DNA from: Methanothrix soehngenii GP6
GTDB taxonomy: Archaea > Halobacteriota > Methanosarcinia > Methanotrichales > Methanotrichaceae
NCBI RefSeq assembly: GCF_000204415.1
Contig: NC_015416.1
Coordinates: 2,666,001-2,730,000 of the forward strand
Length of the DNA stretch: 64,000 bases
Direction of reading: 5' to 3'
The translations under genes and the position numbers were made by a program. Below the pieces are notes generated by a model. That model was not told where the DNA came from, ran no database searches, and worked only from the letters and a program-made list of their open reading frames with translations. Positions within the stretch are counted from its first letter, which is position 1. Each line of letters begins with the position of its first letter. Shown here piece after piece: positions 1 to 64,000 of the stretch.

Positions 1-1
1 T

Positions 2-1627
2 CTGGGCGGTCTACCATCCCTTATCATCTTTGCATACTTTCGGGAGTGGCTAGGCGGCATCTTCTTGATTGCTATCGCTGCTGCGGTCTATTATTCGTCC
101 CAAAGAATGAGCAGCGCACCCTTGCTCCTCTTTTCCGGCCTGGTCGGCTTTCTGGTCGCCCAGCTGGCCATAACCACCCTCCCTTATGGCTGGAAGGCCT
201 GGGCCATCCCCGGGGTGCTCTTCGTCCTTGCCGGACTGATCGTTCTGCTGAATGGCTATCTGGCTCTCCTTCCCACTGGCCGGGGCCGGGGAGCAAGGTT
301 TGGCAGCCGGCTTCTCTATGCCCTCTTTTTTTCCCTGGTCGCATTCGGGGCCATCGCTCTGCTCATGCAGGTTCCTCATGATGCTGGTGGGAGAATTTCA
401 AATGCTTGTGGCTGCAACGGCTCGAATCTCTCTGCGTCCGGCACCGCTGTATCCCTGGATCCAGGATCCTCCCAAGACCTTCGAGAGGAGATCATCGCGC
501 CGGAGGATGTGCGGACATTTCCTCAGGAGGAGAGCATACTCTTTCAAGCTAAAGCCTGCGAGAATGAGCCATGTCAGTATCTCTGGTGGTCTGACCGGGA
601 CGGCATCCTGGACAGCAATCAGTCCTTTTCCCGCAGGGGCATGACAGCTGGATGGCATTCCGTCACTCTCACCGTCACCGACGGATCCGGCTGCGCCAGC
701 CGGGATTCCATAGAGTTGGGAGTGGCCCCACCATCGGCCTGCAGCGATGTGTCTCCTCTGCCCAGATACTATCCGGTGGACACCCCCTGCCGGGATATCT
801 GGCCCAATGGAACTGAATCCTGCCAGGAGATCGAGGTCTGCCATCCCGACCTGGACTACATCGTGCTGGACGCTGTGCGCTGCTGTAACGGTACCGCCTC
901 CAGCCCGGCCTGCGCCTGGGCGCGCGCCCATGCCGATGGCGACAATAAGAGATGCAGGGGGCTTTACATCATTCGCGCCTTCGGGCCGGACGCGGTTTAT
1001 ATGCAGGGTTATGCACTTTTCAAGGCCTGCTGCTCCGGCTATCCGGAATGCACCCGCACCTCCTGGCCGAGCCTCGCCGGGACAGTATCCTTCCGGGAGG
1101 GGTTCAACCAGAATGTAGCTAACCTCTCCTGTCGGCAGGAGGAGTGGGGAGTTTCCGCCTGGCGCTCAGACACGAATATGAGCGAGAACAGTGCTGTGCT
1201 GGGGCTCTTTCCCGCCCATGCCACAGTCAATATCCTGCAGACTGGAGTGTGCGTGGATTATGCCGCCGCTCTGACCACTGCCCTGCGCAAAGCGGGCTAC
1301 AACAAGAGCGAGGCCATGGTTGCCGCCAGCCTGGGATATGATCTGCCCTTGCTGGGAGACCATCCCGGCCATGCCTATAACCTGGTGAAGCTTCCCGGAG
1401 AGGAGGGATATCATATCGTGGACACCACCGGCAACGGGGAGGGCATAAATCCGGAGGGATTGCCGCATTACTTCTGGTTTGTGGGGAACTTCATGAACCA
1501 GCCTGTCCGGATCCGGGTCTTTGACTGGTGGGTGGGCTACTGCAGCAAGATCTCGCCCTATGGATTCAATGATCTGGGCAGCGTGAAGGCGCCCGCGAGC
1601 GCGGAGATCTGCGGATGTCCGGGCTGA
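2..1627 (+). CDS. Membrane protein with PKD-like and transglutaminase-like domains, 5' end outside the window
   Basis: The frame is open to the left edge, so the start lies upstream. The first 120 or so residues form several hydrophobic membrane segments. A PKD/Ig-like stretch follows (WHSVTLTVTDGSGCASRDSI), then a Cys-rich region, then a transglutaminase-like core with GVCVDYAAALTTALRKAGY (Cys), GHAYNLVKLP (His) and HIVDTTGN (Asp), the Cys-His-Asp order of the papain-like transglutaminase/protease superfamily. The enzymatic part is probably outside the cell, but topology is inferred. Its 3' end overlaps the convergent TPP-enzyme gene by 62 bases. Substrate unknown; it could be a protease, a crosslinker or an inactive fold. 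Confidence 0.7.
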   Translation: MGGLPSLIIFAYFREWLGGIFLIAIAAAVYYSSQRMSSAPLLLFSGLVGFLVAQLAITTLPYGWKAWAIPGVLFVLAGLIVLLNGYLALLPTGRGRGARFGSRLLYALFFSLVAFGAIALLMQVPHDAGGRISNACGCNGSNLSASGTAVSLDPGSSQDLREEIIAPEDVRTFPQEESILFQAKACENEPCQYLWWSDRDGILDSNQSFSRRGMTAGWHSVTLTVTDGSGCASRDSIELGVAPPSACSDVSPLPRYYPVDTPCRDIWPNGTESCQEIEVCHPDLDYIVLDAVRCCNGTASSPACAWARAHADGDNKRCRGLYIIRAFGPDAVYMQGYALFKACCSGYPECTRTSWPSLAGTVSFREGFNQNVANLSCRQEEWGVSAWRSDTNMSENSAVLGLFPAHATVNILQTGVCVDYAAALTTALRKAGYNKSEAMVAASLGYDLPLLGDHPGHAYNLVKLPGEEGYHIVDTTGNGEGINPEGLPHYFWFVGNFMNQPVRIRVFDWWVGYCSKISPYGFNDLGSVKAPASAEICGCPG

Positions 1628-3122
1628 TCGGCTGATGATTGGACAAATCAGAGGCGTATCTGGGGCAGATCCCCCGCGCCACGATGGCTGAGGGCCCATT
1701 TCTGGCCAGCTCCTCCTGGAGGATCTGTTCCGCCTCCTGGACCGTTGCAGGAAGATCGAAGCCTCGCGTGGGCAGCAATCCCTCTAAAAGGGCAGTGAGA
1801 TCCGGCACCTCCTGGCCTCCGGTCATGGCCGCCACATCGTTCTTTAAGACGACCGCCAATAGATCCCGCTTCTGCCAGAGGGCATTGATCAGGCCCTGCA
1901 GCCCGGAATGGGCCAGGGCGTAATCACCCACCAGGGCGATCCCCTTGGTACTGAAGCCAGAGGCCACTCCAATCGAGGAGCCCAGGCCGTATACCACATC
2001 CACCGACTGATAGGGAAGCCTGCTGGCGCGAATGGAGCAGCCGGCATCGCCTGCCACAGGCACATGCAGATCCCGCAGGGCATAAAAGAGGGAGGCGAAG
2101 GGGCAGTCCTCGCAGACTCCCCCTCTCCCCCCGGCCACGGTCTCGTACTCATTTACCGGTCCACCTGGCATGTCCGCATCATCCTTTAGAGCCTCCACTG
2201 CCTGAATGAGATCTTCTCGTTTCAGCTCTCCCGAGGGCAGGTGGCGGGTTAGCTTTCCTTTCACCTTTTCCAATCCGCCTAGCATGGATTCGATGAATGG
2301 CTCGGGCTCCTCAGCCACCAGGATGGTCTGGTGATCATCCAGAAACTGGCGAATGAGCCCCCAGGGCAGTGGGTTGACATAGGTCAAATAAAGACCGGAA
2401 ACCTCCAGCCCTTCCGCCAGAACAGCAGGCCGTCCGCTTGCGATGATCCCCACACCGCCCGCGCATTTTTTCATCCGGTTCAGAGAAGAGGAAAAAGCAG
2501 CTCCCGCCGCTCGGGCCATGGTTTTTTCATGATGCCTCTGATTCAAGCCCCGCATGGTAAGATCCATGTCCAGCCTTCTAAATCGCTGCCCCGTCCCGAA
2601 AGTGGGCCGGGAGGAGATCTGGGGACACTCTTCTGCCAGGAGAGGGGCTGTCACCCGGACGATGACCGGCACTCTGAGCCCTTCTGAAAGGGAATAGGCC
2701 TCCAGGATCGAGGCGTACAGATTCTCGGGATCTCGCGGATCGAGCAGGGGGAGCTTTGCCAGCGGCCCGTAAAACCGGCTGTCCATCTCCACCTGGGAGC
2801 CACGGGGACCGAGGTCGTCCCCAGCGATCAACACCAGTCCTGAGCCGATGTTATGGGTGGCGGATATCACCAGGGGGTCGGCCAGGGCGTTCATCCCCAC
2901 CTGCTTGACCACCACCATAGACCGCAATCCAGTGGCTGAAGCCCCCAGGGCGATCTCAAGAGCCACCTTCTCATTAATGGAGATCTCCGCATTCAGGCCA
3001 GCAGCCAGGTCGGTTATGGGGTAGCCTGGCACATAGGTTCGAGATGCAGCTCCTGCATCATCTGCTGCTTGCATGACGGCCTTGAGGCCGTTTAGGCCCT
3101 TCAGATCGTCCAGCCCCTTCAT
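1566..3122 (-). CDS. TPP-dependent enzyme, indolepyruvate ferredoxin oxidoreductase alpha-like
   Basis: The protein has 518 residues. The N-terminal half matches the pyrimidine-binding domain of 2-oxoacid:ferredoxin oxidoreductases (VPGYPITDL, then EKVALEIALGASATGLRSM). The C-terminal half is the TPP-binding domain (ALVGDYALAHSGLQGLINA, then VVLKNDVAAMTGGQE). The two 4Fe-4S clusters that end a typical IorA are absent; the conserved part stops at ARGICPRY and a low-complexity tail follows. The start codon overlaps the stop of the upstream MMP11 gene by 4 bases, so the two are translationally coupled. Because of that partner and the missing ferredoxin domain, indolepyruvate oxidation is not a safe assumption. 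The tail overlaps the convergent neighbour. Confidence 0.8.
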   Translation of the reverse strand: MKGLDDLKGLNGLKAVMQAADDAGAASRTYVPGYPITDLAAGLNAEISINEKVALEIALGASATGLRSMVVVKQVGMNALADPLVISATHNIGSGLVLIAGDDLGPRGSQVEMDSRFYGPLAKLPLLDPRDPENLYASILEAYSLSEGLRVPVIVRVTAPLLAEECPQISSRPTFGTGQRFRRLDMDLTMRGLNQRHHEKTMARAAGAAFSSSLNRMKKCAGGVGIIASGRPAVLAEGLEVSGLYLTYVNPLPWGLIRQFLDDHQTILVAEEPEPFIESMLGGLEKVKGKLTRHLPSGELKREDLIQAVEALKDDADMPGGPVNEYETVAGGRGGVCEDCPFASLFYALRDLHVPVAGDAGCSIRASRLPYQSVDVVYGLGSSIGVASGFSTKGIALVGDYALAHSGLQGLINALWQKRDLLAVVLKNDVAAMTGGQEVPDLTALLEGLLPTRGFDLPATVQEAEQILQEELARNGPSAIVARGICPRYASDLSNHQPISPDIRRSPRSRAPSRCPDH

Positions 3123-4018
3123 GCCGTTCCGGGGATTATGGACTCGTCCGGCCGGGCATTGAAGGGCAGAGCAGCAATAGCACCGATCAGGCCCTGACCT
3201 TTCATGATGATCTGCACTCCCGCCTCCTGTGCGACCTTGACCGCATCCTCATAACTCACCCTCTCCTTTTTGCATCTCAGACCGAAAGCCAGCAGCTCTG
3301 AGGGATCGAAATCCCTGAACACTGCCATCCCCGTCTGCTCGGATACGGTGTATTTCTGCAACAATGCCCGGAAATCACCCAGCATGCCCTCTCCTCTTCC
3401 CGGCAAGCAGGCGAACTCCACCACCGTGGAGACGCAGTTCTGGGTCTTGGTGGGCACGGGAAATAGCTGCACCAGGGAGTGGGAGATATAGCGGGCCTCA
3501 GGCCGGTCGACCTTCTGGGCGATGTTATGAATCAAAGACCAGGTGGCTCCCACGGTCTTGGAGTCGGTGTCATCAACCCCGATGATCATCCTCTCCCTTC
3601 TGGGCAGGACTATGGCCCCCCGGGCTACCCTACCCCCGCCGCATTCAGTAGCATCGTATCTCAGCACATCCTCAGCCCGGGCACGGGATAGGGTGGCCCC
3701 CACACCGCCGCCGCCCAAACCGGCGTAAGTGACCTCCACCTCTGAGCCGGACACTTTAACCGATTCGATACCTGCGGACCGCTTGGATGAGACAAGGTCC
3801 AGGTCAACGTTTCCGGGGTTGAGCATATAGCGGAACCACTCGCCCTGGTTGCATGAGCTTATGACCAGGGGACCGCGGGAGTAATGATATCTGGCCCAGG
3901 CCGATCCGCCATAGCATGAGGACCTCTCCAAAAGCTCCACCCTTTTAGCATCATCATCGACTACGGCATGGATCTGCTTGTAGACCACCACATAAGGATC
4001 TTCTAATTCTAGTTGCAC
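3119..4018 (-). CDS. Methanogenesis marker protein 11 homologue
   Basis: The protein has 299 residues with a GTG start preceded by GAGGTT. It matches my recollection of the methanogenesis marker protein 11 family, found in methanogens but without an assigned reaction. The central motif IIGVDDTDSKTVGATWSL resembles the DDTDS motif of TiaS (tRNA-Ile2 agmatinyltransferase), which suggests nucleotide binding. C-terminal blocks include GLRCKKERVSYEDAVKVA and GQGLIGAIAALPFN. It is the first gene of a two-gene operon with a TPP enzyme. The family call is confident; the biochemical role is unknown. Confidence 0.8.
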   Translation of the reverse strand: MQLELEDPYVVVYKQIHAVVDDDAKRVELLERSSCYGGSAWARYHYSRGPLVISSCNQGEWFRYMLNPGNVDLDLVSSKRSAGIESVKVSGSEVEVTYAGLGGGGVGATLSRARAEDVLRYDATECGGGRVARGAIVLPRRERMIIGVDDTDSKTVGATWSLIHNIAQKVDRPEARYISHSLVQLFPVPTKTQNCVSTVVEFACLPGRGEGMLGDFRALLQKYTVSEQTGMAVFRDFDPSELLAFGLRCKKERVSYEDAVKVAQEAGVQIIMKGQGLIGAIAALPFNARPDESIIPGTA

Positions 4019-4164
4019 GCCTTGAACCTCGAAAGCTGTATTGATGATCTCCTCTCATAAATCCTCTGATGCACAATGAAGTTGAAGCATTTGCTCTTTT
4101 GGTTTTTAGATTGTCACAAAAGGTTTTGACCAGTTAACATCCGTTTTTGCACATTCTTACTGAG

Positions 4165-4462
4165 CGCCCGCGAGTCTAGCCTGCTGGCCCTCCCACGGTT
4201 GGCGCCCTCAACGCCGGGCAGGCTCGGATACCTAGGCAGCTTAAGATTGAGCAGGATTGATGCACTTGCTCCTCAGGATAATCCTGATGTCGGCGGTCAG
4301 TTTTTGCATCTTTATGTCTTGATGCGTCTCGAATTCGCTCAAGGATAAAGGGCATAGCAGCATAGATTGTCCCCCGCGGACGCGAGGTTAGAGGGGCCCG
4401 CACTGCCTGGAGTGCGCTAAGAGCACAACCGCGGGAGCCCCGAAGGGCCGACTCGCGGGGCT
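4165..4462 (-). ncRNA. Candidate structured RNA of about 300 nt, family unknown
   Basis: This GC-rich block lies between AT-rich flanks and has no convincing reading frame. Its ends pair over 10 bp (CCCGCGAGTC at 4167-4176 with GACTCGCGGG at 4450-4459). Inside are further hairpins: AGCCTGC 4178-4184 with GCAGGCT 4218-4224, a TCAGGA/TCCTGA hairpin near 4275, GCACT/AGTGC near 4405, and GCCC-TTCG-GGGC read on the minus strand just inside the closing stem. The UUCG tetraloop favours the minus strand, and a TTTATCA-like element lies about 23 nt before the block on that strand. I did not find the conserved cores of RNase P or SRP RNA. Strand and identity are inference. Confidence 0.35.
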
Positions 4463-4881
4463 TCAGAAAAAAGGCGCTTGATAAATGCTTAATAGCAGAT
4501 GAGATCAGCGGTAACATAGCTTATACCCGTGGATATGCCGCATGACTATGGCCTCCAGTGCGCCAAAACGATTGCTAAATTCCAGCGGGCTGACTGGTGT
4601 GGCACCTTAAAAAAAGAAGAATGATATTCTCTCGGCCAATAAATATGGCGATATCATCCATTGAGGCCACCATCGCCCCACGTCTTTTATGGCCTCTATT
4701 GTCTCCCGCAATGCATCATCCCCGCCCAGCCTGGCTATGAGTGGAGCAGAAAACGACAGGTCCGAGAGCAGATTATACGATTCTATCGGTCTTAAAATTG
4801 ATGGGATGTACAAGATGTCTATGTCTTCTGGCTATATCTGGCAGAAAAGGTATTTATTAAAAGACTCGCATGGGTTAGCTC

Positions 4882-5070
4882 ATGTGTGAGGGCATAGATC
4901 CTAGGAAATACTCCCGGGGCAAAGTTTTCATCGCCGATGAAGGTGCAGAAGAACCGGAGGAGAATATCAGAGAAGCCTTCACCAAGCTCTCCGCATCCAC
5001 AATAGCCAAGCTCATTGAGGATGAACCTGATACCTATTCAATCGAAGATGTAAAAATAAGATACAAATGA
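4882..5070 (+). CDS. Small antitoxin-like protein preceding MazF
   Basis: This 62-residue acidic protein (PRKYSRGKVFIADEGAEEPE, then SASTIAKLIEDEPDTYSIED) overlaps the following MazF/PemK-like toxin gene by 4 bases (ATGA). Small size, acidity, position before the toxin and overlap are the usual features of a type II antitoxin. It lacks an obvious AbrB or ribbon-helix-helix motif, so its antitoxin family is not assigned. The pair stands alone between a non-coding stretch and the convergent truD operon. Confidence 0.65.
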   Translation: MCEGIDPRKYSRGKVFIADEGAEEPEENIREAFTKLSASTIAKLIEDEPDTYSIEDVKIRYK

Positions 5071-5396
5071 AGGGCGATATTGTTTTCGTGCGGTTCCCAT
5101 ACACTGATATGACTAATGCCAAGCCCAGGCCAGCTCTGGTGCTTCATGAAGAGAAGGATGAGGTAGTTTTGGCCTACATATCTTCCAGAGTTCCAATCGT
5201 ACCCACGAAAACAGATGTTTTGGTCTTGAGAAGTGACTCCTTTTTTGAAGCAACTGGACTAAAGCGCGATTCCGTTATAAAGCTGAGTGTGCTTGCAACT
5301 TTGAAGAAATGGTTCATTGAGGGGCTTTTTGGAGAGGCTGATGGCACACTAAGGCATGAGATCAATACAAAGCTGGCTTTATGTTACAGGCTCTAA
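5067..5396 (+). CDS. MazF/PemK-like toxin
   Basis: This 109-residue protein begins MKGDIVFVRFPYTDMTNAKP and continues RPALVLHEE, the N-terminal beta-strand pattern of the MazF/PemK (CcdB-fold) mRNA-interferase family, including the conserved P(Y/F)xDxxxxKxRPALV block. Family members are sequence-specific endoribonucleases held inactive by the upstream antitoxin. The C-terminal part (KLSVLATLKKWFIEGLFGEAD) matches the family's usual strand-helix end. Length is normal. Specificity cannot be deduced. Confidence 0.85.
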   Translation: MKGDIVFVRFPYTDMTNAKPRPALVLHEEKDEVVLAYISSRVPIVPTKTDVLVLRSDSFFEATGLKRDSVIKLSVLATLKKWFIEGLFGEADGTLRHEINTKLALCYRL

Positions 5397-5454
5397 TTCA
5401 TAAGACGTCTTTTGCATTTATTGATTTCAGACAACAACTTGTCACGCTTAATCA

Positions 5455-6732
5455 TCAACTAGCATCTTTCATATACTCTCTCAGCACCACAGTGGCATAG
5501 CTCCCTTTGGGCAGGATGAATTCCAGCTGGGCTGAATCCCCTTCCACCCTGATCTTCGGATCGACCGGGCAGAGAGCTGTTCTTCTCGTGCCCCGCGAGC
5601 CCAGGTCTGGATTCTCCACAACTTTGAAGCCCTCCGGCAAAATGTCCTCTTCCTGCAGGACCTGTCTTTCGATCTCTCCCTGTCTGCCCTCTGCCAGACG
5701 GCTCTCAAATCCGATCAGGGGCAGGGTGACAAATGCCCGGCCTCTATTCACCAGCCTGGCTATCGCCTCCAGGTTATCCTCAGTCACCTCCTGGGTTTTG
5801 TCCATATCTGGCATGCCCCCTTTGGAAAAGCAGACCACATCCCCAACAAGAGCCTCATCCAGGGGCATCGACTTTGCCAGTCGGAGGCTGAGTATGCGGT
5901 TGAAGAGGTATGACTGATAGGCATGCACAAAGAGCCGCTTCAAATTGACGGAAAGAACATCAAAGGAATGGGCATAGTCACCAGGATGCTCGGCCAGATA
6001 GTTGAGCATGGCCAGCTCATGGTGCAAGTAGCCAGGAAAATCATTGCGGGCGGCCTGAATATCCCCGCTCTCCCACAGCCTTTCTCTCGCCTCTCTCGTC
6101 CTCTCCTGCTCTCCAGCATAGGGCAGGGCGAGGAATATGCGGGCAGCCTCTTCGGCCTTTCCCCTGGCCAGGGCTTCACCCACCAGATGGGTTATCGGCC
6201 TTATGTCCCCAAACCTCTGCACACCGAAGTAGTTGGCAACCCCCTTGTGCCTCTTGATCTCCTCGCTGACGGAGGCGAGGCTACGGGCCGGATCGGGGCA
6301 GGAGAGCTCTCGAATGGTGATGGAGAAGCGGTTGCCCAAAAGGTCGCCCAGACCTACTGCCCTGTTCGTCCTGCCCAGCACATTTATCTTGATGTCGGGG
6401 AGGCGGATCCTATCGAGCTCCGATTCATCCAGATTCATGATGCTGATCCTCTGCCTGGTTATTGCCCTCTTGTCCTTTGTCCCTGCCCAGCCGAACCTCT
6501 TCTGGCTGATACGCAAATGCCTGGACATCTCCCGGATGAGGTGATGGGTATCCCAGTCAGTCTTCTCTACTTCTATGACCAGGTACCTTCCCCCTTCATA
6601 GCCGAGGTCCTCGAAGACCTCCACCACCAAAAAGTCCTCGGGATTTCTTCTGATTATACCTCCACAGCCAGGACTGTCGGTGATGTAGTAGTCCATGCCC
6701 AGAAATCTGTCTTGCTCGCTTGCCAGTTTCAT
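5455..6732 (-). CDS. truD: tRNA pseudouridine(13) synthase TruD
   Basis: The protein has 425 residues. TruD/Pus7 enzymes convert U13 of tRNA to pseudouridine. The catalytic-domain motif is clear (RFGWAGTKDKRAITRQRIS, with the catalytic Asp in TKDKRA), preceded by RRNPEDFLVVEV and followed by GVANYFGVQRFGDIRPITH. The C-terminal GSYATVVLREYMKD is the usual family ending. It lies 6 bases downstream of pth2 and is surely cotranscribed with it. The 349-residue frame on the opposite strand is a shadow. Confidence 0.95.
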   Translation of the reverse strand: MKLASEQDRFLGMDYYITDSPGCGGIIRRNPEDFLVVEVFEDLGYEGGRYLVIEVEKTDWDTHHLIREMSRHLRISQKRFGWAGTKDKRAITRQRISIMNLDESELDRIRLPDIKINVLGRTNRAVGLGDLLGNRFSITIRELSCPDPARSLASVSEEIKRHKGVANYFGVQRFGDIRPITHLVGEALARGKAEEAARIFLALPYAGEQERTREARERLWESGDIQAARNDFPGYLHHELAMLNYLAEHPGDYAHSFDVLSVNLKRLFVHAYQSYLFNRILSLRLAKSMPLDEALVGDVVCFSKGGMPDMDKTQEVTEDNLEAIARLVNRGRAFVTLPLIGFESRLAEGRQGEIERQVLQEEDILPEGFKVVENPDLGSRGTRRTALCPVDPKIRVEGDSAQLEFILPKGSYATVVLREYMKDAS

Positions 6733-6738
6733 CGTCCC

Positions 6739-7092
6739 TCAGACCAGCCTGAGCTTGCCAGTAACCTTATCCATCAATTTTCCGTGGGCCGGACCCAGGC
6801 CCAGGGCGGTTATGGTGCCGGGAGGGATCTCAGTCAGGCCAGCATCAGCTACAATGGCCGAGGGTATTCCCGCCCTCTCTGCATCCTCACGCAGGCGGAA
6901 GAGGTCAGAGACGCCCGAAACCCGCAAGACCACCTTCTTCTGGCCCTCTGCTTTCCATTCGGAGACAACTGACCGGTCCATCTTCTCCGCCCTCTCCACT
7001 GCCATCACTGCTGCATGAGCCACCTGCACCGCCAGCTTTCCCGCCGATAGCTTTAGATCCTCTCTGATAACAATGCACTGCTTGAATTCCAT
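6739..7092 (-). CDS. pth2: Peptidyl-tRNA hydrolase, archaeal/eukaryotic type
   Basis: The protein has 117 residues, the normal Pth2 length. It begins MEFKQCIVIREDLKLSAGKL followed by AVQVAHAAVMA, the Pth2 signature in which the Lys and the GKLAAQVAHA helix contribute to the active site. The C-terminal block TALGLGPAHGKLMDKVTGKL completes the family pattern. Pth2 releases peptides from prematurely dissociated peptidyl-tRNA. It is the upstream partner of truD (6-base gap). Confidence 0.95.
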   Translation of the reverse strand: MEFKQCIVIREDLKLSAGKLAVQVAHAAVMAVERAEKMDRSVVSEWKAEGQKKVVLRVSGVSDLFRLREDAERAGIPSAIVADAGLTEIPPGTITALGLGPAHGKLMDKVTGKLRLV

Positions 7093-7107
7093 GAAAACCG
7101 CCTCGTT

Positions 7108-7137
7108 ACTGATAAAAAAAGTTCTTGAAAAATAAAA
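7108..7137 (-). terminator. T-rich terminator after dnaG
   Basis: Between dnaG and pth2 the minus strand carries two T-runs, a five-T and a seven-T tract separated by a short spacer, directly after the dnaG stop. Archaeal polymerase terminates on such T-tracts without a hairpin. It may separate dnaG transcription from pth2-truD, or act as an attenuator. Confidence 0.45.
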
Positions 7138-7149
7138 AGAGGCGAAATG

Positions 7150-8472
7150 CTATGCCTCTTTAGTGACCACTCTTACGCATGAGGGGCTTTTCACTATATT
7201 GCCCATCTTGGCGCCGATCAGATACTCCAGGCCCTTATCGACAGCGATATCCAGGACGCGTTGGGTTACTACGCCATCGAATATCACACCGCTGACATCT
7301 CCATTGGAGTCCTTCAGCTCTCTGGCCAGGTCCCTCACTGCCACCTCCCGGAGGACGTTATGATTCTTGTCCATGAGTCTCGCGCAAAGTGTCCCGTCCA
7401 GCTCATCCATATGCTGCCGGAACCATTCCCGTTCCGGCTCGGGCTTGGGAGCAGGCTCCTGCGGGGCGGCGACCACTATCTCCTCCACCACGGGAGCCGA
7501 TTTGGGCACTACCTCCCTGGGGACGATTCTGCGGGGGGGTATGGCCTCTGCCCTCTCCGCGGCATTTCTCACGCATAGCGGCCTCTCCCGGATTAGGCTC
7601 TTCCTCTTGGTGGTGATCTCCCTTCTCTTCCGGGGCTGGTTCTTTATCTTGTACTGATCGAGCACCTGCTCCACCGGGATCTTCTGGCGCAGAGCGCGGA
7701 CGATCTCCTTCTGGGTCATATCCTCGACGCTCTTCCCGTCCGGTGCCCTGGCCACATAATCGATATCTGCTACCTGGAGTAGCTCTTTTACTATCAGCTC
7801 GCCGCCCCGGTCGCCATCGGTAAAGGCGGTCACCACCTTCTTAGCGCAGAGGTCGGCAATGGTGGGAGGAACATTGGTTCCGCCCACAGCTACGGCGTTC
7901 TTGATGCCGTACTTGAGCAGATTGAGCACATCCGCCCTGCCCTCAACCACTAAAATTGCGTCCGAGTCGAGGACATTGGGTCCGGCGGGGAGGTTGTCCT
8001 TGCCCAAATGGATTATCTCCTCCACCCGGACGGACTGCTTTATCTCCTCTGTGATCTCCTCCGTCTCCAGGATGTTCTCATCGAACATCTCCACCAGGAT
8101 CCGCTTGGCCCTCTCTATTACGTATCTCCTCTTGGAGGCGCGAACGTCCTCGATGCGATTGATGGCGATTCTGGCAATGCAAGGCCCAACCCGGTCAATG
8201 GTCTCCAGAGCGGCAGCAAGTATGGCAGTCTCGACCTTATCGAAGCTTGAGGGAATTGAAATGGTGCCGCTCGACTTTCCCCCGCTGGATGTGATTTGCA
8301 CATCGATTCTGCCCAACCTTCCTGTCTTTTGAAGGTCTCGCAGGTCAAGGTCGCTTCCGAGGAGACCTTCCGTCTGACCAAAGATGGCGCCGACCACATC
8401 TGGCCGCTCCACTATCCCCTCTGCAGTTATATCCGCATAAATGACATATTTAGTGGTATCAACATTCTGCAT
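7150..8472 (-). CDS. dnaG: Archaeal DnaG-like primase
   Basis: The protein has 440 residues. An N-terminal archaeal DnaG domain begins [20 protein letters not shown]. The central Toprim domain shows [20 protein letters not shown] (catalytic Glu) and [20 protein letters not shown] (Asp-x-Asp). A charged linker and a C-terminal region follow. Archaeal DnaG is a Toprim primase also found with the exosome. A well-defined AT-rich promoter region lies upstream; the downstream T-tracts separate it from pth2. Confidence 0.95.
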
Positions 8473-8896
8473 GATTATATGACCCCTTTTAATTTTTAAT
8501 AGTTAAATAAAAGTCACACCAACATCTTACAGCCAAAGCTACCAATAACCAAAGGGGGCCATTTTTCGCGACCAAATGTCGCCGTTCCGGCCATGCCTAA
8601 TCTCAGGCAGGCAATGAGCATTGAATGATGGTGAATGTGAATTTATCCAACTACTTCAGCGTCCAATTGTCATCATCATGGAACATCTGATAGAAATGCC
8701 CACACATGAGCATTTTCTTCCTCGCTTTGCTGGCATTTCATCGCCTCAAGTTTACTGGAGGCTTAATTATTATGAGATTTGAAGCTCAAATGTGTACTTC
8801 TACCAAGTAAAATTGCACGAATCTAGTTTAAGAACTTTGTGGTAGAGAGGAAGTGAAGAGGAGAGGGGCAGATCGACTCAAGATATATAAAAGCTC
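8473..8896. other. Intergenic region without gene
   Basis: This 424-base stretch lies between nmd3 and dnaG, both leftward. It holds the AT-rich dnaG promoter region (TTTAATTTTTAATAG just upstream of the start) and, near 8887, a TATATAAAAG box on the plus strand with no plus-strand gene behind it. I see no frame, tRNA or strong hairpin in the middle part. Confidence 0.5.
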
Positions 8897-9937
8897 CTAC
8901 AATACTATAAATCCGTCCGCTGTTCGTACTACCTCCACCTCTTCTCCAGGCTCCACCTCCAGGCCTCGGGGACGAGACGCGAGGGCAGAGCGGAATGTCT
9001 CCGGGTCCATGATCTCCAGGACATCATCATCTTTGGAGATGACTACTGCCTTCATGGCATCTGCCCTGTTCCCCAGCACACGTACCTCGCCAGAGACCTC
9101 CTCGGACATGCAGGACCGGTGACCTTCGTTCAGGGAGGTCGACAGAGTGTTCTTGCCATCAAATCCCGTGACCATGCAGAGCGAGCCGCGGTGGGATACG
9201 ATATCTCCTCTTCTAAGTCGGGGAAACCTGACCAGCAATGTGGAGCGGTAAACATCGCGATTCTCCTTCTTCCCCACCAGCTTGCATGTTTCCAGCAGCT
9301 TGCCGCCGAACCGCTCCTGCACTGCCCTGGCCATGCGCCTGCCCAGTTGGGTCGATCCCAAAATTATGTCCAGTCCGCCCTTGACCTCTTTCATATCCTG
9401 GATGAAGGATAGCTGATCGCCTCCCCGATAGCCTGCATCGGCCATATCCTGAGCCATCCTCCGGCACTCCTCCATCTCCCGGGAGGAAATGGGTCTGCTG
9501 CCATTTCCTCGCAGCTGCACTGTGGACTGGAAGTACTTCCCTGCCATGCGGCTGCAGCGCTCGCAGGCCACCAGCTTGATCCTCACGGGGACCTCGCCGG
9601 TCTCCTCCACCATCTGCTCCATGAAGCTTCCCCGGATCCTCATCCCGGCAATATAACGAGTGGCTCCCACCTTTCGGAGGTCAACCTCGATATTCGGATG
9701 AATGAACTCATGGTGAAGCCAAACAGAATCAGCAGCTGCTCCCGCGGCCAGATCCTCTATGGAGCGGCTGTCTGGGAACTGCCACTTTCCCTTTATCTGC
9801 TGGGAGCCACATACAGAGCAGATCACAACCTCCACCACATCCGGGAACTGGATAAGCCTTATAGAATTCATGCGACACTGCGGACAGAGCCCGTCTTCTG
9901 CAGGCTGGCCGCATTTGGGACATAGGGTCTGCATCAC
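8897..9937 (-). CDS. nmd3: NMD3-family 60S/50S export-type protein
   Basis: The protein has 346 residues. The N-terminus carries paired CxxC knuckles (LCPKCGQPAEDGLCPQCRMN, then VICSVCGSQQIKGKW), typical of NMD3, which binds the large ribosomal subunit. A later CERCSRMAGKYFQSTVQLRG adds another zinc pair and the NMD3 beta core. Archaeal members lack the eukaryotic nuclear export tail, as here. It overlaps the stop of the DUF424 gene by 4 bases in the mcm-DUF424-nmd3 operon. Confidence 0.93.
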   Translation of the reverse strand: MMQTLCPKCGQPAEDGLCPQCRMNSIRLIQFPDVVEVVICSVCGSQQIKGKWQFPDSRSIEDLAAGAAADSVWLHHEFIHPNIEVDLRKVGATRYIAGMRIRGSFMEQMVEETGEVPVRIKLVACERCSRMAGKYFQSTVQLRGNGSRPISSREMEECRRMAQDMADAGYRGGDQLSFIQDMKEVKGGLDIILGSTQLGRRMARAVQERFGGKLLETCKLVGKKENRDVYRSTLLVRFPRLRRGDIVSHRGSLCMVTGFDGKNTLSTSLNEGHRSCMSEEVSGEVRVLGNRADAMKAVVISKDDDVLEIMDPETFRSALASRPRGLEVEPGEEVEVVRTADGFIVL

Positions 9938-10299
9938 ATTCTCACCATTTGGGCATAGAGGACTCCATCGATGGAGAGGACGTTATCTTCATCCACCCAG
10001 CCCAAAAGAATGGCATGCTTTACCACTTTGCATCCAACGAGATTGGCCATGGTCGCCCCCCGGAGGGCGTCCTCAACCTCGGACAAGCTGGCCTTTTCAT
10101 CTCCATAAAAATCGGAACAAACCTCGATATGCAAATTACCTTCTCTAAACTCACGTCCAAGTATATCGCAATCACAGACGGCAATCAGAGTCTCTGCTCC
10201 ATGCCTGTAGGTCTTGAGGCATATCTGGGCAGTCTCTTCCTCATCTCTCTCATCCACCGCTTTCCTGCGGAACTGTATATTGCTATCTTCCATTTCCAT
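9934..10299 (-). CDS. DUF424 family protein
   Basis: The protein has 121 residues. The core VCDCDILGREFREGNLHIEV, followed by a helix-rich EDALRGATMANLVGCKVVKH and the ending DEDNVLSIDGVLYAQMVRM, is the DUF424 pattern found widely in archaea. The first 25 residues are a variable acidic extension. It is sandwiched between mcm (10-base gap) and nmd3 (4-base overlap), a linkage suggesting a role in ribosome or translation biology; function is unknown. Confidence 0.88.
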   Translation of the reverse strand: MEMEDSNIQFRRKAVDERDEEETAQICLKTYRHGAETLIAVCDCDILGREFREGNLHIEVCSDFYGDEKASLSEVEDALRGATMANLVGCKVVKHAILLGWVDEDNVLSIDGVLYAQMVRM

Positions 10300-10309
10300 C
10301 TCTTCAACC

Positions 10310-12394
10310 TCAGGGCAGCTTCAGCATCCCTGGCCTGGGCTCGAAGACGTCTCCATCTCTTCTCATCCGGTCGATGATCTCCTCCGCTTTAGACCTTTCT
10401 ATGCCCAGCTCCTCTGCTCTATTCAGAACGTCCTCTCTTGGCGCAGGGCCCTGGTTCTCCCGGCTGACCTCTTTTATGATGTCCATCACCGATTTTGTTC
10501 TATCCCGGGTGCTCTTGGTGGTGCCCGAGGCGATGATATCCGCATCCAAAAAGCCCGTCTCCGGATCTACCCCCACCTTACGAAGACAGGCCTCAAGGAT
10601 TTTGACCACACGCTGGGCATCAACTCCAGTCACCTCACGGCTCAGCCGCAGCCTGGCGCTTGCCTCGCCCAATCTTATGAGCGCCTCCAGCTGCCGGGCG
10701 GTGACCGGAACGGGCTTGTTCGAGTCCTGCCCCTGGGTCCTGAGGCCGACATAATAGTTCAGGAAAAACTCCTTTGCCTCCTCGGTAAGGGTGGGAAAAA
10801 CGTTCTTGCGAGCGTAGGCCACATATTTTCTCAGCATCTCGGGATCGATCGCCGGCTCGATCACAGTGAGGGCATTATCGATGTCCTCCTGGGATATCTC
10901 CGGGTTCCAGGGCTTTTGGGTAGAGAGCTCTCCGGCGTAATTGCTCTTCAGGATATGCTCGGCGATAGCAGAATCCCTCTTGGTGTCCGGGTCATCGGTG
11001 AGAACAAAGATCAGATCGAAACGGGACATGAGAGCTGGGGTGAGGTTGATCTGAGGGGCTATGGGCTCGTATTTATCGAACCTCCCCAGCTTCGGATTGG
11101 CCGCGGCTAAAAGCGAGCAGCGGGACTTCAGGGTGGCCATCACCCCGGCTTTGGCGACGCTTATCGTCTGCTGCTCCATGGCCTCATGCAGGGCGCTCTT
11201 GTCCTCGTTGTTCATCTTGTCCATCTCATCGATAGCGGCGATCCCCTTATCTGCCAGGACCAGGGCCCCGGCCTCTATGGTCCAGCGACCGTCACCCAGC
11301 TCGTCCTTGACCGCAGTGGCAGTAAGGCCGGCAGAGGTAGAGCTCTTTCCCGAGGTGTAAATCCCCCGGGGGGAGAGCTTTACCATATACCTCAAGAGCT
11401 GCGATTTTGCGATGCCCGGATCGCCCACCAGCAGGATGTGAATGTCTCCTCTGATGCGCGCTCCGTCCGGGAGATGCTTCTCGAACCCCGATACCAGCTG
11501 CAGGCCCAGAGCCTCTTTGACATCATCATAGCCGTATATGGAGGGGGCAATGGAGTCCTTGATCTTCTCATAGATCTCGGGATCGCGAGACATCTCCATG
11601 ATCGCCTCCTCGTCCTCAGCAGAGATATCTATCTCCTCGAACTCCTGGTCTTTCATCTCCACCGATACCCCCTTATGGAATAGATCGAAGTAGGTGCTCT
11701 TTCCCTGCTGGGGATTGGTCCTCTGATAGGACTTCAAAACACCATTCACAATCACCCTATCGCCAGGAAAGATCCGGCCTGCGAGGTCGTCCTCCAATTC
11801 GACATCCAGGGTTTGGGGCTGCTGGCCGCCGCGCAGGTCCTCGGGCGACTCCTGCACTCTGATCTTCTGGGCATCGACGAACTTGGACTGAGCGAGCAAG
11901 AGCTTGAAGGGGCCGCCCCGATCACAGGCCTGGTTCATGCACTTCAGGTTCTGGTCCTCGAATTTGTTTCCTGTCTGCTCTTTAAAGAAGGTAAAGCCGC
12001 ATCTTTGGCACTGGAATGCGGCGGATACTATCTTCGGCCTGACCTCGGTGGCCGTCCTCACCAGCCCGTCTATGGCCAGGAGCTTGCCTATATGGTCAGA
12101 GCGAAGCTCGCGGGTCTTGAAATTCCTTGGAAGCTCGACTATTCGCACATGGGCTCGATCCAAATAGACGTCCATGGGCAGATCCAGCTCCAGGATGGCG
12201 GTCCGGGCAGCCTCTATGGTCTCATCCGGATTCTCCATAAGCTCCTCTGCGAAATCCGGATCGAACTTTTCCAGGTCTGAGAACTGGATTTTGAGGCTGC
12301 GCTCGTCCGGATAGGAGTCAGCTAGCTTTAAGATATCATCCCAATATCGGGACCGGAGGAACTCCTCCCATTTGGCAACAGGATCTGCGGGCAT
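10310..12394 (-). CDS. mcm: Replicative helicase MCM
   Basis: The protein has 694 residues, with no intein. The N-terminal domain has a zinc motif (FQCQRCGFTFF, then LKCMNQAC). The AAA+ domain shows Walker A GDPGIAKSQLL near residue 325, Walker B IAAIDEMDKM and the arginine-finger block ALMSRFDLIFVLTDDP. A C-terminal winged helix begins near TKSVMDIIKEVSRE. It forms the ring helicase that unwinds DNA at the fork. It is the first gene of the mcm-DUF424-nmd3 operon. Confidence 0.97.
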   Translation of the reverse strand: MPADPVAKWEEFLRSRYWDDILKLADSYPDERSLKIQFSDLEKFDPDFAEELMENPDETIEAARTAILELDLPMDVYLDRAHVRIVELPRNFKTRELRSDHIGKLLAIDGLVRTATEVRPKIVSAAFQCQRCGFTFFKEQTGNKFEDQNLKCMNQACDRGGPFKLLLAQSKFVDAQKIRVQESPEDLRGGQQPQTLDVELEDDLAGRIFPGDRVIVNGVLKSYQRTNPQQGKSTYFDLFHKGVSVEMKDQEFEEIDISAEDEEAIMEMSRDPEIYEKIKDSIAPSIYGYDDVKEALGLQLVSGFEKHLPDGARIRGDIHILLVGDPGIAKSQLLRYMVKLSPRGIYTSGKSSTSAGLTATAVKDELGDGRWTIEAGALVLADKGIAAIDEMDKMNNEDKSALHEAMEQQTISVAKAGVMATLKSRCSLLAAANPKLGRFDKYEPIAPQINLTPALMSRFDLIFVLTDDPDTKRDSAIAEHILKSNYAGELSTQKPWNPEISQEDIDNALTVIEPAIDPEMLRKYVAYARKNVFPTLTEEAKEFFLNYYVGLRTQGQDSNKPVPVTARQLEALIRLGEASARLRLSREVTGVDAQRVVKILEACLRKVGVDPETGFLDADIIASGTTKSTRDRTKSVMDIIKEVSRENQGPAPREDVLNRAEELGIERSKAEEIIDRMRRDGDVFEPRPGMLKLP

Positions 12395-12456
12395 TCTGAG
12401 ACGAGTTACGCTGGCCAGGTATCTAAAGCATTTGGGGGAATACTGGAGAGAGCAGC

Positions 12457-13773
12457 TTACTTCGGCCCGGCTCTAACCTTCAGCTGGCCCCCTCCCCTGG
12501 CCACTATAATCACCTTCTCTCCCTTCTCCACCGTCCCTTCCGCCTCTGCCAGCCAGTATTCTCCCTGAAAGAGAACATAGCCCTTGGGATCCAGCCGGTC
12601 TATGGCCACTGCCTCCTCTCCCTCGAAGACATCGATCACCATAGGAGCAAAACGGGCTTGAGCCACCTTGTAAATGGCAAAGGCCATGAACAATCCCAAT
12701 ATGAGCGAGGGCAGGATCAGGGCCAGGGCCATTGACCGCTGGTAGCTTCCTGGGACGTACCATTCCGGAAAGCTGGTCGGCACAAACAATATGCTGCCCG
12801 CTATCACACAGACAAGCCCCGCCACCGCCAGGATGCCGAAGGTATGACTGTGCAGCTCCGCCAGGATCAGTCCCAATCCCAGGAGAATGAGAAATATGGC
12901 GCCGATGTTCACATTGAATCCGAGACCGATAAGCCCCATGGCCAGAGCGATCAGGCCGAAGACCTCCGCTCCCATTCCTGGGCTGGAGATGCCGAAGATG
13001 AGGGAATAAAGGCCGATCAGCATTAAAAGCCCGGCAATAGTGGGATCGGAGAGCATCTTTAGGAATTGCAGATTCAGCGGTGGCTCGAAGGCCTCGAGCT
13101 TCGCATCCTTGGTGATCAGTGTGGCGTCTTTGATACTGGTGCCATTGATCTGGGCCAGGAGCTCCTCTGGGGTGGGGGCGATGTGCTCGACCACCCGGTA
13201 TTTCATTGCCTCATCGGCATTGAGGTTCAGGTTGGAGAGGACAAACTCCCTGGCAGCGGTGGTGTTCCGGCCATGCTTTCGCGCCTTCTCCTCTATCATC
13301 GCCACTATGGCATTGGTGGTCTTGCTATCATTTACCGGCACGGTGCTTCCGGTAGGCGAGAACTGTACCGGCTGAGCCGAACCGATGATGGTATGGGGAG
13401 CCATCGCCGCTATATCGGAGCCGATCAGGATGATCGTGCCTGCAGACCAGGCTGCAGCTCCCTCCGGATGGACATAGCCGATGACCGGAATATCCGACTC
13501 ATCTATGAGCCTCAGGATCTCAGTGGTCTCGGCCAGACCTCCACCCGGCGTGTCCAGGAGAAGCATCAAAGCCCGGGCATCCTCTGCCTCTGCCCTCTCC
13601 AGGGCGGCTAAGACGATATCGTCGCTCGCAGGGGTTATGGTCCCCTTCATATCCACCGTCAGGACGGTGCCTGCTGCCTGTGCCTGGCCGAGGACGAGGG
13701 CTAAGAGCAAAACAATTTCCAGTATCCTGGATAGCATGACCCGCACCCTGCTATTCATACAATACTCATCCAT
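12457..13773 (-). CDS. nfeD: NfeD-type membrane-bound serine protease
   Basis: The protein has 438 residues. A signal/anchor segment (MLSRILEIVLLLALVLGQAQ) is followed by a ClpP/SppA-like protease domain with LLDTPGGGLAETTEILRLID and the catalytic Ser in AAWSAGTIILIGSD. Then come four or so membrane helices and a C-terminal soluble NfeD OB-fold (GYVLFQGEYWLAEAEGTVEK). Long NfeD proteins cleave the C-terminus of the partner stomatin, whose gene is directly upstream (61-base gap). The annotated start may be a few residues too early; ATG codons at residues 1, 6 and 13 are possible. Confidence 0.92.
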   Translation of the reverse strand: MDEYCMNSRVRVMLSRILEIVLLLALVLGQAQAAGTVLTVDMKGTITPASDDIVLAALERAEAEDARALMLLLDTPGGGLAETTEILRLIDESDIPVIGYVHPEGAAAWSAGTIILIGSDIAAMAPHTIIGSAQPVQFSPTGSTVPVNDSKTTNAIVAMIEEKARKHGRNTTAAREFVLSNLNLNADEAMKYRVVEHIAPTPEELLAQINGTSIKDATLITKDAKLEAFEPPLNLQFLKMLSDPTIAGLLMLIGLYSLIFGISSPGMGAEVFGLIALAMGLIGLGFNVNIGAIFLILLGLGLILAELHSHTFGILAVAGLVCVIAGSILFVPTSFPEWYVPGSYQRSMALALILPSLILGLFMAFAIYKVAQARFAPMVIDVFEGEEAVAIDRLDPKGYVLFQGEYWLAEAEGTVEKGEKVIIVARGGGQLKVRAGPK

Positions 13774-13834
13774 TTGATCCTGATCGGTGAGGCAGGCCCG
13801 AGACTCTTCGGGTCGGCCTGCCTTTCTTGGCCAT

Positions 13835-14716
13835 TCATCTCCTTAATCTGATTGAATCCAGAGAGGAATCCTTCGTGGCCGCTCTTCTCTCCTCATCCGC
13901 CCGGTCTGCATCCCTTTCCGATAGCTCGCGGTTCAGGGCGGCGGTCAGGCCGGCTACCGATCCCGTTCCGGCGTCAGTGCTGGGAGTGACGACGATTAGC
14001 GTCTTCTCCCGGGCGATATCCACCAGGGTCTGCAGCTCCCTGAGCTTAAGGGCAGCGGGCACCTCTTCATAGAGCCGGGCAGCATCGGTCATGGTCTTGG
14101 ACGCCTGGAACTCGCCGTCTGCCAGGATGATGCGTGACCTCTTCTCCCTCTCGGACTCCGCCTGCTTGGCTATAGCTCTCCTCATCGATTCAGGCAGAGA
14201 TACATCCCTTAAGGTGACTGCGGTAACCTTAATCCCCCAGGGATCGGTATGCTTGTCCAAGATCTCTTGCAGCTTCTTGTTCAGTTCGTCACGCTTGCTG
14301 AGCAGGTCATCCAATTCGATCTGGCCCAAGACATCGCGCAATGTGGTCTGAGAGAGGAGGGATGTAGCCACCCGGTAGTTCTCCACCTGAATGACCGCCT
14401 TTGCCGGATCGACCACCCGGTAGTAGATGACTGCATCCACCTCCACGCTCACATTATCCCTGGTTATGACCACCTGCTTGGCAACGTCGATGGTGAAAAC
14501 CCTCAGGTCGAGGAGTATGACCCGGTCAATGATGGGGATGATGAAGAATATGCCCGGCCCCTTCACTCCGCTGAAACGGCCTAAACGGAATATGACCACC
14601 CTCTCATATTCGCGGACGATCTTGATCGCCTGAGACAGTATCACCAATACGATAAACAGAGGTATAAGAGTATTGAATAGATCCAAGTGAACACCTTGGA
14701 TGTTATTCGTCTTCAA
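13835..14716 (-). CDS. Stomatin/prohibitin (SPFH) membrane protein
   Basis: The protein has 293 residues. One N-terminal membrane helix (LFNTLIPLFIVLVILSQAIK) is followed by the SPFH domain: IVREYERVVIFRLGRFSG, GPGIFFIIPIIDRV, TLRDVLGQIELDDLLSKRDE. A coiled-coil C-terminus follows. Slipin-type stomatins form membrane rings and are cut by NfeD proteases; the nfeD gene lies immediately downstream in the same direction, a conserved pair. A MITE-like repeat lies just upstream. Confidence 0.93.
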   Translation of the reverse strand: MKTNNIQGVHLDLFNTLIPLFIVLVILSQAIKIVREYERVVIFRLGRFSGVKGPGIFFIIPIIDRVILLDLRVFTIDVAKQVVITRDNVSVEVDAVIYYRVVDPAKAVIQVENYRVATSLLSQTTLRDVLGQIELDDLLSKRDELNKKLQEILDKHTDPWGIKVTAVTLRDVSLPESMRRAIAKQAESEREKRSRIILADGEFQASKTMTDAARLYEEVPAALKLRELQTLVDIAREKTLIVVTPSTDAGTGSVAGLTAALNRELSERDADRADEERRAATKDSSLDSIRLRR

Positions 14717-14767
14717 GGCTTAAATAGATGCCCGGCACGATTGCCCGTAAACGAGCGAGGAATTATC

Positions 14768-14927
14768 GGCTCCTTCCGAATTATGTGGTTTAGTTCCGGC
14801 AGAGAATATGGCCTTTTGTTCCTCTGTGTCTCTGTGGTTGGGTCAGAGCATACCGGTTCACTACAGAAGGCACGGTGACATAGAGTTTTTGCGATTTAAG
14901 TTCACCCACATATAATAGCGAGGAGCC
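14768..14927 (-). repeat. MITE-like repeat, copy A, with 8-bp target duplication
   Basis: This 160-bp non-coding element starts GGCTCC and ends GGAGCC. It is flanked by an exact 8-bp direct repeat GAATTATC at 14760-14767 and 14928-14935. Its body matches repeats at 47988-48135 and 58246-58405 over most of their length (shared core GTATGCTCTGACCCAACCAC in minus-strand orientation). The ends form imperfect inverted repeats of about 25 bp. It encodes no protein, so it would need a transposase in trans. Confidence 0.85.
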
Positions 14928-14983
14928 GAATTATCTTTAAAAGAGTGAAATCAGGTCCGGAATCGAGACCTGGATTCCGGAAA

Positions 14984-15166
14984 TTATTTCTTGAACTCAG
15001 TATAGCCGCATTTGCCGCAGCTCTGTCTGTCGCCGTGGTCCGCCAGGAAGACGCCATTGCCGCATCTCGGGCAGACCGACTTCCTGGATTTGATGGTGTC
15101 TCCGCCAAGCTCGTAATATTTGGATACGCCCTTCACCTCACCGGTCTTGCCCTTCTTTGCTGCCAT
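14984..15166 (-). CDS. rps27ae: Small-subunit ribosomal protein S27ae
   Basis: The protein has 60 residues. A basic N-terminus is followed by a four-Cys zinc ribbon ([20 protein letters not shown], then [11 protein letters not shown]), the S27ae signature. In eukaryotes this protein is fused to ubiquitin; archaea encode it alone. It begins one base after the stop of rps24e and is the last gene of the aIF2g operon. Confidence 0.97.
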
Positions 15167-15481
15167 TTAGCTTGCCTCCGGCTTGGCTTCCTCAGGCTTG
15201 GTGAATGTGTTGCGCTCTATGATATGGGCTCGCTCCACCTGTTCTGCCCTCTCAGCCGTCTCATAGATCTTGGCATATCCCTGGGTCTCGCGCTTTCCGA
15301 ACTCGGTCTTAAGGCTGTCGACATAGACTAAGCCAACCTTGGAGTTCATGGTCGCCGCCAGCCTCTCCACCACGCTCTTTCTGGATGGCGTGGACTCATC
15401 GTGAATAACCTTGAAGACTATCTCCCTGCGCTTCAGCAAGGGATTGTTCTTCTCATCAATAACCTTTATCTCCAATTTCAT
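15167..15481 (-). CDS. rps24e: Small-subunit ribosomal protein S24e
   Basis: The protein has 104 residues. It starts MKLEIKVIDEKNNPLLKRRE and has the S24e core HDESTPSRKSVVERLAATMN followed by KTEFGKRETQGYAKIYETAE. Length is normal. Its start overlaps the stop of the dephospho-CoA kinase gene by 4 bases, and its stop abuts rps27ae, the usual archaeal order. Confidence 0.97.
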   Translation of the reverse strand: MKLEIKVIDEKNNPLLKRREIVFKVIHDESTPSRKSVVERLAATMNSKVGLVYVDSLKTEFGKRETQGYAKIYETAERAEQVERAHIIERNTFTKPEEAKPEAS

Positions 15482-16008
15482 TCCTCCACAATCATTTTCT
15501 TCATTAATTCATCAATATACATCTTCATTTCAGGAGTTGCTTTGACCAGGACGCTTCCCTCATCGGGCTGCCCATAAATCACCACAGAGCCAGGTGGGGC
15601 ATAGAGAATTGCAGGAAGGGTCGCTAGATCCTCCTCACCCTCTACCACAATCTTCACCCGCTCCTTTCCGGCAAGAGAATCCTTGATCTGGTCTATTAGT
15701 TCTTCGGTCAGAGTGGCGGGCGGATTCTTCACCTCAACCCTCTTATAGCTATTGTGCTCGAGGCTTTGAAGAATGTGATCTGGAAGCTGAGCCCTCTTGG
15801 TCTTGTTGTCCACAACTGCCAGGTCCGGGACTATTGATGACTTCAAAAGATAAAATGCGGTCATGTCACCGATCGCGGCCACCTTTTTAGCCCCCTGCAA
15901 TTCATCTCTCATAGCCTCTACGCATTCGGTCCCGTTGCCCTTGCACAACTTGCCCAGAGGACTCTTGAGCAATAGCCGCAAATCTTCCGGCAGAAGAAGT
16001 GTACGCAA
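15478..16008 (-). CDS. GTP-dependent dephospho-CoA kinase (DUF359)
   Basis: The protein has 176 residues. The family (formerly DUF359) performs the last step of archaeal coenzyme A synthesis using GTP. Visible motifs are AIGDMTAFYLLKSSIVPDLA, VVDNKTKRAQ, VKNPPATLTEELIDQI and KIVVEGEEDLATLPAILYAP, then VVIYGQPDEGSV. These Asp/Glu-rich loops bind the nucleotide and metal. It sits between spt4 and rps24e in a transcription-translation operon, a linkage conserved in archaea. Confidence 0.92.
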   Translation of the reverse strand: MRTLLLPEDLRLLLKSPLGKLCKGNGTECVEAMRDELQGAKKVAAIGDMTAFYLLKSSIVPDLAVVDNKTKRAQLPDHILQSLEHNSYKRVEVKNPPATLTEELIDQIKDSLAGKERVKIVVEGEEDLATLPAILYAPPGSVVIYGQPDEGSVLVKATPEMKMYIDELMKKMIVEE

Positions 16009-16009
16009 T

Positions 16010-16195
16010 CTATCGCACCTTCAAAGCGTACTTGCCGGGAAGCTTGATCTCCAGCTTCTCCGCGATGATGGATTCCTTGGGATCGATGATAACCACATAT
16101 CCGCTCCAGTCCTTGCTTAGCGAGGCTGAATTGCATATGGGACAGACCTGCCCCTCTACTATTCTGCGACATTCTCTGCATGCCTGTTCAGTCAT
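16010..16195 (-). CDS. spt4: Transcription elongation factor Spt4
   Basis: The protein has 61 residues. The N-terminal four-Cys zinc finger (EQACRECRRIVEGQVCPICN) is followed by SLSKDWSGYVVIIDPKESII, the Spt4/RpoE2 pattern. Spt4 pairs with Spt5 to raise polymerase processivity. It overlaps rpoE1 by 4 bases, the standard archaeal arrangement. Confidence 0.96.
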   Translation of the reverse strand: MTEQACRECRRIVEGQVCPICNSASLSKDWSGYVVIIDPKESIIAEKLEIKLPGKYALKVR

Positions 16196-16779
16196 TTTGC
16201 CTCTGCCTGGACGCTCGCATTCTCCTTCTCTGTCTCGTCTGCAGCATCAAGCCATTCCAGCTTCCCCAGGCCCGTCTGCCTCATGGTCAGTCCGATCTTG
16301 CTCTCTCTGGGCTCCTTCTCATTCAGGCTAACCGCTATTACTCTGGCTCGAACCCGATCTCCTTCTCCTAAGGATTTATTGGACTCTTTGCTGACCAGGC
16401 GCGCGTTCTTCTCATCATAAGATATATACTCATTGGTTATCTGGCTGACGTGCAGAAGGCCGTCGAACGGCCCCAGGGAGAGAAATGCGCCAAACTTCAC
16501 AATCTCCACCACCTCGCCCTCAATGATCTCCTGCATCTCAGGCTTGAAGACGAGGGTATCGAAGTTGACCTCGTAGTAAATGGATCCGTCTCCCGCCAGG
16601 ATATGGCCTTCACCTATATCATCCGCTCCGAGCACGGCCACGATGGTCCCCAGAGACTTGTCCACAACCCCCTCATATTTATCCCGCAGTGCCCTTTCCA
16701 CTGCCGCTTCGAGGGGATCTCCCAGATGATCCGGCTCTATCCTGGCCACACCCTTAAGCTTCATCTTCTTGTACATCAA
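16192..16779 (-). CDS. rpo7: RNA polymerase subunit Rpo7 (RpoE1)
   Basis: The protein has 195 residues. The N-terminal RNP-like domain begins MMYKKMKLKGVARIEPDHLG. The C-terminal S1/OB domain shows GEVVEIVKFGAFLSLGPFDG followed by LLHVSQITNEYISYDEKNAR. With Rpo4 it forms the polymerase stalk. It overlaps both neighbours by 4 bases (PIN gene upstream, spt4 downstream). Confidence 0.96.
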   Translation of the reverse strand: MMYKKMKLKGVARIEPDHLGDPLEAAVERALRDKYEGVVDKSLGTIVAVLGADDIGEGHILAGDGSIYYEVNFDTLVFKPEMQEIIEGEVVEIVKFGAFLSLGPFDGLLHVSQITNEYISYDEKNARLVSKESNKSLGEGDRVRARVIAVSLNEKEPRESKIGLTMRQTGLGKLEWLDAADETEKENASVQAEAK

Positions 16780-17183
16780 TACTCCTTCTTCATCGCCTCT
16801 AGGTACCGACCTTGGCGCAGGTATATTACGGTGATGCCTTTACTAAATAATCTTTTCTTCAGGGCTTTGTCGTTGGTAAAGACTGCTGCCCCCTCTTTCT
16901 CTGCCAGTTCCTCAATGGCCCGGTCAGCAGGGCAGTTGTCAATGCCAACGATTGTGCATCGTTCAGCCAGGCCCAGGGCTACCCTGGCCGCGGTCTTGTC
17001 CCGCCCTTTATCTGCCCCATCCGCTAAGGAGCGCAGTTCTCCCTTCACCTGGGCCGGCACAAGCCACTCAACGTATCCCAGGCGCAATAGCTCGCCGAAG
17101 ATGTCCACTCCGAACTGCTCTGCTGTCATCAAGGCGTTGGTGTCGATTATCACCTTTACGCTATCGGCATCGATTTGCTGCAT
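16776..17183 (-). CDS. PIN-domain protein, Fcf1/Utp24-like
   Basis: The protein has 135 residues with the PIN-nuclease acidic residues: VKVIIDTNALM (first Asp), a central Glu in VKGELRSLAD, and GIDNCPADRAIEELAEKEGA followed by VFTNDKALKKRL (last Asp pair). Position between the aIF2 gamma and rpoE1 genes is conserved in euryarchaea. Homology to eukaryotic Fcf1/Utp24 suggests an rRNA-processing endonuclease rather than a toxin; there is no antitoxin gene next to it. Confidence 0.9.
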   Translation of the reverse strand: MQQIDADSVKVIIDTNALMTAEQFGVDIFGELLRLGYVEWLVPAQVKGELRSLADGADKGRDKTAARVALGLAERCTIVGIDNCPADRAIEELAEKEGAAVFTNDKALKKRLFSKGITVIYLRQGRYLEAMKKEY

Positions 17184-17192
17184 ATTCTATCT

Positions 17193-18488
17193 TCAGTCGA
17201 TTATGGAGCCGACGCCAATGAGCCGCCACCTGGCGCCAATGCGCCTGCTGACAGCCACACGATCGCCTTTCTCGGCACAGACCGGCCTCTTTAGCTGAAC
17301 CTGGACCACGCCCCCCTCCCGGGCGCTGGTCACCACCCCTACAGTGGTGGCAGTTCCCACGTTAAGCATCAGGGGCTCGCTGGAATGTATGGGCTCGACG
17401 CTGGACTCATCGGTCACTCCTACCACCCTCTCCAGGAGCTGCATGTTCATGGTGAATGCGTTCCTGACGGGAGGGAGCTTGCCCGGTTCACCTGCCACCT
17501 GGCCCACCAGAGCATCGCTCTTGGTCATTATGGGGTCCAGCAGGGTGCCCACGCCGATCAGGCCGCCGGGTGTGATCTCTTCCTGGCTCTGGCTTCCTGC
17601 CAGGAGGGTCACCACCTTGGTCTGAATGGGGACCCACTGTTTCCGCCCCTCATAATCCACCAGCCTGCCCGGGCAGATCTCGATCTTATCGCCTGCATGA
17701 AGCACACCCTGGTTTAGGGAGCCGCCAATGACCCCGCCTTTGAGAGCATCAGGGGAGGCTCCGGGACGGTTGACATCGAAAGATCGGGCTATCTTGAGCA
17801 GAGCAGGCTTCTCGATGTCTCTATGGGGGGTAGGTATGTACTCCTCTATGGCCTTGATGACCAGATCGACATTCAGGTTCTGCTGAGCGGAGATGGGCAC
17901 AATTGGCGCCTTCTCGGCTACGGTGCCCTTTATGAAATCCTTGATCTGCTGGTAGTGCTCCATCACCTCTTCCCTGGATACCAGATCGATCTTGTTCTGT
18001 ACTATCACAATTCTGTCGATGCCTGTGATGTCCAGGGCCATGAGATGCTCTTTTGTCTGCGGCTGAGGGCAGGGTTCATTGGCGGAGATGACCAGTACTG
18101 CGCCATCCATGATCGCCGCTCCGCATAGCATGGTGGCCATGAGGGTCTCATGCCCCGGAGAATCTACAAAGGAGACGGTACGTAATATCTCTGTATCAGC
18201 ACCGCAGTGGGGGCACTTTTCTTCTACTGTAAAAGCATCCGGATCTGGGCAGCTGGGGCACTTTCTGAAGGTGGCATCTGCATAGCCCAGACGGATGGAG
18301 ATGCCTCTCTTGACCTCCTCGCTATGCTGATCGGTCCAGCTTCCGGATAGCGCTCGGACAAGAGTGGTTTTGCCGTGATCGACATGTCCAACCATGCCGA
18401 TATTAACCTCCGGTTTTTTGGAGGCAGGCGTCTTCGCCTCTGTTTTTTGATCTGATTTGTCCTCAGATTTGATATCGGATTTTGCCAA
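17193..18488 (-). CDS. eif2g: Translation initiation factor aIF2 gamma
   Basis: The protein has 431 residues. A TTG start is supported by AAGGAG 7 bases upstream. A lysine/glutamate-rich N-terminal extension precedes the GTPase domain: [17 protein letters not shown] (G1), [12 protein letters not shown] (G3), IVQNKIDLV (G4). Between G2 and G3 is a zinc knuckle ([20 protein letters not shown]). Two OB-like domains follow. It carries initiator Met-tRNA to the small subunit. It heads the seven-gene operon ending with rps27ae. Confidence 0.97.
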
Positions 18489-18558
18489 ATTGAGATCTCC
18501 TTAAGGATTGTAATGATCAGGGCTTGATGGGCATCACCGTATAAATAGTTCATGGCCT

Positions 18559-19521
18559 TCAAGCCGATATTTCCACCTGAAATGCTCGAGCGTCTGCCAC
18601 AATGTTCTCCCAGGAGCGTTTATAGACGAAGTAAATGGTGGTCTTGCCGGGCATTAGGGGCTCGAAGACAAAGATCGATGTGCCGCTAGCACCAAGTGCC
18701 TTTGAGGAGGAGGCCCTAAAGTCAGAGCTCTTGAGGTTTAAGAGGGAATGGTCGTAATCCACATTCCAGCCATATCCCGTGGTCGGATTGGCGGAGAGGG
18801 AGATGATGAACTCCTCACCCACTCGAGCATCCAAAAGCTCCATCTCACTTTTCCCAAGAGCATCGGCCTCATCGGAGATGAGATAACTTTCCGCCGGCTG
18901 CATCAAGGGGTAGTTGTCGATATTGTCCTGATTTAAAACCACCGGCTCGTCGCCGATTCCATCGCCGTTCTTATCCTCGCCGGCATAGTCCGCCCAGTAG
19001 TTGCCCAAAAAACTGCGCTGTACCCGGCTGTTATACTGGTAGCTGATCATCCGGCTCGAGTTCCAGGTGGCAACATCCTCCGGGCAGACGCTGTTTTTGC
19101 CCGGAAAATCGTTCAGGTATATGGTAGCGGGAAGGACGACCTCCAACCTGCAGCCTGCGCTCCTTTCATCGCCGTCACGAGCACTGGAAAAGTCGAATCC
19201 CGACAGCACCGCTCCTTGAGCGGCCAGGATAGCTCTCCCTTTCTCCGGATTGAGGATCGGGTTTCCGCTGCCTGTGTCCCTGCCCTGCAGGTTCACCGGC
19301 CGGCCCATTATGAAGGGATTAGCGTAGATTCCGCTTTCCACAATGATCGTATCTCCAGCAGAGGCATTAACAAGTGCCTCCTGGATGCTCAGATTGCTGC
19401 AGCCTTGTGGACAGATACGCATCATCTGGGCTGCTCCAGCTCCAGAAAGCGAGCTAGAGAGCATGAGGGAAAGCAGGAGGGCAATCGATGCCTGGATGAA
19501 CAACCTTTTGTAATCGAGCAT
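18559..19521 (-). CDS. Exported NosD-like protein with C-terminal chagasin (I42) domain
   Basis: The protein has 320 residues. It has a signal peptide (LLLSLMLSSSLSGAGAAQ), then a NosD/right-handed beta-helix start (NLSIQEALVNASAGDTIIVE followed by SGIYANPF) and the NosD tail RSFLGNYWADYAGEDKNGDG. The last 100 residues match the chagasin/ICP cysteine-protease-inhibitor family: ISLSANPTTGYGWNVDYD (NPTTG loop), GASGTSIFVFEP and a C-terminal YKRSWE in place of RPW. The inhibitor role is inferred from the motifs. The fusion is unusual. It is transcribed alone, 71 bases from the aIF2g start. Confidence 0.82.
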   Translation of the reverse strand: MLDYKRLFIQASIALLLSLMLSSSLSGAGAAQMMRICPQGCSNLSIQEALVNASAGDTIIVESGIYANPFIMGRPVNLQGRDTGSGNPILNPEKGRAILAAQGAVLSGFDFSSARDGDERSAGCRLEVVLPATIYLNDFPGKNSVCPEDVATWNSSRMISYQYNSRVQRSFLGNYWADYAGEDKNGDGIGDEPVVLNQDNIDNYPLMQPAESYLISDEADALGKSEMELLDARVGEEFIISLSANPTTGYGWNVDYDHSLLNLKSSDFRASSSKALGASGTSIFVFEPLMPGKTTIYFVYKRSWENIVADARAFQVEISA

Positions 19522-19599
19522 ATCACAATTAATGCATCTTTGAATCTTAATAACTTTCGGAGCTGAGGCGATCTATACAATTAGAGGGAGCAAGAAAGA

Positions 19600-20529
19600 A
19601 TGAACGGGGCCATTGGCGAGAGGGATCTTATTCGGCGCATCTCTGTGATCCTGGGTGGGCTGGAGAACGACGACTGCGCGGTTATCGATGCGGGAGAGCG
19701 TTATCTTGTGGCAAGCACCGATATGCTCCACCAGAAGACCGACTTTCCTGATATCATGAACCCCTGGCAGATGGGCTGGATGGCGGTAGCAGTCAACCTG
19801 AGCGATATTGCTGCCATGGGGGCAGAGCCCGCGGGAGTCCTCATCGCTGCCGGACTCCCGCCGGAGGCGGATCAGTATTTTATCGATGAGCTCTTTTCAG
19901 GATTTGGCGATTGTGCTGCTCTCTATGGTACTCGAATTCTGGGAGGGGACACCGACAGCCACCTGGAATTGACCATCACTGGCACATCTTTGGGCTTTGT
20001 TGAAAAGGAGCTGATTCTGCGCCGCCGGGGAGCACGAGCGGGGGACTTGCTCTGCACCACCGGCTCTCTGGGGGCAGCTGGAGGCGGGCTGTGGGCCTGG
20101 CAGAACGGCGCGAAAAGCGAGCTTATAACCAGTCTGCTGGAGCCCGAGCCCCGGCTGAAGGAGGCCCGGGCTTTGGCGAAGAGCGGAAGCGTTACGGCAA
20201 TGATGGATAACAGCGATGGCCTGGCTCTGTCCCTCTCCGATCTTTCAGAGGTGAGCGGAGTGGGCTTTCTGGTCTATCAGGATAAGCTGCCCCTGGCTCC
20301 CGGCCTGGTGGAGATGGTGGGGCAGGAGAATGCTATAGATATGGCATTGAGCGCGGGAGGGGACTATGAGCTGGTATTCACCCTGCGCTCCTCGGGCCTG
20401 GAGGCGGCCCGAAGAGCTTGCGATCTGACGGTTATAGGCGAGGTGGTGGAGGAGGGAATCTGGATGGAAAGGGCAGGGAAGAGAAGACAGATCGAAAGAT
20501 TGGGCTATGAGCATCGGATAGGGCTGTGA
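19600..20529 (+). CDS. thiL: Thiamine-monophosphate kinase
   Basis: The protein has 309 residues and belongs to the AIR synthase/PurM superfamily. Motifs are GERDLIRRISVILGG, ENDDCAVIDAG, STDMLHQKTDFP, MGWMAVAVNLSDIAAMGAEP and ARILGGDTDS-like TRILGGDTDSHLELTITGTS, which bind ATP-Mg and TMP. It makes thiamine diphosphate. The start has GAGGGAGC upstream. The stop TGA lies at the right-end edge of a TnpB element inserted next to the gene. Confidence 0.95.
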   Translation: MNGAIGERDLIRRISVILGGLENDDCAVIDAGERYLVASTDMLHQKTDFPDIMNPWQMGWMAVAVNLSDIAAMGAEPAGVLIAAGLPPEADQYFIDELFSGFGDCAALYGTRILGGDTDSHLELTITGTSLGFVEKELILRRRGARAGDLLCTTGSLGAAGGGLWAWQNGAKSELITSLLEPEPRLKEARALAKSGSVTAMMDNSDGLALSLSDLSEVSGVGFLVYQDKLPLAPGLVEMVGQENAIDMALSAGGDYELVFTLRSSGLEAARRACDLTVIGEVVEEGIWMERAGKRRQIERLGYEHRIGL

Positions 20530-21585
20530 CTACTCCCACCCCTTAAAAGGGGCAGGCTTCTACGGTTTTTATTCCGACAGATTGTAGTCCCAATCTGAGT
20601 ATATTGATTGCCGCATTCCAATCTCGATCCAAGGATAGCCCGCACTGAGTGCAGTTATGGACGCGATCAGAAAGCGTCTTTTCAACCAGAATGCCACACC
20701 TGGAGCACATCTTAGACGTATTTCTTGGATCTACCAGTACTACCATCGAACCGGCACTTGCAGCCTTGTACGAGGTCAGAGTCACAAGCATATTCCAAGC
20801 CACGTCTGAGATGGATTTTGCCAGGCAATGGTTTTTGAGCATATTTTGAATACTAAGATCTTCAAAGGCAATCAAACCGAACCTGTTAACCAGATACCGA
20901 CTAACCTTATGGGCAAAATCGCATCGCTTGTTAGCGATCCTCTCATGGACCCGCTCAACCATCCGAAGAGCTTTCTTTCTGGAGTGCCTTTCGGTACTTT
21001 TGAGAGCTTCCTTTGGACTCTGGCGAGTTCCGTTTCCTCTTCTCGGAAGAATCGAGGATTAGCTATCGTCTCACCATTGGAAAGAGTCGCAAAGCTTTCC
21101 AGACCAACATCTACACCAACGAGAGAACCGTCTTTCTGAGGATAGGTAAAAGAATCGTACCAACCTCTTCCCCGAAATCTTGGATATCCAGGATTCTCTC
21201 CGGCTTTGACTCTTCGGAAGAACGCCTTCAAAGCAAGATCCACCCTTTCCTGGGCATTCTGAAGGGTTTGGGAAAAGACATCGTTAAGTTCAGGCTTCTC
21301 TTCTTTCCAAGTTGGAAGAAGATTGTGCGTCTCGTACTTGGATACGGATTTGCCTTCTTTCTCCCAAGCATCTTTTCGGTATGCTAAGGTCTGATTGTAT
21401 GTCCACCGGCATAGATCTAGGGTCCTCTCCATCTTCGTCCTTTGGGACTTTGTTGGATAGATCCTAAATTTATATGCCTTGAGCATAGATGCTTTTTATG
21501 CGGTTGATTGTGTTTATAGTTTTCTGCACAACGGTGGGGCACGATTCATCCCCTCCCCTGAAGGAGAGGGGTCTTCTCTGCCCCT
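20530..21585 (-). mobile_element. IS200/IS605-type TnpB-only element, copy 1 (decayed)
   Basis: The right end (minus-strand sense) is the hairpin CCCCTTTTAAGGGG followed by TGGGAGTAGTCAC next to the thiL stop. The left end near 21585 has a C-rich/G-rich hairpin followed by ATGAATCGTGCCCC, matching the left end of copy 2 at 48352-48400 (GATGAATCGTACCCC). No tnpA is present, so it depended on a transposase elsewhere. It encodes one broken tnpB. Confidence 0.75.
20543..21486 (-). pseudogene. tnpB: TnpB (RNA-guided nuclease), frameshifted and internally deleted
   Basis: Two overlapping frames (N-terminal 20872-21486, C-terminal 20543-20962) together give a TnpB. The N-terminal part keeps MLKAYKFRIYPTKSQRTKME and the first RuvC motif GVDVGLESFATLSNGET. 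The C-terminal part keeps FEDLSIQNM (Glu), a CSRCG/CTQCG zinc ribbon and LDRDWNAAINIL (Asp). Against copy 2 it lacks about 61 residues between TYPQ and KDGSL, in frame, and has a net single-base loss after PERK that breaks the frame. It cannot make an intact nuclease. Confidence 0.88.
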
Positions 21586-21604
21586 ACACCCCGACGTTAT
21601 AAGC

Positions 21605-21624
21605 AAAAAAAATATCAAAAAAAA
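21605..21624 (-). terminator. T-tract terminator after aquaporin gene
   Basis: On the minus strand, directly after the aquaporin stop, there are two runs of eight T separated by GATA. This is a strong archaeal intrinsic-type termination signal for the DUF2193-DUF2180-aquaporin operon. Confidence 0.65.
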
Positions 21625-22368
21625 TTATTCTGCCGAGAGATAGTCGTACAGGAAGGCGGCGATCAGAGCTCCTGCTACCGGCCCGATGATGTATATAGGG
21701 AAGAAATGCCACAGGCTATTTCCGCCCAGGATGTAATCCCCAATGTAGGGCCCGAAGGTTCTTGCCGGGTTGAGAGATGAGCCTGTGATGTTCCCGATGG
21801 TGGTGATTATCCCCCCTACCACCAGGCCGATCACCAGCCCCGCAAATCCCGGCGGAGCTTGCCTGTCCACAGCCACTCCCATGATGGTCAGCATGAGCAG
21901 AAAGGTGCCTATGGCCTCCACCATTACCGCCTGCCAGTATCCGATTCCTGGAAATGGCGCTGTGGCTCCCAGACCACCTACTGTGACGGCATCCATGCCC
22001 ACGCTGGCGGCAAACAGGAAACTGGCGACGGATGCGCCCACCAGCTGGGCCAGGATATAAGGAATGGCATCTCCCAGGGAAAATCTCCTCGTGGCCAAGA
22101 GGGCTATCGTCACAGCTGGGTTCAGATGGGCTCCTGAGATCCTGCCCAATGCATATATAGAAGCTGCAATGGCGATGGCAAAAGCCATTCCTATGGCAAA
22201 CCAATCCCCCAGTCCTCCCAGGGTGCCTATGCCTATGTTAAATGGGTTGGGCGGGCTTGATCCCTGGGAGATCATCAGGGTTATCGCTGCTGCGCCTGCC
22301 CCGAAGTAAACCAGGATGAAAGTCCCGACCGCCTCGGCAATGGACCTTTTTGCCAGTGACATGTTCAT
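21625..22368 (-). CDS. aqpM: Aquaporin / MIP-family channel (AqpM-like)
   Basis: The protein has 247 residues and six membrane helices plus two half-helices with NPA boxes (GAHLNPAVTIALLAT and GSSLNPARTFGPYIG), the water/glycerol channel hallmark. The N-terminal KRSIAEAVGTFILVYFGAGA is typical of archaeal AqpM, which passes water and small solutes such as H2S and CO2 in characterised relatives. Its start overlaps the DUF2180 stop by 4 bases. Operon context with DUF2193 suggests a specific solute rather than bulk water; that is inference. Confidence 0.95.
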   Translation of the reverse strand: MNMSLAKRSIAEAVGTFILVYFGAGAAAITLMISQGSSPPNPFNIGIGTLGGLGDWFAIGMAFAIAIAASIYALGRISGAHLNPAVTIALLATRRFSLGDAIPYILAQLVGASVASFLFAASVGMDAVTVGGLGATAPFPGIGYWQAVMVEAIGTFLLMLTIMGVAVDRQAPPGFAGLVIGLVVGGIITTIGNITGSSLNPARTFGPYIGDYILGGNSLWHFFPIYIIGPVAGALIAAFLYDYLSAE

Positions 22369-22574
22369 CCCTCATGATATGCAGCATAGCATGGCTTGCA
22401 GAGAATACGGGGCAGCGTTCGCTTCATCTTCTTGGAGGGGAAGGGATAGCCTCCCTCCCAAATTTCCAGCTCCTCTCTGACCAGGTGATCCATGCAGACC
22501 CCCATTCCGCAGAGTATGCAGATGGCCACCGCATCAGTATCCTTTTGAGCCAGAGCACAAAGATAGCATTTCAT
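22365..22574 (-). CDS. DUF2180 Cys-rich small protein
   Basis: This 69-residue protein has four cysteine clusters (MKCYLCALAQKD, ICILCGMGVCMDHL, RILCKPCYAAYH) plus two His, consistent with one or two zinc sites. It matches the methanogen DUF2180 family. It lies between the DUF2193 gene and aquaporin with a 4-base overlap to the latter. Function unknown. Confidence 0.85.
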   Translation of the reverse strand: MKCYLCALAQKDTDAVAICILCGMGVCMDHLVREELEIWEGGYPFPSKKMKRTLPRILCKPCYAAYHEG

Positions 22575-22636
22575 ATATCCACCATCAACCTTGATTGGAA
22601 TTCAATAAGCTTCTTTTCTTGCTGTTTGATGCTGCC

Positions 22637-24136
22637 TCATACTGCTTCTCTGTACTGGCAGTAGGAGTGCCTGAAGTCGACCAGCGCCGCAGAAGCGCAG
22701 TTCTTGCATACCCTGGCGGGTGATGCTGGAATCTCCTTATGCAGGGCGATGATGTTGGTCATCATCGTAGCCGTCACCGGCTCGCTGGTAAGGAGGCAGG
22801 GATAGTCAGACAGCCTCATCAGAGCAGAGAAGCGCACGGTGATGGCGCAGGCCGGATAGGCATAACGCTGGGGATTCATGAGAACCTCATTTCTGTGAAT
22901 GGGCTCAAGGTCCACATCGAAGCCCGATATCCTGGGGACGAGCTTGCCGCCCAGGCCGTTCTTCAGTCTTCTGGCCTTGTCAAGCACCTTCCATCCCCGG
23001 TAGATCATATCCATGAAGTCGCAGTTATGCAGCTCAGCTGCTGCTCCTCTGGTGGGATAGAGCTGCACATAGTTATGGAACCTCTTGGTGAGAAGGTCCA
23101 CTATGCCTATGGCGTTGAAGCCGTCCAGCTCTGCTATATACTCGACTGCGGAAGCGGCGGCACCAGTGGCCAGGTTCAGAGGCTGGTGCTCGTTCTTGAA
23201 ACTGTCCAGAGAGTTATTGAGGGTGGAGCCCATGACCTCAGTGACTGCCTCGATGACAGCCATTATGACGTCATCCTTGCACATGTTGAAGGTGGACTGG
23301 GATATATGATGGGCGATATCCCCCACACAATAAGCAGGAATTGTGAGGATGTTCCCATAGTGAACCCCTTCATTCATCGCCGCCCTGACCGCGGGCATCA
23401 TCCTCTTCTTGTACTCGGTCATGTATTTGCGAACATCAAAGGACTGGTGGCCTGCGGCATCCATGAGCTTTCCCTGGGCCTCAATGGGACTCTCGTAGAT
23501 GTACTTGATCTCATCGATCTCCTTTCTTACCGCTTCTGCCAGACTGGTTCCTTTCTCTGCTTCCTGGGCAAAGACCTCGCCTATGCCATAGGAGGTGTTC
23601 ATGCCCCAGGATTTGGCAGCCAGTATTGCCTGCTTATGGACGTCAGGAATATCAATGGTCTTCAGGATCCTGTTGACCACGTTGCTCGTGCTGCCTGGAA
23701 TCAGGGCAAAGTCCACCACACAGGTCGGACCGTAAAATCCTGCATATCTGCGGGCTGCCTCAAGCCCGATCAGAGCCTCTGATCTTCCCACCCCATCGAT
23801 GAAGGCCTTAAGGCTCTTTTTGAAGCTCTCGTCCTGCTCACACAATATTTCGAGGATGGCAGGGGTCTGGTAATGCTCGACAAACGGATCGTCCTCCGGT
23901 CTTATGGTCTTGGTCAGGGACTTCATGACCTCATAATGAGAGTTGACCGAGTCCACATGCAGAGCGATGACCGATTTGGACTGGCCTTCAATGGCCTTCA
24001 TCTTGTTCACTACATCCAGATAGGCCTTGGCATCCTCTACCTCAAAGCTCTGCCCTCTCTTTCTCTTGACCGTCTCCACATCTGCCCGCTGGGCTGCCAT
24101 GGCCTCTTCTACCATCTTACGGTATAGTTCAGACAT
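22637..24136 (-). CDS. DUF2193 family protein
   Basis: The protein has 499 residues from the ATG at 24136, chosen because GGTGAGG sits just upstream; an earlier in-frame start would add 19 residues. It starts MSELYRKMVEEAMAAQRADV and matches the methanogen DUF2193 family as I recall it. It is mostly helical, with a conserved-looking central block (HYGNILTIPAYCVGDIAHHI, then QSTFNMCKDD) and a C-terminal RVCKNCASAALVDFRHSYC with three Cys and a His. The long frame on the opposite strand is a shadow. The reaction is unknown; the size and glycine/His content suggest an enzyme. Confidence 0.82.
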   Translation of the reverse strand: MSELYRKMVEEAMAAQRADVETVKRKRGQSFEVEDAKAYLDVVNKMKAIEGQSKSVIALHVDSVNSHYEVMKSLTKTIRPEDDPFVEHYQTPAILEILCEQDESFKKSLKAFIDGVGRSEALIGLEAARRYAGFYGPTCVVDFALIPGSTSNVVNRILKTIDIPDVHKQAILAAKSWGMNTSYGIGEVFAQEAEKGTSLAEAVRKEIDEIKYIYESPIEAQGKLMDAAGHQSFDVRKYMTEYKKRMMPAVRAAMNEGVHYGNILTIPAYCVGDIAHHISQSTFNMCKDDVIMAVIEAVTEVMGSTLNNSLDSFKNEHQPLNLATGAAASAVEYIAELDGFNAIGIVDLLTKRFHNYVQLYPTRGAAAELHNCDFMDMIYRGWKVLDKARRLKNGLGGKLVPRISGFDVDLEPIHRNEVLMNPQRYAYPACAITVRFSALMRLSDYPCLLTSEPVTATMMTNIIALHKEIPASPARVCKNCASAALVDFRHSYCQYREAV

Positions 24137-24714
24137 CTTCCTCACCCCTATCAATCGGAGGCCGCAATTCTCCCATGATATCCTGAGCACCATATCCTGA
24201 GCATCAGCAATAAAACATTCTTAAAGCCTCAGTTCCGATTGGTTGTATCCTGCCTCCTGAGGATACCATTATTACTATATGGAGCTGATCAGATATATGT
24301 ATTACCATTATCCAATATTTGAAAGGTAGGGGATTGCGAGTTGCTCTCCTTTTTGGGCTTGGATCATATTTTATGTGCCGAGATTCCAGTTTCATGATAA
24401 TCGACTAGCATCTGCATCAATCAGCTCAGAGGATGAGCAAGACTTGGCAAGCATAATGGATCGCGGCGCCGAACCTATCCGATGATGCGGAGAACAAAGA
24501 GCTTGTGTTTTGAGCTCTGGCTGCAAATGATCGATGATCTTATCATCGTGTTATTGCGATAAGCTAATATAAGAATAGCCATCTCGCACTTTCGATTGGC
24601 TAAAATACTGGAATTGTAGATCCGGGATTCGGAGCGAGATGGCAGAAGACAATAGAAGAGGCTGAGAATCAGACAACAAGAGAATGAACAATTAACCTCC
24701 AACGGTGAAATCAG
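24137..24714. other. Intergenic region between divergent operons
   Basis: This 578-base stretch separates the leftward DUF2193 operon from the rightward thioredoxin-rhodanese operon. It holds both promoter regions (ACTATATGG and AGATATATG boxes near 24275-24300) and the inverted repeat listed separately. I found no plausible gene; short frames here have no coding character. Confidence 0.5.
24578..24643. promoter_or_regulatory. 10-bp inverted repeat upstream of the redox operon
   Basis: GCCATCTCGC at 24578-24587 is the exact reverse complement of GCGAGATGGC at 24634-24643, 46 bases apart and 72 bases before the thioredoxin gene. It may be a paired operator or the stem of a leader hairpin. No regulator gene is adjacent, so the link is inferred from position only. 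Confidence 0.4.
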
Positions 24715-24951
24715 ATGGTGAAGATCGAGGTAATGGGAACAGGTTGTGCTAAGTGCAAGAGCCTGCTGAAGAACGTACAGAAGGCAGTGGAAGAATCGGG
24801 GACTGATGCAGAGATCATCAAGGTGGACAGCATCCAGGAGATCATGGATCGAGGAGTGATGATGACACCAGCCCTATATATAGATGGAAAATCGGTCTTG
24901 ACAGGGAGAACGGCAACTGTGGAAGAGCTTAAACGGATGCTCAAGAGATAA
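24715..24951 (+). CDS. Small thioredoxin/glutaredoxin-like protein
   Basis: The protein has 78 residues and begins MVKIEVMGTGCAKCKSLLKN. The CxxC (CAKC) active site and the cis-Pro in MMTPALYIDGKSVL fit the small archaeal thioredoxin family (MTH895/redox-active disulfide protein 2). It is the first gene of an operon with a DGC-domain protein and two exported rhodaneses, suggesting thiol or persulfide transfer. Confidence 0.9.
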   Translation: MVKIEVMGTGCAKCKSLLKNVQKAVEESGTDAEIIKVDSIQEIMDRGVMMTPALYIDGKSVLTGRTATVEELKRMLKR

Positions 24952-24985
24952 ATGCGCATAATTGGAAAATATAATGGTGTCACCA

Positions 24986-25366
24986 ATGGACGAGAAAAAA
25001 AAGTGCAGTTGCAGCTCCTCGGACGTGCGGGTGGTGGCCTGCTCCGGAGCGTGCAATGTCGGCCAGATCGCTAATCAGGCGGCAGTCGATCTGTCGAAAG
25101 AGGACGTGGCAGGATTCTTCTGCCTGGCGGCAGTGGCCGCTCATATCGAGGCAATGGTAAAGTCGGCACGGGAAGCAGGAATGATGATATCCATTGATGG
25201 CTGTCCGGTGCAATGTGCTGCCAAGACCCTGCAGCATCTGGAAATAGAGCCGGCCATACAGATCATTGTGACTGAGCTGGGCATAGAGAAGACTCAGGAC
25301 CTCTCTATTGACCAGGACGTGTGCTCTAAGGTGGTAGAGCAGGTTAAAGAGGAGCTGGCCGCCTGA
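24986..25366 (+). CDS. DGC-domain putative zinc-binding protein
   Basis: The protein has about 126 residues from the ATG at 24986 (TTG 24962 and ATG 24974 are in-frame alternatives). A lysine/cysteine-rich start (DEKKKCSCSS) is followed by VRVVACSGACNVGQIANQAA and the DGC motif MISIDGCPVQCAAKTLQHLE. DGC proteins have paired Cys thought to bind zinc or carry sulfur. It lies 10 to 35 bases after the thioredoxin gene and 16 bases before an exported rhodanese, consistent with sulfur handling. Confidence 0.85.
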   Translation: MDEKKKCSCSSSDVRVVACSGACNVGQIANQAAVDLSKEDVAGFFCLAAVAAHIEAMVKSAREAGMMISIDGCPVQCAAKTLQHLEIEPAIQIIVTELGIEKTQDLSIDQDVCSKVVEQVKEELAA

Positions 25367-25382
25367 AGTCGAGGTGAATTGG

Positions 25383-26552
25383 ATGAGTAAACTGAGACCA
25401 ATTTTGATTACGATGGGCGTTCTCTGCGGGACGCTTTTGGCGGCCCTGGTCCTCATAGAGAGCGCATCTGCCGGTGCGGAATGCGCATCTTTAGGAGGGG
25501 GGTGCGACGACTCCAACGGCGGCTGGGATCCTATGGCCAAGCTGGATGAGATAGGCAATGTAACCGCTACCCAGCAGTCAGCTGGAACCAACTGGGCCAA
25601 GAAGTCCAGGGAGATCCGCTGGGGGATGAACTCCTCCCAGGGCGCAGAGGATGAAAAAGGTGAGGAAAACGAGAGTGCAGTGGCGCCCGATAGCGTCCCG
25701 CAGGCAGAGGCAGAAGAGGCCAAGGATGTTCAGATTGCCGCCCCGCTAAAGCTGAAGGAATTGCAGATCAACATGACCCGCAGCCTTAAGGCAAGAGAGA
25801 TGCTCTTGTCGCTGGATGGGGTCGATGATGCAGATATCCTGCTGGATGTGAGCGAGAACTCGAGCCTCCATATCGAAGGTTCAATTTACATTCCCTATAT
25901 GGAGTTCTTCCTTCAGCCGGGGATTCTGAAGCCGGCAGATGAGGTCGCCAGCATCTTGGGCGAGGCTGGAATCTCCAGAGAGGATTCGGTTGTCATCTAT
26001 GGGGAATGCCTGCCCTGCGGCGGAGGACCATCGGTGGCCACCTACGTCTACTGGATGATGAAGAGCCTGGGCCATGAGAAAGCAAAAGTCCTGGACGGGA
26101 CGGCTGAGGACTGGGCGACAGCGGGAGGGGCTACCTCAGGGAGTGCTGAAGTGCTTCCTCGGAAGGAGTATATCCCTCTGGTGAATTCAAACTACACCGC
26201 CACCTTCGATCTGGTCAAGAGCGGCCAGGTGCAGATCATCGATGCCCGCACGCCGCCCGAGTTTGCCATGGGAACCATACCCGGATCGATCAGCATGCCC
26301 TATGAGAGCGTTCTTGCCGATAAGAAGATCACCGGCGAGGACCGGCTGGATATGGTCTTCATGGTGCTGAACAAAAACCAGCCAGTGGTCGTCTTCACCA
26401 ATACCGGGATGAAGGGCTCTGTGGTCTGGTTCGCCCTGGAGATGATGGGCTACGATGCCCGGCTCTACAGCTACCAGGACTGGATGGCAAATCAACAGCC
26501 AGATCTCCGAGAGGTGGATGGGTCCGGGGGGTTAAATGAGACTGCAATCTGA
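25383..26552 (+). CDS. Exported tandem rhodanese 1
   Basis: The protein has about 389 residues; the ATG at 25383 has GAGGTGA upstream. A signal peptide (LITMGVLCGTLLAALVLIES) precedes a Cys-rich mature start. Two rhodanese domains follow. The first has YGECLPCGGGPSVATYVYWM at the active-site loop (Cys present); the second has IDARTPPEFAMGTIPGSISM but its loop (VFTNTGMKGS) lacks Cys. A tandem with one active domain is typical, but here the order is reversed from bovine rhodanese. It overlaps the next gene by 17 bases. Confidence 0.85.
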   Translation: MSKLRPILITMGVLCGTLLAALVLIESASAGAECASLGGGCDDSNGGWDPMAKLDEIGNVTATQQSAGTNWAKKSREIRWGMNSSQGAEDEKGEENESAVAPDSVPQAEAEEAKDVQIAAPLKLKELQINMTRSLKAREMLLSLDGVDDADILLDVSENSSLHIEGSIYIPYMEFFLQPGILKPADEVASILGEAGISREDSVVIYGECLPCGGGPSVATYVYWMMKSLGHEKAKVLDGTAEDWATAGGATSGSAEVLPRKEYIPLVNSNYTATFDLVKSGQVQIIDARTPPEFAMGTIPGSISMPYESVLADKKITGEDRLDMVFMVLNKNQPVVVFTNTGMKGSVVWFALEMMGYDARLYSYQDWMANQQPDLREVDGSGGLNETAI

Positions 26553-28215
26553 TCTTTCCGTCCCTCTTGCGGCTGAGGGAGAAAGGCCGGCAACTGCCGG
26601 CGGGACAGTGGCCATTTCTGGAGCGATTGCGGTTCTGCTGTTCATACTGTCCACCTCTTTTATTCTATTGGCAGGATCGGCCAGCGCAGGCACAGAGACT
26701 GGGGAGTTCTGCCCCACCTGCCCTGATTGGACCAATCTGGACGGCTGGCTGGAAAAGAAGGCTGCCTATGAAGAGGATATGAAAAATGTTCAGCAGAATG
26801 GCCTGCAGAATGAAATGAACAATAATGAGTTGAAGATAAAGACTGCTGAAGCAGAGATTGGGCTGAATGGGAGTCGGAATTCATCCTCTTCCACCCATAT
26901 GGGCAATAGCAGCAACAATAGCGCCAGCAACGGCATGAGCAACAGCACAGCATCCGCTCTGAGCAGAAGCAGCGAGCTGGTCGGGGCGATAGCATCCCCG
27001 GATTCGATCTTTTCGGATGAGGTTGTATTGGACATCAGCCCCAGTGCGGCCGCATACATCGAGGGCGCTGTCAATCTCAATTACGATCGCTTCTTCTCCG
27101 AAGGCGGGGAGATAGTGCCGGCATCGGAGATGGCGCGGCTGCTGGGAGATGCGGGCATCAGCAGCAACGATTCCCTGCTGATCGCCGGGGAGTGCCTGCC
27201 CTGTGGCGGAGGACCGTCGCCGGCGTTCTTCACCTACTGGGCCCTAAAATACCTGGGACATGAGAAGGTAAGGGTGCTGGAGGGCACGATCGAGGACTGG
27301 AAGGCTGGGGGATTGAACATCAGCAACACTTCTGCCATCAGGTCCAAGGCCGAGTATATCCCCCATATAAGGCCAGAGCTTCTTGCCACCTATGAATATG
27401 TAGTCACTGGCGGGGCGCAGATAGTTGACGCCAGGCCGGCAAATGCTTATGAGCTGGGCTCAATTCCCGGGGCGATCAACATACCCTATGAGAATGTGCT
27501 GGTCAATGATAGCATGATGCCCAAAGAGATGCTGAAAGAGCGTTTCCTGGATCTTGACAAGAACCGATCGGTTGTGGTTTACACCAATATCGGGGTTGAG
27601 GCCGCTTTGCTCTGGTTCGCTCTGAACGAGTCCGGCTACGATGCCCGGCTCTACACCTGGAGGGACTGGCTGGAAAACCAGCCCAAGTTCCCCTATGAGC
27701 TGGCGGAGGTCTCTGCCCAGCCCAATCCGGTCAGATCAGGAGAGGCGACGACCATAACAGCATCCTTCCATGAGAGGACGGAGAGGACAGACTCATCACA
27801 GTACAGCTCTTCCTCAGCCAATTCCTCCGCCAACCAGGAACCGAAGCTGACGGTTAAGGGATGCGCTACCTGCGGATTTGGCTCTCCCCAGGGCTTTGCC
27901 AACCTGGATCGCAAGGATGGATATGTGCAGATCGGCTCGAACAGAAAGGCGGGCCAGAGCTCTGCCTCTTCCACAAATGCATCCGACCAGTCCTCCTCCG
28001 ATGGCATTTTGAGGTGCACTGCAGTGATATATGCACCGGATGGCGGTGAAGAGACAAGGACCAGCCTGCTGCAGACATCTGGGGGCAGGTACATGGGCAT
28101 CTGGAATGCCAATGTCGCTCCCGGGTTGTATAAGGTGAGCATAGTCGCATCCCTGGATGGGAATGCAGAGGCATTTACTGATGTGCTGCAGGTGGAGGTG
28201 ACAAGGAAGGGATGA
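26536..28215 (+). CDS. Exported tandem rhodanese 2 with C-terminal beta-sandwich
   Basis: The protein has 559 residues. An N-terminal hydrophobic segment is followed by the mature motif GTETGEFCPTCPDWTNLDGW, shared almost exactly with the rhodanese gene at 55028-56056. A low-complexity Asn/Ser-rich stretch precedes two rhodanese domains, the first with AGECLPCGGGPSPAFFTYWA, the second without Cys (VYTNIGVEAA). About 160 more residues form an Ig-like domain containing GCATCGFGSPQGFANLDRK. It is a paralogue of the preceding gene with extra surface modules. Confidence 0.85.
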   Translation: MRLQSDLSVPLAAEGERPATAGGTVAISGAIAVLLFILSTSFILLAGSASAGTETGEFCPTCPDWTNLDGWLEKKAAYEEDMKNVQQNGLQNEMNNNELKIKTAEAEIGLNGSRNSSSSTHMGNSSNNSASNGMSNSTASALSRSSELVGAIASPDSIFSDEVVLDISPSAAAYIEGAVNLNYDRFFSEGGEIVPASEMARLLGDAGISSNDSLLIAGECLPCGGGPSPAFFTYWALKYLGHEKVRVLEGTIEDWKAGGLNISNTSAIRSKAEYIPHIRPELLATYEYVVTGGAQIVDARPANAYELGSIPGAINIPYENVLVNDSMMPKEMLKERFLDLDKNRSVVVYTNIGVEAALLWFALNESGYDARLYTWRDWLENQPKFPYELAEVSAQPNPVRSGEATTITASFHERTERTDSSQYSSSSANSSANQEPKLTVKGCATCGFGSPQGFANLDRKDGYVQIGSNRKAGQSSASSTNASDQSSSDGILRCTAVIYAPDGGEETRTSLLQTSGGRYMGIWNANVAPGLYKVSIVASLDGNAEAFTDVLQVEVTRKG

Positions 28216-28344
28216 AGGGGCCTGGGCCTCTGTCATCCCGATCTTGGACCGATCCATTGGATCGTGTTCAGGGTGAAAAGATCTATAAAGATCAGCAGAT
28301 CGATACTGAAAAATTGCGATAGACCTCATGACAAGGATAGGCAG

Positions 28345-29010
28345 ATGTTGACCTCGATTATAATTCCCACAAAGGATGAACCAACCATTCAAGAGCTTGT
28401 AGATAATATCAATGCAACAATTAAGGAAAACCACGAAATACTGATAGTAGACAAGAGCCGCACCGCGCCAAAGGTTAAAGGGGCGGAGGTTATGATACAG
28501 AGATCGGATGGTTTGGGCAACGCTTTTGTTGAAGGCTTGTCCAGATCCAAAGGAAATATAATCGCTCTCATGGATGGCGACGGCTCTCATCGGCCAGAAG
28601 ATCTCCAGAAAATGCTCAAGCTGATAGAGAATCATGATATCGTCCTCGGATCGAAGCTCATTGAGGGTGGAGAGTGCAGTGACACTTTAGGAAGGAAATT
28701 AGTAACCCTCGCCTTTGCTCAATTGACCAGATTGATCCTGGGCGTAGATCTAAGGGATCCCATGACAGGTTTTATGGTGGCAAAGAAGAATGTATTCGAT
28801 AATCTGGAGCTTAAACCCAAGGGATTCAAGATAGTCATTGAGATTGTATATAAATCGAAGGCGAAGGTGTTGGAAGCCCCCATATCCTTCTATAAGAGGA
28901 AAACGGGCTCTTCAAAGGTAGGGTTCAATACGAACGGCCTCCGGGAGATGGCCAGGATCTTTGAGCTTCTGCTCGAGCTCAAGCTGGGACGAATAAGAGG
29001 GGAATGGTAA
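28345..29010 (+). CDS. Family 2 glycosyltransferase (dolichol-phosphate sugar synthase-like)
   Basis: About 221 residues from the ATG at 28345; a GTG at 28264 would add a poorly conserved 27-residue extension. The GT-A fold shows LTSIIIPTKDEPTIQELVDN, NAFVEGLSRSKGNIIALMDG and DGDGSHRPEDLQKM (DxD metal motif), then DPMTGFMVAKKNVFD. It resembles dolichyl-phosphate mannose/glucose synthases. Next are GtrA and a multi-pass glycosyltransferase, so the three may assemble lipid-linked sugars for surface glycans. Confidence 0.9.
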   Translation: MLTSIIIPTKDEPTIQELVDNINATIKENHEILIVDKSRTAPKVKGAEVMIQRSDGLGNAFVEGLSRSKGNIIALMDGDGSHRPEDLQKMLKLIENHDIVLGSKLIEGGECSDTLGRKLVTLAFAQLTRLILGVDLRDPMTGFMVAKKNVFDNLELKPKGFKIVIEIVYKSKAKVLEAPISFYKRKTGSSKVGFNTNGLREMARIFELLLELKLGRIRGEW

Positions 29011-29546
29011 TGCATATCGCCCTACATAATCTGCTGGCTCAATGCTCGGAATCAATCCAAGGGATAAGCCTGCAAAGCAAGCCCGTAGATCATTCCTGGA
29101 ATCAGGCATTAAGAATCCTTCCTTCAAGTATTCTTGACAATTTGATTGCAAGAGGGCGATGGAGATTTGTTTTTAAGTTTGCATTCGTTGGGGCTACAGG
29201 GGCGGTAATTAATCTGACCTTGCTCTGGCTTCTAACCGCCTATGTTCATATATATTATATCATATCTGCATTGATAGCGATAGAGATAAGCATAATATGG
29301 AACTTTTTCTTGAATACCAGGGCGACGTTCAATTACAGTTTCCCAGAGGGGACGGCAATTGTTCGTGCAATGGCCAGGTATCATGCTGTCTCATTTGGAG
29401 GCATACTGATTAACCTTTCCGCGCTGCTTGCTTTTACGGAAGTTGCAGGAATTCACTATGTAGCATCCGAATTTCTGGCAATATTGATTGCATTTACATT
29501 TAATTACCTAGGAAGCATAAATTACGTATGGCGCGAAGCCGGATAG
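29010..29546 (+). CDS. GtrA family membrane protein
   Basis: The gene starts at the ATG within TAATG, sharing one base with the upstream GT2 stop and with AGAGGGG at good spacing (ATG 29004 is an alternative). Four membrane helices are visible: FKFAFVGATGAVINLTLLWL, YYIISALIAIEISIIWNFFL, SFGGILINLSALLAFTEVAG, SEFLAILIAFTFNYLGSINY. GtrA proteins are thought to flip polyprenyl-linked sugars. The coupling with GT2 supports that role here. Confidence 0.88.
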   Translation: MHIALHNLLAQCSESIQGISLQSKPVDHSWNQALRILPSSILDNLIARGRWRFVFKFAFVGATGAVINLTLLWLLTAYVHIYYIISALIAIEISIIWNFFLNTRATFNYSFPEGTAIVRAMARYHAVSFGGILINLSALLAFTEVAGIHYVASEFLAILIAFTFNYLGSINYVWREAG

Positions 29547-29604
29547 GGCAAGCAGCATTGCGATTATGGTCGATATAGAGAACTCTCCTGGCAAGCTGAT
29601 TTAC

Positions 29605-29620
29605 ATCATGATATCATGAT
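29605..29620. promoter_or_regulatory. 16-bp palindrome ATCATGATATCATGAT
   Basis: Two tandem copies of the self-complementary octamer ATCATGAT lie between gtrA and the membrane glycosyltransferase gene, about 140 bases before the latter. It could be an operator; no regulator is identified. Confidence 0.3.
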
Positions 29621-29760
29621 AGAGTCGATAAAAACAGCTCTCCTTTTCCATCACCCTTAAATAATCAATCAGCGTTACAACCGCCTCGTTCAAAGCTGGT
29701 CTTCTGGATTTGGACAGATGCCGATCCGATCAGCAGCCTGTGAAGGTGACGGAGACGAAG

Positions 29761-31170
29761 ATGAATGCGTTCAATAGTGGTAAGGAAAATGCCGAGAAAT
29801 TATCTTATGAAGAGAGAAAAATAAAAATACGGATTTTGGCTCTCGCATTGCTTGGTTTCCTCATAAGTGTGAAATCCGACCGGTATTTTCCCTTGCCTGA
29901 TCATCTCCCGGAACCTATCTTTCAGATAATCCTATTGCCATATACTTGTTTATTTTTTGCTGCTTTTATTATTTTTATAAAGCCCGGAATCGTTGGAGAT
30001 GCTCATCTATCCCCCATCGACCGCATTTCTGCCGTCAAGCTAACGACGGTCATTATCTTGATTTTTGAAGCGATGGCATTTATCCTTCTGATCGTGCAGG
30101 ATCTCAGATATGCCCTTTTCGGCTATCATCTAAATATCCCAATTGCCATTTTTTTATTCGCATGTATTGGAGCTTCACTCATATATCTACTTATTAAGGA
30201 TGCATCCCAGGGCCTTCTTGTTCTTATCGCTCTGGCAGCATATACTGGAACATACCTTTTAAGCATTGTCTCATTCCCGCTTCATTCACAGAGGTCAGAT
30301 ATGCTCCCTCTCATCCTCTCGGGATGTCAGTCCTTCCTGGCAGGGATGAGCCCATATGCTTACCATGACCTTCTCTACCATCCACCCCATCAGGTGTTCA
30401 CTTATCTGCCCGGAATGTGGATGGCCTATCTGCCAGCTGCTGCATCTGGAGTGGATCTGCGGTTTATAAACCTGATAAGCATGCTGGTATCTGCGCTTAT
30501 TCTGGCATATTCGGCTAATGGTTCCAGGAATCATAGCATGCTGCTAGTTCCGGTATTCCTGCTGACCCCATATCTTCAGTACCGGCACGAAATCTATCTC
30601 GGGGTGCTATTTCTCATTCTTTCAATCGTCTTTTTCCTCGATAGAAACAACAAATGGTGGACGAGTTCTATTGCATCTGGATATGCTCTCGCCGCCTACC
30701 AGTTCGTCTGGGTCATTTTTCCTTTTATTGTGGTTTCAGCCTTTAAGAGATGGGGAATAAAAAAGGCTTTTGTGAATTCATTGATAGCAGTAGCAATTGC
30801 CTTGATCCTCATACTTCCATTCCTTTTGGGCTCTCCTGAAGAGTTCATCGCTGGTGTGTACGGCAACTGGTTTTATATTGACACCCCTTCTGTAAACCTC
30901 TCCTATCTGATATCTCTTTTTATTCCCTGGGATTCGATGATAATTGTTCAAGGCATCGTTATGGTCGCCATCTTTTCGCTGGCACTGCAAAGAATGGATC
31001 CTGAAGACCGCTGGGGGTGGATGGCTACCGCACTGGTCTTATTCATCGCCATGAACAGGGTCATTAATGTGTACTTTTATTTGATCGTCCTTCTTCTTTT
31101 GGTAATGCATGGAATTTCCGTAAGCACTCTGAAAGAAAAGCCGGATGAAGAGGAGGAGGCACCAAATTAG
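29761..31170 (+). CDS. Multi-pass membrane glycosyltransferase-like protein
   Basis: About 469 residues from ATG 29761 (GGTGACGGAGACGAAG upstream; earlier starts possible). Twelve or so hydrophobic segments span the protein. A loop with SGCQSFLAGMSPYAYHDLLY followed by HPPHQVFTYLPGMWMAYLPA resembles the external loop of archaeal GT-C/DUF2029 mannosyltransferases that use lipid-linked sugars. Catalytic acidic residues cannot be assigned with certainty. It follows GT2 and GtrA and is likely part of the same glycan pathway. T-tracts at 31212 mark the end of the cluster. Confidence 0.6.
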   Translation: MNAFNSGKENAEKLSYEERKIKIRILALALLGFLISVKSDRYFPLPDHLPEPIFQIILLPYTCLFFAAFIIFIKPGIVGDAHLSPIDRISAVKLTTVIILIFEAMAFILLIVQDLRYALFGYHLNIPIAIFLFACIGASLIYLLIKDASQGLLVLIALAAYTGTYLLSIVSFPLHSQRSDMLPLILSGCQSFLAGMSPYAYHDLLYHPPHQVFTYLPGMWMAYLPAAASGVDLRFINLISMLVSALILAYSANGSRNHSMLLVPVFLLTPYLQYRHEIYLGVLFLILSIVFFLDRNNKWWTSSIASGYALAAYQFVWVIFPFIVVSAFKRWGIKKAFVNSLIAVAIALILILPFLLGSPEEFIAGVYGNWFYIDTPSVNLSYLISLFIPWDSMIIVQGIVMVAIFSLALQRMDPEDRWGWMATALVLFIAMNRVINVYFYLIVLLLLVMHGISVSTLKEKPDEEEEAPN

Positions 31171-31211
31171 ATAGGAACATTTGGGCTGCATTTGCTGCAG
31201 TGACATCTGCC

Positions 31212-31218
31212 TTTTTTT
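31212..31218 (+). terminator. T7 terminator after glycosyltransferase cluster
   Basis: A run of seven T lies 42 bases after the stop of the membrane glycosyltransferase gene on its coding strand, consistent with archaeal T-tract termination. Confidence 0.45.
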
Positions 31219-31285
31219 ATAGCTGCTAAATGTGATCAATAATGCCACATTTTTTCAGATTTTTTGGTTTTAGGAAGCCACTTGC

Positions 31286-31831
31286 TCATTTCTCTTCAGA
31301 TTCTTCTCTTCCAAGCCTTTCAGCATACTTCAGATAGTTGCAGGCCGGGCTTCCGAGGGGGATGATCCTTCCCTGCACAGTGCCATCAATAACCATCAGC
31401 TCCGCCACCGAGGGAGCGGACATCCTGGGCTGGGAGGTGCTCCCGGGACAGATGAGAAGCCTTCTGCCCTTCTCTATGAGTGGACGGTGAATATGTCCGA
31501 ATACCAGAACCTCACAGTTCATCTCCCTGGCCATCATCTCCGCCCCCACCAGATCGGAACCATGTGAAGCCATGTGCACGAGGCCTATCTTCACTCCTTC
31601 CACTTCTATCACCTCTCTTTTCGGCAGGAGCCTTTTGAGTTGGGGCGAGTCGGAGTTTCCCCTCACCGCAACCAGCCTTCCCAGATCCTTAAGGGCGGAA
31701 TGGGCCTGGACTGAGATAAAATCGCCGGCATGAAGGATGATGTCCGCTTTGCTTGCTAATGCGACCACCGCTTCTGGTAGCCTGTCATCCTCCATCAGAT
31801 GGGTATCTGAGAGAGCTATTATCCTGGACAT
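31286..31831 (-). CDS. YfcE/MJ0936-type metallophosphoesterase
   Basis: The protein has 181 residues with the metal-binding motifs of the calcineurin-like family: IIALSDTHLME (Asp, His), ILHAGDF (Asp), AVRGNSDSP (Asn, Asp), VHMASHGSD (His) and VFGHIHRPLIEKGRRLLICP (GHxH). MJ0936-type enzymes hydrolyse phosphodiesters such as bis-p-nitrophenyl phosphate; the natural substrate is unknown. It is followed after 56 bases by the SIS gene upstream in the same direction. Confidence 0.92.
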   Translation of the reverse strand: MSRIIALSDTHLMEDDRLPEAVVALASKADIILHAGDFISVQAHSALKDLGRLVAVRGNSDSPQLKRLLPKREVIEVEGVKIGLVHMASHGSDLVGAEMMAREMNCEVLVFGHIHRPLIEKGRRLLICPGSTSQPRMSAPSVAELMVIDGTVQGRIIPLGSPACNYLKYAERLGREESEEK

Positions 31832-31887
31832 TTTTTCATCACATCATCCTTGAAAAAGTGCAGCTGAGACAGCTATTGCCCTTGGGC

Positions 31888-33078
31888 TCAGACGTGCATT
31901 CGCCTCATGCCGGCCTCTGCTATGCCCAGAAACTCCGCGCCCACGGCCACCACGCTGTTGGTGAATATGGAGGCGTTGATCTCAAAGATGGGATACCTGA
32001 ATTTGGTGTAATCGGACATCAGCCAGGTGGTCGAGGACGTGTCACCGCTGAAGAGACTGCGGTACTCCTCTTTTACCGGCACTACTGCTATGTCCTTGCT
32101 CCTTTTGCACTTGCTCAGGATGGAGACCTGCCTGGATGAAGGATTGGCAGTTATGGGCATCACATCAGCACCCTTCTTCAGGGCCAATGTCGTCCCTTCC
32201 AGGGCTTCATAGGTGTTGCCTGTTCCGGTTATCGGTATGTATACATCGCCTATCTGAAAGCTCGGAGTATTGAAATCCCTCTCCCAATAGCTGATCTTGT
32301 TCAGATGGGTGAACCTCATCTCAAAGGCCCTTGCCACCAGACCGGATCTGCCCACTCCTCCAATTATGTATCTTCCGCTGCGGGGAAGGAGCCTGATCAA
32401 CCAGTTCTCCAGGTGCTCAGGATCCATGCGGGAGATGAGGCTGGCATTCTCCATCAGGTCCATGATTATGGATCGATACTCCGGACAGTTAGGATCGCAG
32501 ATCCCCTTGAGCCGGCACTGAATATCCGCGAAAAGGGCATTCAAAAAAGCCAGGACCTCCAGCTCGAACTCCGTGCCAAGAGGAGAGAGCCTGGAACGCA
32601 TATCCTTGTCCGTGGCATGCTTCGTCCTGGCTTCGATTACCAGAACGTCCCCTTTCTCATACTCGCTCACCATCTTGTAAGCGGTTCCCTCTTTATTGGC
32701 AGTAATGAGCTTGATGTCCCCGCCGCGAGTGATAAAGTCGCTTATATATTTATTTACTGACTGCGTCTCTCCAGAGCCTGATATGGCAATGCCGAGGTTC
32801 ATTCCCTTGCGGTAGTGCCTCTGAACTGGGTCCTCCAGGGTAAAAGGAAAAACGTTCTCAAAATGGTTCTGGATGAGCTGCATGAAGCTGTAGAGGGCAA
32901 GAGCGGATCGTCCCGCCGCAAGGCCGTAGACGAACTTGTTCTCCGGGATGGGCTTGAGAAAGTCCACCATGGACTCGGAGAATGCAGCTACGCTTGGCAT
33001 ATCCAGATCCAGCAGCTTCTCCAGGAAGCTGCACTGTAAGTTTGTGGATTCGCGGAAGGTTTCTATCAGGCCTGACAT
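31888..33078 (-). CDS. Double SIS-domain phosphosugar protein
   Basis: The protein has 396 residues. Two SIS folds are visible. The first has VYGLAAGRSALALYSFMQLI and LGIAISGSGETQSVNKYISD; the second has RYIIGGVGRSGLVARAFEMR and VYIPITGTGNTYEALEGTTL, with the Ser/Thr-rich phosphosugar loops. 6-Phospho-3-hexuloisomerases have one SIS domain and act as tetramers, so this may be a fused version or a regulator of sugar phosphate levels. The exact substrate is not assigned. Confidence 0.82.
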   Translation of the reverse strand: MSGLIETFRESTNLQCSFLEKLLDLDMPSVAAFSESMVDFLKPIPENKFVYGLAAGRSALALYSFMQLIQNHFENVFPFTLEDPVQRHYRKGMNLGIAISGSGETQSVNKYISDFITRGGDIKLITANKEGTAYKMVSEYEKGDVLVIEARTKHATDKDMRSRLSPLGTEFELEVLAFLNALFADIQCRLKGICDPNCPEYRSIIMDLMENASLISRMDPEHLENWLIRLLPRSGRYIIGGVGRSGLVARAFEMRFTHLNKISYWERDFNTPSFQIGDVYIPITGTGNTYEALEGTTLALKKGADVMPITANPSSRQVSILSKCKRSKDIAVVPVKEEYRSLFSGDTSSTTWLMSDYTKFRYPIFEINASIFTNSVVAVGAEFLGIAEAGMRRMHV

Positions 33079-33139
33079 AGTGGCTCATTTTATGGCCCGG
33101 CAGAGATAAGCCTTCTGGGACAGCCCAATACCATCAGGT

Positions 33140-34405
33140 AAACTACTCCGGCCTAAAGACCGGAGCTTTCAGTAGCCCTGAAAGGACAGCCTTGATACTT
33201 GGAAGTCCTTCCGAGCCTCCAGGCCGGTCTACATAGCGGCCCAAGAAAGCTATATTCTTAGCACCATTGAAATCAGCATCGCCAGACCAACCACACACAG
33301 GACACTTGAAGCTCTTGCCATTCCTGATTCCATGCTCACCGCACTGATGGCACGTCGGCTGGTGTATGCGGGGTCCACCAGAACCAGAGGAACACCCGCC
33401 ACGAGAGCCTTATAGCTAAGGAACTCCTTAAGCTGGTAGAAGGCCCAACCATTGACTCTTCGTCTATGGTTTTTTCCTGCTTTCTGGTTGACGCCTTCTC
33501 TAATTCCGGTTAGATCTTCCAGAGCTATCTTTGCAGGAATCTCCTGGGCTCTGGTCACAATGGCTTTGCCGATTTCGTGGTTGATCTGCCGTTGGTAGCG
33601 TGCTTCTTTGCCTGATAGTCGTTGCTGAAGCTCTCGGCATCTTCGCCTTGAACTCCTTGTACCTTTCACGGCTTTCTGTTGAAGAACAGCACGCATAGAC
33701 GCATAATGATTCTTGATTAGCTTGATAGTCTTTCCGCCAAACTTCTGGCCTTCGGAGGTCACAGCTATATCAGTTATACCAAGATCGACACCAAGGACCG
33801 TATCAACATGTATCTGCTCCGGTGCTTCGCTTTTAGCCTGGATGTTGATATAGTATTCAGATCCTTTCTTACAAAGCGTTGCGCTTGTCGGTTTAGAATC
33901 CTTGAGTCTGGTTCGCTGATAGTCGCCTAGAACCAACTTGATTCGTTGTCTCGATCTAAGAAGAGTCACGCTGATTTCTTCGTCTTTCTCTCTGAAAGCA
34001 AAGATCCTAGTATCATAATCTATACTGGTTGGTTCAAAGTTCTTAACTGATGAATGATCCTTCATGGCAGTCTTACGGTTAGATGCAACGCGATTGATAG
34101 CCCTGATTGCCAGATTGGCAGAAAGACCAAACTTAGCTCGAACATCTTGGTATACAATGCCCTGAATACGGACCTTATTTCTGAGCTTAGCAGGCGTATT
34201 CTGTTTTATCCAATTGCAGGCATCCGCAAAGGCTTTCAGAGTATCCTCCATCTCTTCGGCCTGGGAGTCTGTTGGACTTAACTTGCATTGGACGGTTAAC
34301 ACCTGCTCAGTCATCAGTAGGCAGTATATTCACTGAGTGATATATAGGTTTTGGTGGGCTACTTGCGGCTTTCCTCCCCGCCCTGAAGAGCGGGGCTTCC
34401 AGCCT
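33140..34405 (-). mobile_element. TnpB-only IS200/IS605-type element, copy 3
   Basis: The right end on the minus strand is CTCCGGTCTTTAGGCCGGAG followed by TAGTTTACC, a hairpin typical of these elements and the site where the TnpB guide RNA scaffold would end. The left end has the hairpin CCCGCTCTTCAGGGCGGGG at about 34375-34395. The element sits between the SIS gene and purP. No tnpA. Confidence 0.7.
33143..34314 (-). pseudogene. tnpB: TnpB-like nuclease gene, frameshifted in the zinc ribbon
   Basis: The intact-looking part (33250-34314, 354 codons) has RuvC-I LGVDLGITDIAVTSEGQKF and IALEDLTGIREGVNQ (Glu). At the zinc ribbon a one-base deletion near TSRR changes frame. In the other frame HQCGEHGIRNGKSF, CPVCGWSGDADFNGAKNIAF (last Asp) and a tail run to the stop at 33143. 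The two frames together give a full TnpB of about 390 residues. As written, the protein lacks the last catalytic Asp and zinc site. Only distantly similar to copies 1 and 2. Confidence 0.85.
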
Positions 34406-34409
34406 GTGT

Positions 34410-35480
34410 TTATGTGACAATCTCTTCCAGCAGATCGAGCTCATTGGCTCGCTTTATCTCCTGGGCGATGCGCCTGCCGTTTGATAGTCCCGGCTCAACG
34501 AAATCGGAGTAAGGCGAGCCATTGATATAGAGGTTGGTTCCGGCGACGATTCTGGCAGATATCTCAAAGACCTTGAACTCCAGCTCGTCGGTGACAATGG
34601 TCTCCAGGCTGAAAGCGCCGATCATCCCTCCGAATAGATCCAGGCTGGTTTCTACAACCCTTTCCCCCAGCTCAAAGGCCCTAGGCAGGAGAGACTCGCG
34701 AAGCACCAGGGGAAGGTTTCCGGTTACCACGAAGCTGGGATAAATGCCCGCATCCGCCAGCTCCTTCATACTGCCGATGCGGAATATCTCATCGGCATTC
34801 GACTCCACTCGCCGGTCTATGCCCAGCATCTCCAGCGATCCCTTGCTCAGCCTGTATCCGTCCGGCTTTATGGGCGAGTAGAAGAAATGGATGTAGTACC
34901 TGGTGCCCAGGATGAACTCCTGGATGGTGTACTTTTCCTGGCTGCTCATCTTGCTCTGGAGCTCCTCTTTGGTCTTGGCAATGAAAAAGCCCCGACCGCC
35001 TTTGGCGCCGTGATACTTTACAATGACCGGACGGTCGATGTCATCTGCTTTCTCAAACCTCATGGGTACGTTGACTCCGGCCTTCAGCATCCACTCCCTC
35101 TCCATCTCTCTGTCGCTCTCCCAGGCCAGAACGCGACGGTTGCCGAAGGTGGGAACAGCCAGGGACTCGAACCGTTCGATTCCCAAATACTCGACCAGTG
35201 ACCCATGGGGAATTACAATGGCGCTATCTGCCACTAGATCGTCGGCATAATCCAGCAGAGCCTTATAACTCTCAACGCAGATGAATTTATCTGGCTTAGC
35301 TAGTGGAAATGCATCATAGAACCTAGGCGGCTGGCCGATGCAGATGCCCAGGGTCTTGAATCCCTCCCGACGGGCGCCATGAAAGATTTGCAGGCTGCTG
35401 TGCGAGCAGATGGTGGCAATAGTGATATTTTTCTTATCGTATCCCTTCAGAATCTCCGAAATCTCCTCTTTTGAAATCAT
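34410..35480 (-). CDS. purP: PurP: FAICAR synthetase, archaeal purine synthesis
   Basis: The protein has 356 residues with an ATP-grasp fold. Motifs are KNITIATICSHSSLQIFHGA at the N-terminus, VIVKYHGAKGGRGFFIAKTK in the ATP-binding region, YTIQEFILGTRYYIHFFYSP and FKVFEISARIVAGTNLYING near the C-terminus. PurP formylates AICAR with formate and ATP in archaea that lack bacterial PurH. Length is normal for the family. The TnpB element 3 ends just after its stop. Confidence 0.95.
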   Translation of the reverse strand: MISKEEISEILKGYDKKNITIATICSHSSLQIFHGARREGFKTLGICIGQPPRFYDAFPLAKPDKFICVESYKALLDYADDLVADSAIVIPHGSLVEYLGIERFESLAVPTFGNRRVLAWESDREMEREWMLKAGVNVPMRFEKADDIDRPVIVKYHGAKGGRGFFIAKTKEELQSKMSSQEKYTIQEFILGTRYYIHFFYSPIKPDGYRLSKGSLEMLGIDRRVESNADEIFRIGSMKELADAGIYPSFVVTGNLPLVLRESLLPRAFELGERVVETSLDLFGGMIGAFSLETIVTDELEFKVFEISARIVAGTNLYINGSPYSDFVEPGLSNGRRIAQEIKRANELDLLEEIVT

Positions 35481-35895
35481 GGTGATATCCCTTTGAATTA
35501 TGACCTTTGAAATAGTAGGGTTGGCTCAAAGGTAGATAAGCCCTTCGGAGAGGCAGAATCTCGCAGAAGGGATTGCTTGGGCATGAGGGATTGGAGCGCA
35601 TTTAGGGATTTGAAAAACAAGGGCTTTGCTGGCTATGAGAGTTTATTCTTTGAGTTTTATGCCAATCTTCTTCTTAGGGCATACAACTTCTGAGTAGGTT
35701 TATGGCAATCTCAGTTATAATTATTTAATAAATTATTTAGGCAGAAGTTTAATCAGATTGACGATTGGATTGGTATTTCAGATAAGTATAACTAGTACCA
35801 TAAATATTACTAAATAGTCTAAAATAAACCGCGTACAGGAACGAAAAGCGATCTGCAGAGCTTATCGGCTTGCACAAACTGTGGGGAAGTTCAAA
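35481..35895. other. Intergenic promoter region between purP and DMT gene
   Basis: This is a 415-base AT-rich stretch between divergent genes. Several TATA-like boxes lie near 35725-35765 (TAATTATTTAATAAATTATTTA) and 35790-35820. No gene is visible. Confidence 0.45.
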
Positions 35896-36837
35896 ATGGA
35901 TTGGCTCATATTAGCATTCCTGGGGACGGTATTTTTTTCCATCGCAGGAGTGCTCGACAAGCTTCTGTTGGAAAATTATACGTATGATTCTAAGGCCTAT
36001 ATAGTCTGCCAGGCATTGGTCCAGCTTATATTCATCATCCCGGTTATGCTATTTGTAGGAGTCAAATTCACATACCCTGAATCCCTTTTCGCTCTGTTAC
36101 TTGGTTGCTTGCAGATATTTCCCACTTTCTTTTACATGAAAGCTCTGCAGATCGAAGAGGCTTCAAAGGTCTCCGCGATGGAATATGCATACCCTGTATT
36201 CGTATTAATTGGCTCCATCTTCCTTTTCGGCGAGATCTTAAGCCCAAAATGCTATGCAGGCGGGCTATTGCTCATAATCGGCACCCTTTTTTTATCCTAT
36301 AAAAGGGACCGAGGAATCAGCAGGGTTTCAGTTGGCATCTATCCAAAGATTAAAGGCAGCATCAAGGGCTTATCCCCATCGATCAGGCCATTCATGTCAT
36401 TTTGGATCCTTACCGCTGCGTATTATCTCTCCCTAAAATATCTCCTGTTCTCGATCGATGAGTGGAGCCTTTACATCTGGTCATCGCTTGGCACCTTGAT
36501 AGTGGCAATGCCTCTCATGGCCGTGCGCTCCATTCGCGAAGAGGTTTTTGGCTTCTTTGGCCGGGGAAGCTTTGCCATAGGAGCATTGATCTCAGAGGAG
36601 GCCTTCCAGTTTCTCGGGCTGATCTTCTCCATCTTCGCCTATGCTATTGGATCAGTCACCCTGGTATCCAGCGTAGGAGCCCTCCAGCCCATCCTGACGG
36701 TGATGCTGATCATGATCCTCGGTGCCCTAGCGCCAAGGCTGGCCAAAGAGCTGAATGAGAGGACAGACAGATCGTCGCTGATGCAAAAGGGCGCCGCTTT
36801 CATGATGGTAATAGTGGGAGTATATTTCGTGAGCTGA
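35896..36837 (+). CDS. DMT-superfamily (EamA) transporter
   Basis: About 313 residues from ATG 35896 (GGGGAAG upstream; GTG 35881 is an alternative). Ten hydrophobic segments in two five-helix halves fit the EamA/drug-metabolite transporter fold. The first half ends with EEASKVSAMEYAYPVFVLIG, the conserved region after TM3, followed by LFGEILSPKCYAGGLLLIIG. Substrate unknown. The cargo transposon is inserted 230 bases downstream. Confidence 0.88.
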   Translation: MDWLILAFLGTVFFSIAGVLDKLLLENYTYDSKAYIVCQALVQLIFIIPVMLFVGVKFTYPESLFALLLGCLQIFPTFFYMKALQIEEASKVSAMEYAYPVFVLIGSIFLFGEILSPKCYAGGLLLIIGTLFLSYKRDRGISRVSVGIYPKIKGSIKGLSPSIRPFMSFWILTAAYYLSLKYLLFSIDEWSLYIWSSLGTLIVAMPLMAVRSIREEVFGFFGRGSFAIGALISEEAFQFLGLIFSIFAYAIGSVTLVSSVGALQPILTVMLIMILGALAPRLAKELNERTDRSSLMQKGAAFMMVIVGVYFVS

Positions 36838-37259
36838 ATCCCTTGCCAGAAAAAAAGTTCAACTGCAAAGCAGCGGCAGGATATGCTCTAGAAACGCCCC
36901 ACCTACTTGGGTGGGATTACGTAGTTCCAGCGCCAAATCTTGAAGCTCACCGCAATTATCCCCAGGAATATAACCAGTACCAACAAAGCCTGAAGCCACT
37001 CCACGATAGTAATTGCATCCATACCTACACCATTTGAGTGCCTTCTCTTTTATCTGATAAAGGTTTTGGATGCAAAGGCTTTGCACGTAAAGTGGTTTCT
37101 GCACGAAAAGTGACAAATACTATCATAGCATTAGTTATATCTAATTATAGGCAATTTGACTTAACTTAATAATAAATAATAACGAGTAAAGCACATTATT
37201 ATTTCGGCTTTAGCCCGCACTTACTGTCAAAACCCGGTTGCTGGTTATAAAGGATTGAT

Positions 37260-37796
37260 ATGAGCAATCTTATCGGTAAGCTTATACGTTGGATAGGAGA
37301 TACCTTTAGTAAAGGTGATGCGACTATGTTCAAGGGTATTAACTTGTGGTCAAAAGGACTATCCAAGTCACCACAAAAATTTGAGCATTATCAAGAACCC
37401 ATCACCCGCCAAAGCTACTGTACGTCGGGTCATTTAGCAGGTGGAGTGTCGAGCTATCATTCAGACTATGAAACAACCAGATATTCCGCTTCTGGAATAG
37501 GTCGCGCACCTTGCGCAGTCGCTAGAAATAATTTGCTAATTGGCTTGCCTCCGAGTTCCAAGGATCAAAAAACCCCCAACGTCATGGAAGAATGTGTAAA
37601 AAAAGACACGACGGCTAAAGAGTTAATTGGGGAACTCGCTTCAAAGCTCCGAGTTAATAAAGACAAATGGGTTCTTATTGCGGTAAGCGACGAAAAGACA
37701 CCGTATGTATTGAAAATGGGAGATAAACTAGAGAAATTTATTAACAGCAAAACAGAACGACTTTACTTCTATCCAGAGTTTGTGGTTAGAAGATGA
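37260..37796 (+). CDS. Cargo protein A, possible ubiquitin-like C-terminal domain
   Basis: The protein has 178 residues and I do not recognise a family. The first 100 residues are low in predicted secondary structure and rich in Ser, Tyr and Gly. After a LPPSSKDQKTP linker, the last 70 residues (VMEECVKKDTTAKELIGELA, VLIAVSDEKTPYVLKMGDKL, RLYFYPEFVV) show the strand-helix-strand order and spacing of a beta-grasp, ubiquitin-like fold. That reading is inference from pattern only. No C-terminal Gly-Gly. It overlaps the next gene by 4 bases, so both are coupled. First gene of the transposon cargo. Confidence 0.6.
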   Translation: MSNLIGKLIRWIGDTFSKGDATMFKGINLWSKGLSKSPQKFEHYQEPITRQSYCTSGHLAGGVSSYHSDYETTRYSASGIGRAPCAVARNNLLIGLPPSSKDQKTPNVMEECVKKDTTAKELIGELASKLRVNKDKWVLIAVSDEKTPYVLKMGDKLEKFINSKTERLYFYPEFVVRR

Positions 37797-38398
37797 CATA
37801 TACGTTCTTTGATCCTGACGACGATAGTAGCGCTCCTCGCGACGATGATGTTAGTGCGATTAGTGGGAATTTAAATGGTGGTACAACTTCATTATGGGCG
37901 CAGGATCTCCAAAGACTGTCGCCGATGTCTGATTCTTTAGATGTACTAAAAGACGAGCATAAAGATGTCCGAATTGTTAATGATTCGATTTTGCGCATCT
38001 CTGGTTTATTATTGACTGTAACTCTTGGTGCAATATATTTCAGTTTTGATAATTCCGATACTATTCCGAGGTTTACAAAACTTTTCCTATTCATTTCGTC
38101 TATTTTACTAGGACTTGCCATTTTTGTTAGCATTTTCACACTTAAAATAAAATCTAGATATATTCTAGAAAATATTGAATTCATTAATGCAATGCAGGAG
38201 ACAACAGACAATGAAAATAAGTGGACAAACAGAGCAGTAAAAGTAATGCTTGCGGCGGTTTCGTCTCTAGTTATTGGAATGATTGCCTTCGCAATATGTC
38301 AGGCTTATAATGATATGTTGAATAATTTTTCTTTATTGAGAATAAGACCTATAGAACTCATCCAAGTGGCTACCAATATCACATATTGGTTTGGCTAA
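37793..38398 (+). CDS. Cargo protein B, three-helix membrane protein
   Basis: The protein has 201 residues. An acidic soluble N-terminus of about 65 residues ends with a coiled-coil-like DSLDVLKDEHKDVRIVNDSI. Three hydrophobic helices follow: ISGLLLTVTLGAIYFSF, LFLFISSILLGLAIFVSIF and VMLAAVSSLVIGMIAFAICQ. Small proteins with two to four helices after a soluble segment are common membrane effectors of prokaryotic immune systems, but this family is not identified. It is translationally coupled to cargo protein A. Confidence 0.65.
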   Translation: MTYTFFDPDDDSSAPRDDDVSAISGNLNGGTTSLWAQDLQRLSPMSDSLDVLKDEHKDVRIVNDSILRISGLLLTVTLGAIYFSFDNSDTIPRFTKLFLFISSILLGLAIFVSIFTLKIKSRYILENIEFINAMQETTDNENKWTNRAVKVMLAAVSSLVIGMIAFAICQAYNDMLNNFSLLRIRPIELIQVATNITYWFG

Positions 38399-38493
38399 AA
38401 GAATGGATTTAGGATTTCCAATGCTTGGCATCGGTCTTTGTCTAATTTCCTTCGCATCTCAACCAACATGACCCGCTTGCTCAGAGCGTGCAT

Positions 38494-38510
38494 TGTATAT
38501 ACTGTATAAT
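38494..38510 (+). promoter_or_regulatory. TATA-like promoter before the SDH protease gene
   Basis: TGTATATACTGTATAAT lies 45 to 60 bases upstream of the protease start in a 156-base gap after cargo protein B. A ribosome site GAGGAGAG follows at 38541. The protease may therefore have its own promoter. Confidence 0.4.
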
Positions 38511-38554
38511 CACATAACGACCAAAGACGTTGAAGTTGAAGAGGAGAGATTGGT

Positions 38555-39496
38555 TTGGGTGAATGCGGAGATCTGAAACTAGAATCTAAAGAGGTCGATG
38601 AGCAGATTAAAGAGTTAGATGTGAAAATAACAGAACTAGTCCAGAAAATTGAGGCGAAAAGAGAACGTCGCTGCTTCATATTATGGGCAAATATAACGCA
38701 GCCGTTTGTTGACAAAGTATATGATGAACTTAGAACAAAATATACAAATATAGATGGCAAATTGGATGTAATTATTGATTCAGCTGGTGGAGATATAAAT
38801 GCGGCGTACAATATTGCAAGCTTATTTCAAAAATATGGTAACAGCGAACTGACGTTCTTTATCCCACGATGGGCAAAAAGCGCGGCTACACTGATTGCTT
38901 GTTCTGGAGAGACAATTTTGATGACACCGGTGGGTGAACTTGGACCACTTGACCCCCAAATAACTCAAATCAATCCCGCAGAAGAACGCATTGAGAAATT
39001 CTCTCCGGTGCATATAAGCACTACTTTTGAAATGATTCGCAATGAGTTTGCCAGTGGAAATAAGGATTTTGCAGAAGGACTATTGAAGCGGTTACAATTT
39101 CCTTTGACGCTAGGGAGTTTCGCCAAGGCTATAGAGATTAGTGAGCAATATCTTACGAAAGTATTAAAAGAACGTATGGGAAAAACAGGAAAATTGGTTC
39201 AAGAACCCTCAAAAATAGCAAGATGCCTTTCAAGAGAATATACTGATCATGGATTTTGTATAAATCTGAATGAAGCCAGAAGTATAGGTTTAAATGCAGA
39301 TGAACTAGATGGAGAACTTTTAGACCTTGTGTGGGATATATATACAAATTATAAACTAAGAGAAAAATTGAAACGGGATAAACGAAGTGAATCTTTAGGG
39401 AAATTAATAAGTAGCTTGCCACCCGAAGTATTAGATAAATTAAGGAAAACCGCTGAATTACCTGAAAGTACTGGTGTTATTAATGATGAAGATTGA
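38555..39496 (+). CDS. Cargo protein C: SDH-type (SppA/ClpP-like) serine protease
   Basis: The protein has 313 residues from a TTG start with GAGGAGAG 6 bases upstream. An N-terminal coiled coil (residues 8-37) precedes the protease core: KLDVIIDSAGGDINAAYNIA (oxyanion GG), FFIPRWAKSAATLIACSGET with Ser near 109 as likely nucleophile, then LMTPVGELGPLDPQI. This matches the serine dehydrogenase proteinase family of the ClpP/SppA clan, which act on membrane or unfolded proteins. The adjacent membrane protein is a candidate substrate or partner (inference). Confidence 0.85.
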   Translation: MGECGDLKLESKEVDEQIKELDVKITELVQKIEAKRERRCFILWANITQPFVDKVYDELRTKYTNIDGKLDVIIDSAGGDINAAYNIASLFQKYGNSELTFFIPRWAKSAATLIACSGETILMTPVGELGPLDPQITQINPAEERIEKFSPVHISTTFEMIRNEFASGNKDFAEGLLKRLQFPLTLGSFAKAIEISEQYLTKVLKERMGKTGKLVQEPSKIARCLSREYTDHGFCINLNEARSIGLNADELDGELLDLVWDIYTNYKLREKLKRDKRSESLGKLISSLPPEVLDKLRKTAELPESTGVINDED

Positions 39497-39731
39497 AGAA
39501 TTGGATATGAGCGCGTTGACACTAACACTAGCAGAGGCTATCTTATTGCATACTGGCCGAATATCCATAGAAGATATAAAAGCTATGCCATTTCTTGACA
39601 ATGACAGAGATGCGGAGTTGATAGCTGATCACCTACGAGCAAAATTTGGAGCGAGAAGGCATATAATCTGTGGCCAAAAAGGAGATCTGAGCGATTGGGA
39701 TGAGTTGATTGTATTAAATTCAGTTGTTTAA
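39486..39731 (+). CDS. Cargo protein D, small unknown
   Basis: About 81 residues from ATG 39486, overlapping the protease 3' end by 11 bases, which implies translational coupling. Sequence highlights are LTLAEAILLHTGRISIEDIK and RDAELIADHLRAKFGARRHI, followed by ICGQKGDLSDWDELIVL. A helix pair and a strand are likely. I do not recognise it; an adaptor or inhibitor of the protease is one possibility. Confidence 0.55.
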   Translation: MKIEELDMSALTLTLAEAILLHTGRISIEDIKAMPFLDNDRDAELIADHLRAKFGARRHIICGQKGDLSDWDELIVLNSVV

Positions 39732-39913
39732 TCTTTAAAATCCGTGGCTGTTGACAATCGTCTCCTTTTCTCCTCTCTTACATATTTAACTGCTATGTAG
39801 CTCATCAAGTTGCTCAAAGGAACTCCTGTTTCCTTTGCTTCTTGCTCTAAGAACTCTCTAGCGTCATCCGGCAATGTCACGGCCACGCGTTTGGATTGCA
39901 TATATTCAGCCAT
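39728..39913 (-). CDS. Ribbon-helix-helix DNA-binding protein
   Basis: This 61-residue protein has the RHH pattern SKRVAVTLPDDAREFLEQEA followed by KETGVPLSNLMSYIAVKYVR: a short strand, two helices and the turn at GVPLSN. Such CopG/Arc-like proteins bind inverted repeats as dimers of dimers. It is divergent from the transposase with two perfect palindromes between them, so it probably represses itself and the transposase. Its stop overlaps that of cargo protein D by 4 bases. Confidence 0.85.
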   Translation of the reverse strand: MAEYMQSKRVAVTLPDDAREFLEQEAKETGVPLSNLMSYIAVKYVREEKRRRLSTATDFKD

Positions 39914-39955
39914 AGTGTCTCATTGCGCAGTCAAAGGATAAATAAGTTATGTACA

Positions 39956-39999
39956 GTTACTTTTAGTAACTTATAAATACTAATAATACCTATTAGTAT
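39956..39999. promoter_or_regulatory. Two perfect palindromes between RHH and transposase genes
   Basis: GTTAC-TTTTA-GTAAC lies at 39956-39970 and ATACTAATA-ATACC-TATTAGTAT at 39977-39999. The second ends two bases before the transposase ATG and contains TATA-like sequence, so a bound regulator would block the transposase promoter. The RHH protein encoded on the other side is the obvious candidate. Confidence 0.6.
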
Positions 40000-40001
40000 C
40001 T

Positions 40002-41210
40002 ATGACAAATGCCCCCAAATCCCGCGAACTCCGAGGCAAAGAAATAGCAGAGAACGGCAACGTCAAAAAGGTCAACGACCACTCTTTCAAAGTGAAATCT
40101 CAATCAGGCAAAGGTGCCTATGAAGTCAAATCTACACAAACAGGCATGACTTGCACCTGCCCAGATTTCGTTTATCGCGGCGGAAAGTGTAAACACATAG
40201 CAGCAACGCGATATTACTTAGAAATCGAGAATGACACGCCAGAAGGCGTAGTTACTGAGAAAGTCCATCTGACCTACGCGCAGGCTTGGAACGCATACAA
40301 CGAGGCTCAGAAGGCAGAGGTTAATCTGTTTGATGATCTGCTTAAGGACTTGGTTAAGGCAATTCCAGAGCCAGAGCAAACCAACGGCAGGCCGCGCTTA
40401 TCTCTTCAAGAAACCATGTTCTGCGCGATCCAGAAGGTCTACTCTCAGCTATCCAGCCGCCGCGCTCATAGCCTCTTCCAGAACGCGACCGAAAGAGGGC
40501 AAATAAGCCGTGCACCTTACTTCAACGCACCATCTGCCTTTTTCAACCAACCAGAGACGACCCAAATCTTGCATAAGCTTGTCACTCTATCGGCGTTGCC
40601 TGTAGCTGGAATCGAGGAAGATTTCTCAGTAGATTCAACTGGATTTCGCACAACCACATTCAGTGCCTATAATGGTGTTAAGCATGGCCAAAAGAAAGAG
40701 CATCAATGGGTCAAGGCTCATCTTTGCGCTGGCGTGAAAACCAACGTAGTTGCCGCTGTAGCGATTACTGATGCCTATAGCAATGACTCTCCTCAATTCG
40801 GGCCTTTGATCAAAAAGACCTCCAATGGATTCACTATCAATGAGGTTACAGCAGATTTGGCATATTCTTCGCGTGCTAATCTGGAAGAAGTCAAGAACGT
40901 TGGCGGTATGGCCTTCATCCCATACAGGAAAAACGCTACTGGTAAATCCAGAGGTTCTGCCCTTTGGAGCAAGATGTTTCACTATTTCCAGCTTAACCGT
41001 GATGAGTTCATGGAGCACTACCATAAGAGAAGTAATATTGAGGCTACCAATGCCGCCATTAAACGCAAGTTTGGTGAAACTCTGAAATCCAAGAATCCTG
41101 TAGCCCAAGTAAACGAGCTACTGGCTAAAATTATTGCGTACAACCTGACGGTAGTAATCCATGAGATGTACGAAAATGGGATACAACCAGAATTCTTGCA
41201 CGTAAAGTAG
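40002..41210 (+). CDS. DDE transposase with N-terminal SWIM zinc finger
   Basis: The protein has 402 residues. The SWIM finger TCTCPDFVYRGGKCKHIAAT (CxCx-CxH) lies near residues 48-67. The catalytic core has DFSVDSTGFRTTTFSAYNGV (first Asp), EVTADLAYSSRANLEEV (second Asp) and HYHKRSNIEATNAAIKRKFG (Glu) in IS4/IS5-like order. There is no ribosome site; the operator palindrome abuts the ATG, suggesting a leaderless or tightly repressed message. It is the mobility gene of the 4163-bp transposon and ends 14 bases before the right inverted repeat. Confidence 0.9.
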   Translation: MTNAPKSRELRGKEIAENGNVKKVNDHSFKVKSQSGKGAYEVKSTQTGMTCTCPDFVYRGGKCKHIAATRYYLEIENDTPEGVVTEKVHLTYAQAWNAYNEAQKAEVNLFDDLLKDLVKAIPEPEQTNGRPRLSLQETMFCAIQKVYSQLSSRRAHSLFQNATERGQISRAPYFNAPSAFFNQPETTQILHKLVTLSALPVAGIEEDFSVDSTGFRTTTFSAYNGVKHGQKKEHQWVKAHLCAGVKTNVVAAVAITDAYSNDSPQFGPLIKKTSNGFTINEVTADLAYSSRANLEEVKNVGGMAFIPYRKNATGKSRGSALWSKMFHYFQLNRDEFMEHYHKRSNIEATNAAIKRKFGETLKSKNPVAQVNELLAKIIAYNLTVVIHEMYENGIQPEFLHVK

Positions 41211-41300
41211 GGCCAAATTCCCCTTTTACGTGCAAAGCCGGATGCAAAAGATGATATGGGGTGAGGTTATCATTCCGGGAGAAACGCTAAGAGGCCTGTT

Positions 41301-42218
41301 ATGCTCAATGTGACCTTCCTCGGAACCGCCGGATCGCTACCCACTCCGGAGAGGAATCCTTCAGCCATACTGATCAACCGCGAAGGAGAAATGCTCCTTT
41401 TCGACTGCGGAGAGGGAACGCAAAGGCAGATGATGCGCGCCAGAACCGGCATGATGCGCTTGAACTATATCTTTTTAACCCATCTTCATGCCGATCATAT
41501 CCTGGGCATTCCCGGTCTCCTGGAGACCATGGCCTTTCAGGGAAGAGTTGAGCCCATAACCATAGCCGGACCGATACATACCGCCCGGCTGGTGGAGTGC
41601 TTCAAGTCGGTATGCTACTTCTCCCGCAACTTCGAGGTCATCGCCCTGGAGCTGTCGCCGGAGGACGTGGTGAAGATGAAGGGATATCAGGTGAGGGCCA
41701 TAGAGACCCGTCACAGCGTGCCCAGCCTGGGCTACGTTCTGGAGGAAGATCAACGGCTCGGCAGATTTGACCGTGATGCTGCTATCTCCCTGGGCGTTCC
41801 TCCAGGGCCCTTATTTGGCAGGCTGCAGCATGGCCATGAGGTGGCGGTGGAGGGAAGAGTGGTTCAGCCTCAGCAGGTTATGGGGCCGCCAAGGCCGGGC
41901 AGAAAGGTTGTATACACCGGGGATACCAGGCCCTGCCGGTCGGTGGAGGATGCTGGTCGGGGAGCGGATCTCCTGATCCATGACTCTGCTCTGGCCAGCG
42001 ATATGATAGAATGGGCGATGGAGACAAAACACAGCACGGCAAAAGAGGCGGCAGAGCTGGCCAGGCGTGCCGGGGTCAGACACCTGATCCTGACCCATAT
42101 AAGCTCCCGTTACTCTGAGGACAGCTCCCAGCTATTGAATGAGGCGAGGCTCATCTTTGAGAAAACGGATGTAGCAGAGGACCTGATGTCCCTGGAGATA
42201 AGGTTCAAGGATGAATGA
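41301..42218 (+). CDS. rnz: Ribonuclease Z (tRNA 3' endonuclease)
   Basis: The protein has 305 residues with a metallo-beta-lactamase fold. Motifs are VTFLGTAGSLPTPERNPSAI, LTHLHADHILGIPGLLETMA (HxHxDH), ETRHSVPSLGYVLEE, VVYTGDTRPCRSVEDAG and LILTHISSRY. The exosite for tRNA is recognisable in the long insert. It removes the 3' trailer of tRNA precursors. The start is preceded by GAGG. The transposon inserted 62 bases upstream may affect its promoter. Confidence 0.96.
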   Translation: MLNVTFLGTAGSLPTPERNPSAILINREGEMLLFDCGEGTQRQMMRARTGMMRLNYIFLTHLHADHILGIPGLLETMAFQGRVEPITIAGPIHTARLVECFKSVCYFSRNFEVIALELSPEDVVKMKGYQVRAIETRHSVPSLGYVLEEDQRLGRFDRDAAISLGVPPGPLFGRLQHGHEVAVEGRVVQPQQVMGPPRPGRKVVYTGDTRPCRSVEDAGRGADLLIHDSALASDMIEWAMETKHSTAKEAAELARRAGVRHLILTHISSRYSEDSSQLLNEARLIFEKTDVAEDLMSLEIRFKDE

Positions 42219-42262
42219 AGATCCAGCTTTTAGGAGTCATCGCTCTCGATTCATCAATCCGT

Positions 42263-42898
42263 CTATTCCCCATTTTTCTCCTGATCATCGATATTGAGAT
42301 CGTCGTCAGCGCTCAGGTTATCTGCTCTGAGTAATTCCAATGCCCTGGCTTCCTCCTTCATCCTTCTTTCTCGCTCCTCGCTCAGGGCCTTGGTAATCTG
42401 CACAGCTATCTCATCCTCTCTACCGATGAGGGAGATGTCCAAAGATTCCATGGCGGATTCGATCATCCCCCTGCTGTGTTCCAGGTCCATGCCCCTGCTC
42501 TCCGACTCGACGCCCCGGCGGAAGAGGTCATCGATCCTGTCTGCTGGCATGCCGAGGGCAGTTGCAGCTGAGATGGCCCTTCCAAACATCTCCATGTCGA
42601 TATAAAACTGCATACCGTCCTGGTATAGCATCTCGGATTGGCTCGTTCTTCCCGCATTCTTGGCTATGAGGGCAGCCCAGAGGTAATCTCCTGCGTCCAC
42701 CAGGATGCTGATGGCCTCATCTATCATTCCTCTGTCCCTTGCCATGGCTGCAGCATACTCGATCTCACCCGCCTGGGCCAGAACAGCCACGCCCTCTTTT
42801 GCCAGGTCGTCCGGCAGTTCAATGCGGTTTTCTCTTTCCATAAGATAGGAGACCTTTTCTTCGAAGTTCATCCTCTCAAATTCATCTCTCAAGCTCAT
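42263..42898 (-). CDS. Helical-repeat protein of unknown function
   Basis: About 211 residues from ATG 42898 (an earlier ATG at 42928 would add 10). The whole protein is predicted helical with repeats of about 30 residues (AGEIEYAAAMARDRGMIDEA, AGDYLWAALIAKNAGRTSQS, EMFGRAISAATALGMPADRI), like a TPR/clathrin-type solenoid, and ends in an acidic coiled coil. It may be a scaffold; no enzyme motifs are visible. It is convergent with rnz. Confidence 0.6.
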   Translation of the reverse strand: MSLRDEFERMNFEEKVSYLMERENRIELPDDLAKEGVAVLAQAGEIEYAAAMARDRGMIDEAISILVDAGDYLWAALIAKNAGRTSQSEMLYQDGMQFYIDMEMFGRAISAATALGMPADRIDDLFRRGVESESRGMDLEHSRGMIESAMESLDISLIGREDEIAVQITKALSEERERRMKEEARALELLRADNLSADDDLNIDDQEKNGE

Positions 42899-43190
42899 AT
42901 CTCCAGAATGAAATGATGGCATCAACAAATAAGGCTTTTGTCAGCATCCATGCAACTTGAAGATACCTTTAAAAAAATGCATAATATTTCATCATTTTAT
43001 ATGTCAAAAATTGAAATTGTGCTCATAAACTATCGGCAGCGAGTAGCACGCAAAAGCATTTAAATCTACAAAAAGATATATAGCTGCAACTACATGCTAA
43101 ATGCCATCAGTAATCACAAGGACTGAACGGGATCGAATGGCGATGAGAGAACATGTATGGGAACGTATCTCCTAAGACATCCCTCAAGAG

Positions 43191-45974
43191 ATGATGATGA
43201 TGGATAGAATAAAGGCGGCTGTATCTTCATATTATCAGCATGATCGGGCTGCTATTATTCCAAAGAGGGATTCGAAGGTTTTTAACTTCACAATTATAGC
43301 AGTTGCTATATATACAATTTACCTGATCATCAGCCAGCAGCTCAGAAATGACACCTATGCGGTGATTTTTTTCACCGATTGGATTGCATTTATCATCAAT
43401 GGTTTCATGACTCTATGCCTGTTTTATGGCGCCAGCCAATCCAGGAAGATCAGCCGAAATGTCTTCCTCGCCTGGCTGATGATGGCCATCGGCCAGCTCT
43501 GTTTCACCCTGGGGGACGGACTATGGGCATTGATGGAGACGTTTAAAAATCAAGCGCTGTTCAGCTCAATTGCAGATATACCATGGCTCATGACCTATGT
43601 CCTTTTCATAATAGGCATACTGCTTTTGCCTTCCATTAAGATAACCCCGCGAGAGAGGACAAGGATCCTATTGGATGCAGCCATTGTGATCGTAACCTCC
43701 GGCCTATTCTTCTGGTCGCTTATCTTTCAGCCCGTCATCTATCAGAACAGCAATTTGAGTCCCTTAGACATGGCGTTGATCGTAGCCTATCCGATTTTTG
43801 ATCTGATCTTGGTCTTCTTAGTGGCAGAGATGCTCTTTCTAAAGCTGAGCCTCCCCGGAAATGAAGCTCTGAAGTTCCTCGCTCTGGGAGCAGGTGTTTG
43901 GATCGCCACAGATACTATATATTTTATGCAGATTCTAAACGAAACCTATCAGCCGGGTGGACTCCTGGATAGCGGTTGGGTTGCAGGATACCTATTGATG
44001 GGCCTAGCCGGAATAGCCCAGGGAGAGGCAGCGAAGAGGGGCGCATTTAGCGCCAATCGGGATATTGAAGTGCGCTACGACCGGGCCGGGTGGCCTCTTT
44101 ATCTTCCATACCTATGCGCAGCCGGGGCATTTTTCATGCTCGTCTGGAGTCGCGATCATAATTTTGCCATATCCTTTGGCAGCCTCTCCCTCAGCGTGGG
44201 GGTGATAATAGGCCTGGTGTTCATCCGGCAAATGATAATCCTTAATGAAAATGCCCTGCTATATCGGGAGGCTCAGCTTGAGATAGCAGAGAGAAGAAAA
44301 GCGGAGGAAGAGGTCAAGCGGCTCAACGAGGATCTGGAGGAGAGGGTAAGGCTTCGCACTGCAGAGCTAGAGGCCACCAACAAGGATCTTTTAGTGGCCA
44401 AGGCCAAGGCGGAAGCAGCTGCAAGGGCCAAATCCAATTTTCTGGACAATATGAGCCATGAGATAAGAACGCCCATGAATGCGATAATTGGCATGGCCCG
44501 TCTCCTGCAAGGAACGGATATAAAGCCTGAGCAGCGAGACTTCCTCGATACCATTCAAAAGAGCGGCAGTGCCCTGCTTGCCATCATCGACGATATCCTG
44601 GACTACTCCAAGATCGACGGGGATAAGATGGAATTGGTGAATGTGCCTTTTGACCTTCAGATCTGCATTGAGGACTCTTTGGATCTGGTGGCGATAAAGG
44701 CATCGGAGAAGGGTCTGGAGCTGGCTTATCTGCTGGAGAATGACGTTCCAAAGAGGATTGTGGGAGATGTCAATCGCTTAAGGCAAGTCCTGGTCAACCT
44801 TCTGGGAAATGCTGTTAAGTTCACAGATCGAGGAGATGTTGTGCTAAAGGTCAGCTCCAGACGGCTTGAAGGGAGTGACGACAAGGTTGAGCTTCACTTT
44901 GCAGTCAGGGACACGGGAATAGGCATCTCCCCTGAGAACCAAAGCGAGCTCTTCCAGTCCTTCACTCAGGTTGACTCCTCAAAGACCAGGAGCTATGGAG
45001 GGACAGGCCTGGGATTAGCCATCAGCCGGGGGATTGTGGAGCGAATGGGTGGGAGGATATGGGCGGAGAGCGAGATTGGAACTGGCAGCTCCTTTTACTT
45101 CGATTTTGCTGCTGATGTGGCAGATATTTCAGCAGATCTACAGGATCTCGATGGCGGTTCACCTACCCCTCGATCGAGATTGGAGAACAAGAGGGCGCTT
45201 ATCATAGATGACAATGGTTCTGCTTTAGAGATGCTGATTCGCGCTACCCGGTCGCTGGGAATGATCACCAATGGGGCTTCGAGCCTGCAGGAGGGCAAGA
45301 CCCACCTTGAGAGAGAGGAATATGATGTCGTGCTCATGGATGCCATGATGACGGATGAGGATGGTCAGGATCTGGCAGAAAAAATCAAGAGCAAAAGATA
45401 TGGAGAGGTCTGGCTGGTTCTCCTCTCACCCCTGGGTCGGGGCTCTAGTTCCAAGGTTATGGCCGATGGCTGGCTGAACAAGCCGGTGAAAGCTCTTCAG
45501 CTCCGCAATCTTCTAGAGGATCTCATATCGCACTCAGAAAACGAGACGCCAATAGCAGAGAATAATGCTTTCCTGGAAGGTCCCATTGCTGAAGCTCGCA
45601 CCATTCGCATTCTGATGGCAGAGGACAATCCCGTCAATCGGAAGGTAGCACTCAGCATGCTCAAACGGCTTGGATATCAGGCAGATGTGGCGGAAAATGG
45701 ATTGAAGGTCTTGCAGGCTTTGCAGGAGAAGCCTTACGATATCGTCTTGATGGATGTGCAGATGCCGGAGATGGACGGCCTGGAGGCAACCCGTCGCATT
45801 CGAGATTCAGGATACAACACCTGCATCATCGCCATGACTGCCCATTCAATGGGCGAAAGTAGGGACGAGTGTTTGGACGCGGGAATGAACGCGTACATAA
45901 GCAAGCCTATAGAGATAGAGGAGCTGGCACGTGTTCTGGAGTCATGCATCCAAGGTTGTGCGATAGCAGGATAG
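43191..45974 (+). CDS. Hybrid sensor histidine kinase with two receiver domains
   Basis: The protein has 927 residues. About 370 residues with ten or so membrane helices form the sensor. A coiled coil ([20 protein letters not shown]) leads to HisKA ([20 protein letters not shown], phospho-His) and HATPase ([38 protein letters not shown]). Receiver 1 is [20 protein letters not shown] with Asp in LMDAMM but a truncated end; receiver 2 ([40 protein letters not shown]) is complete. The signal is unknown; no output regulator is adjacent. Confidence 0.92.
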
Positions 45975-46544
45975 ATCTTGGGATTCCGCAGAAAAATCGA
46001 GTCTCGGACGGGCCAGCGCCGATCCACAGCGCCCTTTCAGGAGGAGCTAGTCACATTGTGACAGCCTGCCACGTCCCGAGACCGATTCAATGCCGGGCTA
46101 TAATGCAATCTAAGCACTGGGCCCTTACACAGCGTCCTTTTTGCGGGAACCCGAAATCATCGCCAGATGCCGGGTCATTCAATTGCACTGTCTGCGGCAT
46201 TGTGCCGCGCCATAAAGCCGGAGCGATATTTCCCATATTAAGCCGATTAAGGCATACTACGCCGATCAAGGCGCGTATCTCTTTGACCTGCGGGGTCTTA
46301 TCGGCCTTTTTGGTGCTTTTTCGGATGCTGTCCCGATAACAGCACCTCTCAGGTCTTATTGGTCTGCGGCGTATCTATGGTGAGATACGTCCGATACCTA
46401 TGGCCTTGAGAGCAAAGCCGTCAAGCTTTTATCGCTTATGCAGCTTTTTGACGCGGCAATCTATCTATATAATCATTATAGTTATTTGTAGTTTTCGGTC
46501 GGAACTGCACCGTCGAGTCGATCAAGCCAAATCGAATGAATTAA
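45975..46544. other. 570-bp intergenic region with many hairpins
   Basis: There is no good frame. Hairpins include GTCTCGGACG 46001-46010 with CGTCCCGAGAC 46072-46082, GTCAC-ATT-GTGAC near 46050, GCGGCA-TTG-TGCCGC near 46195 and CGTATCT-ATGGTG-AGATACG 46370-46389. Short internal repeats (GCCGATTAAGGC / GCCGATCAAGGC near 46245-46280) also occur. It could hold an unrecognised RNA or degenerate insertion sequence. An ATCTATATAATCATTATAG promoter box lies near 46465, upstream of the deacetylase gene. Confidence 0.4.
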
Positions 46545-47330
46545 GTGGCTAGACATCAATCAAAGCCTGTGAAGATAGTATATAGCAGAGAGATGGAGAA
46601 AAGGTATCCGACAAACCCGGTGGAGAATCCGGACAGGGTCTCCCTTCCCGCAGAAATGCTTGAGGGATTGGAGTTTATTGAGCCCATTCCGGCAGATCTG
46701 GAGGATATCGCCAGAGTGCACGGGCCTGAGCACATCGGCCGGGTGAAGACCTCTGGGCTTTACGATGCTGCGGTTCTTGCCGCCGGCGGGGCTATCTGCG
46801 CAGCCGAGCAGGCTGTCGGAGGAGATCCGGCCTTCGCCCTCATCCGCCCGCCAGGCCACCATGCATCATCCAACCGGGCCTGGGGAATGTGCTTTTTCAA
46901 TAATATGGCCATAGCGGTGCAGAAGATCCGGCCCAAAGCGGAACGGGTGCTGATAATCGACATCGATCTTCACTTTGGCGATGGCACAGTGAGCATCTTC
47001 CGGGGAGATCGCAATGTGAAAATCGTCAACCCCTGGTCGGTAGACGAGAACTTCGAGTATTTGAACATGGACCAGAGCCGGTATTTGGCACAGGTGAAAG
47101 AGGCCTTTTTGGGATTCGACTGCGACATTGTTGGAGTCTCGGCCGGCTTTGATACATATCTGGAGGACTGGGGAGGCCTCTTGAAAAGAGAGGATTACAG
47201 AGAGATAGGCAAGGCCATCCGGGAAGGATCAGAGGAAGAGTGCATGGGCAGGAGGTTCGCCCTGCTCGAGGGAGGATATCACCCGGACCTGGGATGGTGC
47301 ATAAAGAGCTTCATCGAGGGATTCAGGTGA
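46545..47330 (+). CDS. Histone deacetylase-family (acetylpolyamine/class II) amidohydrolase
   Basis: The protein has 261 residues from GTG 46545 (GTG 46569 is an alternative). Motifs are VHGPEHIGRVKTSGLYDAAV, FALIRPPGHHASSNRAWGMC (HH pair), VLIIDIDLHFGDGTVSIFRG (metal Asp and His), GVSAGFDTYLEDWGGLL (Asp) and FALLEGGYHPDLG. This is the arginase/deacetylase fold with zinc ligands intact. The common DWDVHHGNG is DIDLHFGDG here. Shorter than usual (about 300-350). Substrate could be acetylated polyamines or protein lysines. Confidence 0.9.
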   Translation: MARHQSKPVKIVYSREMEKRYPTNPVENPDRVSLPAEMLEGLEFIEPIPADLEDIARVHGPEHIGRVKTSGLYDAAVLAAGGAICAAEQAVGGDPAFALIRPPGHHASSNRAWGMCFFNNMAIAVQKIRPKAERVLIIDIDLHFGDGTVSIFRGDRNVKIVNPWSVDENFEYLNMDQSRYLAQVKEAFLGFDCDIVGVSAGFDTYLEDWGGLLKREDYREIGKAIREGSEEECMGRRFALLEGGYHPDLGWCIKSFIEGFR

Positions 47331-47949
47331 ATTGGCTGAGAGTGCTATCAGGCTGAACCACGAATATATTCGCATCAAATCCGCGCTCTTCCAGCTCTTT
47401 TTCCAGCAAAATCCTTCTATTTCCCTCCCGGTCTACCATCGTCAGGCTCTCCAGGCGCCACTCGCCGGTCTGATTGGCTGGCAAGATTATGCTGGCATTA
47501 TACCACCCATCCTTCGCCGATCCGGCGGTGATGCTTGCCGAAGGGAAGAGAGCTACTGCTTCCATTCCACCGGGCCCGGTGAACCTGGCTTCAGCTCCAA
47601 AGAAAGCCTGGTCATCTATAGCATGAAGGGTGATATTGACCGGCTGGGAGTAATTGGCCGGGATCGATGGTGGCTCGATGACAAGGCCCGCAAGGCTGGG
47701 GGCCTGATCGTCTGCCATCAGGCTGGAGGAGAGTCTCCTGGGCGGGCTCAGGGGATCGGCCTCGCTTCCAGAGAGGAAGTCCTGGCTGCTGCCACCAATC
47801 TGGATGGTCTTCTCGATGGAAAAAGCGCCTATCAGGTCCTCTACGCTTCGGCCGTACTCAGTGACTGAGCCAAAGGCGGGGGTATTCGAGGCGATGGCGA
47901 GCAGGATAAATGCAAAGATGAGTGTGGGGAAGACGGATATTCTATTCAC
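47323..47949 (-). CDS. Exported protein with signal peptide, unknown fold
   Basis: About 208 residues from GTG 47949; a longer frame upstream only runs into repeat copy B and is rejected. It has the signal peptide VFPTLIFAFILLAIASNTPA and then an acidic Ser-rich linker and an Ig-like domain (VINPPSI-like VIEPPSIPANYSQPVNITLH followed by DGWYNASIILPANQTGEWRL). Surface-exposed and possibly N-glycosylated at NxT/S sites. It overlaps the HDAC gene 3' end by 8 bases. Function unknown. Confidence 0.65.
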   Translation of the reverse strand: MNRISVFPTLIFAFILLAIASNTPAFGSVTEYGRSVEDLIGAFSIEKTIQIGGSSQDFLSGSEADPLSPPRRLSSSLMADDQAPSLAGLVIEPPSIPANYSQPVNITLHAIDDQAFFGAEARFTGPGGMEAVALFPSASITAGSAKDGWYNASIILPANQTGEWRLESLTMVDREGNRRILLEKELEERGFDANIFVVQPDSTLSQFT

Positions 47950-47987
47950 GATTCTGATAATGCAATTGGAGGAGAGAAATAGCTTTT

Positions 47988-48135
47988 GGCTCCTCGCTAT
48001 TTTGTATGGGTGAACTTGAATCGGAACAACTCTATGTCTCCGTGCCTTCTGTGGTGAACCGCTATGCTCTGACCCAATCACAGGGGAACAGAGGCTATAT
48101 TTCCTGCCTCACCCACATAATTCAGCGAAGGGCCT
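47988..48135 (+). repeat. MITE-like repeat, copy B
   Basis: About 148 bp, beginning GGCTCCTCGCTATTTTG and ending CAGCGAAGGGCC, matching copies A and C over nearly the full length (shared GAACCGCTATGCTCTGACCC region). The N-terminal extension of the minus-strand frame comes from this repeat. It is followed 39 bases later by a diverged copy. Confidence 0.8.
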
Positions 48136-48174
48136 ACCTTTTCCCTGCAGAGAGCACTTCATAAATGATTTTTG

Positions 48175-48329
48175 GCTCCTCGCTATTTGGTGTGGGTTCG
48201 TGCGCTAGTCAGGAATTCGACATTTTTTCATGATCCTCTGTGCGCTCTGTGACTCTGCGGTTTTTATTCCGTATTCCGTAAACCACCAGGGTTAATTATC
48301 CCGCTACTCACTCGATACAGCGAAGAGCC
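48175..48329 (+). repeat. MITE-like repeat, diverged copy B2
   Basis: It has the same left end GGCTCCTCGCTATTTGG and right end CAGCGAAGAGCC, but the middle has diverged. With copy B it forms a tandem just before the left end of TnpB element 2. No target duplication is visible. Confidence 0.65.
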
Positions 48330-48490
48330 TGATTTTTTCTACAGTGCTGGGGCGCAGGGGTAGAGAGGGCTCCGGTCTTCAGGCCGGAGATGAATCGTAC
48401 CCCGCCCTACGCTATGAACCTTAATATACTAATAACGGCTTAGAACTGTACATGCTTAAGGCTTACAAGTTCAGGCTTTATCCCACAAAG

Positions 48491-48710
48491 AGCCCATGAT
48501 CCTCAGGCGGGGATCATGCCCAAAGCATGAAAAACCCATAGAGCCATAGGCAAGGCTGATATGGGCAGTGAAGGTTGATCTGTGACCTGAGACATGATCT
48601 CGACACAAAGACAACCATGATCTCGTGGATGCCCAAATGCGTCTTTGAACGCGTATGTGAAGTTGCACGCACGAGTGATCATCATCTGCCCATATCAGGC
48701 AAGTGAGACG
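48491..48710 (+). ncRNA. Predicted bridge RNA region of IS110 element
   Basis: The non-coding left end holds hairpin ATGATCC/GGATCAT (48496-48502 with 48511-48517), an internal-loop stem GGTTG/CAACC (48573-48577 with 48612-48616) and a repeated CATGATCTCG (48593-48602 and 48616-48625). Within the GGTTG/CAACC loop CTGAGAC (48587-48593) and CACAAAG (48604-48610) match the two halves of the actual insertion site. CATGAAAAAC (48526-48535) is the exact complement of the element's right end. Known IS110 bridge RNAs have such target and donor loops. Extent, strand and ends of the RNA are not determined. Confidence 0.65.
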
Positions 48711-49964
48711 ATGGACTCAGATAAGGAAATAGTTTGCGGAGCAGATATCCACAAGGATTTTCTTATTGCTACAATGATATCCCGAAGTGGATTGAAGCTC
48801 CAAGAACGTTTTAATATGAACCAAGATGGCCTCTTGGCATTCAGATCCTGGATAATAAACCACAGATGCCAGAGGCTGGCTGTAGAATCCACGGGAGGTT
48901 TTTGGTATCCTATCTTCACCATTCTAGAAGGTCATGTCGAATTTATCCTGGCCAATGCATATCAGATCCGGAATATTGAGCACAAGAAAACCGATAAACT
49001 TGATTCGGAACGAATCGCGATATATTGTCTCAATAATCTCATCACGCCCTCCAGAATCTATCCAAAAGACTACCGAGATCTAAGAAGCATAACTCGTGCT
49101 CGTGAGACACTGGTCAATGCAAGGTCCAAAATCAAGAACCAGATTCATCAATCACTTTCGACCTGCTGCATCAAGCTCTCCTCAGTCATATCCGACTCTT
49201 TTGGCAAATCTGGAAGATATATCATTGATAGGCTTCTGGAAGGAAAGACGATCGATCAGATCATATCTGGAATACCTTCGAAGAGGATTCGGAAAAAGGA
49301 GGACGAACTCAGAGAAGCCATCAAGAATGGATTAGATCCCGTTCAGGTATTTTTGATCAAGGCAAATCTTGATGTCATAGATGATATTAGCAAGAAGATA
49401 AAAATTCTGGAAGCTGAGATCGCCGAAAAAGTCAAACCCTTCGAGGATGATTTGAAAATTATTTTGTCTGTTCCAGGTGTTGGATTCATTTCGGCAGCTA
49501 CCATTATTGCAGAAATGGGAGATTACAGGGACTTTCCGAGTGCGGATAAGATGGCAAAGTACTTCGGTATTGTGCCTTCGGTCTACCAATCGGCAGGGAA
49601 GCTGCGAACTGGGAAGATCACTAAGACGGGATCTAAGCATATGCGAAGGATCTTGGTGGAAGTTGCAAAAGCCATATCCAGGACCAAGAAGAATTCAAGG
49701 TTAATGAGATTCTTCCAGAGGATATTGGCAAGGTGCGGAAAGAAGAATATTGCAACCGTTGCGCTCGCCAGAAAAGTGCTCTGCATCATCTATCATTTGC
49801 TTATGAATCACGAGAATTATCAAGAACCAGAGGTCACGAAAACCAAACCAAAAATTCCCAGCTCTGTTTCGCCCATAAGAATGATGGATATCGACGAGAT
49901 GATAAAGATCATCAGTCAGGCAGGATACTTGGTGGAGAAAGATTTGAAGGAGGGATGCGGATGA
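48711..49964 (+). CDS. IS110-family DEDD transposase
   Basis: 417 residues from ATG 48711; a longer frame from 48645 reads the non-coding left end. The RuvC-like N-terminal domain has VCGADIHKDFLIATMI (first Asp), LAVESTGGFWYPIFTILE (Glu), and KTDKLDSERIAIYCLNNL (Asp pair). The C-terminal transposase domain has LSVPGVGFISAATIIAEMGD (helix-hairpin-helix) and KMAKYFGIVPSVYQSAGKLR with the Ser nucleophile region KTGSKHMRRILVEVAKAI. It looks intact. Confidence 0.95.
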   Translation: MDSDKEIVCGADIHKDFLIATMISRSGLKLQERFNMNQDGLLAFRSWIINHRCQRLAVESTGGFWYPIFTILEGHVEFILANAYQIRNIEHKKTDKLDSERIAIYCLNNLITPSRIYPKDYRDLRSITRARETLVNARSKIKNQIHQSLSTCCIKLSSVISDSFGKSGRYIIDRLLEGKTIDQIISGIPSKRIRKKEDELREAIKNGLDPVQVFLIKANLDVIDDISKKIKILEAEIAEKVKPFEDDLKIILSVPGVGFISAATIIAEMGDYRDFPSADKMAKYFGIVPSVYQSAGKLRTGKITKTGSKHMRRILVEVAKAISRTKKNSRLMRFFQRILARCGKKNIATVALARKVLCIIYHLLMNHENYQEPEVTKTKPKIPSSVSPIRMMDIDEMIKIISQAGYLVEKDLKEGCG

Positions 49965-50851
49965 TCCGCAGCATCTTGTTTTTTTAAGTTTTTCATGTGA
50001 AGTCTCAGATAACCAAGATGGAGCGAACGCTGGACTTGTGCCGATGGACATACAACCAGACTCTAGCATACAGAAAGAACGCCTGGGAGAATGAAGGCAA
50101 ATCAGTTTCCAAATATGAAACGAACGCTCTTCTTCCTGGTTGGAAAGAGGATAAACCCGAACTGAGAGACGTATATGCTCAGACCCTTCAGAATGTTCAG
50201 GAGCGGGTAGATCTAGCCTTTAAAGCCTTTTTCAGAAGGTTTAAGGCGGGAGAAGAACCCGGATATCCCAGATTCCGAGGGAAGGGTTGGTACGATTCAT
50301 TTACTTATCCACAACCTGAGAAGGGCGGCAATCTTGTTAACGGCATGGTACGTCTTCCCAAGATAGGCGATATCAAGATCAAGCTCCATCGCCAGATAGA
50401 AGGCAAGATCAAACGGCTGACCGTCAGAAGGACAGCCACAGGCAAATGGTTTGCATGCTTCTCCGTCGAAACTGAAGATGTTCCTCTCCCCCCCTGGAAA
50501 GATGGGGCTGTAGTAGGTATTGATGTCGGCCTTGAGAGCTTCGCCACCTTTTCCAATGGTGAGACGATAGCTAATCCTCGATTCTTCCGAGAAGAAGAAC
50601 ACGAGTTAGCTAGAGCCCAAAGGAAACTCTCTAAGGCTCCTAAAGGAACTCCAGATCGCAAGAAAGCTCTTAAGGTTGTTGAGCGAGTCCATGAGCGGAT
50701 AGCTAACAAGCGATATGAGTTTGCCCATCAGGTTAGTCATAACTTGGTAGATAGATTTGGTCTAATAGCTTTTGAAGATCTTAACATCAAAGGCATGGTT
50801 CATAATCATTGCCTGGCTAAAAGCATCTCAGACGTAGCTTGGACCATGCTA

Positions 50852-52170
50852 GTACAGCCGGGCTGAGATGAACCTGACGATAAGGTTTTATATATAATCA
50901 TTGACAGATACTCTACAACAGGGGAGTATCAATGCCGGGTCCGAAACCACCAGCAATCAACTTGAACGACGTCGAGCGCCAAGGGTTGGAATTGCTTGTT
51001 CGTCGGTATACTACAGGGCAGCAAAAAGTTATCCGAGCACGGATTGTTTTGCTGGCTGCGATGGGTAAGAACAATCGTGAAATCGCTAATGAATTAGAGG
51101 TTTCCTTGGACACTGCTCGATTATGGCGACGACGATGGCTGGACTTGCAGCCGATTTCTTTGGATGATCTGAGTATTGAAGAACGCTTGGATGACCTGCC
51201 AAGACCAGGAGTACCACCTCGTTTAACTGCAAACCAGATTTGTCAGATCCAACAGCTGGCTTGTGAGAAACCTGAAGAATCGGGACGTCCAATTAGCCAA
51301 TGGACAAGCCGTGAGATTGCAGCAGAAGTAATAAAGCGGGGCATTGTAGATACGATTTCAGCTCGTCATTCTGCCAGGATTCTAAAAAAAATGACCTCCA
51401 ACCGCACTTGATTCGTTACTGGCTAACACCTGCTCCGGACGATCAATTCGACGAAAAGGTAGACGATATCAATTCACTGTATCAACAAGCCATTAATTTG
51501 GCTCAAAAAGGTGAAGTCGTAATGAGCATCGATGAAATGACTGGGGTACAAGCTCTCGAACGCAAACACCCTGGATTGCCAATGGCACCAGGAAAAGTGG
51601 AACGCAGGGAGTTTGAATACATCAGGCATGGAACTCAATCATTCATCGTGAGCTTTGCGGTAGCCAACGGAAAGGTTGACACCATTTCTTGCGGCGATAC
51701 GCGCAATGAAGATGACTTCGTATCCCATATCAAGGAAGTGGTAGAAAGATCCTTATCCACATCCCGCTGGCACTTTGTCGCCGACAATCTCAATATCCAT
51801 AAATCAGAGTCTCTTGTGAGGTATGTGGCAGATGTATCCGACTTGGACATCGACTTAGGAATCAAAGGCAGAGATGGTATTCTGAAGTCAATCGAAACTC
51901 GCGAATCATTCTTGGCCGATCCATCTCACTCAATTGTCTTTCACTACACGCCGATACACGCTTCTTGGATGAACCAGGTCGAAATATGGTTTAGCATTTT
52001 GGTCAGGAAGCTGCTCAGGCGGGCCAGCTTTGCTTCTATCAATGATCTGAACGCCAAGGTTCTGGCGTTTGTCGAGTACTTCAACAAGACAATGGCAAAG
52101 CCATTCAAATGGACATATCGAGGGAAGGCACTTACTATCTAAAATTGGGCTTATTTAAGCCCGGCTGTAC
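50852..52170 (+). mobile_element. IS630/Tc1-mariner family insertion sequence
   Basis: 1319 bp inside tnpB copy 2. Inverted ends are GTACAGCCGGGCT (50852-50864) and AGCCCGGCTGTAC (52158-52170). The TA dinucleotide is duplicated at both sides (50850-50851 and 52171-52172), which is the IS630 target preference. Removing the element and one TA restores the TnpB frame (MLV-TLT). It has one transposase read by a frameshift. Confidence 0.95.
50932..52142 (+). CDS. IS630-family transposase, made by -1 frameshift on A8
   Basis: Frame 1 (50932-51411, 159 codons) gives the helix-turn-helix N-terminus ([20 protein letters not shown]). Frame 2 (51408-52142) gives the DDE domain: [60 protein letters not shown]. 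They overlap at CTAAAAAAAATGACC. A -1 slip on A-AAA-AAA gives [18 protein letters not shown], which matches the usual IS630 junction, so this is very likely programmed frameshifting rather than a mutation. All three catalytic acids are present. Confidence 0.9.
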
Positions 52171-52427
52171 TAGTGACTTTAACCTCTTACAAGGCTGCAA
52201 GTGCCGGTTCGGTGGTGGTCCTGGTAGATCCAAGGAATACGTCTAAGATGTGTTCCAGGTGTGGTACTCTCATTGAAAAGTCGCTGTCCGATAGAGTCCA
52301 TAACTGCACTCTGTGCGGGCTGTCGATGGACCGGGATTGGAACGCAGCGATAAATATTCTCAGATTGGGATTGCAATCTGTCGGCACAGGAAGCCGTGGA
52401 AGCCCTGCTCTTTAGGGCGGGGAGCAG

Positions 52428-52913
52428 TCACTCTGCTACCTCAACCATCGTCTCCCCGTTCTCTTTCATATAGATCCGGACATCCCTCCCCAAAACTCTC
52501 TTATGGAAGAGACGGGGCTCATTTCGCCGCAGTTGGACCAGTATGTCCATCGATGTCACATGCAGCTTAATACCCATTTCATCGGCAGCCGCGAAGATCA
52601 TCCTGGGGATATCGAAGACATCCGTTCCCTCCTTTACGAATAAAGAGATCGGGGCGCGAATCATCATCCACTGCTGAACGGTCCTCTGCGCCCGGGCAAT
52701 ATTCTTGTGAGCCCTCTTCTCCAGAATGCTGATATTGGAGCGGGTGGTCCCCAGCCGATCGGCCACATCCTGCTGAGAGAGGCCCTGATGGCGCATCTGC
52801 AGCACCGCAAGCTGCCTTTTGGTCAGAAATGAATAGGAAGATCCTTCAGCTTCTGTATCTGACCTCTCCGAATCATCCATCTTTTCTGCACCTTCTTCGT
52901 GTTCAAAAATCAT
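52428..52913 (-). CDS. tfx: Tfx family transcriptional regulator
   Basis: The protein has 161 residues. After an acidic 28-residue start, the HTH is SFLTKRQLAVLQMRHQGLSQ followed by QDVADRLGTTRSNISILEKR, the Tfx signature. The C-terminal half (VKEGTDVFDIPRMIFAAADE, KLHVTSMDILVQLRRNEPRL) is a ligand-binding-like region. Tfx was first seen binding the molybdenum formylmethanofuran dehydrogenase promoter in Methanothermobacter. A 262-base gap separates it from divergent thi4. Its stop lies next to the right end of the TnpB element. Confidence 0.92.
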   Translation of the reverse strand: MIFEHEEGAEKMDDSERSDTEAEGSSYSFLTKRQLAVLQMRHQGLSQQDVADRLGTTRSNISILEKRAHKNIARAQRTVQQWMMIRAPISLFVKEGTDVFDIPRMIFAAADEMGIKLHVTSMDILVQLRRNEPRLFHKRVLGRDVRIYMKENGETMVEVAE

Positions 52914-53175
52914 CCTATCATCTCAGAAACTAGAGGTATAAGAAGATAAATTCATCCTTTTATCCTTTGACATAGCATCACTAGGATAATCGCAGTCCTC
53001 TGTCCAGCCATGCACCTCAGGAGGTAATCGACAGCTACAACCTTCTTGATATCCTGCAGAAGGGCAGCCCCCCCAGAGGCTTCTAGATCCCAAGACCCGC
53101 ATTATTTAGCAATAATGGACACTTCGAGCCGATAAGGGTTATCTTTATCATTTATCGCCCACTAGCAGAGGCACT

Positions 53176-53955
53176 ATGTCTCTGGATGAGGTTATGGTCA
53201 CGAAGGCCATTGTTGAAGGCTATCTAGAGAGCTTTCTGGAGAATACAGAGGTAGAGGCAGCATTAGTGGGTGCTGGACCCGCCAATCTGGTAGCGGCCAA
53301 GCGTTTGGCCGAGGCGAATATCAAAACAGTGCTCTTTGAGAAAAGGCTCTCCGTCGGTGGCGGTCTATGGGGCGGCGGAATGATGTTTCCCAGGATCGTA
53401 GTACAGCAGGCGGCAATTCGCATACTTGAGGAGTATGGCATCCGATATCATGAGCACTGCAAGGGATACTATGTTGCAAATTCAATAGAGACCGTGGCCA
53501 AGCTGACGGCTAGGGCAATTGATGCAGGCGCACAGATCGTCAATTTGGTCACAGTTGAGGATGTAATGATTCGTGAGCAGGATCGGGTGGTTGGCCTGGT
53601 CATAAACTGGACTGCAGCAGAGATGGCTCAGATTCACGTTGATCCGCTCTGCATTCGAGCCAGGTATGTCATCGACGGCACAGGCCATGAGGCATCGGTC
53701 TGCCGGGTGGTGGCACGCAAAATTCCGGGAGCGATCATCGGCATAGATGGGGTAAAGGGCGAGAAGCCCATGTGGGCGGAAGTGGGTGAGAGAACCGTGG
53801 TGGAGATGACGCAGGAAGTCTACCCTGGCCTGGTTGTGGCAGGCATGGCTGCTGCTGCCGTCTGCGGCGGCCCGAGAATGGGGCCTATTTTCGGAGGCAT
53901 GCTCCAATCAGGCGAAAAAGCGGCAGGAATCGTCATCGAGAATCTGAATAAATAA
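53176..53955 (+). CDS. thi4: Thi4-type thiazole synthase
   Basis: The protein has 259 residues. A Rossmann FAD/NAD start (EAALVGAGPANLVAAKRLAE) is followed by FEKRLSVGGGLWGGGMMFPR, IRYHEHCKGYYVANSIETVA, YVIDGTGHEASVCRVVARKI and the C-terminal AAAVCGGPRMGPIFGGMLQS, all Thi4 family hallmarks. Archaeal Thi4 makes the ADP-thiazole from NAD, glycine and free sulfide. With thiL in the same window it covers thiazole synthesis and the last kinase. A normal length and intact. Confidence 0.95.
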   Translation: MSLDEVMVTKAIVEGYLESFLENTEVEAALVGAGPANLVAAKRLAEANIKTVLFEKRLSVGGGLWGGGMMFPRIVVQQAAIRILEEYGIRYHEHCKGYYVANSIETVAKLTARAIDAGAQIVNLVTVEDVMIREQDRVVGLVINWTAAEMAQIHVDPLCIRARYVIDGTGHEASVCRVVARKIPGAIIGIDGVKGEKPMWAEVGERTVVEMTQEVYPGLVVAGMAAAAVCGGPRMGPIFGGMLQSGEKAAGIVIENLNK

Positions 53956-54017
53956 TCTAAGATCCTCTCCCACAGGAAGTTCCACAATCTTGATTAAGCT
54001 GAATTGAGCTTCATCTG

Positions 54018-54974
54018 ATGATGCTAAAGAATAGATCCATCCTCGTCACCGGAGGTGCAGGCTTCATAGGCAGCCACCTGGTGGAAAGGCTGCTTTTGGA
54101 TAATGAGGTGACAGTGCTGGATAACTTCAGTTCAGGAAGAATCGAGTTCCTCGAGCCTTATCGGGATATTCCTGATTTTCATCTGCTAACAGGCGACCTC
54201 ATGAATCCCAAAATTCTGGATAATGCAGTATCAGGAAAGGACTTCATCTTCCATCTGGCCGCCAATCCCGATGTGAAGCTGGGGTCAGAGGACACTCATG
54301 TTCATCTGGAGCAGAATGTGCTGGCAACCTACAATCTCCTGGAGGCTATGAGAAAAAATGACGTGCGCCAGATGGCATTCACCTCCACCTCCACCGTCTA
54401 CGGCGAGGCGGCACAGGTCCCCACTCCAGAGGACTACGGCCCGCTTCTGCCCATCTCCCTCTATGGAGCCTCCAAGCTCTCCTGCGAGGCGCTGATCTCC
54501 TCTTACTGCCATACCTTCCAGATGCAGTCCTGGATCTACCGGTTTGCTAATATCGTGGGCGAGCGGGGGACACATGGGGTGCTGGTGGACTTCATCAGAA
54601 AGCTACGAGAGAATTCGGGGAAGCTGGAGATCCTGGGCTCAGGAAAGCAACGCAAGTCCTATCTGGAGGTGAAAGATTGCATCCGGGCCATGATTCATGC
54701 AGTCGAGCATTCCTCGGGCGAGGTCAATGTCTTCAACATAGGATCTGAGGACTCGGTGGATGTCACCGAGATTGCAGATATTGTGGTCGGGCAGATGGGC
54801 CTTGATAGGGTCGAGTATAACTACACCGGTGGGATCGATGGCCGGGGCTGGAGGGGGGACGTAAAACTGATGCTTCTCTCCATTGAGAAGATCAAAAGGC
54901 TGGGCTGGAGTCCAGAGCTGGGATCGGCCAGGGCCCTGGAAGTGGCGGTTAGGGCGCTTCTCAAGGATGATTGA
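54018..54974 (+). CDS. NAD-dependent sugar epimerase (UDP-glucose 4-epimerase-like)
   Basis: The protein has 318 residues in the extended SDR family. It starts RSILVTGGAGFIGSHLVERL (GxxGxxG), with FIFHLAANPDVKLGSEDTH, STSTVYGEAAQVPTPEDYGP and YGASKLSCEALISSYCH (Tyr, Lys). The C-terminus YTGGIDGRGWRGDVKLMLLS is typical of GalE-like epimerases. Substrate is probably a nucleotide sugar used in surface glycan synthesis. The gene has a T-tract terminator. Confidence 0.92.
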   Translation: MMLKNRSILVTGGAGFIGSHLVERLLLDNEVTVLDNFSSGRIEFLEPYRDIPDFHLLTGDLMNPKILDNAVSGKDFIFHLAANPDVKLGSEDTHVHLEQNVLATYNLLEAMRKNDVRQMAFTSTSTVYGEAAQVPTPEDYGPLLPISLYGASKLSCEALISSYCHTFQMQSWIYRFANIVGERGTHGVLVDFIRKLRENSGKLEILGSGKQRKSYLEVKDCIRAMIHAVEHSSGEVNVFNIGSEDSVDVTEIADIVVGQMGLDRVEYNYTGGIDGRGWRGDVKLMLLSIEKIKRLGWSPELGSARALEVAVRALLKDD

Positions 54975-54996
54975 TGAAATTGATATAAACAAAGAT

Positions 54997-55019
54997 AAAA
55001 AATTGCCAGCCCTTTTTTT
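54997..55019. terminator. Bidirectional T-tract between epimerase and rhodanese genes
   Basis: A run of seven T on the plus strand (55013-55019) follows the epimerase stop, and a run of six A at 54997-55002 reads as T6 for the convergent rhodanese gene. Confidence 0.5.
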
Positions 55020-55027
55020 CAGCTGGA

Positions 55028-56056
55028 TTATTTCACATTGCTAACTGCCCACCTGGTCTCCTTCCACCAGTCGCCCTCCAGCAGAGTGGCATTGTAGCCC
55101 ATGAGCCGCAGGCTGAAAAAGAGGCTGTAGGCCTCTGGCGTCCCGTAGACCACGGCGGTCCCGGACTCATCCAGCCGGCTGCCGAATAGATCCTCCAGGA
55201 TGCTGGCATCTTTAATCCCTGAATCTTTATAGATCCTATCCAGGCTCAGGGGCATGGCCTCATTGGTGATTCTGTTCTTGCCGTACTCAGAAAAGTCCCG
55301 CGCATCCAGAATGCTGATATCGGATAGCCCAAGCAGGCCATCAAGACTCTCGGGAGTTACCAGGAGCCCTGGCACCACGTGGCTGGTGTAGTTGGTAGGC
55401 GTAATAGACGGTGCATTTGCGCTCAGATCCAATCCTGCATTCAGGGCGGCATCAATTCCTCCGTCAAGCAGGCTGATGTCCTCATGCCCCAGGTATGAGA
55501 GGGCCCAGAAGACAAAGGGTGCACCATGATCGCTGGAATCGCCATAGATGAGGAGCCGATCGCTTGCGATTATTCCCGCCTGGCCCAGAGCCTCCTGGGC
55601 CAGGATCGGATCCAGGACTCCATCCTTTTGCAGGTCCTTCCAGTAAAGGTTGCGAGCGCCTGGGATATGTCCCTCCTGGTACTTTTGAGCAGAGCGCACA
55701 TCCAGAACAATTCGATCGTTTTCGATCAGATTCGCCCGGGTGAGGATCGAAGCTACAGGATAATCGGCAGACTTATCTTCAATGGTATTCGATTCGGCCT
55801 GGGCTTGTGAATTCGGCATGTTCTGCTCGACAGGAGGACTTGGGCTCAGCATGCTGTTCTCATAGGATTCCTTCTGGGCATACCAGCCATCCAGGTTCGT
55901 CCAGTCCGGGCAGTCGGGACAGAACTCCCCTGTCTCCGTGCCTGCCAGTGCAGTGCCAAATAGGATAATCAGAGAAGTGGCTGCCAGCAGGGATATGAAA
56001 AAAGCAGTTCCTGCAATCTCTCGCTGCTGCTTTTGACCAGATACACCCAAACCCAT
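55028..56056 (-). CDS. Exported tandem rhodanese-like protein 3
   Basis: About 342 residues from ATG 56056. After a hydrophobic segment the mature start is GTETGEFCPDCPDWTNLDGW, nearly identical to that of the rhodanese at 26536. Two rhodanese domains follow: IVLDVRSAQKYQEGHIPGAR and ILDARDFSEYGKNRITNEAM. Neither active-site loop has a Cys (IYGDSSDHGAP and VYGTPEAYS), so it is probably not a sulfurtransferase and may bind or regulate instead. Its gene is 27 kb from the active pair. Confidence 0.82.
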   Translation of the reverse strand: MGLGVSGQKQQREIAGTAFFISLLAATSLIILFGTALAGTETGEFCPDCPDWTNLDGWYAQKESYENSMLSPSPPVEQNMPNSQAQAESNTIEDKSADYPVASILTRANLIENDRIVLDVRSAQKYQEGHIPGARNLYWKDLQKDGVLDPILAQEALGQAGIIASDRLLIYGDSSDHGAPFVFWALSYLGHEDISLLDGGIDAALNAGLDLSANAPSITPTNYTSHVVPGLLVTPESLDGLLGLSDISILDARDFSEYGKNRITNEAMPLSLDRIYKDSGIKDASILEDLFGSRLDESGTAVVYGTPEAYSLFFSLRLMGYNATLLEGDWWKETRWAVSNVK

Positions 56057-56307
56057 CCAAATCACTCAGAAGGTATGGATTTTTTCCACTATTTCAGGCT
56101 TGCTAATCCTTTGCCCACCCCTGCCTTTCGCCTTTGCTCCTCCTCCTCCCCCCTTCCATTGATCATCGCCAGATCATCCTCCCAAATCCTTAACAGAAAC
56201 TATAAATACACAATATTGCTCATTGTAGCAGTGTAATATACTATAATGTACTAAAATGCGCATCAAACAAAAACGCTGAATAAGCCACGACTTAGGAGTT
56301 GCCGAGA

Positions 56308-57111
56308 TTGAGAGGAACATCGATACGTATGGAGAGGATATTCAACCGCAGTACCGGAAACGCAGTCATAATACCCATGGATCACGGGGTTACCGTTGGA
56401 CCCATCAAGGGAATCAAGAGCGTCAAGAACATCGCCGATGCCGTAGCTCGGGGGGGAGCGGATGCTGCTGTGGTTCACAAGGGCGCGGCCACCTTCGGCC
56501 ATCGAGGCTACGGCCGGGATCTCGGCCTGATAATTCACCTTTCCGCTTCCACTGCTCTGGGACCTGATCCGAACAACAAGGTCCTGGTGGCGACGGTGGA
56601 GGAGGCTTTAAAGATCGGAGCGGATGCGGTTAGCATTCACGTCAATGTGGGTGCAGAGGACGAGAGCAGAATGCTCTCCACGCTGGGCGAGATCTCCCGC
56701 CATTGCCAGGAATGGGGCATGCCTCTCTTAGCGATGATGTACCCCCGGGGAAGAAAGATCAAGGACGAGTACTCTGCAGAGAGCATCGCCCATGCTGCCC
56801 GGGTGGGTGCGGAGCTGGGGGCGGATATCGTCAAGACCAACTACTCAGGAGATCCGGATAGCTTTGCCAGTGTGGTCGATAGCTGCCCGGTTCCAGTGGT
56901 GATCGCAGGCGGCCCCAAGGTGGAGACGGAACTGGACCTGCTCCGCATGGTGGAGGGGGCGATCGCCTCAGGAGCGCGGGGGGTTGCCATTGGGAGGAAC
57001 GTCTTCCAGCACCAGGATCCCGAGCTGATCACCAGAAGGATCTGCGGGGTGGTGCACAAAGGGCTCAAGGCGGAAGAGGCGGCATCCTTAGAGAGATCTA
57101 TAAAAGACTGA
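56308..57111 (+). CDS. 2-amino-3,7-dideoxy-D-threo-hept-6-ulosonate synthase
   Basis: About 267 residues; TTG 56308 has AGGAG 9 bases upstream, while TTG 56299 is too close to it. The class I aldolase-like TIM barrel has [54 protein letters not shown] and [12 protein letters not shown] (Schiff-base Lys) plus [20 protein letters not shown]. This enzyme starts the archaeal shikimate route from a transaldol reaction with aspartate semialdehyde. The alternative is a plain fructose-bisphosphate aldolase of the same family. Confidence 0.9.
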
Positions 57112-57188
57112 CCTCCTGCGGAGGCCATTCAACTTAAAGCCGGAGGGGCCAGCAAATATAAAAAGATCTAAAAGCCTCCATTAGTTCG

Positions 57189-58271
57189 ATGAAAGGGCCA
57201 GGGAATGTTTCGATCTCAAGGATAGCATCAGCGGTTATTCTCTTCTTATTCCTCCTGGCGGCTGTCTCTTTTTCATATTCCGTTTCTGCAGAGGACGAAG
57301 AGAACGGGCGTCCCGATCTGGATATCTCCTCGGTCTATGGCAGGCTGGATACAAATGGCCCTTCGACATTGTACGTCCTGCTGCATAACAATGCTACTGC
57401 ACAAGCCACCGAGAGACAAGAATCCCAAGAGTTGGATCTTGATCCGGCAAAAGCCAGGGGAATTACAGCAGAGCTTGTTAGCGATGACGAGCGGGTGAGG
57501 GTTTTGTCCGGGCCCCAGATGGCCGGCTCCCTTGGTCCGGGTGAGAACACCACGGTGGAGTTCATGGCCCTGGCAGAGGGGGCAGAGGTGGGCATCTATC
57601 CCGCCAGGCTCAGGCTGAGCTACTCTCGCCTGGAGAGGGTTTCGATCTCCAGCGAGGACATAGCCCCTGACATCATATTTGTCTATGAGGATCTATCCGA
57701 ACAGCTGCCTTTGCCGGTCAAGGTGGTCCTCGGGCCGAAGATAATGATACAGGAGATCGAAGGAGCGGCAAGGCCGGGGGAGGCAACTGAGCTTGAGGTT
57801 GTGGTGGCCAACGAGGGGGACGAGGCCGCCATTGACCTCCGGCTGGAGGCAAGAGCCAATTCGCCATTCCTCCGGGCAGGGGATGAATTGGTAAATGAAT
57901 CGGATGAAAAACAAAACTATAAGGACCTCGAGGCGGGATCTGAGGCATCCTTTGAACTCATGGTTCTCACCGAGGGCAATACCACGTCCGGATACGCTCC
58001 CCTTCCCTGCAGTATCTCTTACCGGATTTCACCACCCGGGGAGGATATGGACCAGATAGGCAAGGGTAGCGAGAGGCGGGAGGATATTGCTCTCCTGGTG
58101 ATGGTAGAAGAGGACTCTCATCTTGAGGCATGGATGCTCTTTTTTGCTGGCATTCTCATTATTCTCATCCTGGCGGCGGCATACATTTATTTCAAGAATT
58201 TCAAGCGAAATGGGTCAGGCAGGAGCGACTTTGGCAAAAAGAAAAGGCTCCTCGCTATTTTGCATGGGTGA
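57189..58271 (+). CDS. Exported membrane-anchored protein with CARDB-like domains
   Basis: The protein has 360 residues. A signal peptide (AVILFLFLLAAVSFSYSVSA) precedes an extracellular part with at least two beta-sandwich repeats (RPGEATELEVVVANEGDEAA is a CARDB-type motif). A C-terminal membrane helix (WMLFFAGILIILILAAAYIY) and a basic tail anchor it outside the cell. The last 9 codons and the stop lie within repeat copy C, so insertion of the repeat probably replaced the original C-terminus. Similar to COG1361 S-layer-type proteins. Confidence 0.75.
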   Translation: MKGPGNVSISRIASAVILFLFLLAAVSFSYSVSAEDEENGRPDLDISSVYGRLDTNGPSTLYVLLHNNATAQATERQESQELDLDPAKARGITAELVSDDERVRVLSGPQMAGSLGPGENTTVEFMALAEGAEVGIYPARLRLSYSRLERVSISSEDIAPDIIFVYEDLSEQLPLPVKVVLGPKIMIQEIEGAARPGEATELEVVVANEGDEAAIDLRLEARANSPFLRAGDELVNESDEKQNYKDLEAGSEASFELMVLTEGNTTSGYAPLPCSISYRISPPGEDMDQIGKGSERREDIALLVMVEEDSHLEAWMLFFAGILIILILAAAYIYFKNFKRNGSGRSDFGKKKRLLAILHG

Positions 58272-58405
58272 AATTGAATCGGAAACTCTCTGTATCTTTT
58301 CGCCTCTGTGGTGAACCGCGATGCTCTGACCCAACCACAGAGGCGCAGAGGAACAAAAGGCCATATTCTCTGCCTTAACTCACCCACATAATTCAGCTAA
58401 GAGCC
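58246..58405 (+). repeat. MITE-like repeat, copy C
   Basis: 160 bp, from GGCTCCTCGCTATTTTGC to CAGCTAAGAGCC. It matches copy A in reverse and copy B in direct orientation, sharing ACAAAAGGCCATATTCTCTG with copy A. It supplies the stop codon of the surface-protein gene upstream and lies 5 bases from the stop of the convergent permease gene. No clear target duplication. Confidence 0.83.
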
Positions 58406-58410
58406 TGATC

Positions 58411-59721
58411 TTATTCCCCTTTTCTTTGCGGATCATCGGACTTGATATAGCGCATGCTAATTAGGGCAGCTAATGCTCCCAGGCCGCCCAGGCCCAGGCC
58501 GATGGCCATAACCCTGGTCTCCAGCTGAATCAGCATCAGAAGATTGAATAATATCCCCAGAACGGGAAGGACCGCAAGCTTCCCCAAAGATATTGGCACC
58601 CGGAAGGGGCGAGCGATCTGGGGCTTTTTGTATCGCAGGGATATCAGGACGGCATTGATCACAATGAAGGTCACAAATACGGTGAAGTTGTTGACATTGG
58701 CCACGAAGGCGATATCCTCCAGGAAGACAAAGGACATGGCTATGATCATGGAGAGGATTGTAGCAATCCAGGGAGCATGGGTTCGAGGGTGGACAGATGC
58801 CAGGATTGGGGGAAGCGATCCGGAACTGGCCATGCCGTAGATGATCCGGGATGAGGCGAGGAGCATGAGCAGAACGGTGTTGGTGGTAGCAAAGAGCGCC
58901 ATGATGGATATGATGGCAGAGGCATTCGGCCCCAGGGCATAACGGGCGATGTCAGAGAAGGGGGCAGAGGAGCAGCTCAGCTCCTCCCAGCCCAGGACGC
59001 TAACCGCAGAGATGGCCACCAGTATATAGAGTATGATGCTTGCGGATATTGCCAGAACCAGCCCCCGTGGGATGTTTATCTCCGGATCCTTCGCTTCTTC
59101 AGAGAGCTTTACTATCTCCTCAAAGCCAATGAAAGCAAAGAATATCAGGGCAGATGCCTGCAGAATGCCCGCGCTGCCTAAAGGAGACATCTCCAATAGG
59201 TCCACACTGCCAAGATAGGGAATGCCCATATAGATCACAAGCACCAGTCCCAGGGCTTCCACAGTGGTCAGGACGATGGCCAGCCGGGTGGAATGAGTGA
59301 TGCCGAAGAGGAGGACTAAAGAGAGAACCGCCAGCAAAGCGATGGCAGAGGGCAATATGGGCGTGCCGGTGAGCGCCTGGAAGTAGCCGGCAAAGCCAAG
59401 AGAGACCGTAGCCGCCCCCACCACTCCGCTGAATATGATCATCCAGCCGACGAGGAAGGCCAAGAACCCTCCAAAGGCCTGAGAGGTGTATTCGTATTCA
59501 GCGGCAGCTTTAGGAAACATGCTGGCCAGCTCGGCATAAGAGAGGCCGGTCAATAGGGCGATCAATGCCGATAGAGCAAAGGATATCCAGACCGCATTGC
59601 CCGCCAGACCCGCTGCCTCGCCGATAAGGGCATAGATCCCAGCTCCTAAAATTATGCCGACCCCGGATATGGTGACTTCAAGCAATCCCAGGGTGCGCCG
59701 AAGCCCTATCTTCTTTGCCAC
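58411..59721 (-). CDS. APC-superfamily amino acid permease
   Basis: The protein has 436 residues and twelve hydrophobic helices. The unwound TM1 motif GVGIILGAGIYALIGEAAGL, then LSYAELASMFPKAAAEYEYT and FFAFIGFEEIVKLSEEAKDP (TM6) are typical of the amino acid-polyamine-organocation family. Substrate is not predictable from sequence. The 3' end stands next to repeat copy C. Confidence 0.93.
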   Translation of the reverse strand: MAKKIGLRRTLGLLEVTISGVGIILGAGIYALIGEAAGLAGNAVWISFALSALIALLTGLSYAELASMFPKAAAEYEYTSQAFGGFLAFLVGWMIIFSGVVGAATVSLGFAGYFQALTGTPILPSAIALLAVLSLVLLFGITHSTRLAIVLTTVEALGLVLVIYMGIPYLGSVDLLEMSPLGSAGILQASALIFFAFIGFEEIVKLSEEAKDPEINIPRGLVLAISASIILYILVAISAVSVLGWEELSCSSAPFSDIARYALGPNASAIISIMALFATTNTVLLMLLASSRIIYGMASSGSLPPILASVHPRTHAPWIATILSMIIAMSFVFLEDIAFVANVNNFTVFVTFIVINAVLISLRYKKPQIARPFRVPISLGKLAVLPVLGILFNLLMLIQLETRVMAIGLGLGGLGALAALISMRYIKSDDPQRKGE

Positions 59722-59807
59722 AGGCCTAAGATAGGAAATAATCTATTTATGGCTTTTCGGGAGCAACTGCTAAAAGATATAAGCCTGGAGCGGAGGAATC
59801 AATTGCA

Positions 59808-60851
59808 ATGAGCATGAAAGATAGCGCCTCAGCTTTTAGAAAGAGAATGGCGGAAAATTTTTTGAGGCGATTTGATCATGCCGACCGGCACAGTCGCGGA
59901 GCTCTTCGACTTCTAGCCGCCACATTCAGCCGCATGTCTGAGACGGAAAGCTGGGATGCAGCAGCAGCGATTGCCTACTATTCCCTCTTCTCCCTCTTTC
60001 CAATGCTGATATTGCTGGTGATTTTAGGGACTTCGTTTCTCCAGACCAAAGAAAACTACCATCAGCTGATGAATTTTATTGGCGGGATTCTCCCCCCGGC
60101 AGAGAGCCTGGCAAGAGAGAACATTCAGGTGATCCAGGATCTGGGGGATAAGCTGAATATGCATCTGCCCCTCAAGGATCTATTGCAGGAAAATGTCAAT
60201 CAGATCCTTCACTTGAGGCTGCCGGTGGGGATAGCTGCGGGGGCAGGTCTTTTGTGGTCGGCGACTGGTGTGTTTGTGATTCTGTCCAAGAACATAGATC
60301 GCGCATGGAGCAACTCCGAAGGGCGAAATCCTCTGGAATGGCGTTTAGTAGGCATTGCCATGGTCGGGAGCCTCCTTATCGGACTGATCATCCTCTCCAT
60401 GGTGGTAGTCTCCCTGATCGGACTCCTGGACTTTAGCCTGGGCCTGTTGCTGGGCGAAGGGGGTGTTTATCATATGCCATTGGAGTCGAAGCTCTTGTAC
60501 AGACTGTTTCCCGATGTTGTGATCTTCATCGCCTTCACCATCCTTTACTGGTGGGCTCCAAAGGTGGATATTAGATGGTCTGACGCCGCTTTTGGGGCAT
60601 TTGTGGCCACTTTATGCTGGGAGCTTTCCAAGATGGGCTTTGCCTGGTATCTGGAGAGCGGCCTTTCCAATCATATGCTGGTCTACGGCTCACTGGGCAC
60701 TGTAGTCATCCTGATGTTGTGGATCTATCTGAGCGGTTTGATCTGCCTCTTTGGAGCGCACCTTGTCGCCCAGATGGTGGGACGGAGGCAGGCGAAGGCA
60801 GCACCAAGAGAGAGCCATATAAATAAAGATTCAAAGGCTGGTGGAGCATAA
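59808..60851 (+). CDS. YihY/virulence factor BrkB family membrane protein
   Basis: The protein has 347 residues. Six membrane helices fit the YihY/BrkB family, with the conserved block AAAIAYYSLFSLFPMLILLV early on, RSWSNSEGRNPLEWRL-like DRAWSNSEGRNPLEWRLVGI and late APKVDIRWSDAAFGAFVATL and VYGSLGTVVILMLWIYLSGL. The function of the family is unsettled; it is not RNase BN. It precedes two AI-2E genes in the same direction. Confidence 0.9.
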   Translation: MSMKDSASAFRKRMAENFLRRFDHADRHSRGALRLLAATFSRMSETESWDAAAAIAYYSLFSLFPMLILLVILGTSFLQTKENYHQLMNFIGGILPPAESLARENIQVIQDLGDKLNMHLPLKDLLQENVNQILHLRLPVGIAAGAGLLWSATGVFVILSKNIDRAWSNSEGRNPLEWRLVGIAMVGSLLIGLIILSMVVVSLIGLLDFSLGLLLGEGGVYHMPLESKLLYRLFPDVVIFIAFTILYWWAPKVDIRWSDAAFGAFVATLCWELSKMGFAWYLESGLSNHMLVYGSLGTVVILMLWIYLSGLICLFGAHLVAQMVGRRQAKAAPRESHINKDSKAGGA

Positions 60852-60902
60852 TGGTGCCCCTCAAAAAATTATATATTTTAGAATAGCTAAAGGATAGCTT
60901 AC

Positions 60903-62129
60903 ATGCCGGGGTCAAAGAGATTCAACTTATTAGCATCCGCTGTACTTCTCATTGTCTTTATCAGCACAGTGTATGTCACAAAAGCATTCATTGCTCCTCT
61001 GCTTCTGAGCTTTTTTTTCGCTTTCGTCCTGCTTCCGGTCTACTCTCGGATTTATTGCCTGACTGGAAGGAAGAATTTATCGGCGTTCATGTCTTTGCTC
61101 CTGGTCGTCCTGTTTTTCATGATCTTTCTTTCCAGTGCCCTTAACGCCATTGCCACAGAGACATCGGGCCTGTTTTCCTCTCAGGAGGATATCGTTCAGT
61201 CCATTGACATTTATATCACCCAGAAGACCGAAGAATCCTTTGACACCCTGCATGTCGTCTTGAATAATCTCGTCTCAGAGTCAACCGCAGATGAGACTGT
61301 AGAGCGATTGAGGGAGATGGTGAGGCCTTTCATCGAGGCCCCCAGAGACAGGATCCTCTCCGATCTGCTGCCACAGATTGCATTTGAAGCCACCAATTTA
61401 GCCACAGGCTTCATCAGCGAGCTGCCTGTGCTTATGTCCCAGTTCTTTGTGGCCATAATGATCACCTATTACCTTCTCATCGGAGGTTCCAGCGCGGTAA
61501 AGGGATTCTTGCTTATCCTTCCTGAGAGGGAATTGATGAATTATTTTATGGGGGAGCTGAATAAAATTTATAATAATCTTTTCAATGTTTACCTATTGAC
61601 CTCCCTGATAACCGGACTGCTTGCTGCAATTGGATTTGCCCTCTTTGGGGTTTCATATCCCTTCTTATGGGGCTTGACAACGGCCATATTTGCCCTATTG
61701 CCCATGATCGGACCGCCGATCATCTTCGTGCCCATATGCATCTATTTCCTCCTGATCGGGAACTACTTGTCGGGCATAGGTCTGTTCATCTATAGTCTGA
61801 TCTTCATCAATACCATCCCTGAGAACGTCATCCGTCCAAAGCTCGCCAGCCAGGGCGCAAAGATCCATCCCTCCATCACCCTCCTCGCTTTCGCTGCGCC
61901 GATCTTTGTGGTGGGATTTCTCGGATTCATAATAGGGCCGCTCCTTTACGGATTTCTTCTGGCGGCATTCAGGACCAGAGTCTATATGCTGAAGGAGGAG
62001 GGCGCAATAGACGAAAAGGAGCTTGTCGAGCTCTCAGAGGGAGAAGGCCTGCCTCCTGGAGCCAGATTTTGCGGTCTGGGCTTGAAGGCCAGATCGGCTC
62101 TGGAATGGCTGAGACGCTACCGTACTTGA
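60903..62129 (+). CDS. AI-2E family transporter 1
   Basis: The protein has 408 residues. Eight or so membrane segments with a soluble insert of about 80 residues (residues 90-170). The family core shows LPVLMSQFFVAIMITYYLLI, YLLTSLITGLLAAIGFALFG and GLTTAIFALLPMIGPPIIFV, then INTIPENVIRPKLASQGAKI and HPSITLLAFAAPIFVVGFLG, the classical AI-2E/PerM blocks. Archaeal members may be Na+/H+ antiporters. It lies 51 bases after the YihY gene. Confidence 0.9.
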   Translation: MPGSKRFNLLASAVLLIVFISTVYVTKAFIAPLLLSFFFAFVLLPVYSRIYCLTGRKNLSAFMSLLLVVLFFMIFLSSALNAIATETSGLFSSQEDIVQSIDIYITQKTEESFDTLHVVLNNLVSESTADETVERLREMVRPFIEAPRDRILSDLLPQIAFEATNLATGFISELPVLMSQFFVAIMITYYLLIGGSSAVKGFLLILPERELMNYFMGELNKIYNNLFNVYLLTSLITGLLAAIGFALFGVSYPFLWGLTTAIFALLPMIGPPIIFVPICIYFLLIGNYLSGIGLFIYSLIFINTIPENVIRPKLASQGAKIHPSITLLAFAAPIFVVGFLGFIIGPLLYGFLLAAFRTRVYMLKEEGAIDEKELVELSEGEGLPPGARFCGLGLKARSALEWLRRYRT

Positions 62130-62198
62130 GGCAAATGGCTGGGCAAGTCCTGTTCATCCCAAAGTTCATATCGTTGCAGCTCTAATTGAGAATCAGAG

Positions 62199-63269
62199 AT
62201 GGAGAATGATCTGTCATGTCTATGGAGCCATAGAAATTGGCTCTTCGCCGTAACATTGCTTCTCATACTTCTCTCCTCTTACTTCCTCTGGCCGCTGCAG
62301 GACGGCATTGTCTTGGGAATAGTCTTCACTTATCTAGGCCGTCCGGTGAGGGATCTGTTTGGAAAGAGAAGACAGATTGGCTCTCTGGCGGCTATTATCT
62401 GCATCATCGCCCCATTATCCATTATATTTGCTGCCGGGGTCTTTGAGGCAGCATCTCAGCTCAGATGGCTGCAGAGCCATCGGGCGCAGATCGTAGCCAC
62501 TGGCCAGGAGTTCATATCCAGCATTTACATTCCTCAATTCATCTTCGATGAGCTTTCCAGAGGCATGGACAATCTGATGGGAATAGGACTATCGATGCTC
62601 ACCAGCTTGCCGGTATTCGATCTGGGAACGACGCTGACCCTCGGGCTTCTGAATCTCTTAATAGCCTTTTGTGTATGCTACTACCTGCTGGTGGATGGCG
62701 ATAGGCTCCTCGGGGCAACGATAGATTTCTTGAGGCAGAAGAAGGGGGATTTTGAGCTTCGATGCCTGGGCAGAATTGATGGCATCTTAAGCGGCATCTA
62801 TACGGGCAGCATCTCCACCGCCATGGTCTATGCGATCGCCTCCGTTCCCATATTCTATCTCTTCGACATTCCCAGGCCCCTGGCTATGGCCAGCATAATA
62901 CTCCTGGCAGGGGTGGTGCCGTTTTTAACCTGGCTTGTCTTCCTCTTGACCGCCGTATCCAGATATATTGAGATGGGGCCGATGGAGGCAGCAGTCTTCT
63001 TCTTCGCGGCCTCGGTTCTGGTGGCAGCAGTGGAGCTGGTCGTCCGGCCCTATATCGTCTATGCCAGATCGTCGATCCATCCCATGCTGGTGCTGCTCGC
63101 ATTTCTGGGCGGAGGGCTTGTGGGCGGGGTCTTTGGATTCTTTCTCGCTCCCGCAATGCTGGGAACGATCTCTGGCATCTATCAGATGATAAAATCAGAA
63201 CTGACAGGGATTAAGAGAGGGCATCAGCTGGAGAAAGTGGATGCTTTTGCGGCCATTCAAAATAATTAA
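62199..63269 (+). CDS. AI-2E family transporter 2
   Basis: The protein has 356 residues, a paralogue of the gene before it. It has GLLNLLIAFCVCYYLLVDGD, IYTGSISTAMVYAIASVPIF and ILLAGVVPFLTWLVFLLTAV and the ending VVRPYIVYARSSIHPMLVLL, AFLGGGLVGGVFGFFLAPAM. It lacks most of the large soluble insert. Two adjacent AI-2E proteins could form a heteromer. Confidence 0.88.
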   Translation: MENDLSCLWSHRNWLFAVTLLLILLSSYFLWPLQDGIVLGIVFTYLGRPVRDLFGKRRQIGSLAAIICIIAPLSIIFAAGVFEAASQLRWLQSHRAQIVATGQEFISSIYIPQFIFDELSRGMDNLMGIGLSMLTSLPVFDLGTTLTLGLLNLLIAFCVCYYLLVDGDRLLGATIDFLRQKKGDFELRCLGRIDGILSGIYTGSISTAMVYAIASVPIFYLFDIPRPLAMASIILLAGVVPFLTWLVFLLTAVSRYIEMGPMEAAVFFFAASVLVAAVELVVRPYIVYARSSIHPMLVLLAFLGGGLVGGVFGFFLAPAMLGTISGIYQMIKSELTGIKRGHQLEKVDAFAAIQNN

Positions 63270-63594
63270 TAAAACTCCAATAATGTAATGAATTCTGCGC
63301 ATTAATAATTCTTGTGCCAAAGATATTTTCATCTATATATTTCGGCCTCGTTAATGAACGAATACCGAAAAGTATATATTCGTTAATCGCAGTATAGCGT
63401 ATTGGCAAAAGTCAGAATTCTTTTTCCCTCCTACATCACAGACTTTTGCCTCCCTCCTTATTGCCCTTTCACTGCCTTGTGACGGGCCGATTGCCTGAAG
63501 CTGATCGACTGCCCCGATCATCCATTATTTTTTAGTCGCAAAAAAAACCAAGACGGCAATCCATATATGCCTTGCCGTTTTCAACTTGGCCTGA
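63270..63594. other. Intergenic region with an inverted repeat before nurA-like gene
   Basis: No gene in 325 bases. AT-rich boxes lie at 63335-63345 and 63365-63385 (TATATATTCGTTAATC). A hairpin of CCAAG-A-CGGCAA with TTGCCG-TTTTCAA-CTTGG spans 63548-63589 and ends 5 bases before the ATG at 63595, a possible terminator or translational operator. Confidence 0.45.
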
Positions 63595-64000
63595 ATGTTG
63601 AGCGACTTGCGCCTCTCCATTGTGGCAGAGCTGATAAAGGATCACGTCGCCTTAGACGGGATCGATGGATATTGCCAGGAGACGGGAGTGCAATGCTTTG
63701 ATTTTATCCCCATCGAGCCGGCTGACTTCCAGGGGAGGATACTGGCCATAGACGGCTCCAATGTCTCCGTCTGCGGCTGGTCTGTAGCAAGCATCAATCT
63801 GATCCGTTCGGGCTATGTGGTCTATCAGGGAAGAGACTGGAAGAGGACGGTCATCACCTTTAATGATATCTTCTTTGCCGATCCGGCAATTTCAGCCGAC
63901 CAGTTCGAGCCCCACTTGAGGCGCCTGGGCCAAAATCAGATCCGCCTTGCGGAAGAGGATTTAGATAGGCTCTCCACTTACTTCCGCGAGCTTCAGGAGT
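63595..64000 (+). CDS. NurA-domain nuclease, 3' end outside the window
   Basis: ATG at 63595 opens a frame that stays open to the window end (135 codons). It contains FQGRILAIDGSNVSVCGWSV, the NurA motif with its metal-binding Asp (AIDGSN), and continues SGYVVYQGRDWKRTVITF. NurA is the nuclease partner of the HerA translocase in archaeal double-strand break resection. The herA gene is not seen in the window. Confidence 0.75.
   Translation, partial: MLSDLRLSIVAELIKDHVALDGIDGYCQETGVQCFDFIPIEPADFQGRILAIDGSNVSVCGWSVASINLIRSGYVVYQGRDWKRTVITFNDIFFADPAISADQFEPHLRRLGQNQIRLAEEDLDRLSTYFRELQE

Follow-up and report, generated by a model that had tools for sequence, protein, structure and literature searches.

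A genome-wide MITE family in the methanogen Methanothrix soehngenii, very probably mobilised by an ISL3-family insertion sequence

MITEs have been described in Sulfolobus, Halobacterium, Haloquadratum and other archaea (reviewed in PMC10969869, in which ISL3 is not mentioned). Like the repeats reported here, they are small, multicopy and non-coding, carry terminal inverted repeats and target duplications, and are moved in trans, but their hosts and their mobilising family are different. Miniature elements of the Tn3 family can form mosaic units that carry cargo, as the composites of 326-470 bp found in this study also seem to do, but those elements are bacterial, unlike the archaeal MITE described here. 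Target duplications of the Tn3 family are 5 bp long. On the side of the transposase, Tn7546 of the ISL3 family has the inverted repeat GGGTCTTCGGA and 8-bp repeats (PMC9782665). Tn7546 and the ISL3 insertion sequence (IS) that we propose as partner of the MITE are alike in an ISL3 transposase with Zn ribbon and HTH, in short GG-TCTTCG-like inverted repeats and in AT-rich duplications of 8 bp, whereas the MITE has no transposase and only its ends in common with the IS. MITEs as a kind are already known; the present family, assigned to ISL3, appears to be a new one, and none of the papers found in a literature search describes it.

Here, we have analysed a window of 64,000 nucleotides (bases 2666001-2730000 of the 3,008,626-bp chromosome of M. 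soehngenii GP6, whose genome of 3,026,645 bp is in two contigs) and show that four repeats within it (Table 1) are members of a genome-wide non-coding MITE family. We show common ends, target duplications, an autonomous partner, multiplicity, a recent burst and an empty site, and consider it very probable that the repeats are a non-autonomous MITE of ~159 bp, bounded by imperfect terminal inverted repeats of ~24 bp, for which a 1302-bp IS of the ISL3 family supplies the transposase in trans.

Table 1. MITE copies and their target duplications in the window (window coordinates).
Feature	Position	Strand	Length, sequence or match	Remark
MITE copy A	14768..14927	-	160 bp	intergenic; neighbours are an SPFH-like gene and a zinc-finger ribosomal protein-like gene
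Target duplication of A, left	14760..14767	.	GAATTATC, 8 bp	
Target duplication of A, right	14928..14935	.	GAATTATC, 8 bp	
MITE copy B	47988..48134	+	147 bp	
Target duplication of B, left	47980..47987	.	TAGCTTTT, 7/8	
Target duplication of B, right	48135..48142	.	TACCTTTT, 7/8	
MITE copy C	48174..48329	+	156 bp	ends as in the others, body different
Target duplication of C, left	48166..48173	.	TGATTTTT, 8 bp	
Target duplication of C, right	48330..48337	.	TGATTTTT, 8 bp	
MITE copy D	58246..58405	+	160 bp	without target duplication

A profile of 55 genomic copies has exactly four nhmmer matches in the window, with E-values of 3e-51 for copy D, 3e-41 for B, 1e-38 for A and 2e-13 for C; copy A is on the minus strand relative to the other three. 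All four copies named in the first-pass annotation are thereby confirmed, with small corrections to its bounds (B ends at 48134 and C starts at 48174). The same annotation had described common ends and a common body. The ends are indeed common to all four, but the body of copy C is largely divergent, with ~48% mean identity to the rest. It had also credited one copy with an 8-bp duplication, which is exact around A; the perfect one around C and the 7/8 match around B had been missed. No target duplication was found at the flanks of copy D; the copy at 2794935-2795094, which has 99% identity to D, does have a perfect one (GAATATGT). The terminal arms of copy B are imperfect, being 73% complementary over 26 bp. 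That the repeats encode no protein, as proposed earlier, agrees with the open frames overlapping A, B and D, which are short or enter from outside. The last codons and the stop of a membrane-protein ORF (57189-58271) are contributed by copy D, inside which this ORF ends. No Rfam family reached its gathering score anywhere in the window.

The family extends beyond the window. In the stretches of the same chromosome that we examined there are at least 55 intact copies, 143-163 bp long and with a consensus of 159 bp, in which both ends are present. The count is conservative because the altered left end of copy A lies outside that search; blast with copy A against the genome gave 40 scored matches out of 110 candidates. 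With up to 2 mismatches allowed, the 16-base end pattern GGCTCYTCGCTRWWTT has 190 sites in the genome and its reversed control 22, and the repeats are therefore not a product of chance. On both sides the elements end in GGCTCYTCGCT, and the imperfect terminal inverted repeats of ~24 bp have the consensus GGCTCCTCGCTATTTGGTATGGGT at one end and GGCTCTTCGCTGAATTATGTGGGT at the other. Perfect 8-bp duplications flank 24 of the 55 copies, and 32 copies match at 7/8 or better, whereas shuffled flank pairs gave 0.42 on average and never more than 4 over 2000 shuffles. Identity between the flanks is 70% at 8 bp as against 33-39% at 4-7 and 9-12 bp, and the A+T content of the duplicated bases is 79% (201/256) versus 54% in nearby flanks.

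Searching the genome with the ISL3 transposase family returned three full frames, one for each copy of a 1302-bp element that has GGCTCCTCGCT at its start and the reverse complement of this sequence at its end. Each copy has a perfect 8-bp duplication (GTTTATTG, AAATTCCA and TAATTTAG), and the three are near-identical; a base-by-base comparison of two of them showed a single mismatch. The open frame of 417 aa contains the Zn ribbon, HTH and DDE domains of ISL3 and scores 1e-75 for the ISL3 transposase in Pfam (PF01610 over its full length, 1-240) and 339 bits for NF033550 in NCBIfam (cut-off 180). The first 11 bases of the left end of the MITE are those of both IS ends, and 20 of 24 are identical; among sites of the window that are not copies, the best has 17. 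Taken over the ends, MITE and IS agree at 18-20 of 24 positions, i.e. 4-6 positions differ; the likeness fades ~24-34 bp in from the ends, with little in common beyond. Since the likeness fades so near the ends, we rejected an origin of the MITE by simple internal deletion from the IS.

As judged from these sequences, the mobilising partner of the MITE is almost certainly the 1302-bp IS. The ISL3 transposase, rather than another transposase, would recognise the ends common to both elements and insert the MITE into AT-rich DNA by an 8-bp staggered cut, giving rise to the 8-bp duplication; beyond the ends, the body is no internal deletion of this IS, and its hairpin motif would come from elsewhere. 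The earlier idea of a non-autonomous element moved with 8-bp staggered cuts is borne out by duplications at 8 bp only, by the burst and by the empty site. Movement by a transposase, also proposed then, is supported, but the enzyme is no longer unseen: the suggested search for a complete element that combines these ends with a transposase led to the ISL3 IS and its three copies.

An empty site, which the first-pass annotation had proposed to look for in related strains, was found for one copy outside the window (L028, 438804-438962). Its joined flanks match across the junction at 85-89% identity in six related uninterrupted loci, two in the same genome and four in other species. The target CCTATTAT or a similar sequence is present once at the empty loci and twice around the L028 MITE, and the interrupted gene is tnpB-like, as read from the protein by eye. 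The empty-site argument is carried by this one site because, among the matches listed, the remaining queries with joined flanks matched relatives over one half only. The window has two tnpB-like genes of its own, named by eye, at 20543-21486, which looks frame-broken, and at 49997-52415, which by eye is split by an apparent IS630-type insertion (frames 50932-51411 and 51408-52142).

Among 26 genomes of the genus, MITE matches were found in 10 and some transposase match in 22, many of the latter being fragments, with the relatives often broken. One genome (G022) has MITE matches and no transposase match. These points speak against the proposed pairing, though the genomes concerned are incomplete drafts. 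In a second species of the genus (G003), ten aligned copies are 0-1 base apart and nearly all complete copies of this near-identical group have perfect duplications; by their sequences, these copies represent a recent burst of the MITE. The same genome has an ISL3 element of its own, whose ends are of the same type and which is flanked by a perfect duplication (GAAAAGGA). Near-identical copies with intact duplications make movement directly testable in this species. With the MITE and its ISL3 partner, an acetate-using methanogen gains a defined and apparently recently active pair of MITE and transposase, of use in strain typing and in annotating intergenic repeats. A second miniature element of ~200 bp was also seen in G003 (L165, 571-770; L166, 416-616), with similar ends and perfect 8-bp duplications.

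Outside the genus, MITE copies with perfect duplications are present in a genome of the same family (G306), and another genome (G228) has a 168-bp element with similar ends, perfect duplications and a different body. Because the elements of both genomes keep the ends and the body differs in G228, it is apparently the ends that are mobile, and different bodies can lie between them. In a genome of another class of the phylum (G061), there are full-length copies (L317 and L321) that are 81-84% identical, one with a perfect duplication, which could be a transfer between classes or a binning error.

Two other explanations of the repeats have to be weighed. Duplications of 8 bp are produced by several transposase families, so that the mover could belong to another family with such duplications and GGC-type ends, e.g. 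IS1595 or IS6. We consider this very improbable, as the three ISL3 copies are the only transposase-size elements found with these ends and duplications, and other species have ISL3 elements (L167 and L171) whose ends are similar and whose duplications are likewise 8 bp long. Alternatively, the repeats could be old intergenic functional repeats, such as terminators, REP-like sequences or regulatory hairpins, that merely resemble a transposon. The body of copy D can form a hairpin and folds clearly better than shuffles (z -3.65; four window copies compared), and the hairpin motif of the body is found in many phyla, but no clear advantage over shuffles was seen in the folding of copies A, B and C. 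Moreover, duplications occur at 8 bp and no other length, near-identical copies lie at unrelated sites in G003, and the insertion in the tnpB-like gene has intact empty sites. Functional repeats are refuted as an account of the spread and have hardly any likelihood as an explanation of the family, although some copies may have a secondary function. The preferred explanation is that of a MITE moved by the ISL3 transposase.

The body of the MITE holds AACCACAGAGACACAGAG or close variants together with an inverted partner (e.g. 58333-58352 of the window; loci L184-L263), and such pairs could fold into hairpins in numerous bacterial phyla and in some archaea. Exact matches to this 18-mer number at least 117 across the genome collection, with hosts in Planctomycetota, Acidobacteriota, cyanobacteria, proteobacteria, Verrucomicrobia and others, and 70 of 99 occurrences are followed within 300 bp by an inverted partner, allowing up to 4 mismatches. 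The motif points to a widespread repeat class, and a literature search by its letters found no description of such a hairpin repeat. Within the phylum, 14 of 393 genomes have the motif, one of which (G034, of another class) has it 41 times. A looser form occurs 154 times in the M. soehngenii genome versus 2 for the control; 39 of the best 52 sites are inside catalogued MITE copies and several more in decayed ones. Near 737-742 kb (L307, 736800-743000) there is a cluster of repeats of this motif class, 'GATTATTAACCACAGAGGCACAGAGTTCACAGAGACGC', that have no ISL3 ends, and composites of 326-470 bp with outer duplications carry more hairpin-type sequences, some between MITE parts. Our results suggest that these hairpins may have been captured several times by ISL3 ends. 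It is conceivable, and we propose it only tentatively, that Methanothrix ISL3 ends repeatedly took up and spread a hairpin repeat, AACCACAGAGACACAGAG ... CTCTGTGTCTCTGTGGTT, belonging to an undescribed class across many bacterial phyla and some archaea that is mobile in its own right or serves a conserved function. We rejected a conserved hairpin, in RNA or in DNA, as the feature under selection, because copy D is the only one of the four in the window whose folding clearly exceeds that of shuffles.

Elements larger than the MITE, at 233-470 bp, were also observed, and their outer duplications match at 7-8/8 (L047, 1501-1970; L103, 711-1068; L037, 1149-1516; L089, 705-1030; L087, 678-910). In L047, L103 and L037 a second repeat, AACCACAAAGAGCACAAAGATCACAAAGG ... 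CTTTGTGGTTTA, adjoins whole or partial MITE copies.
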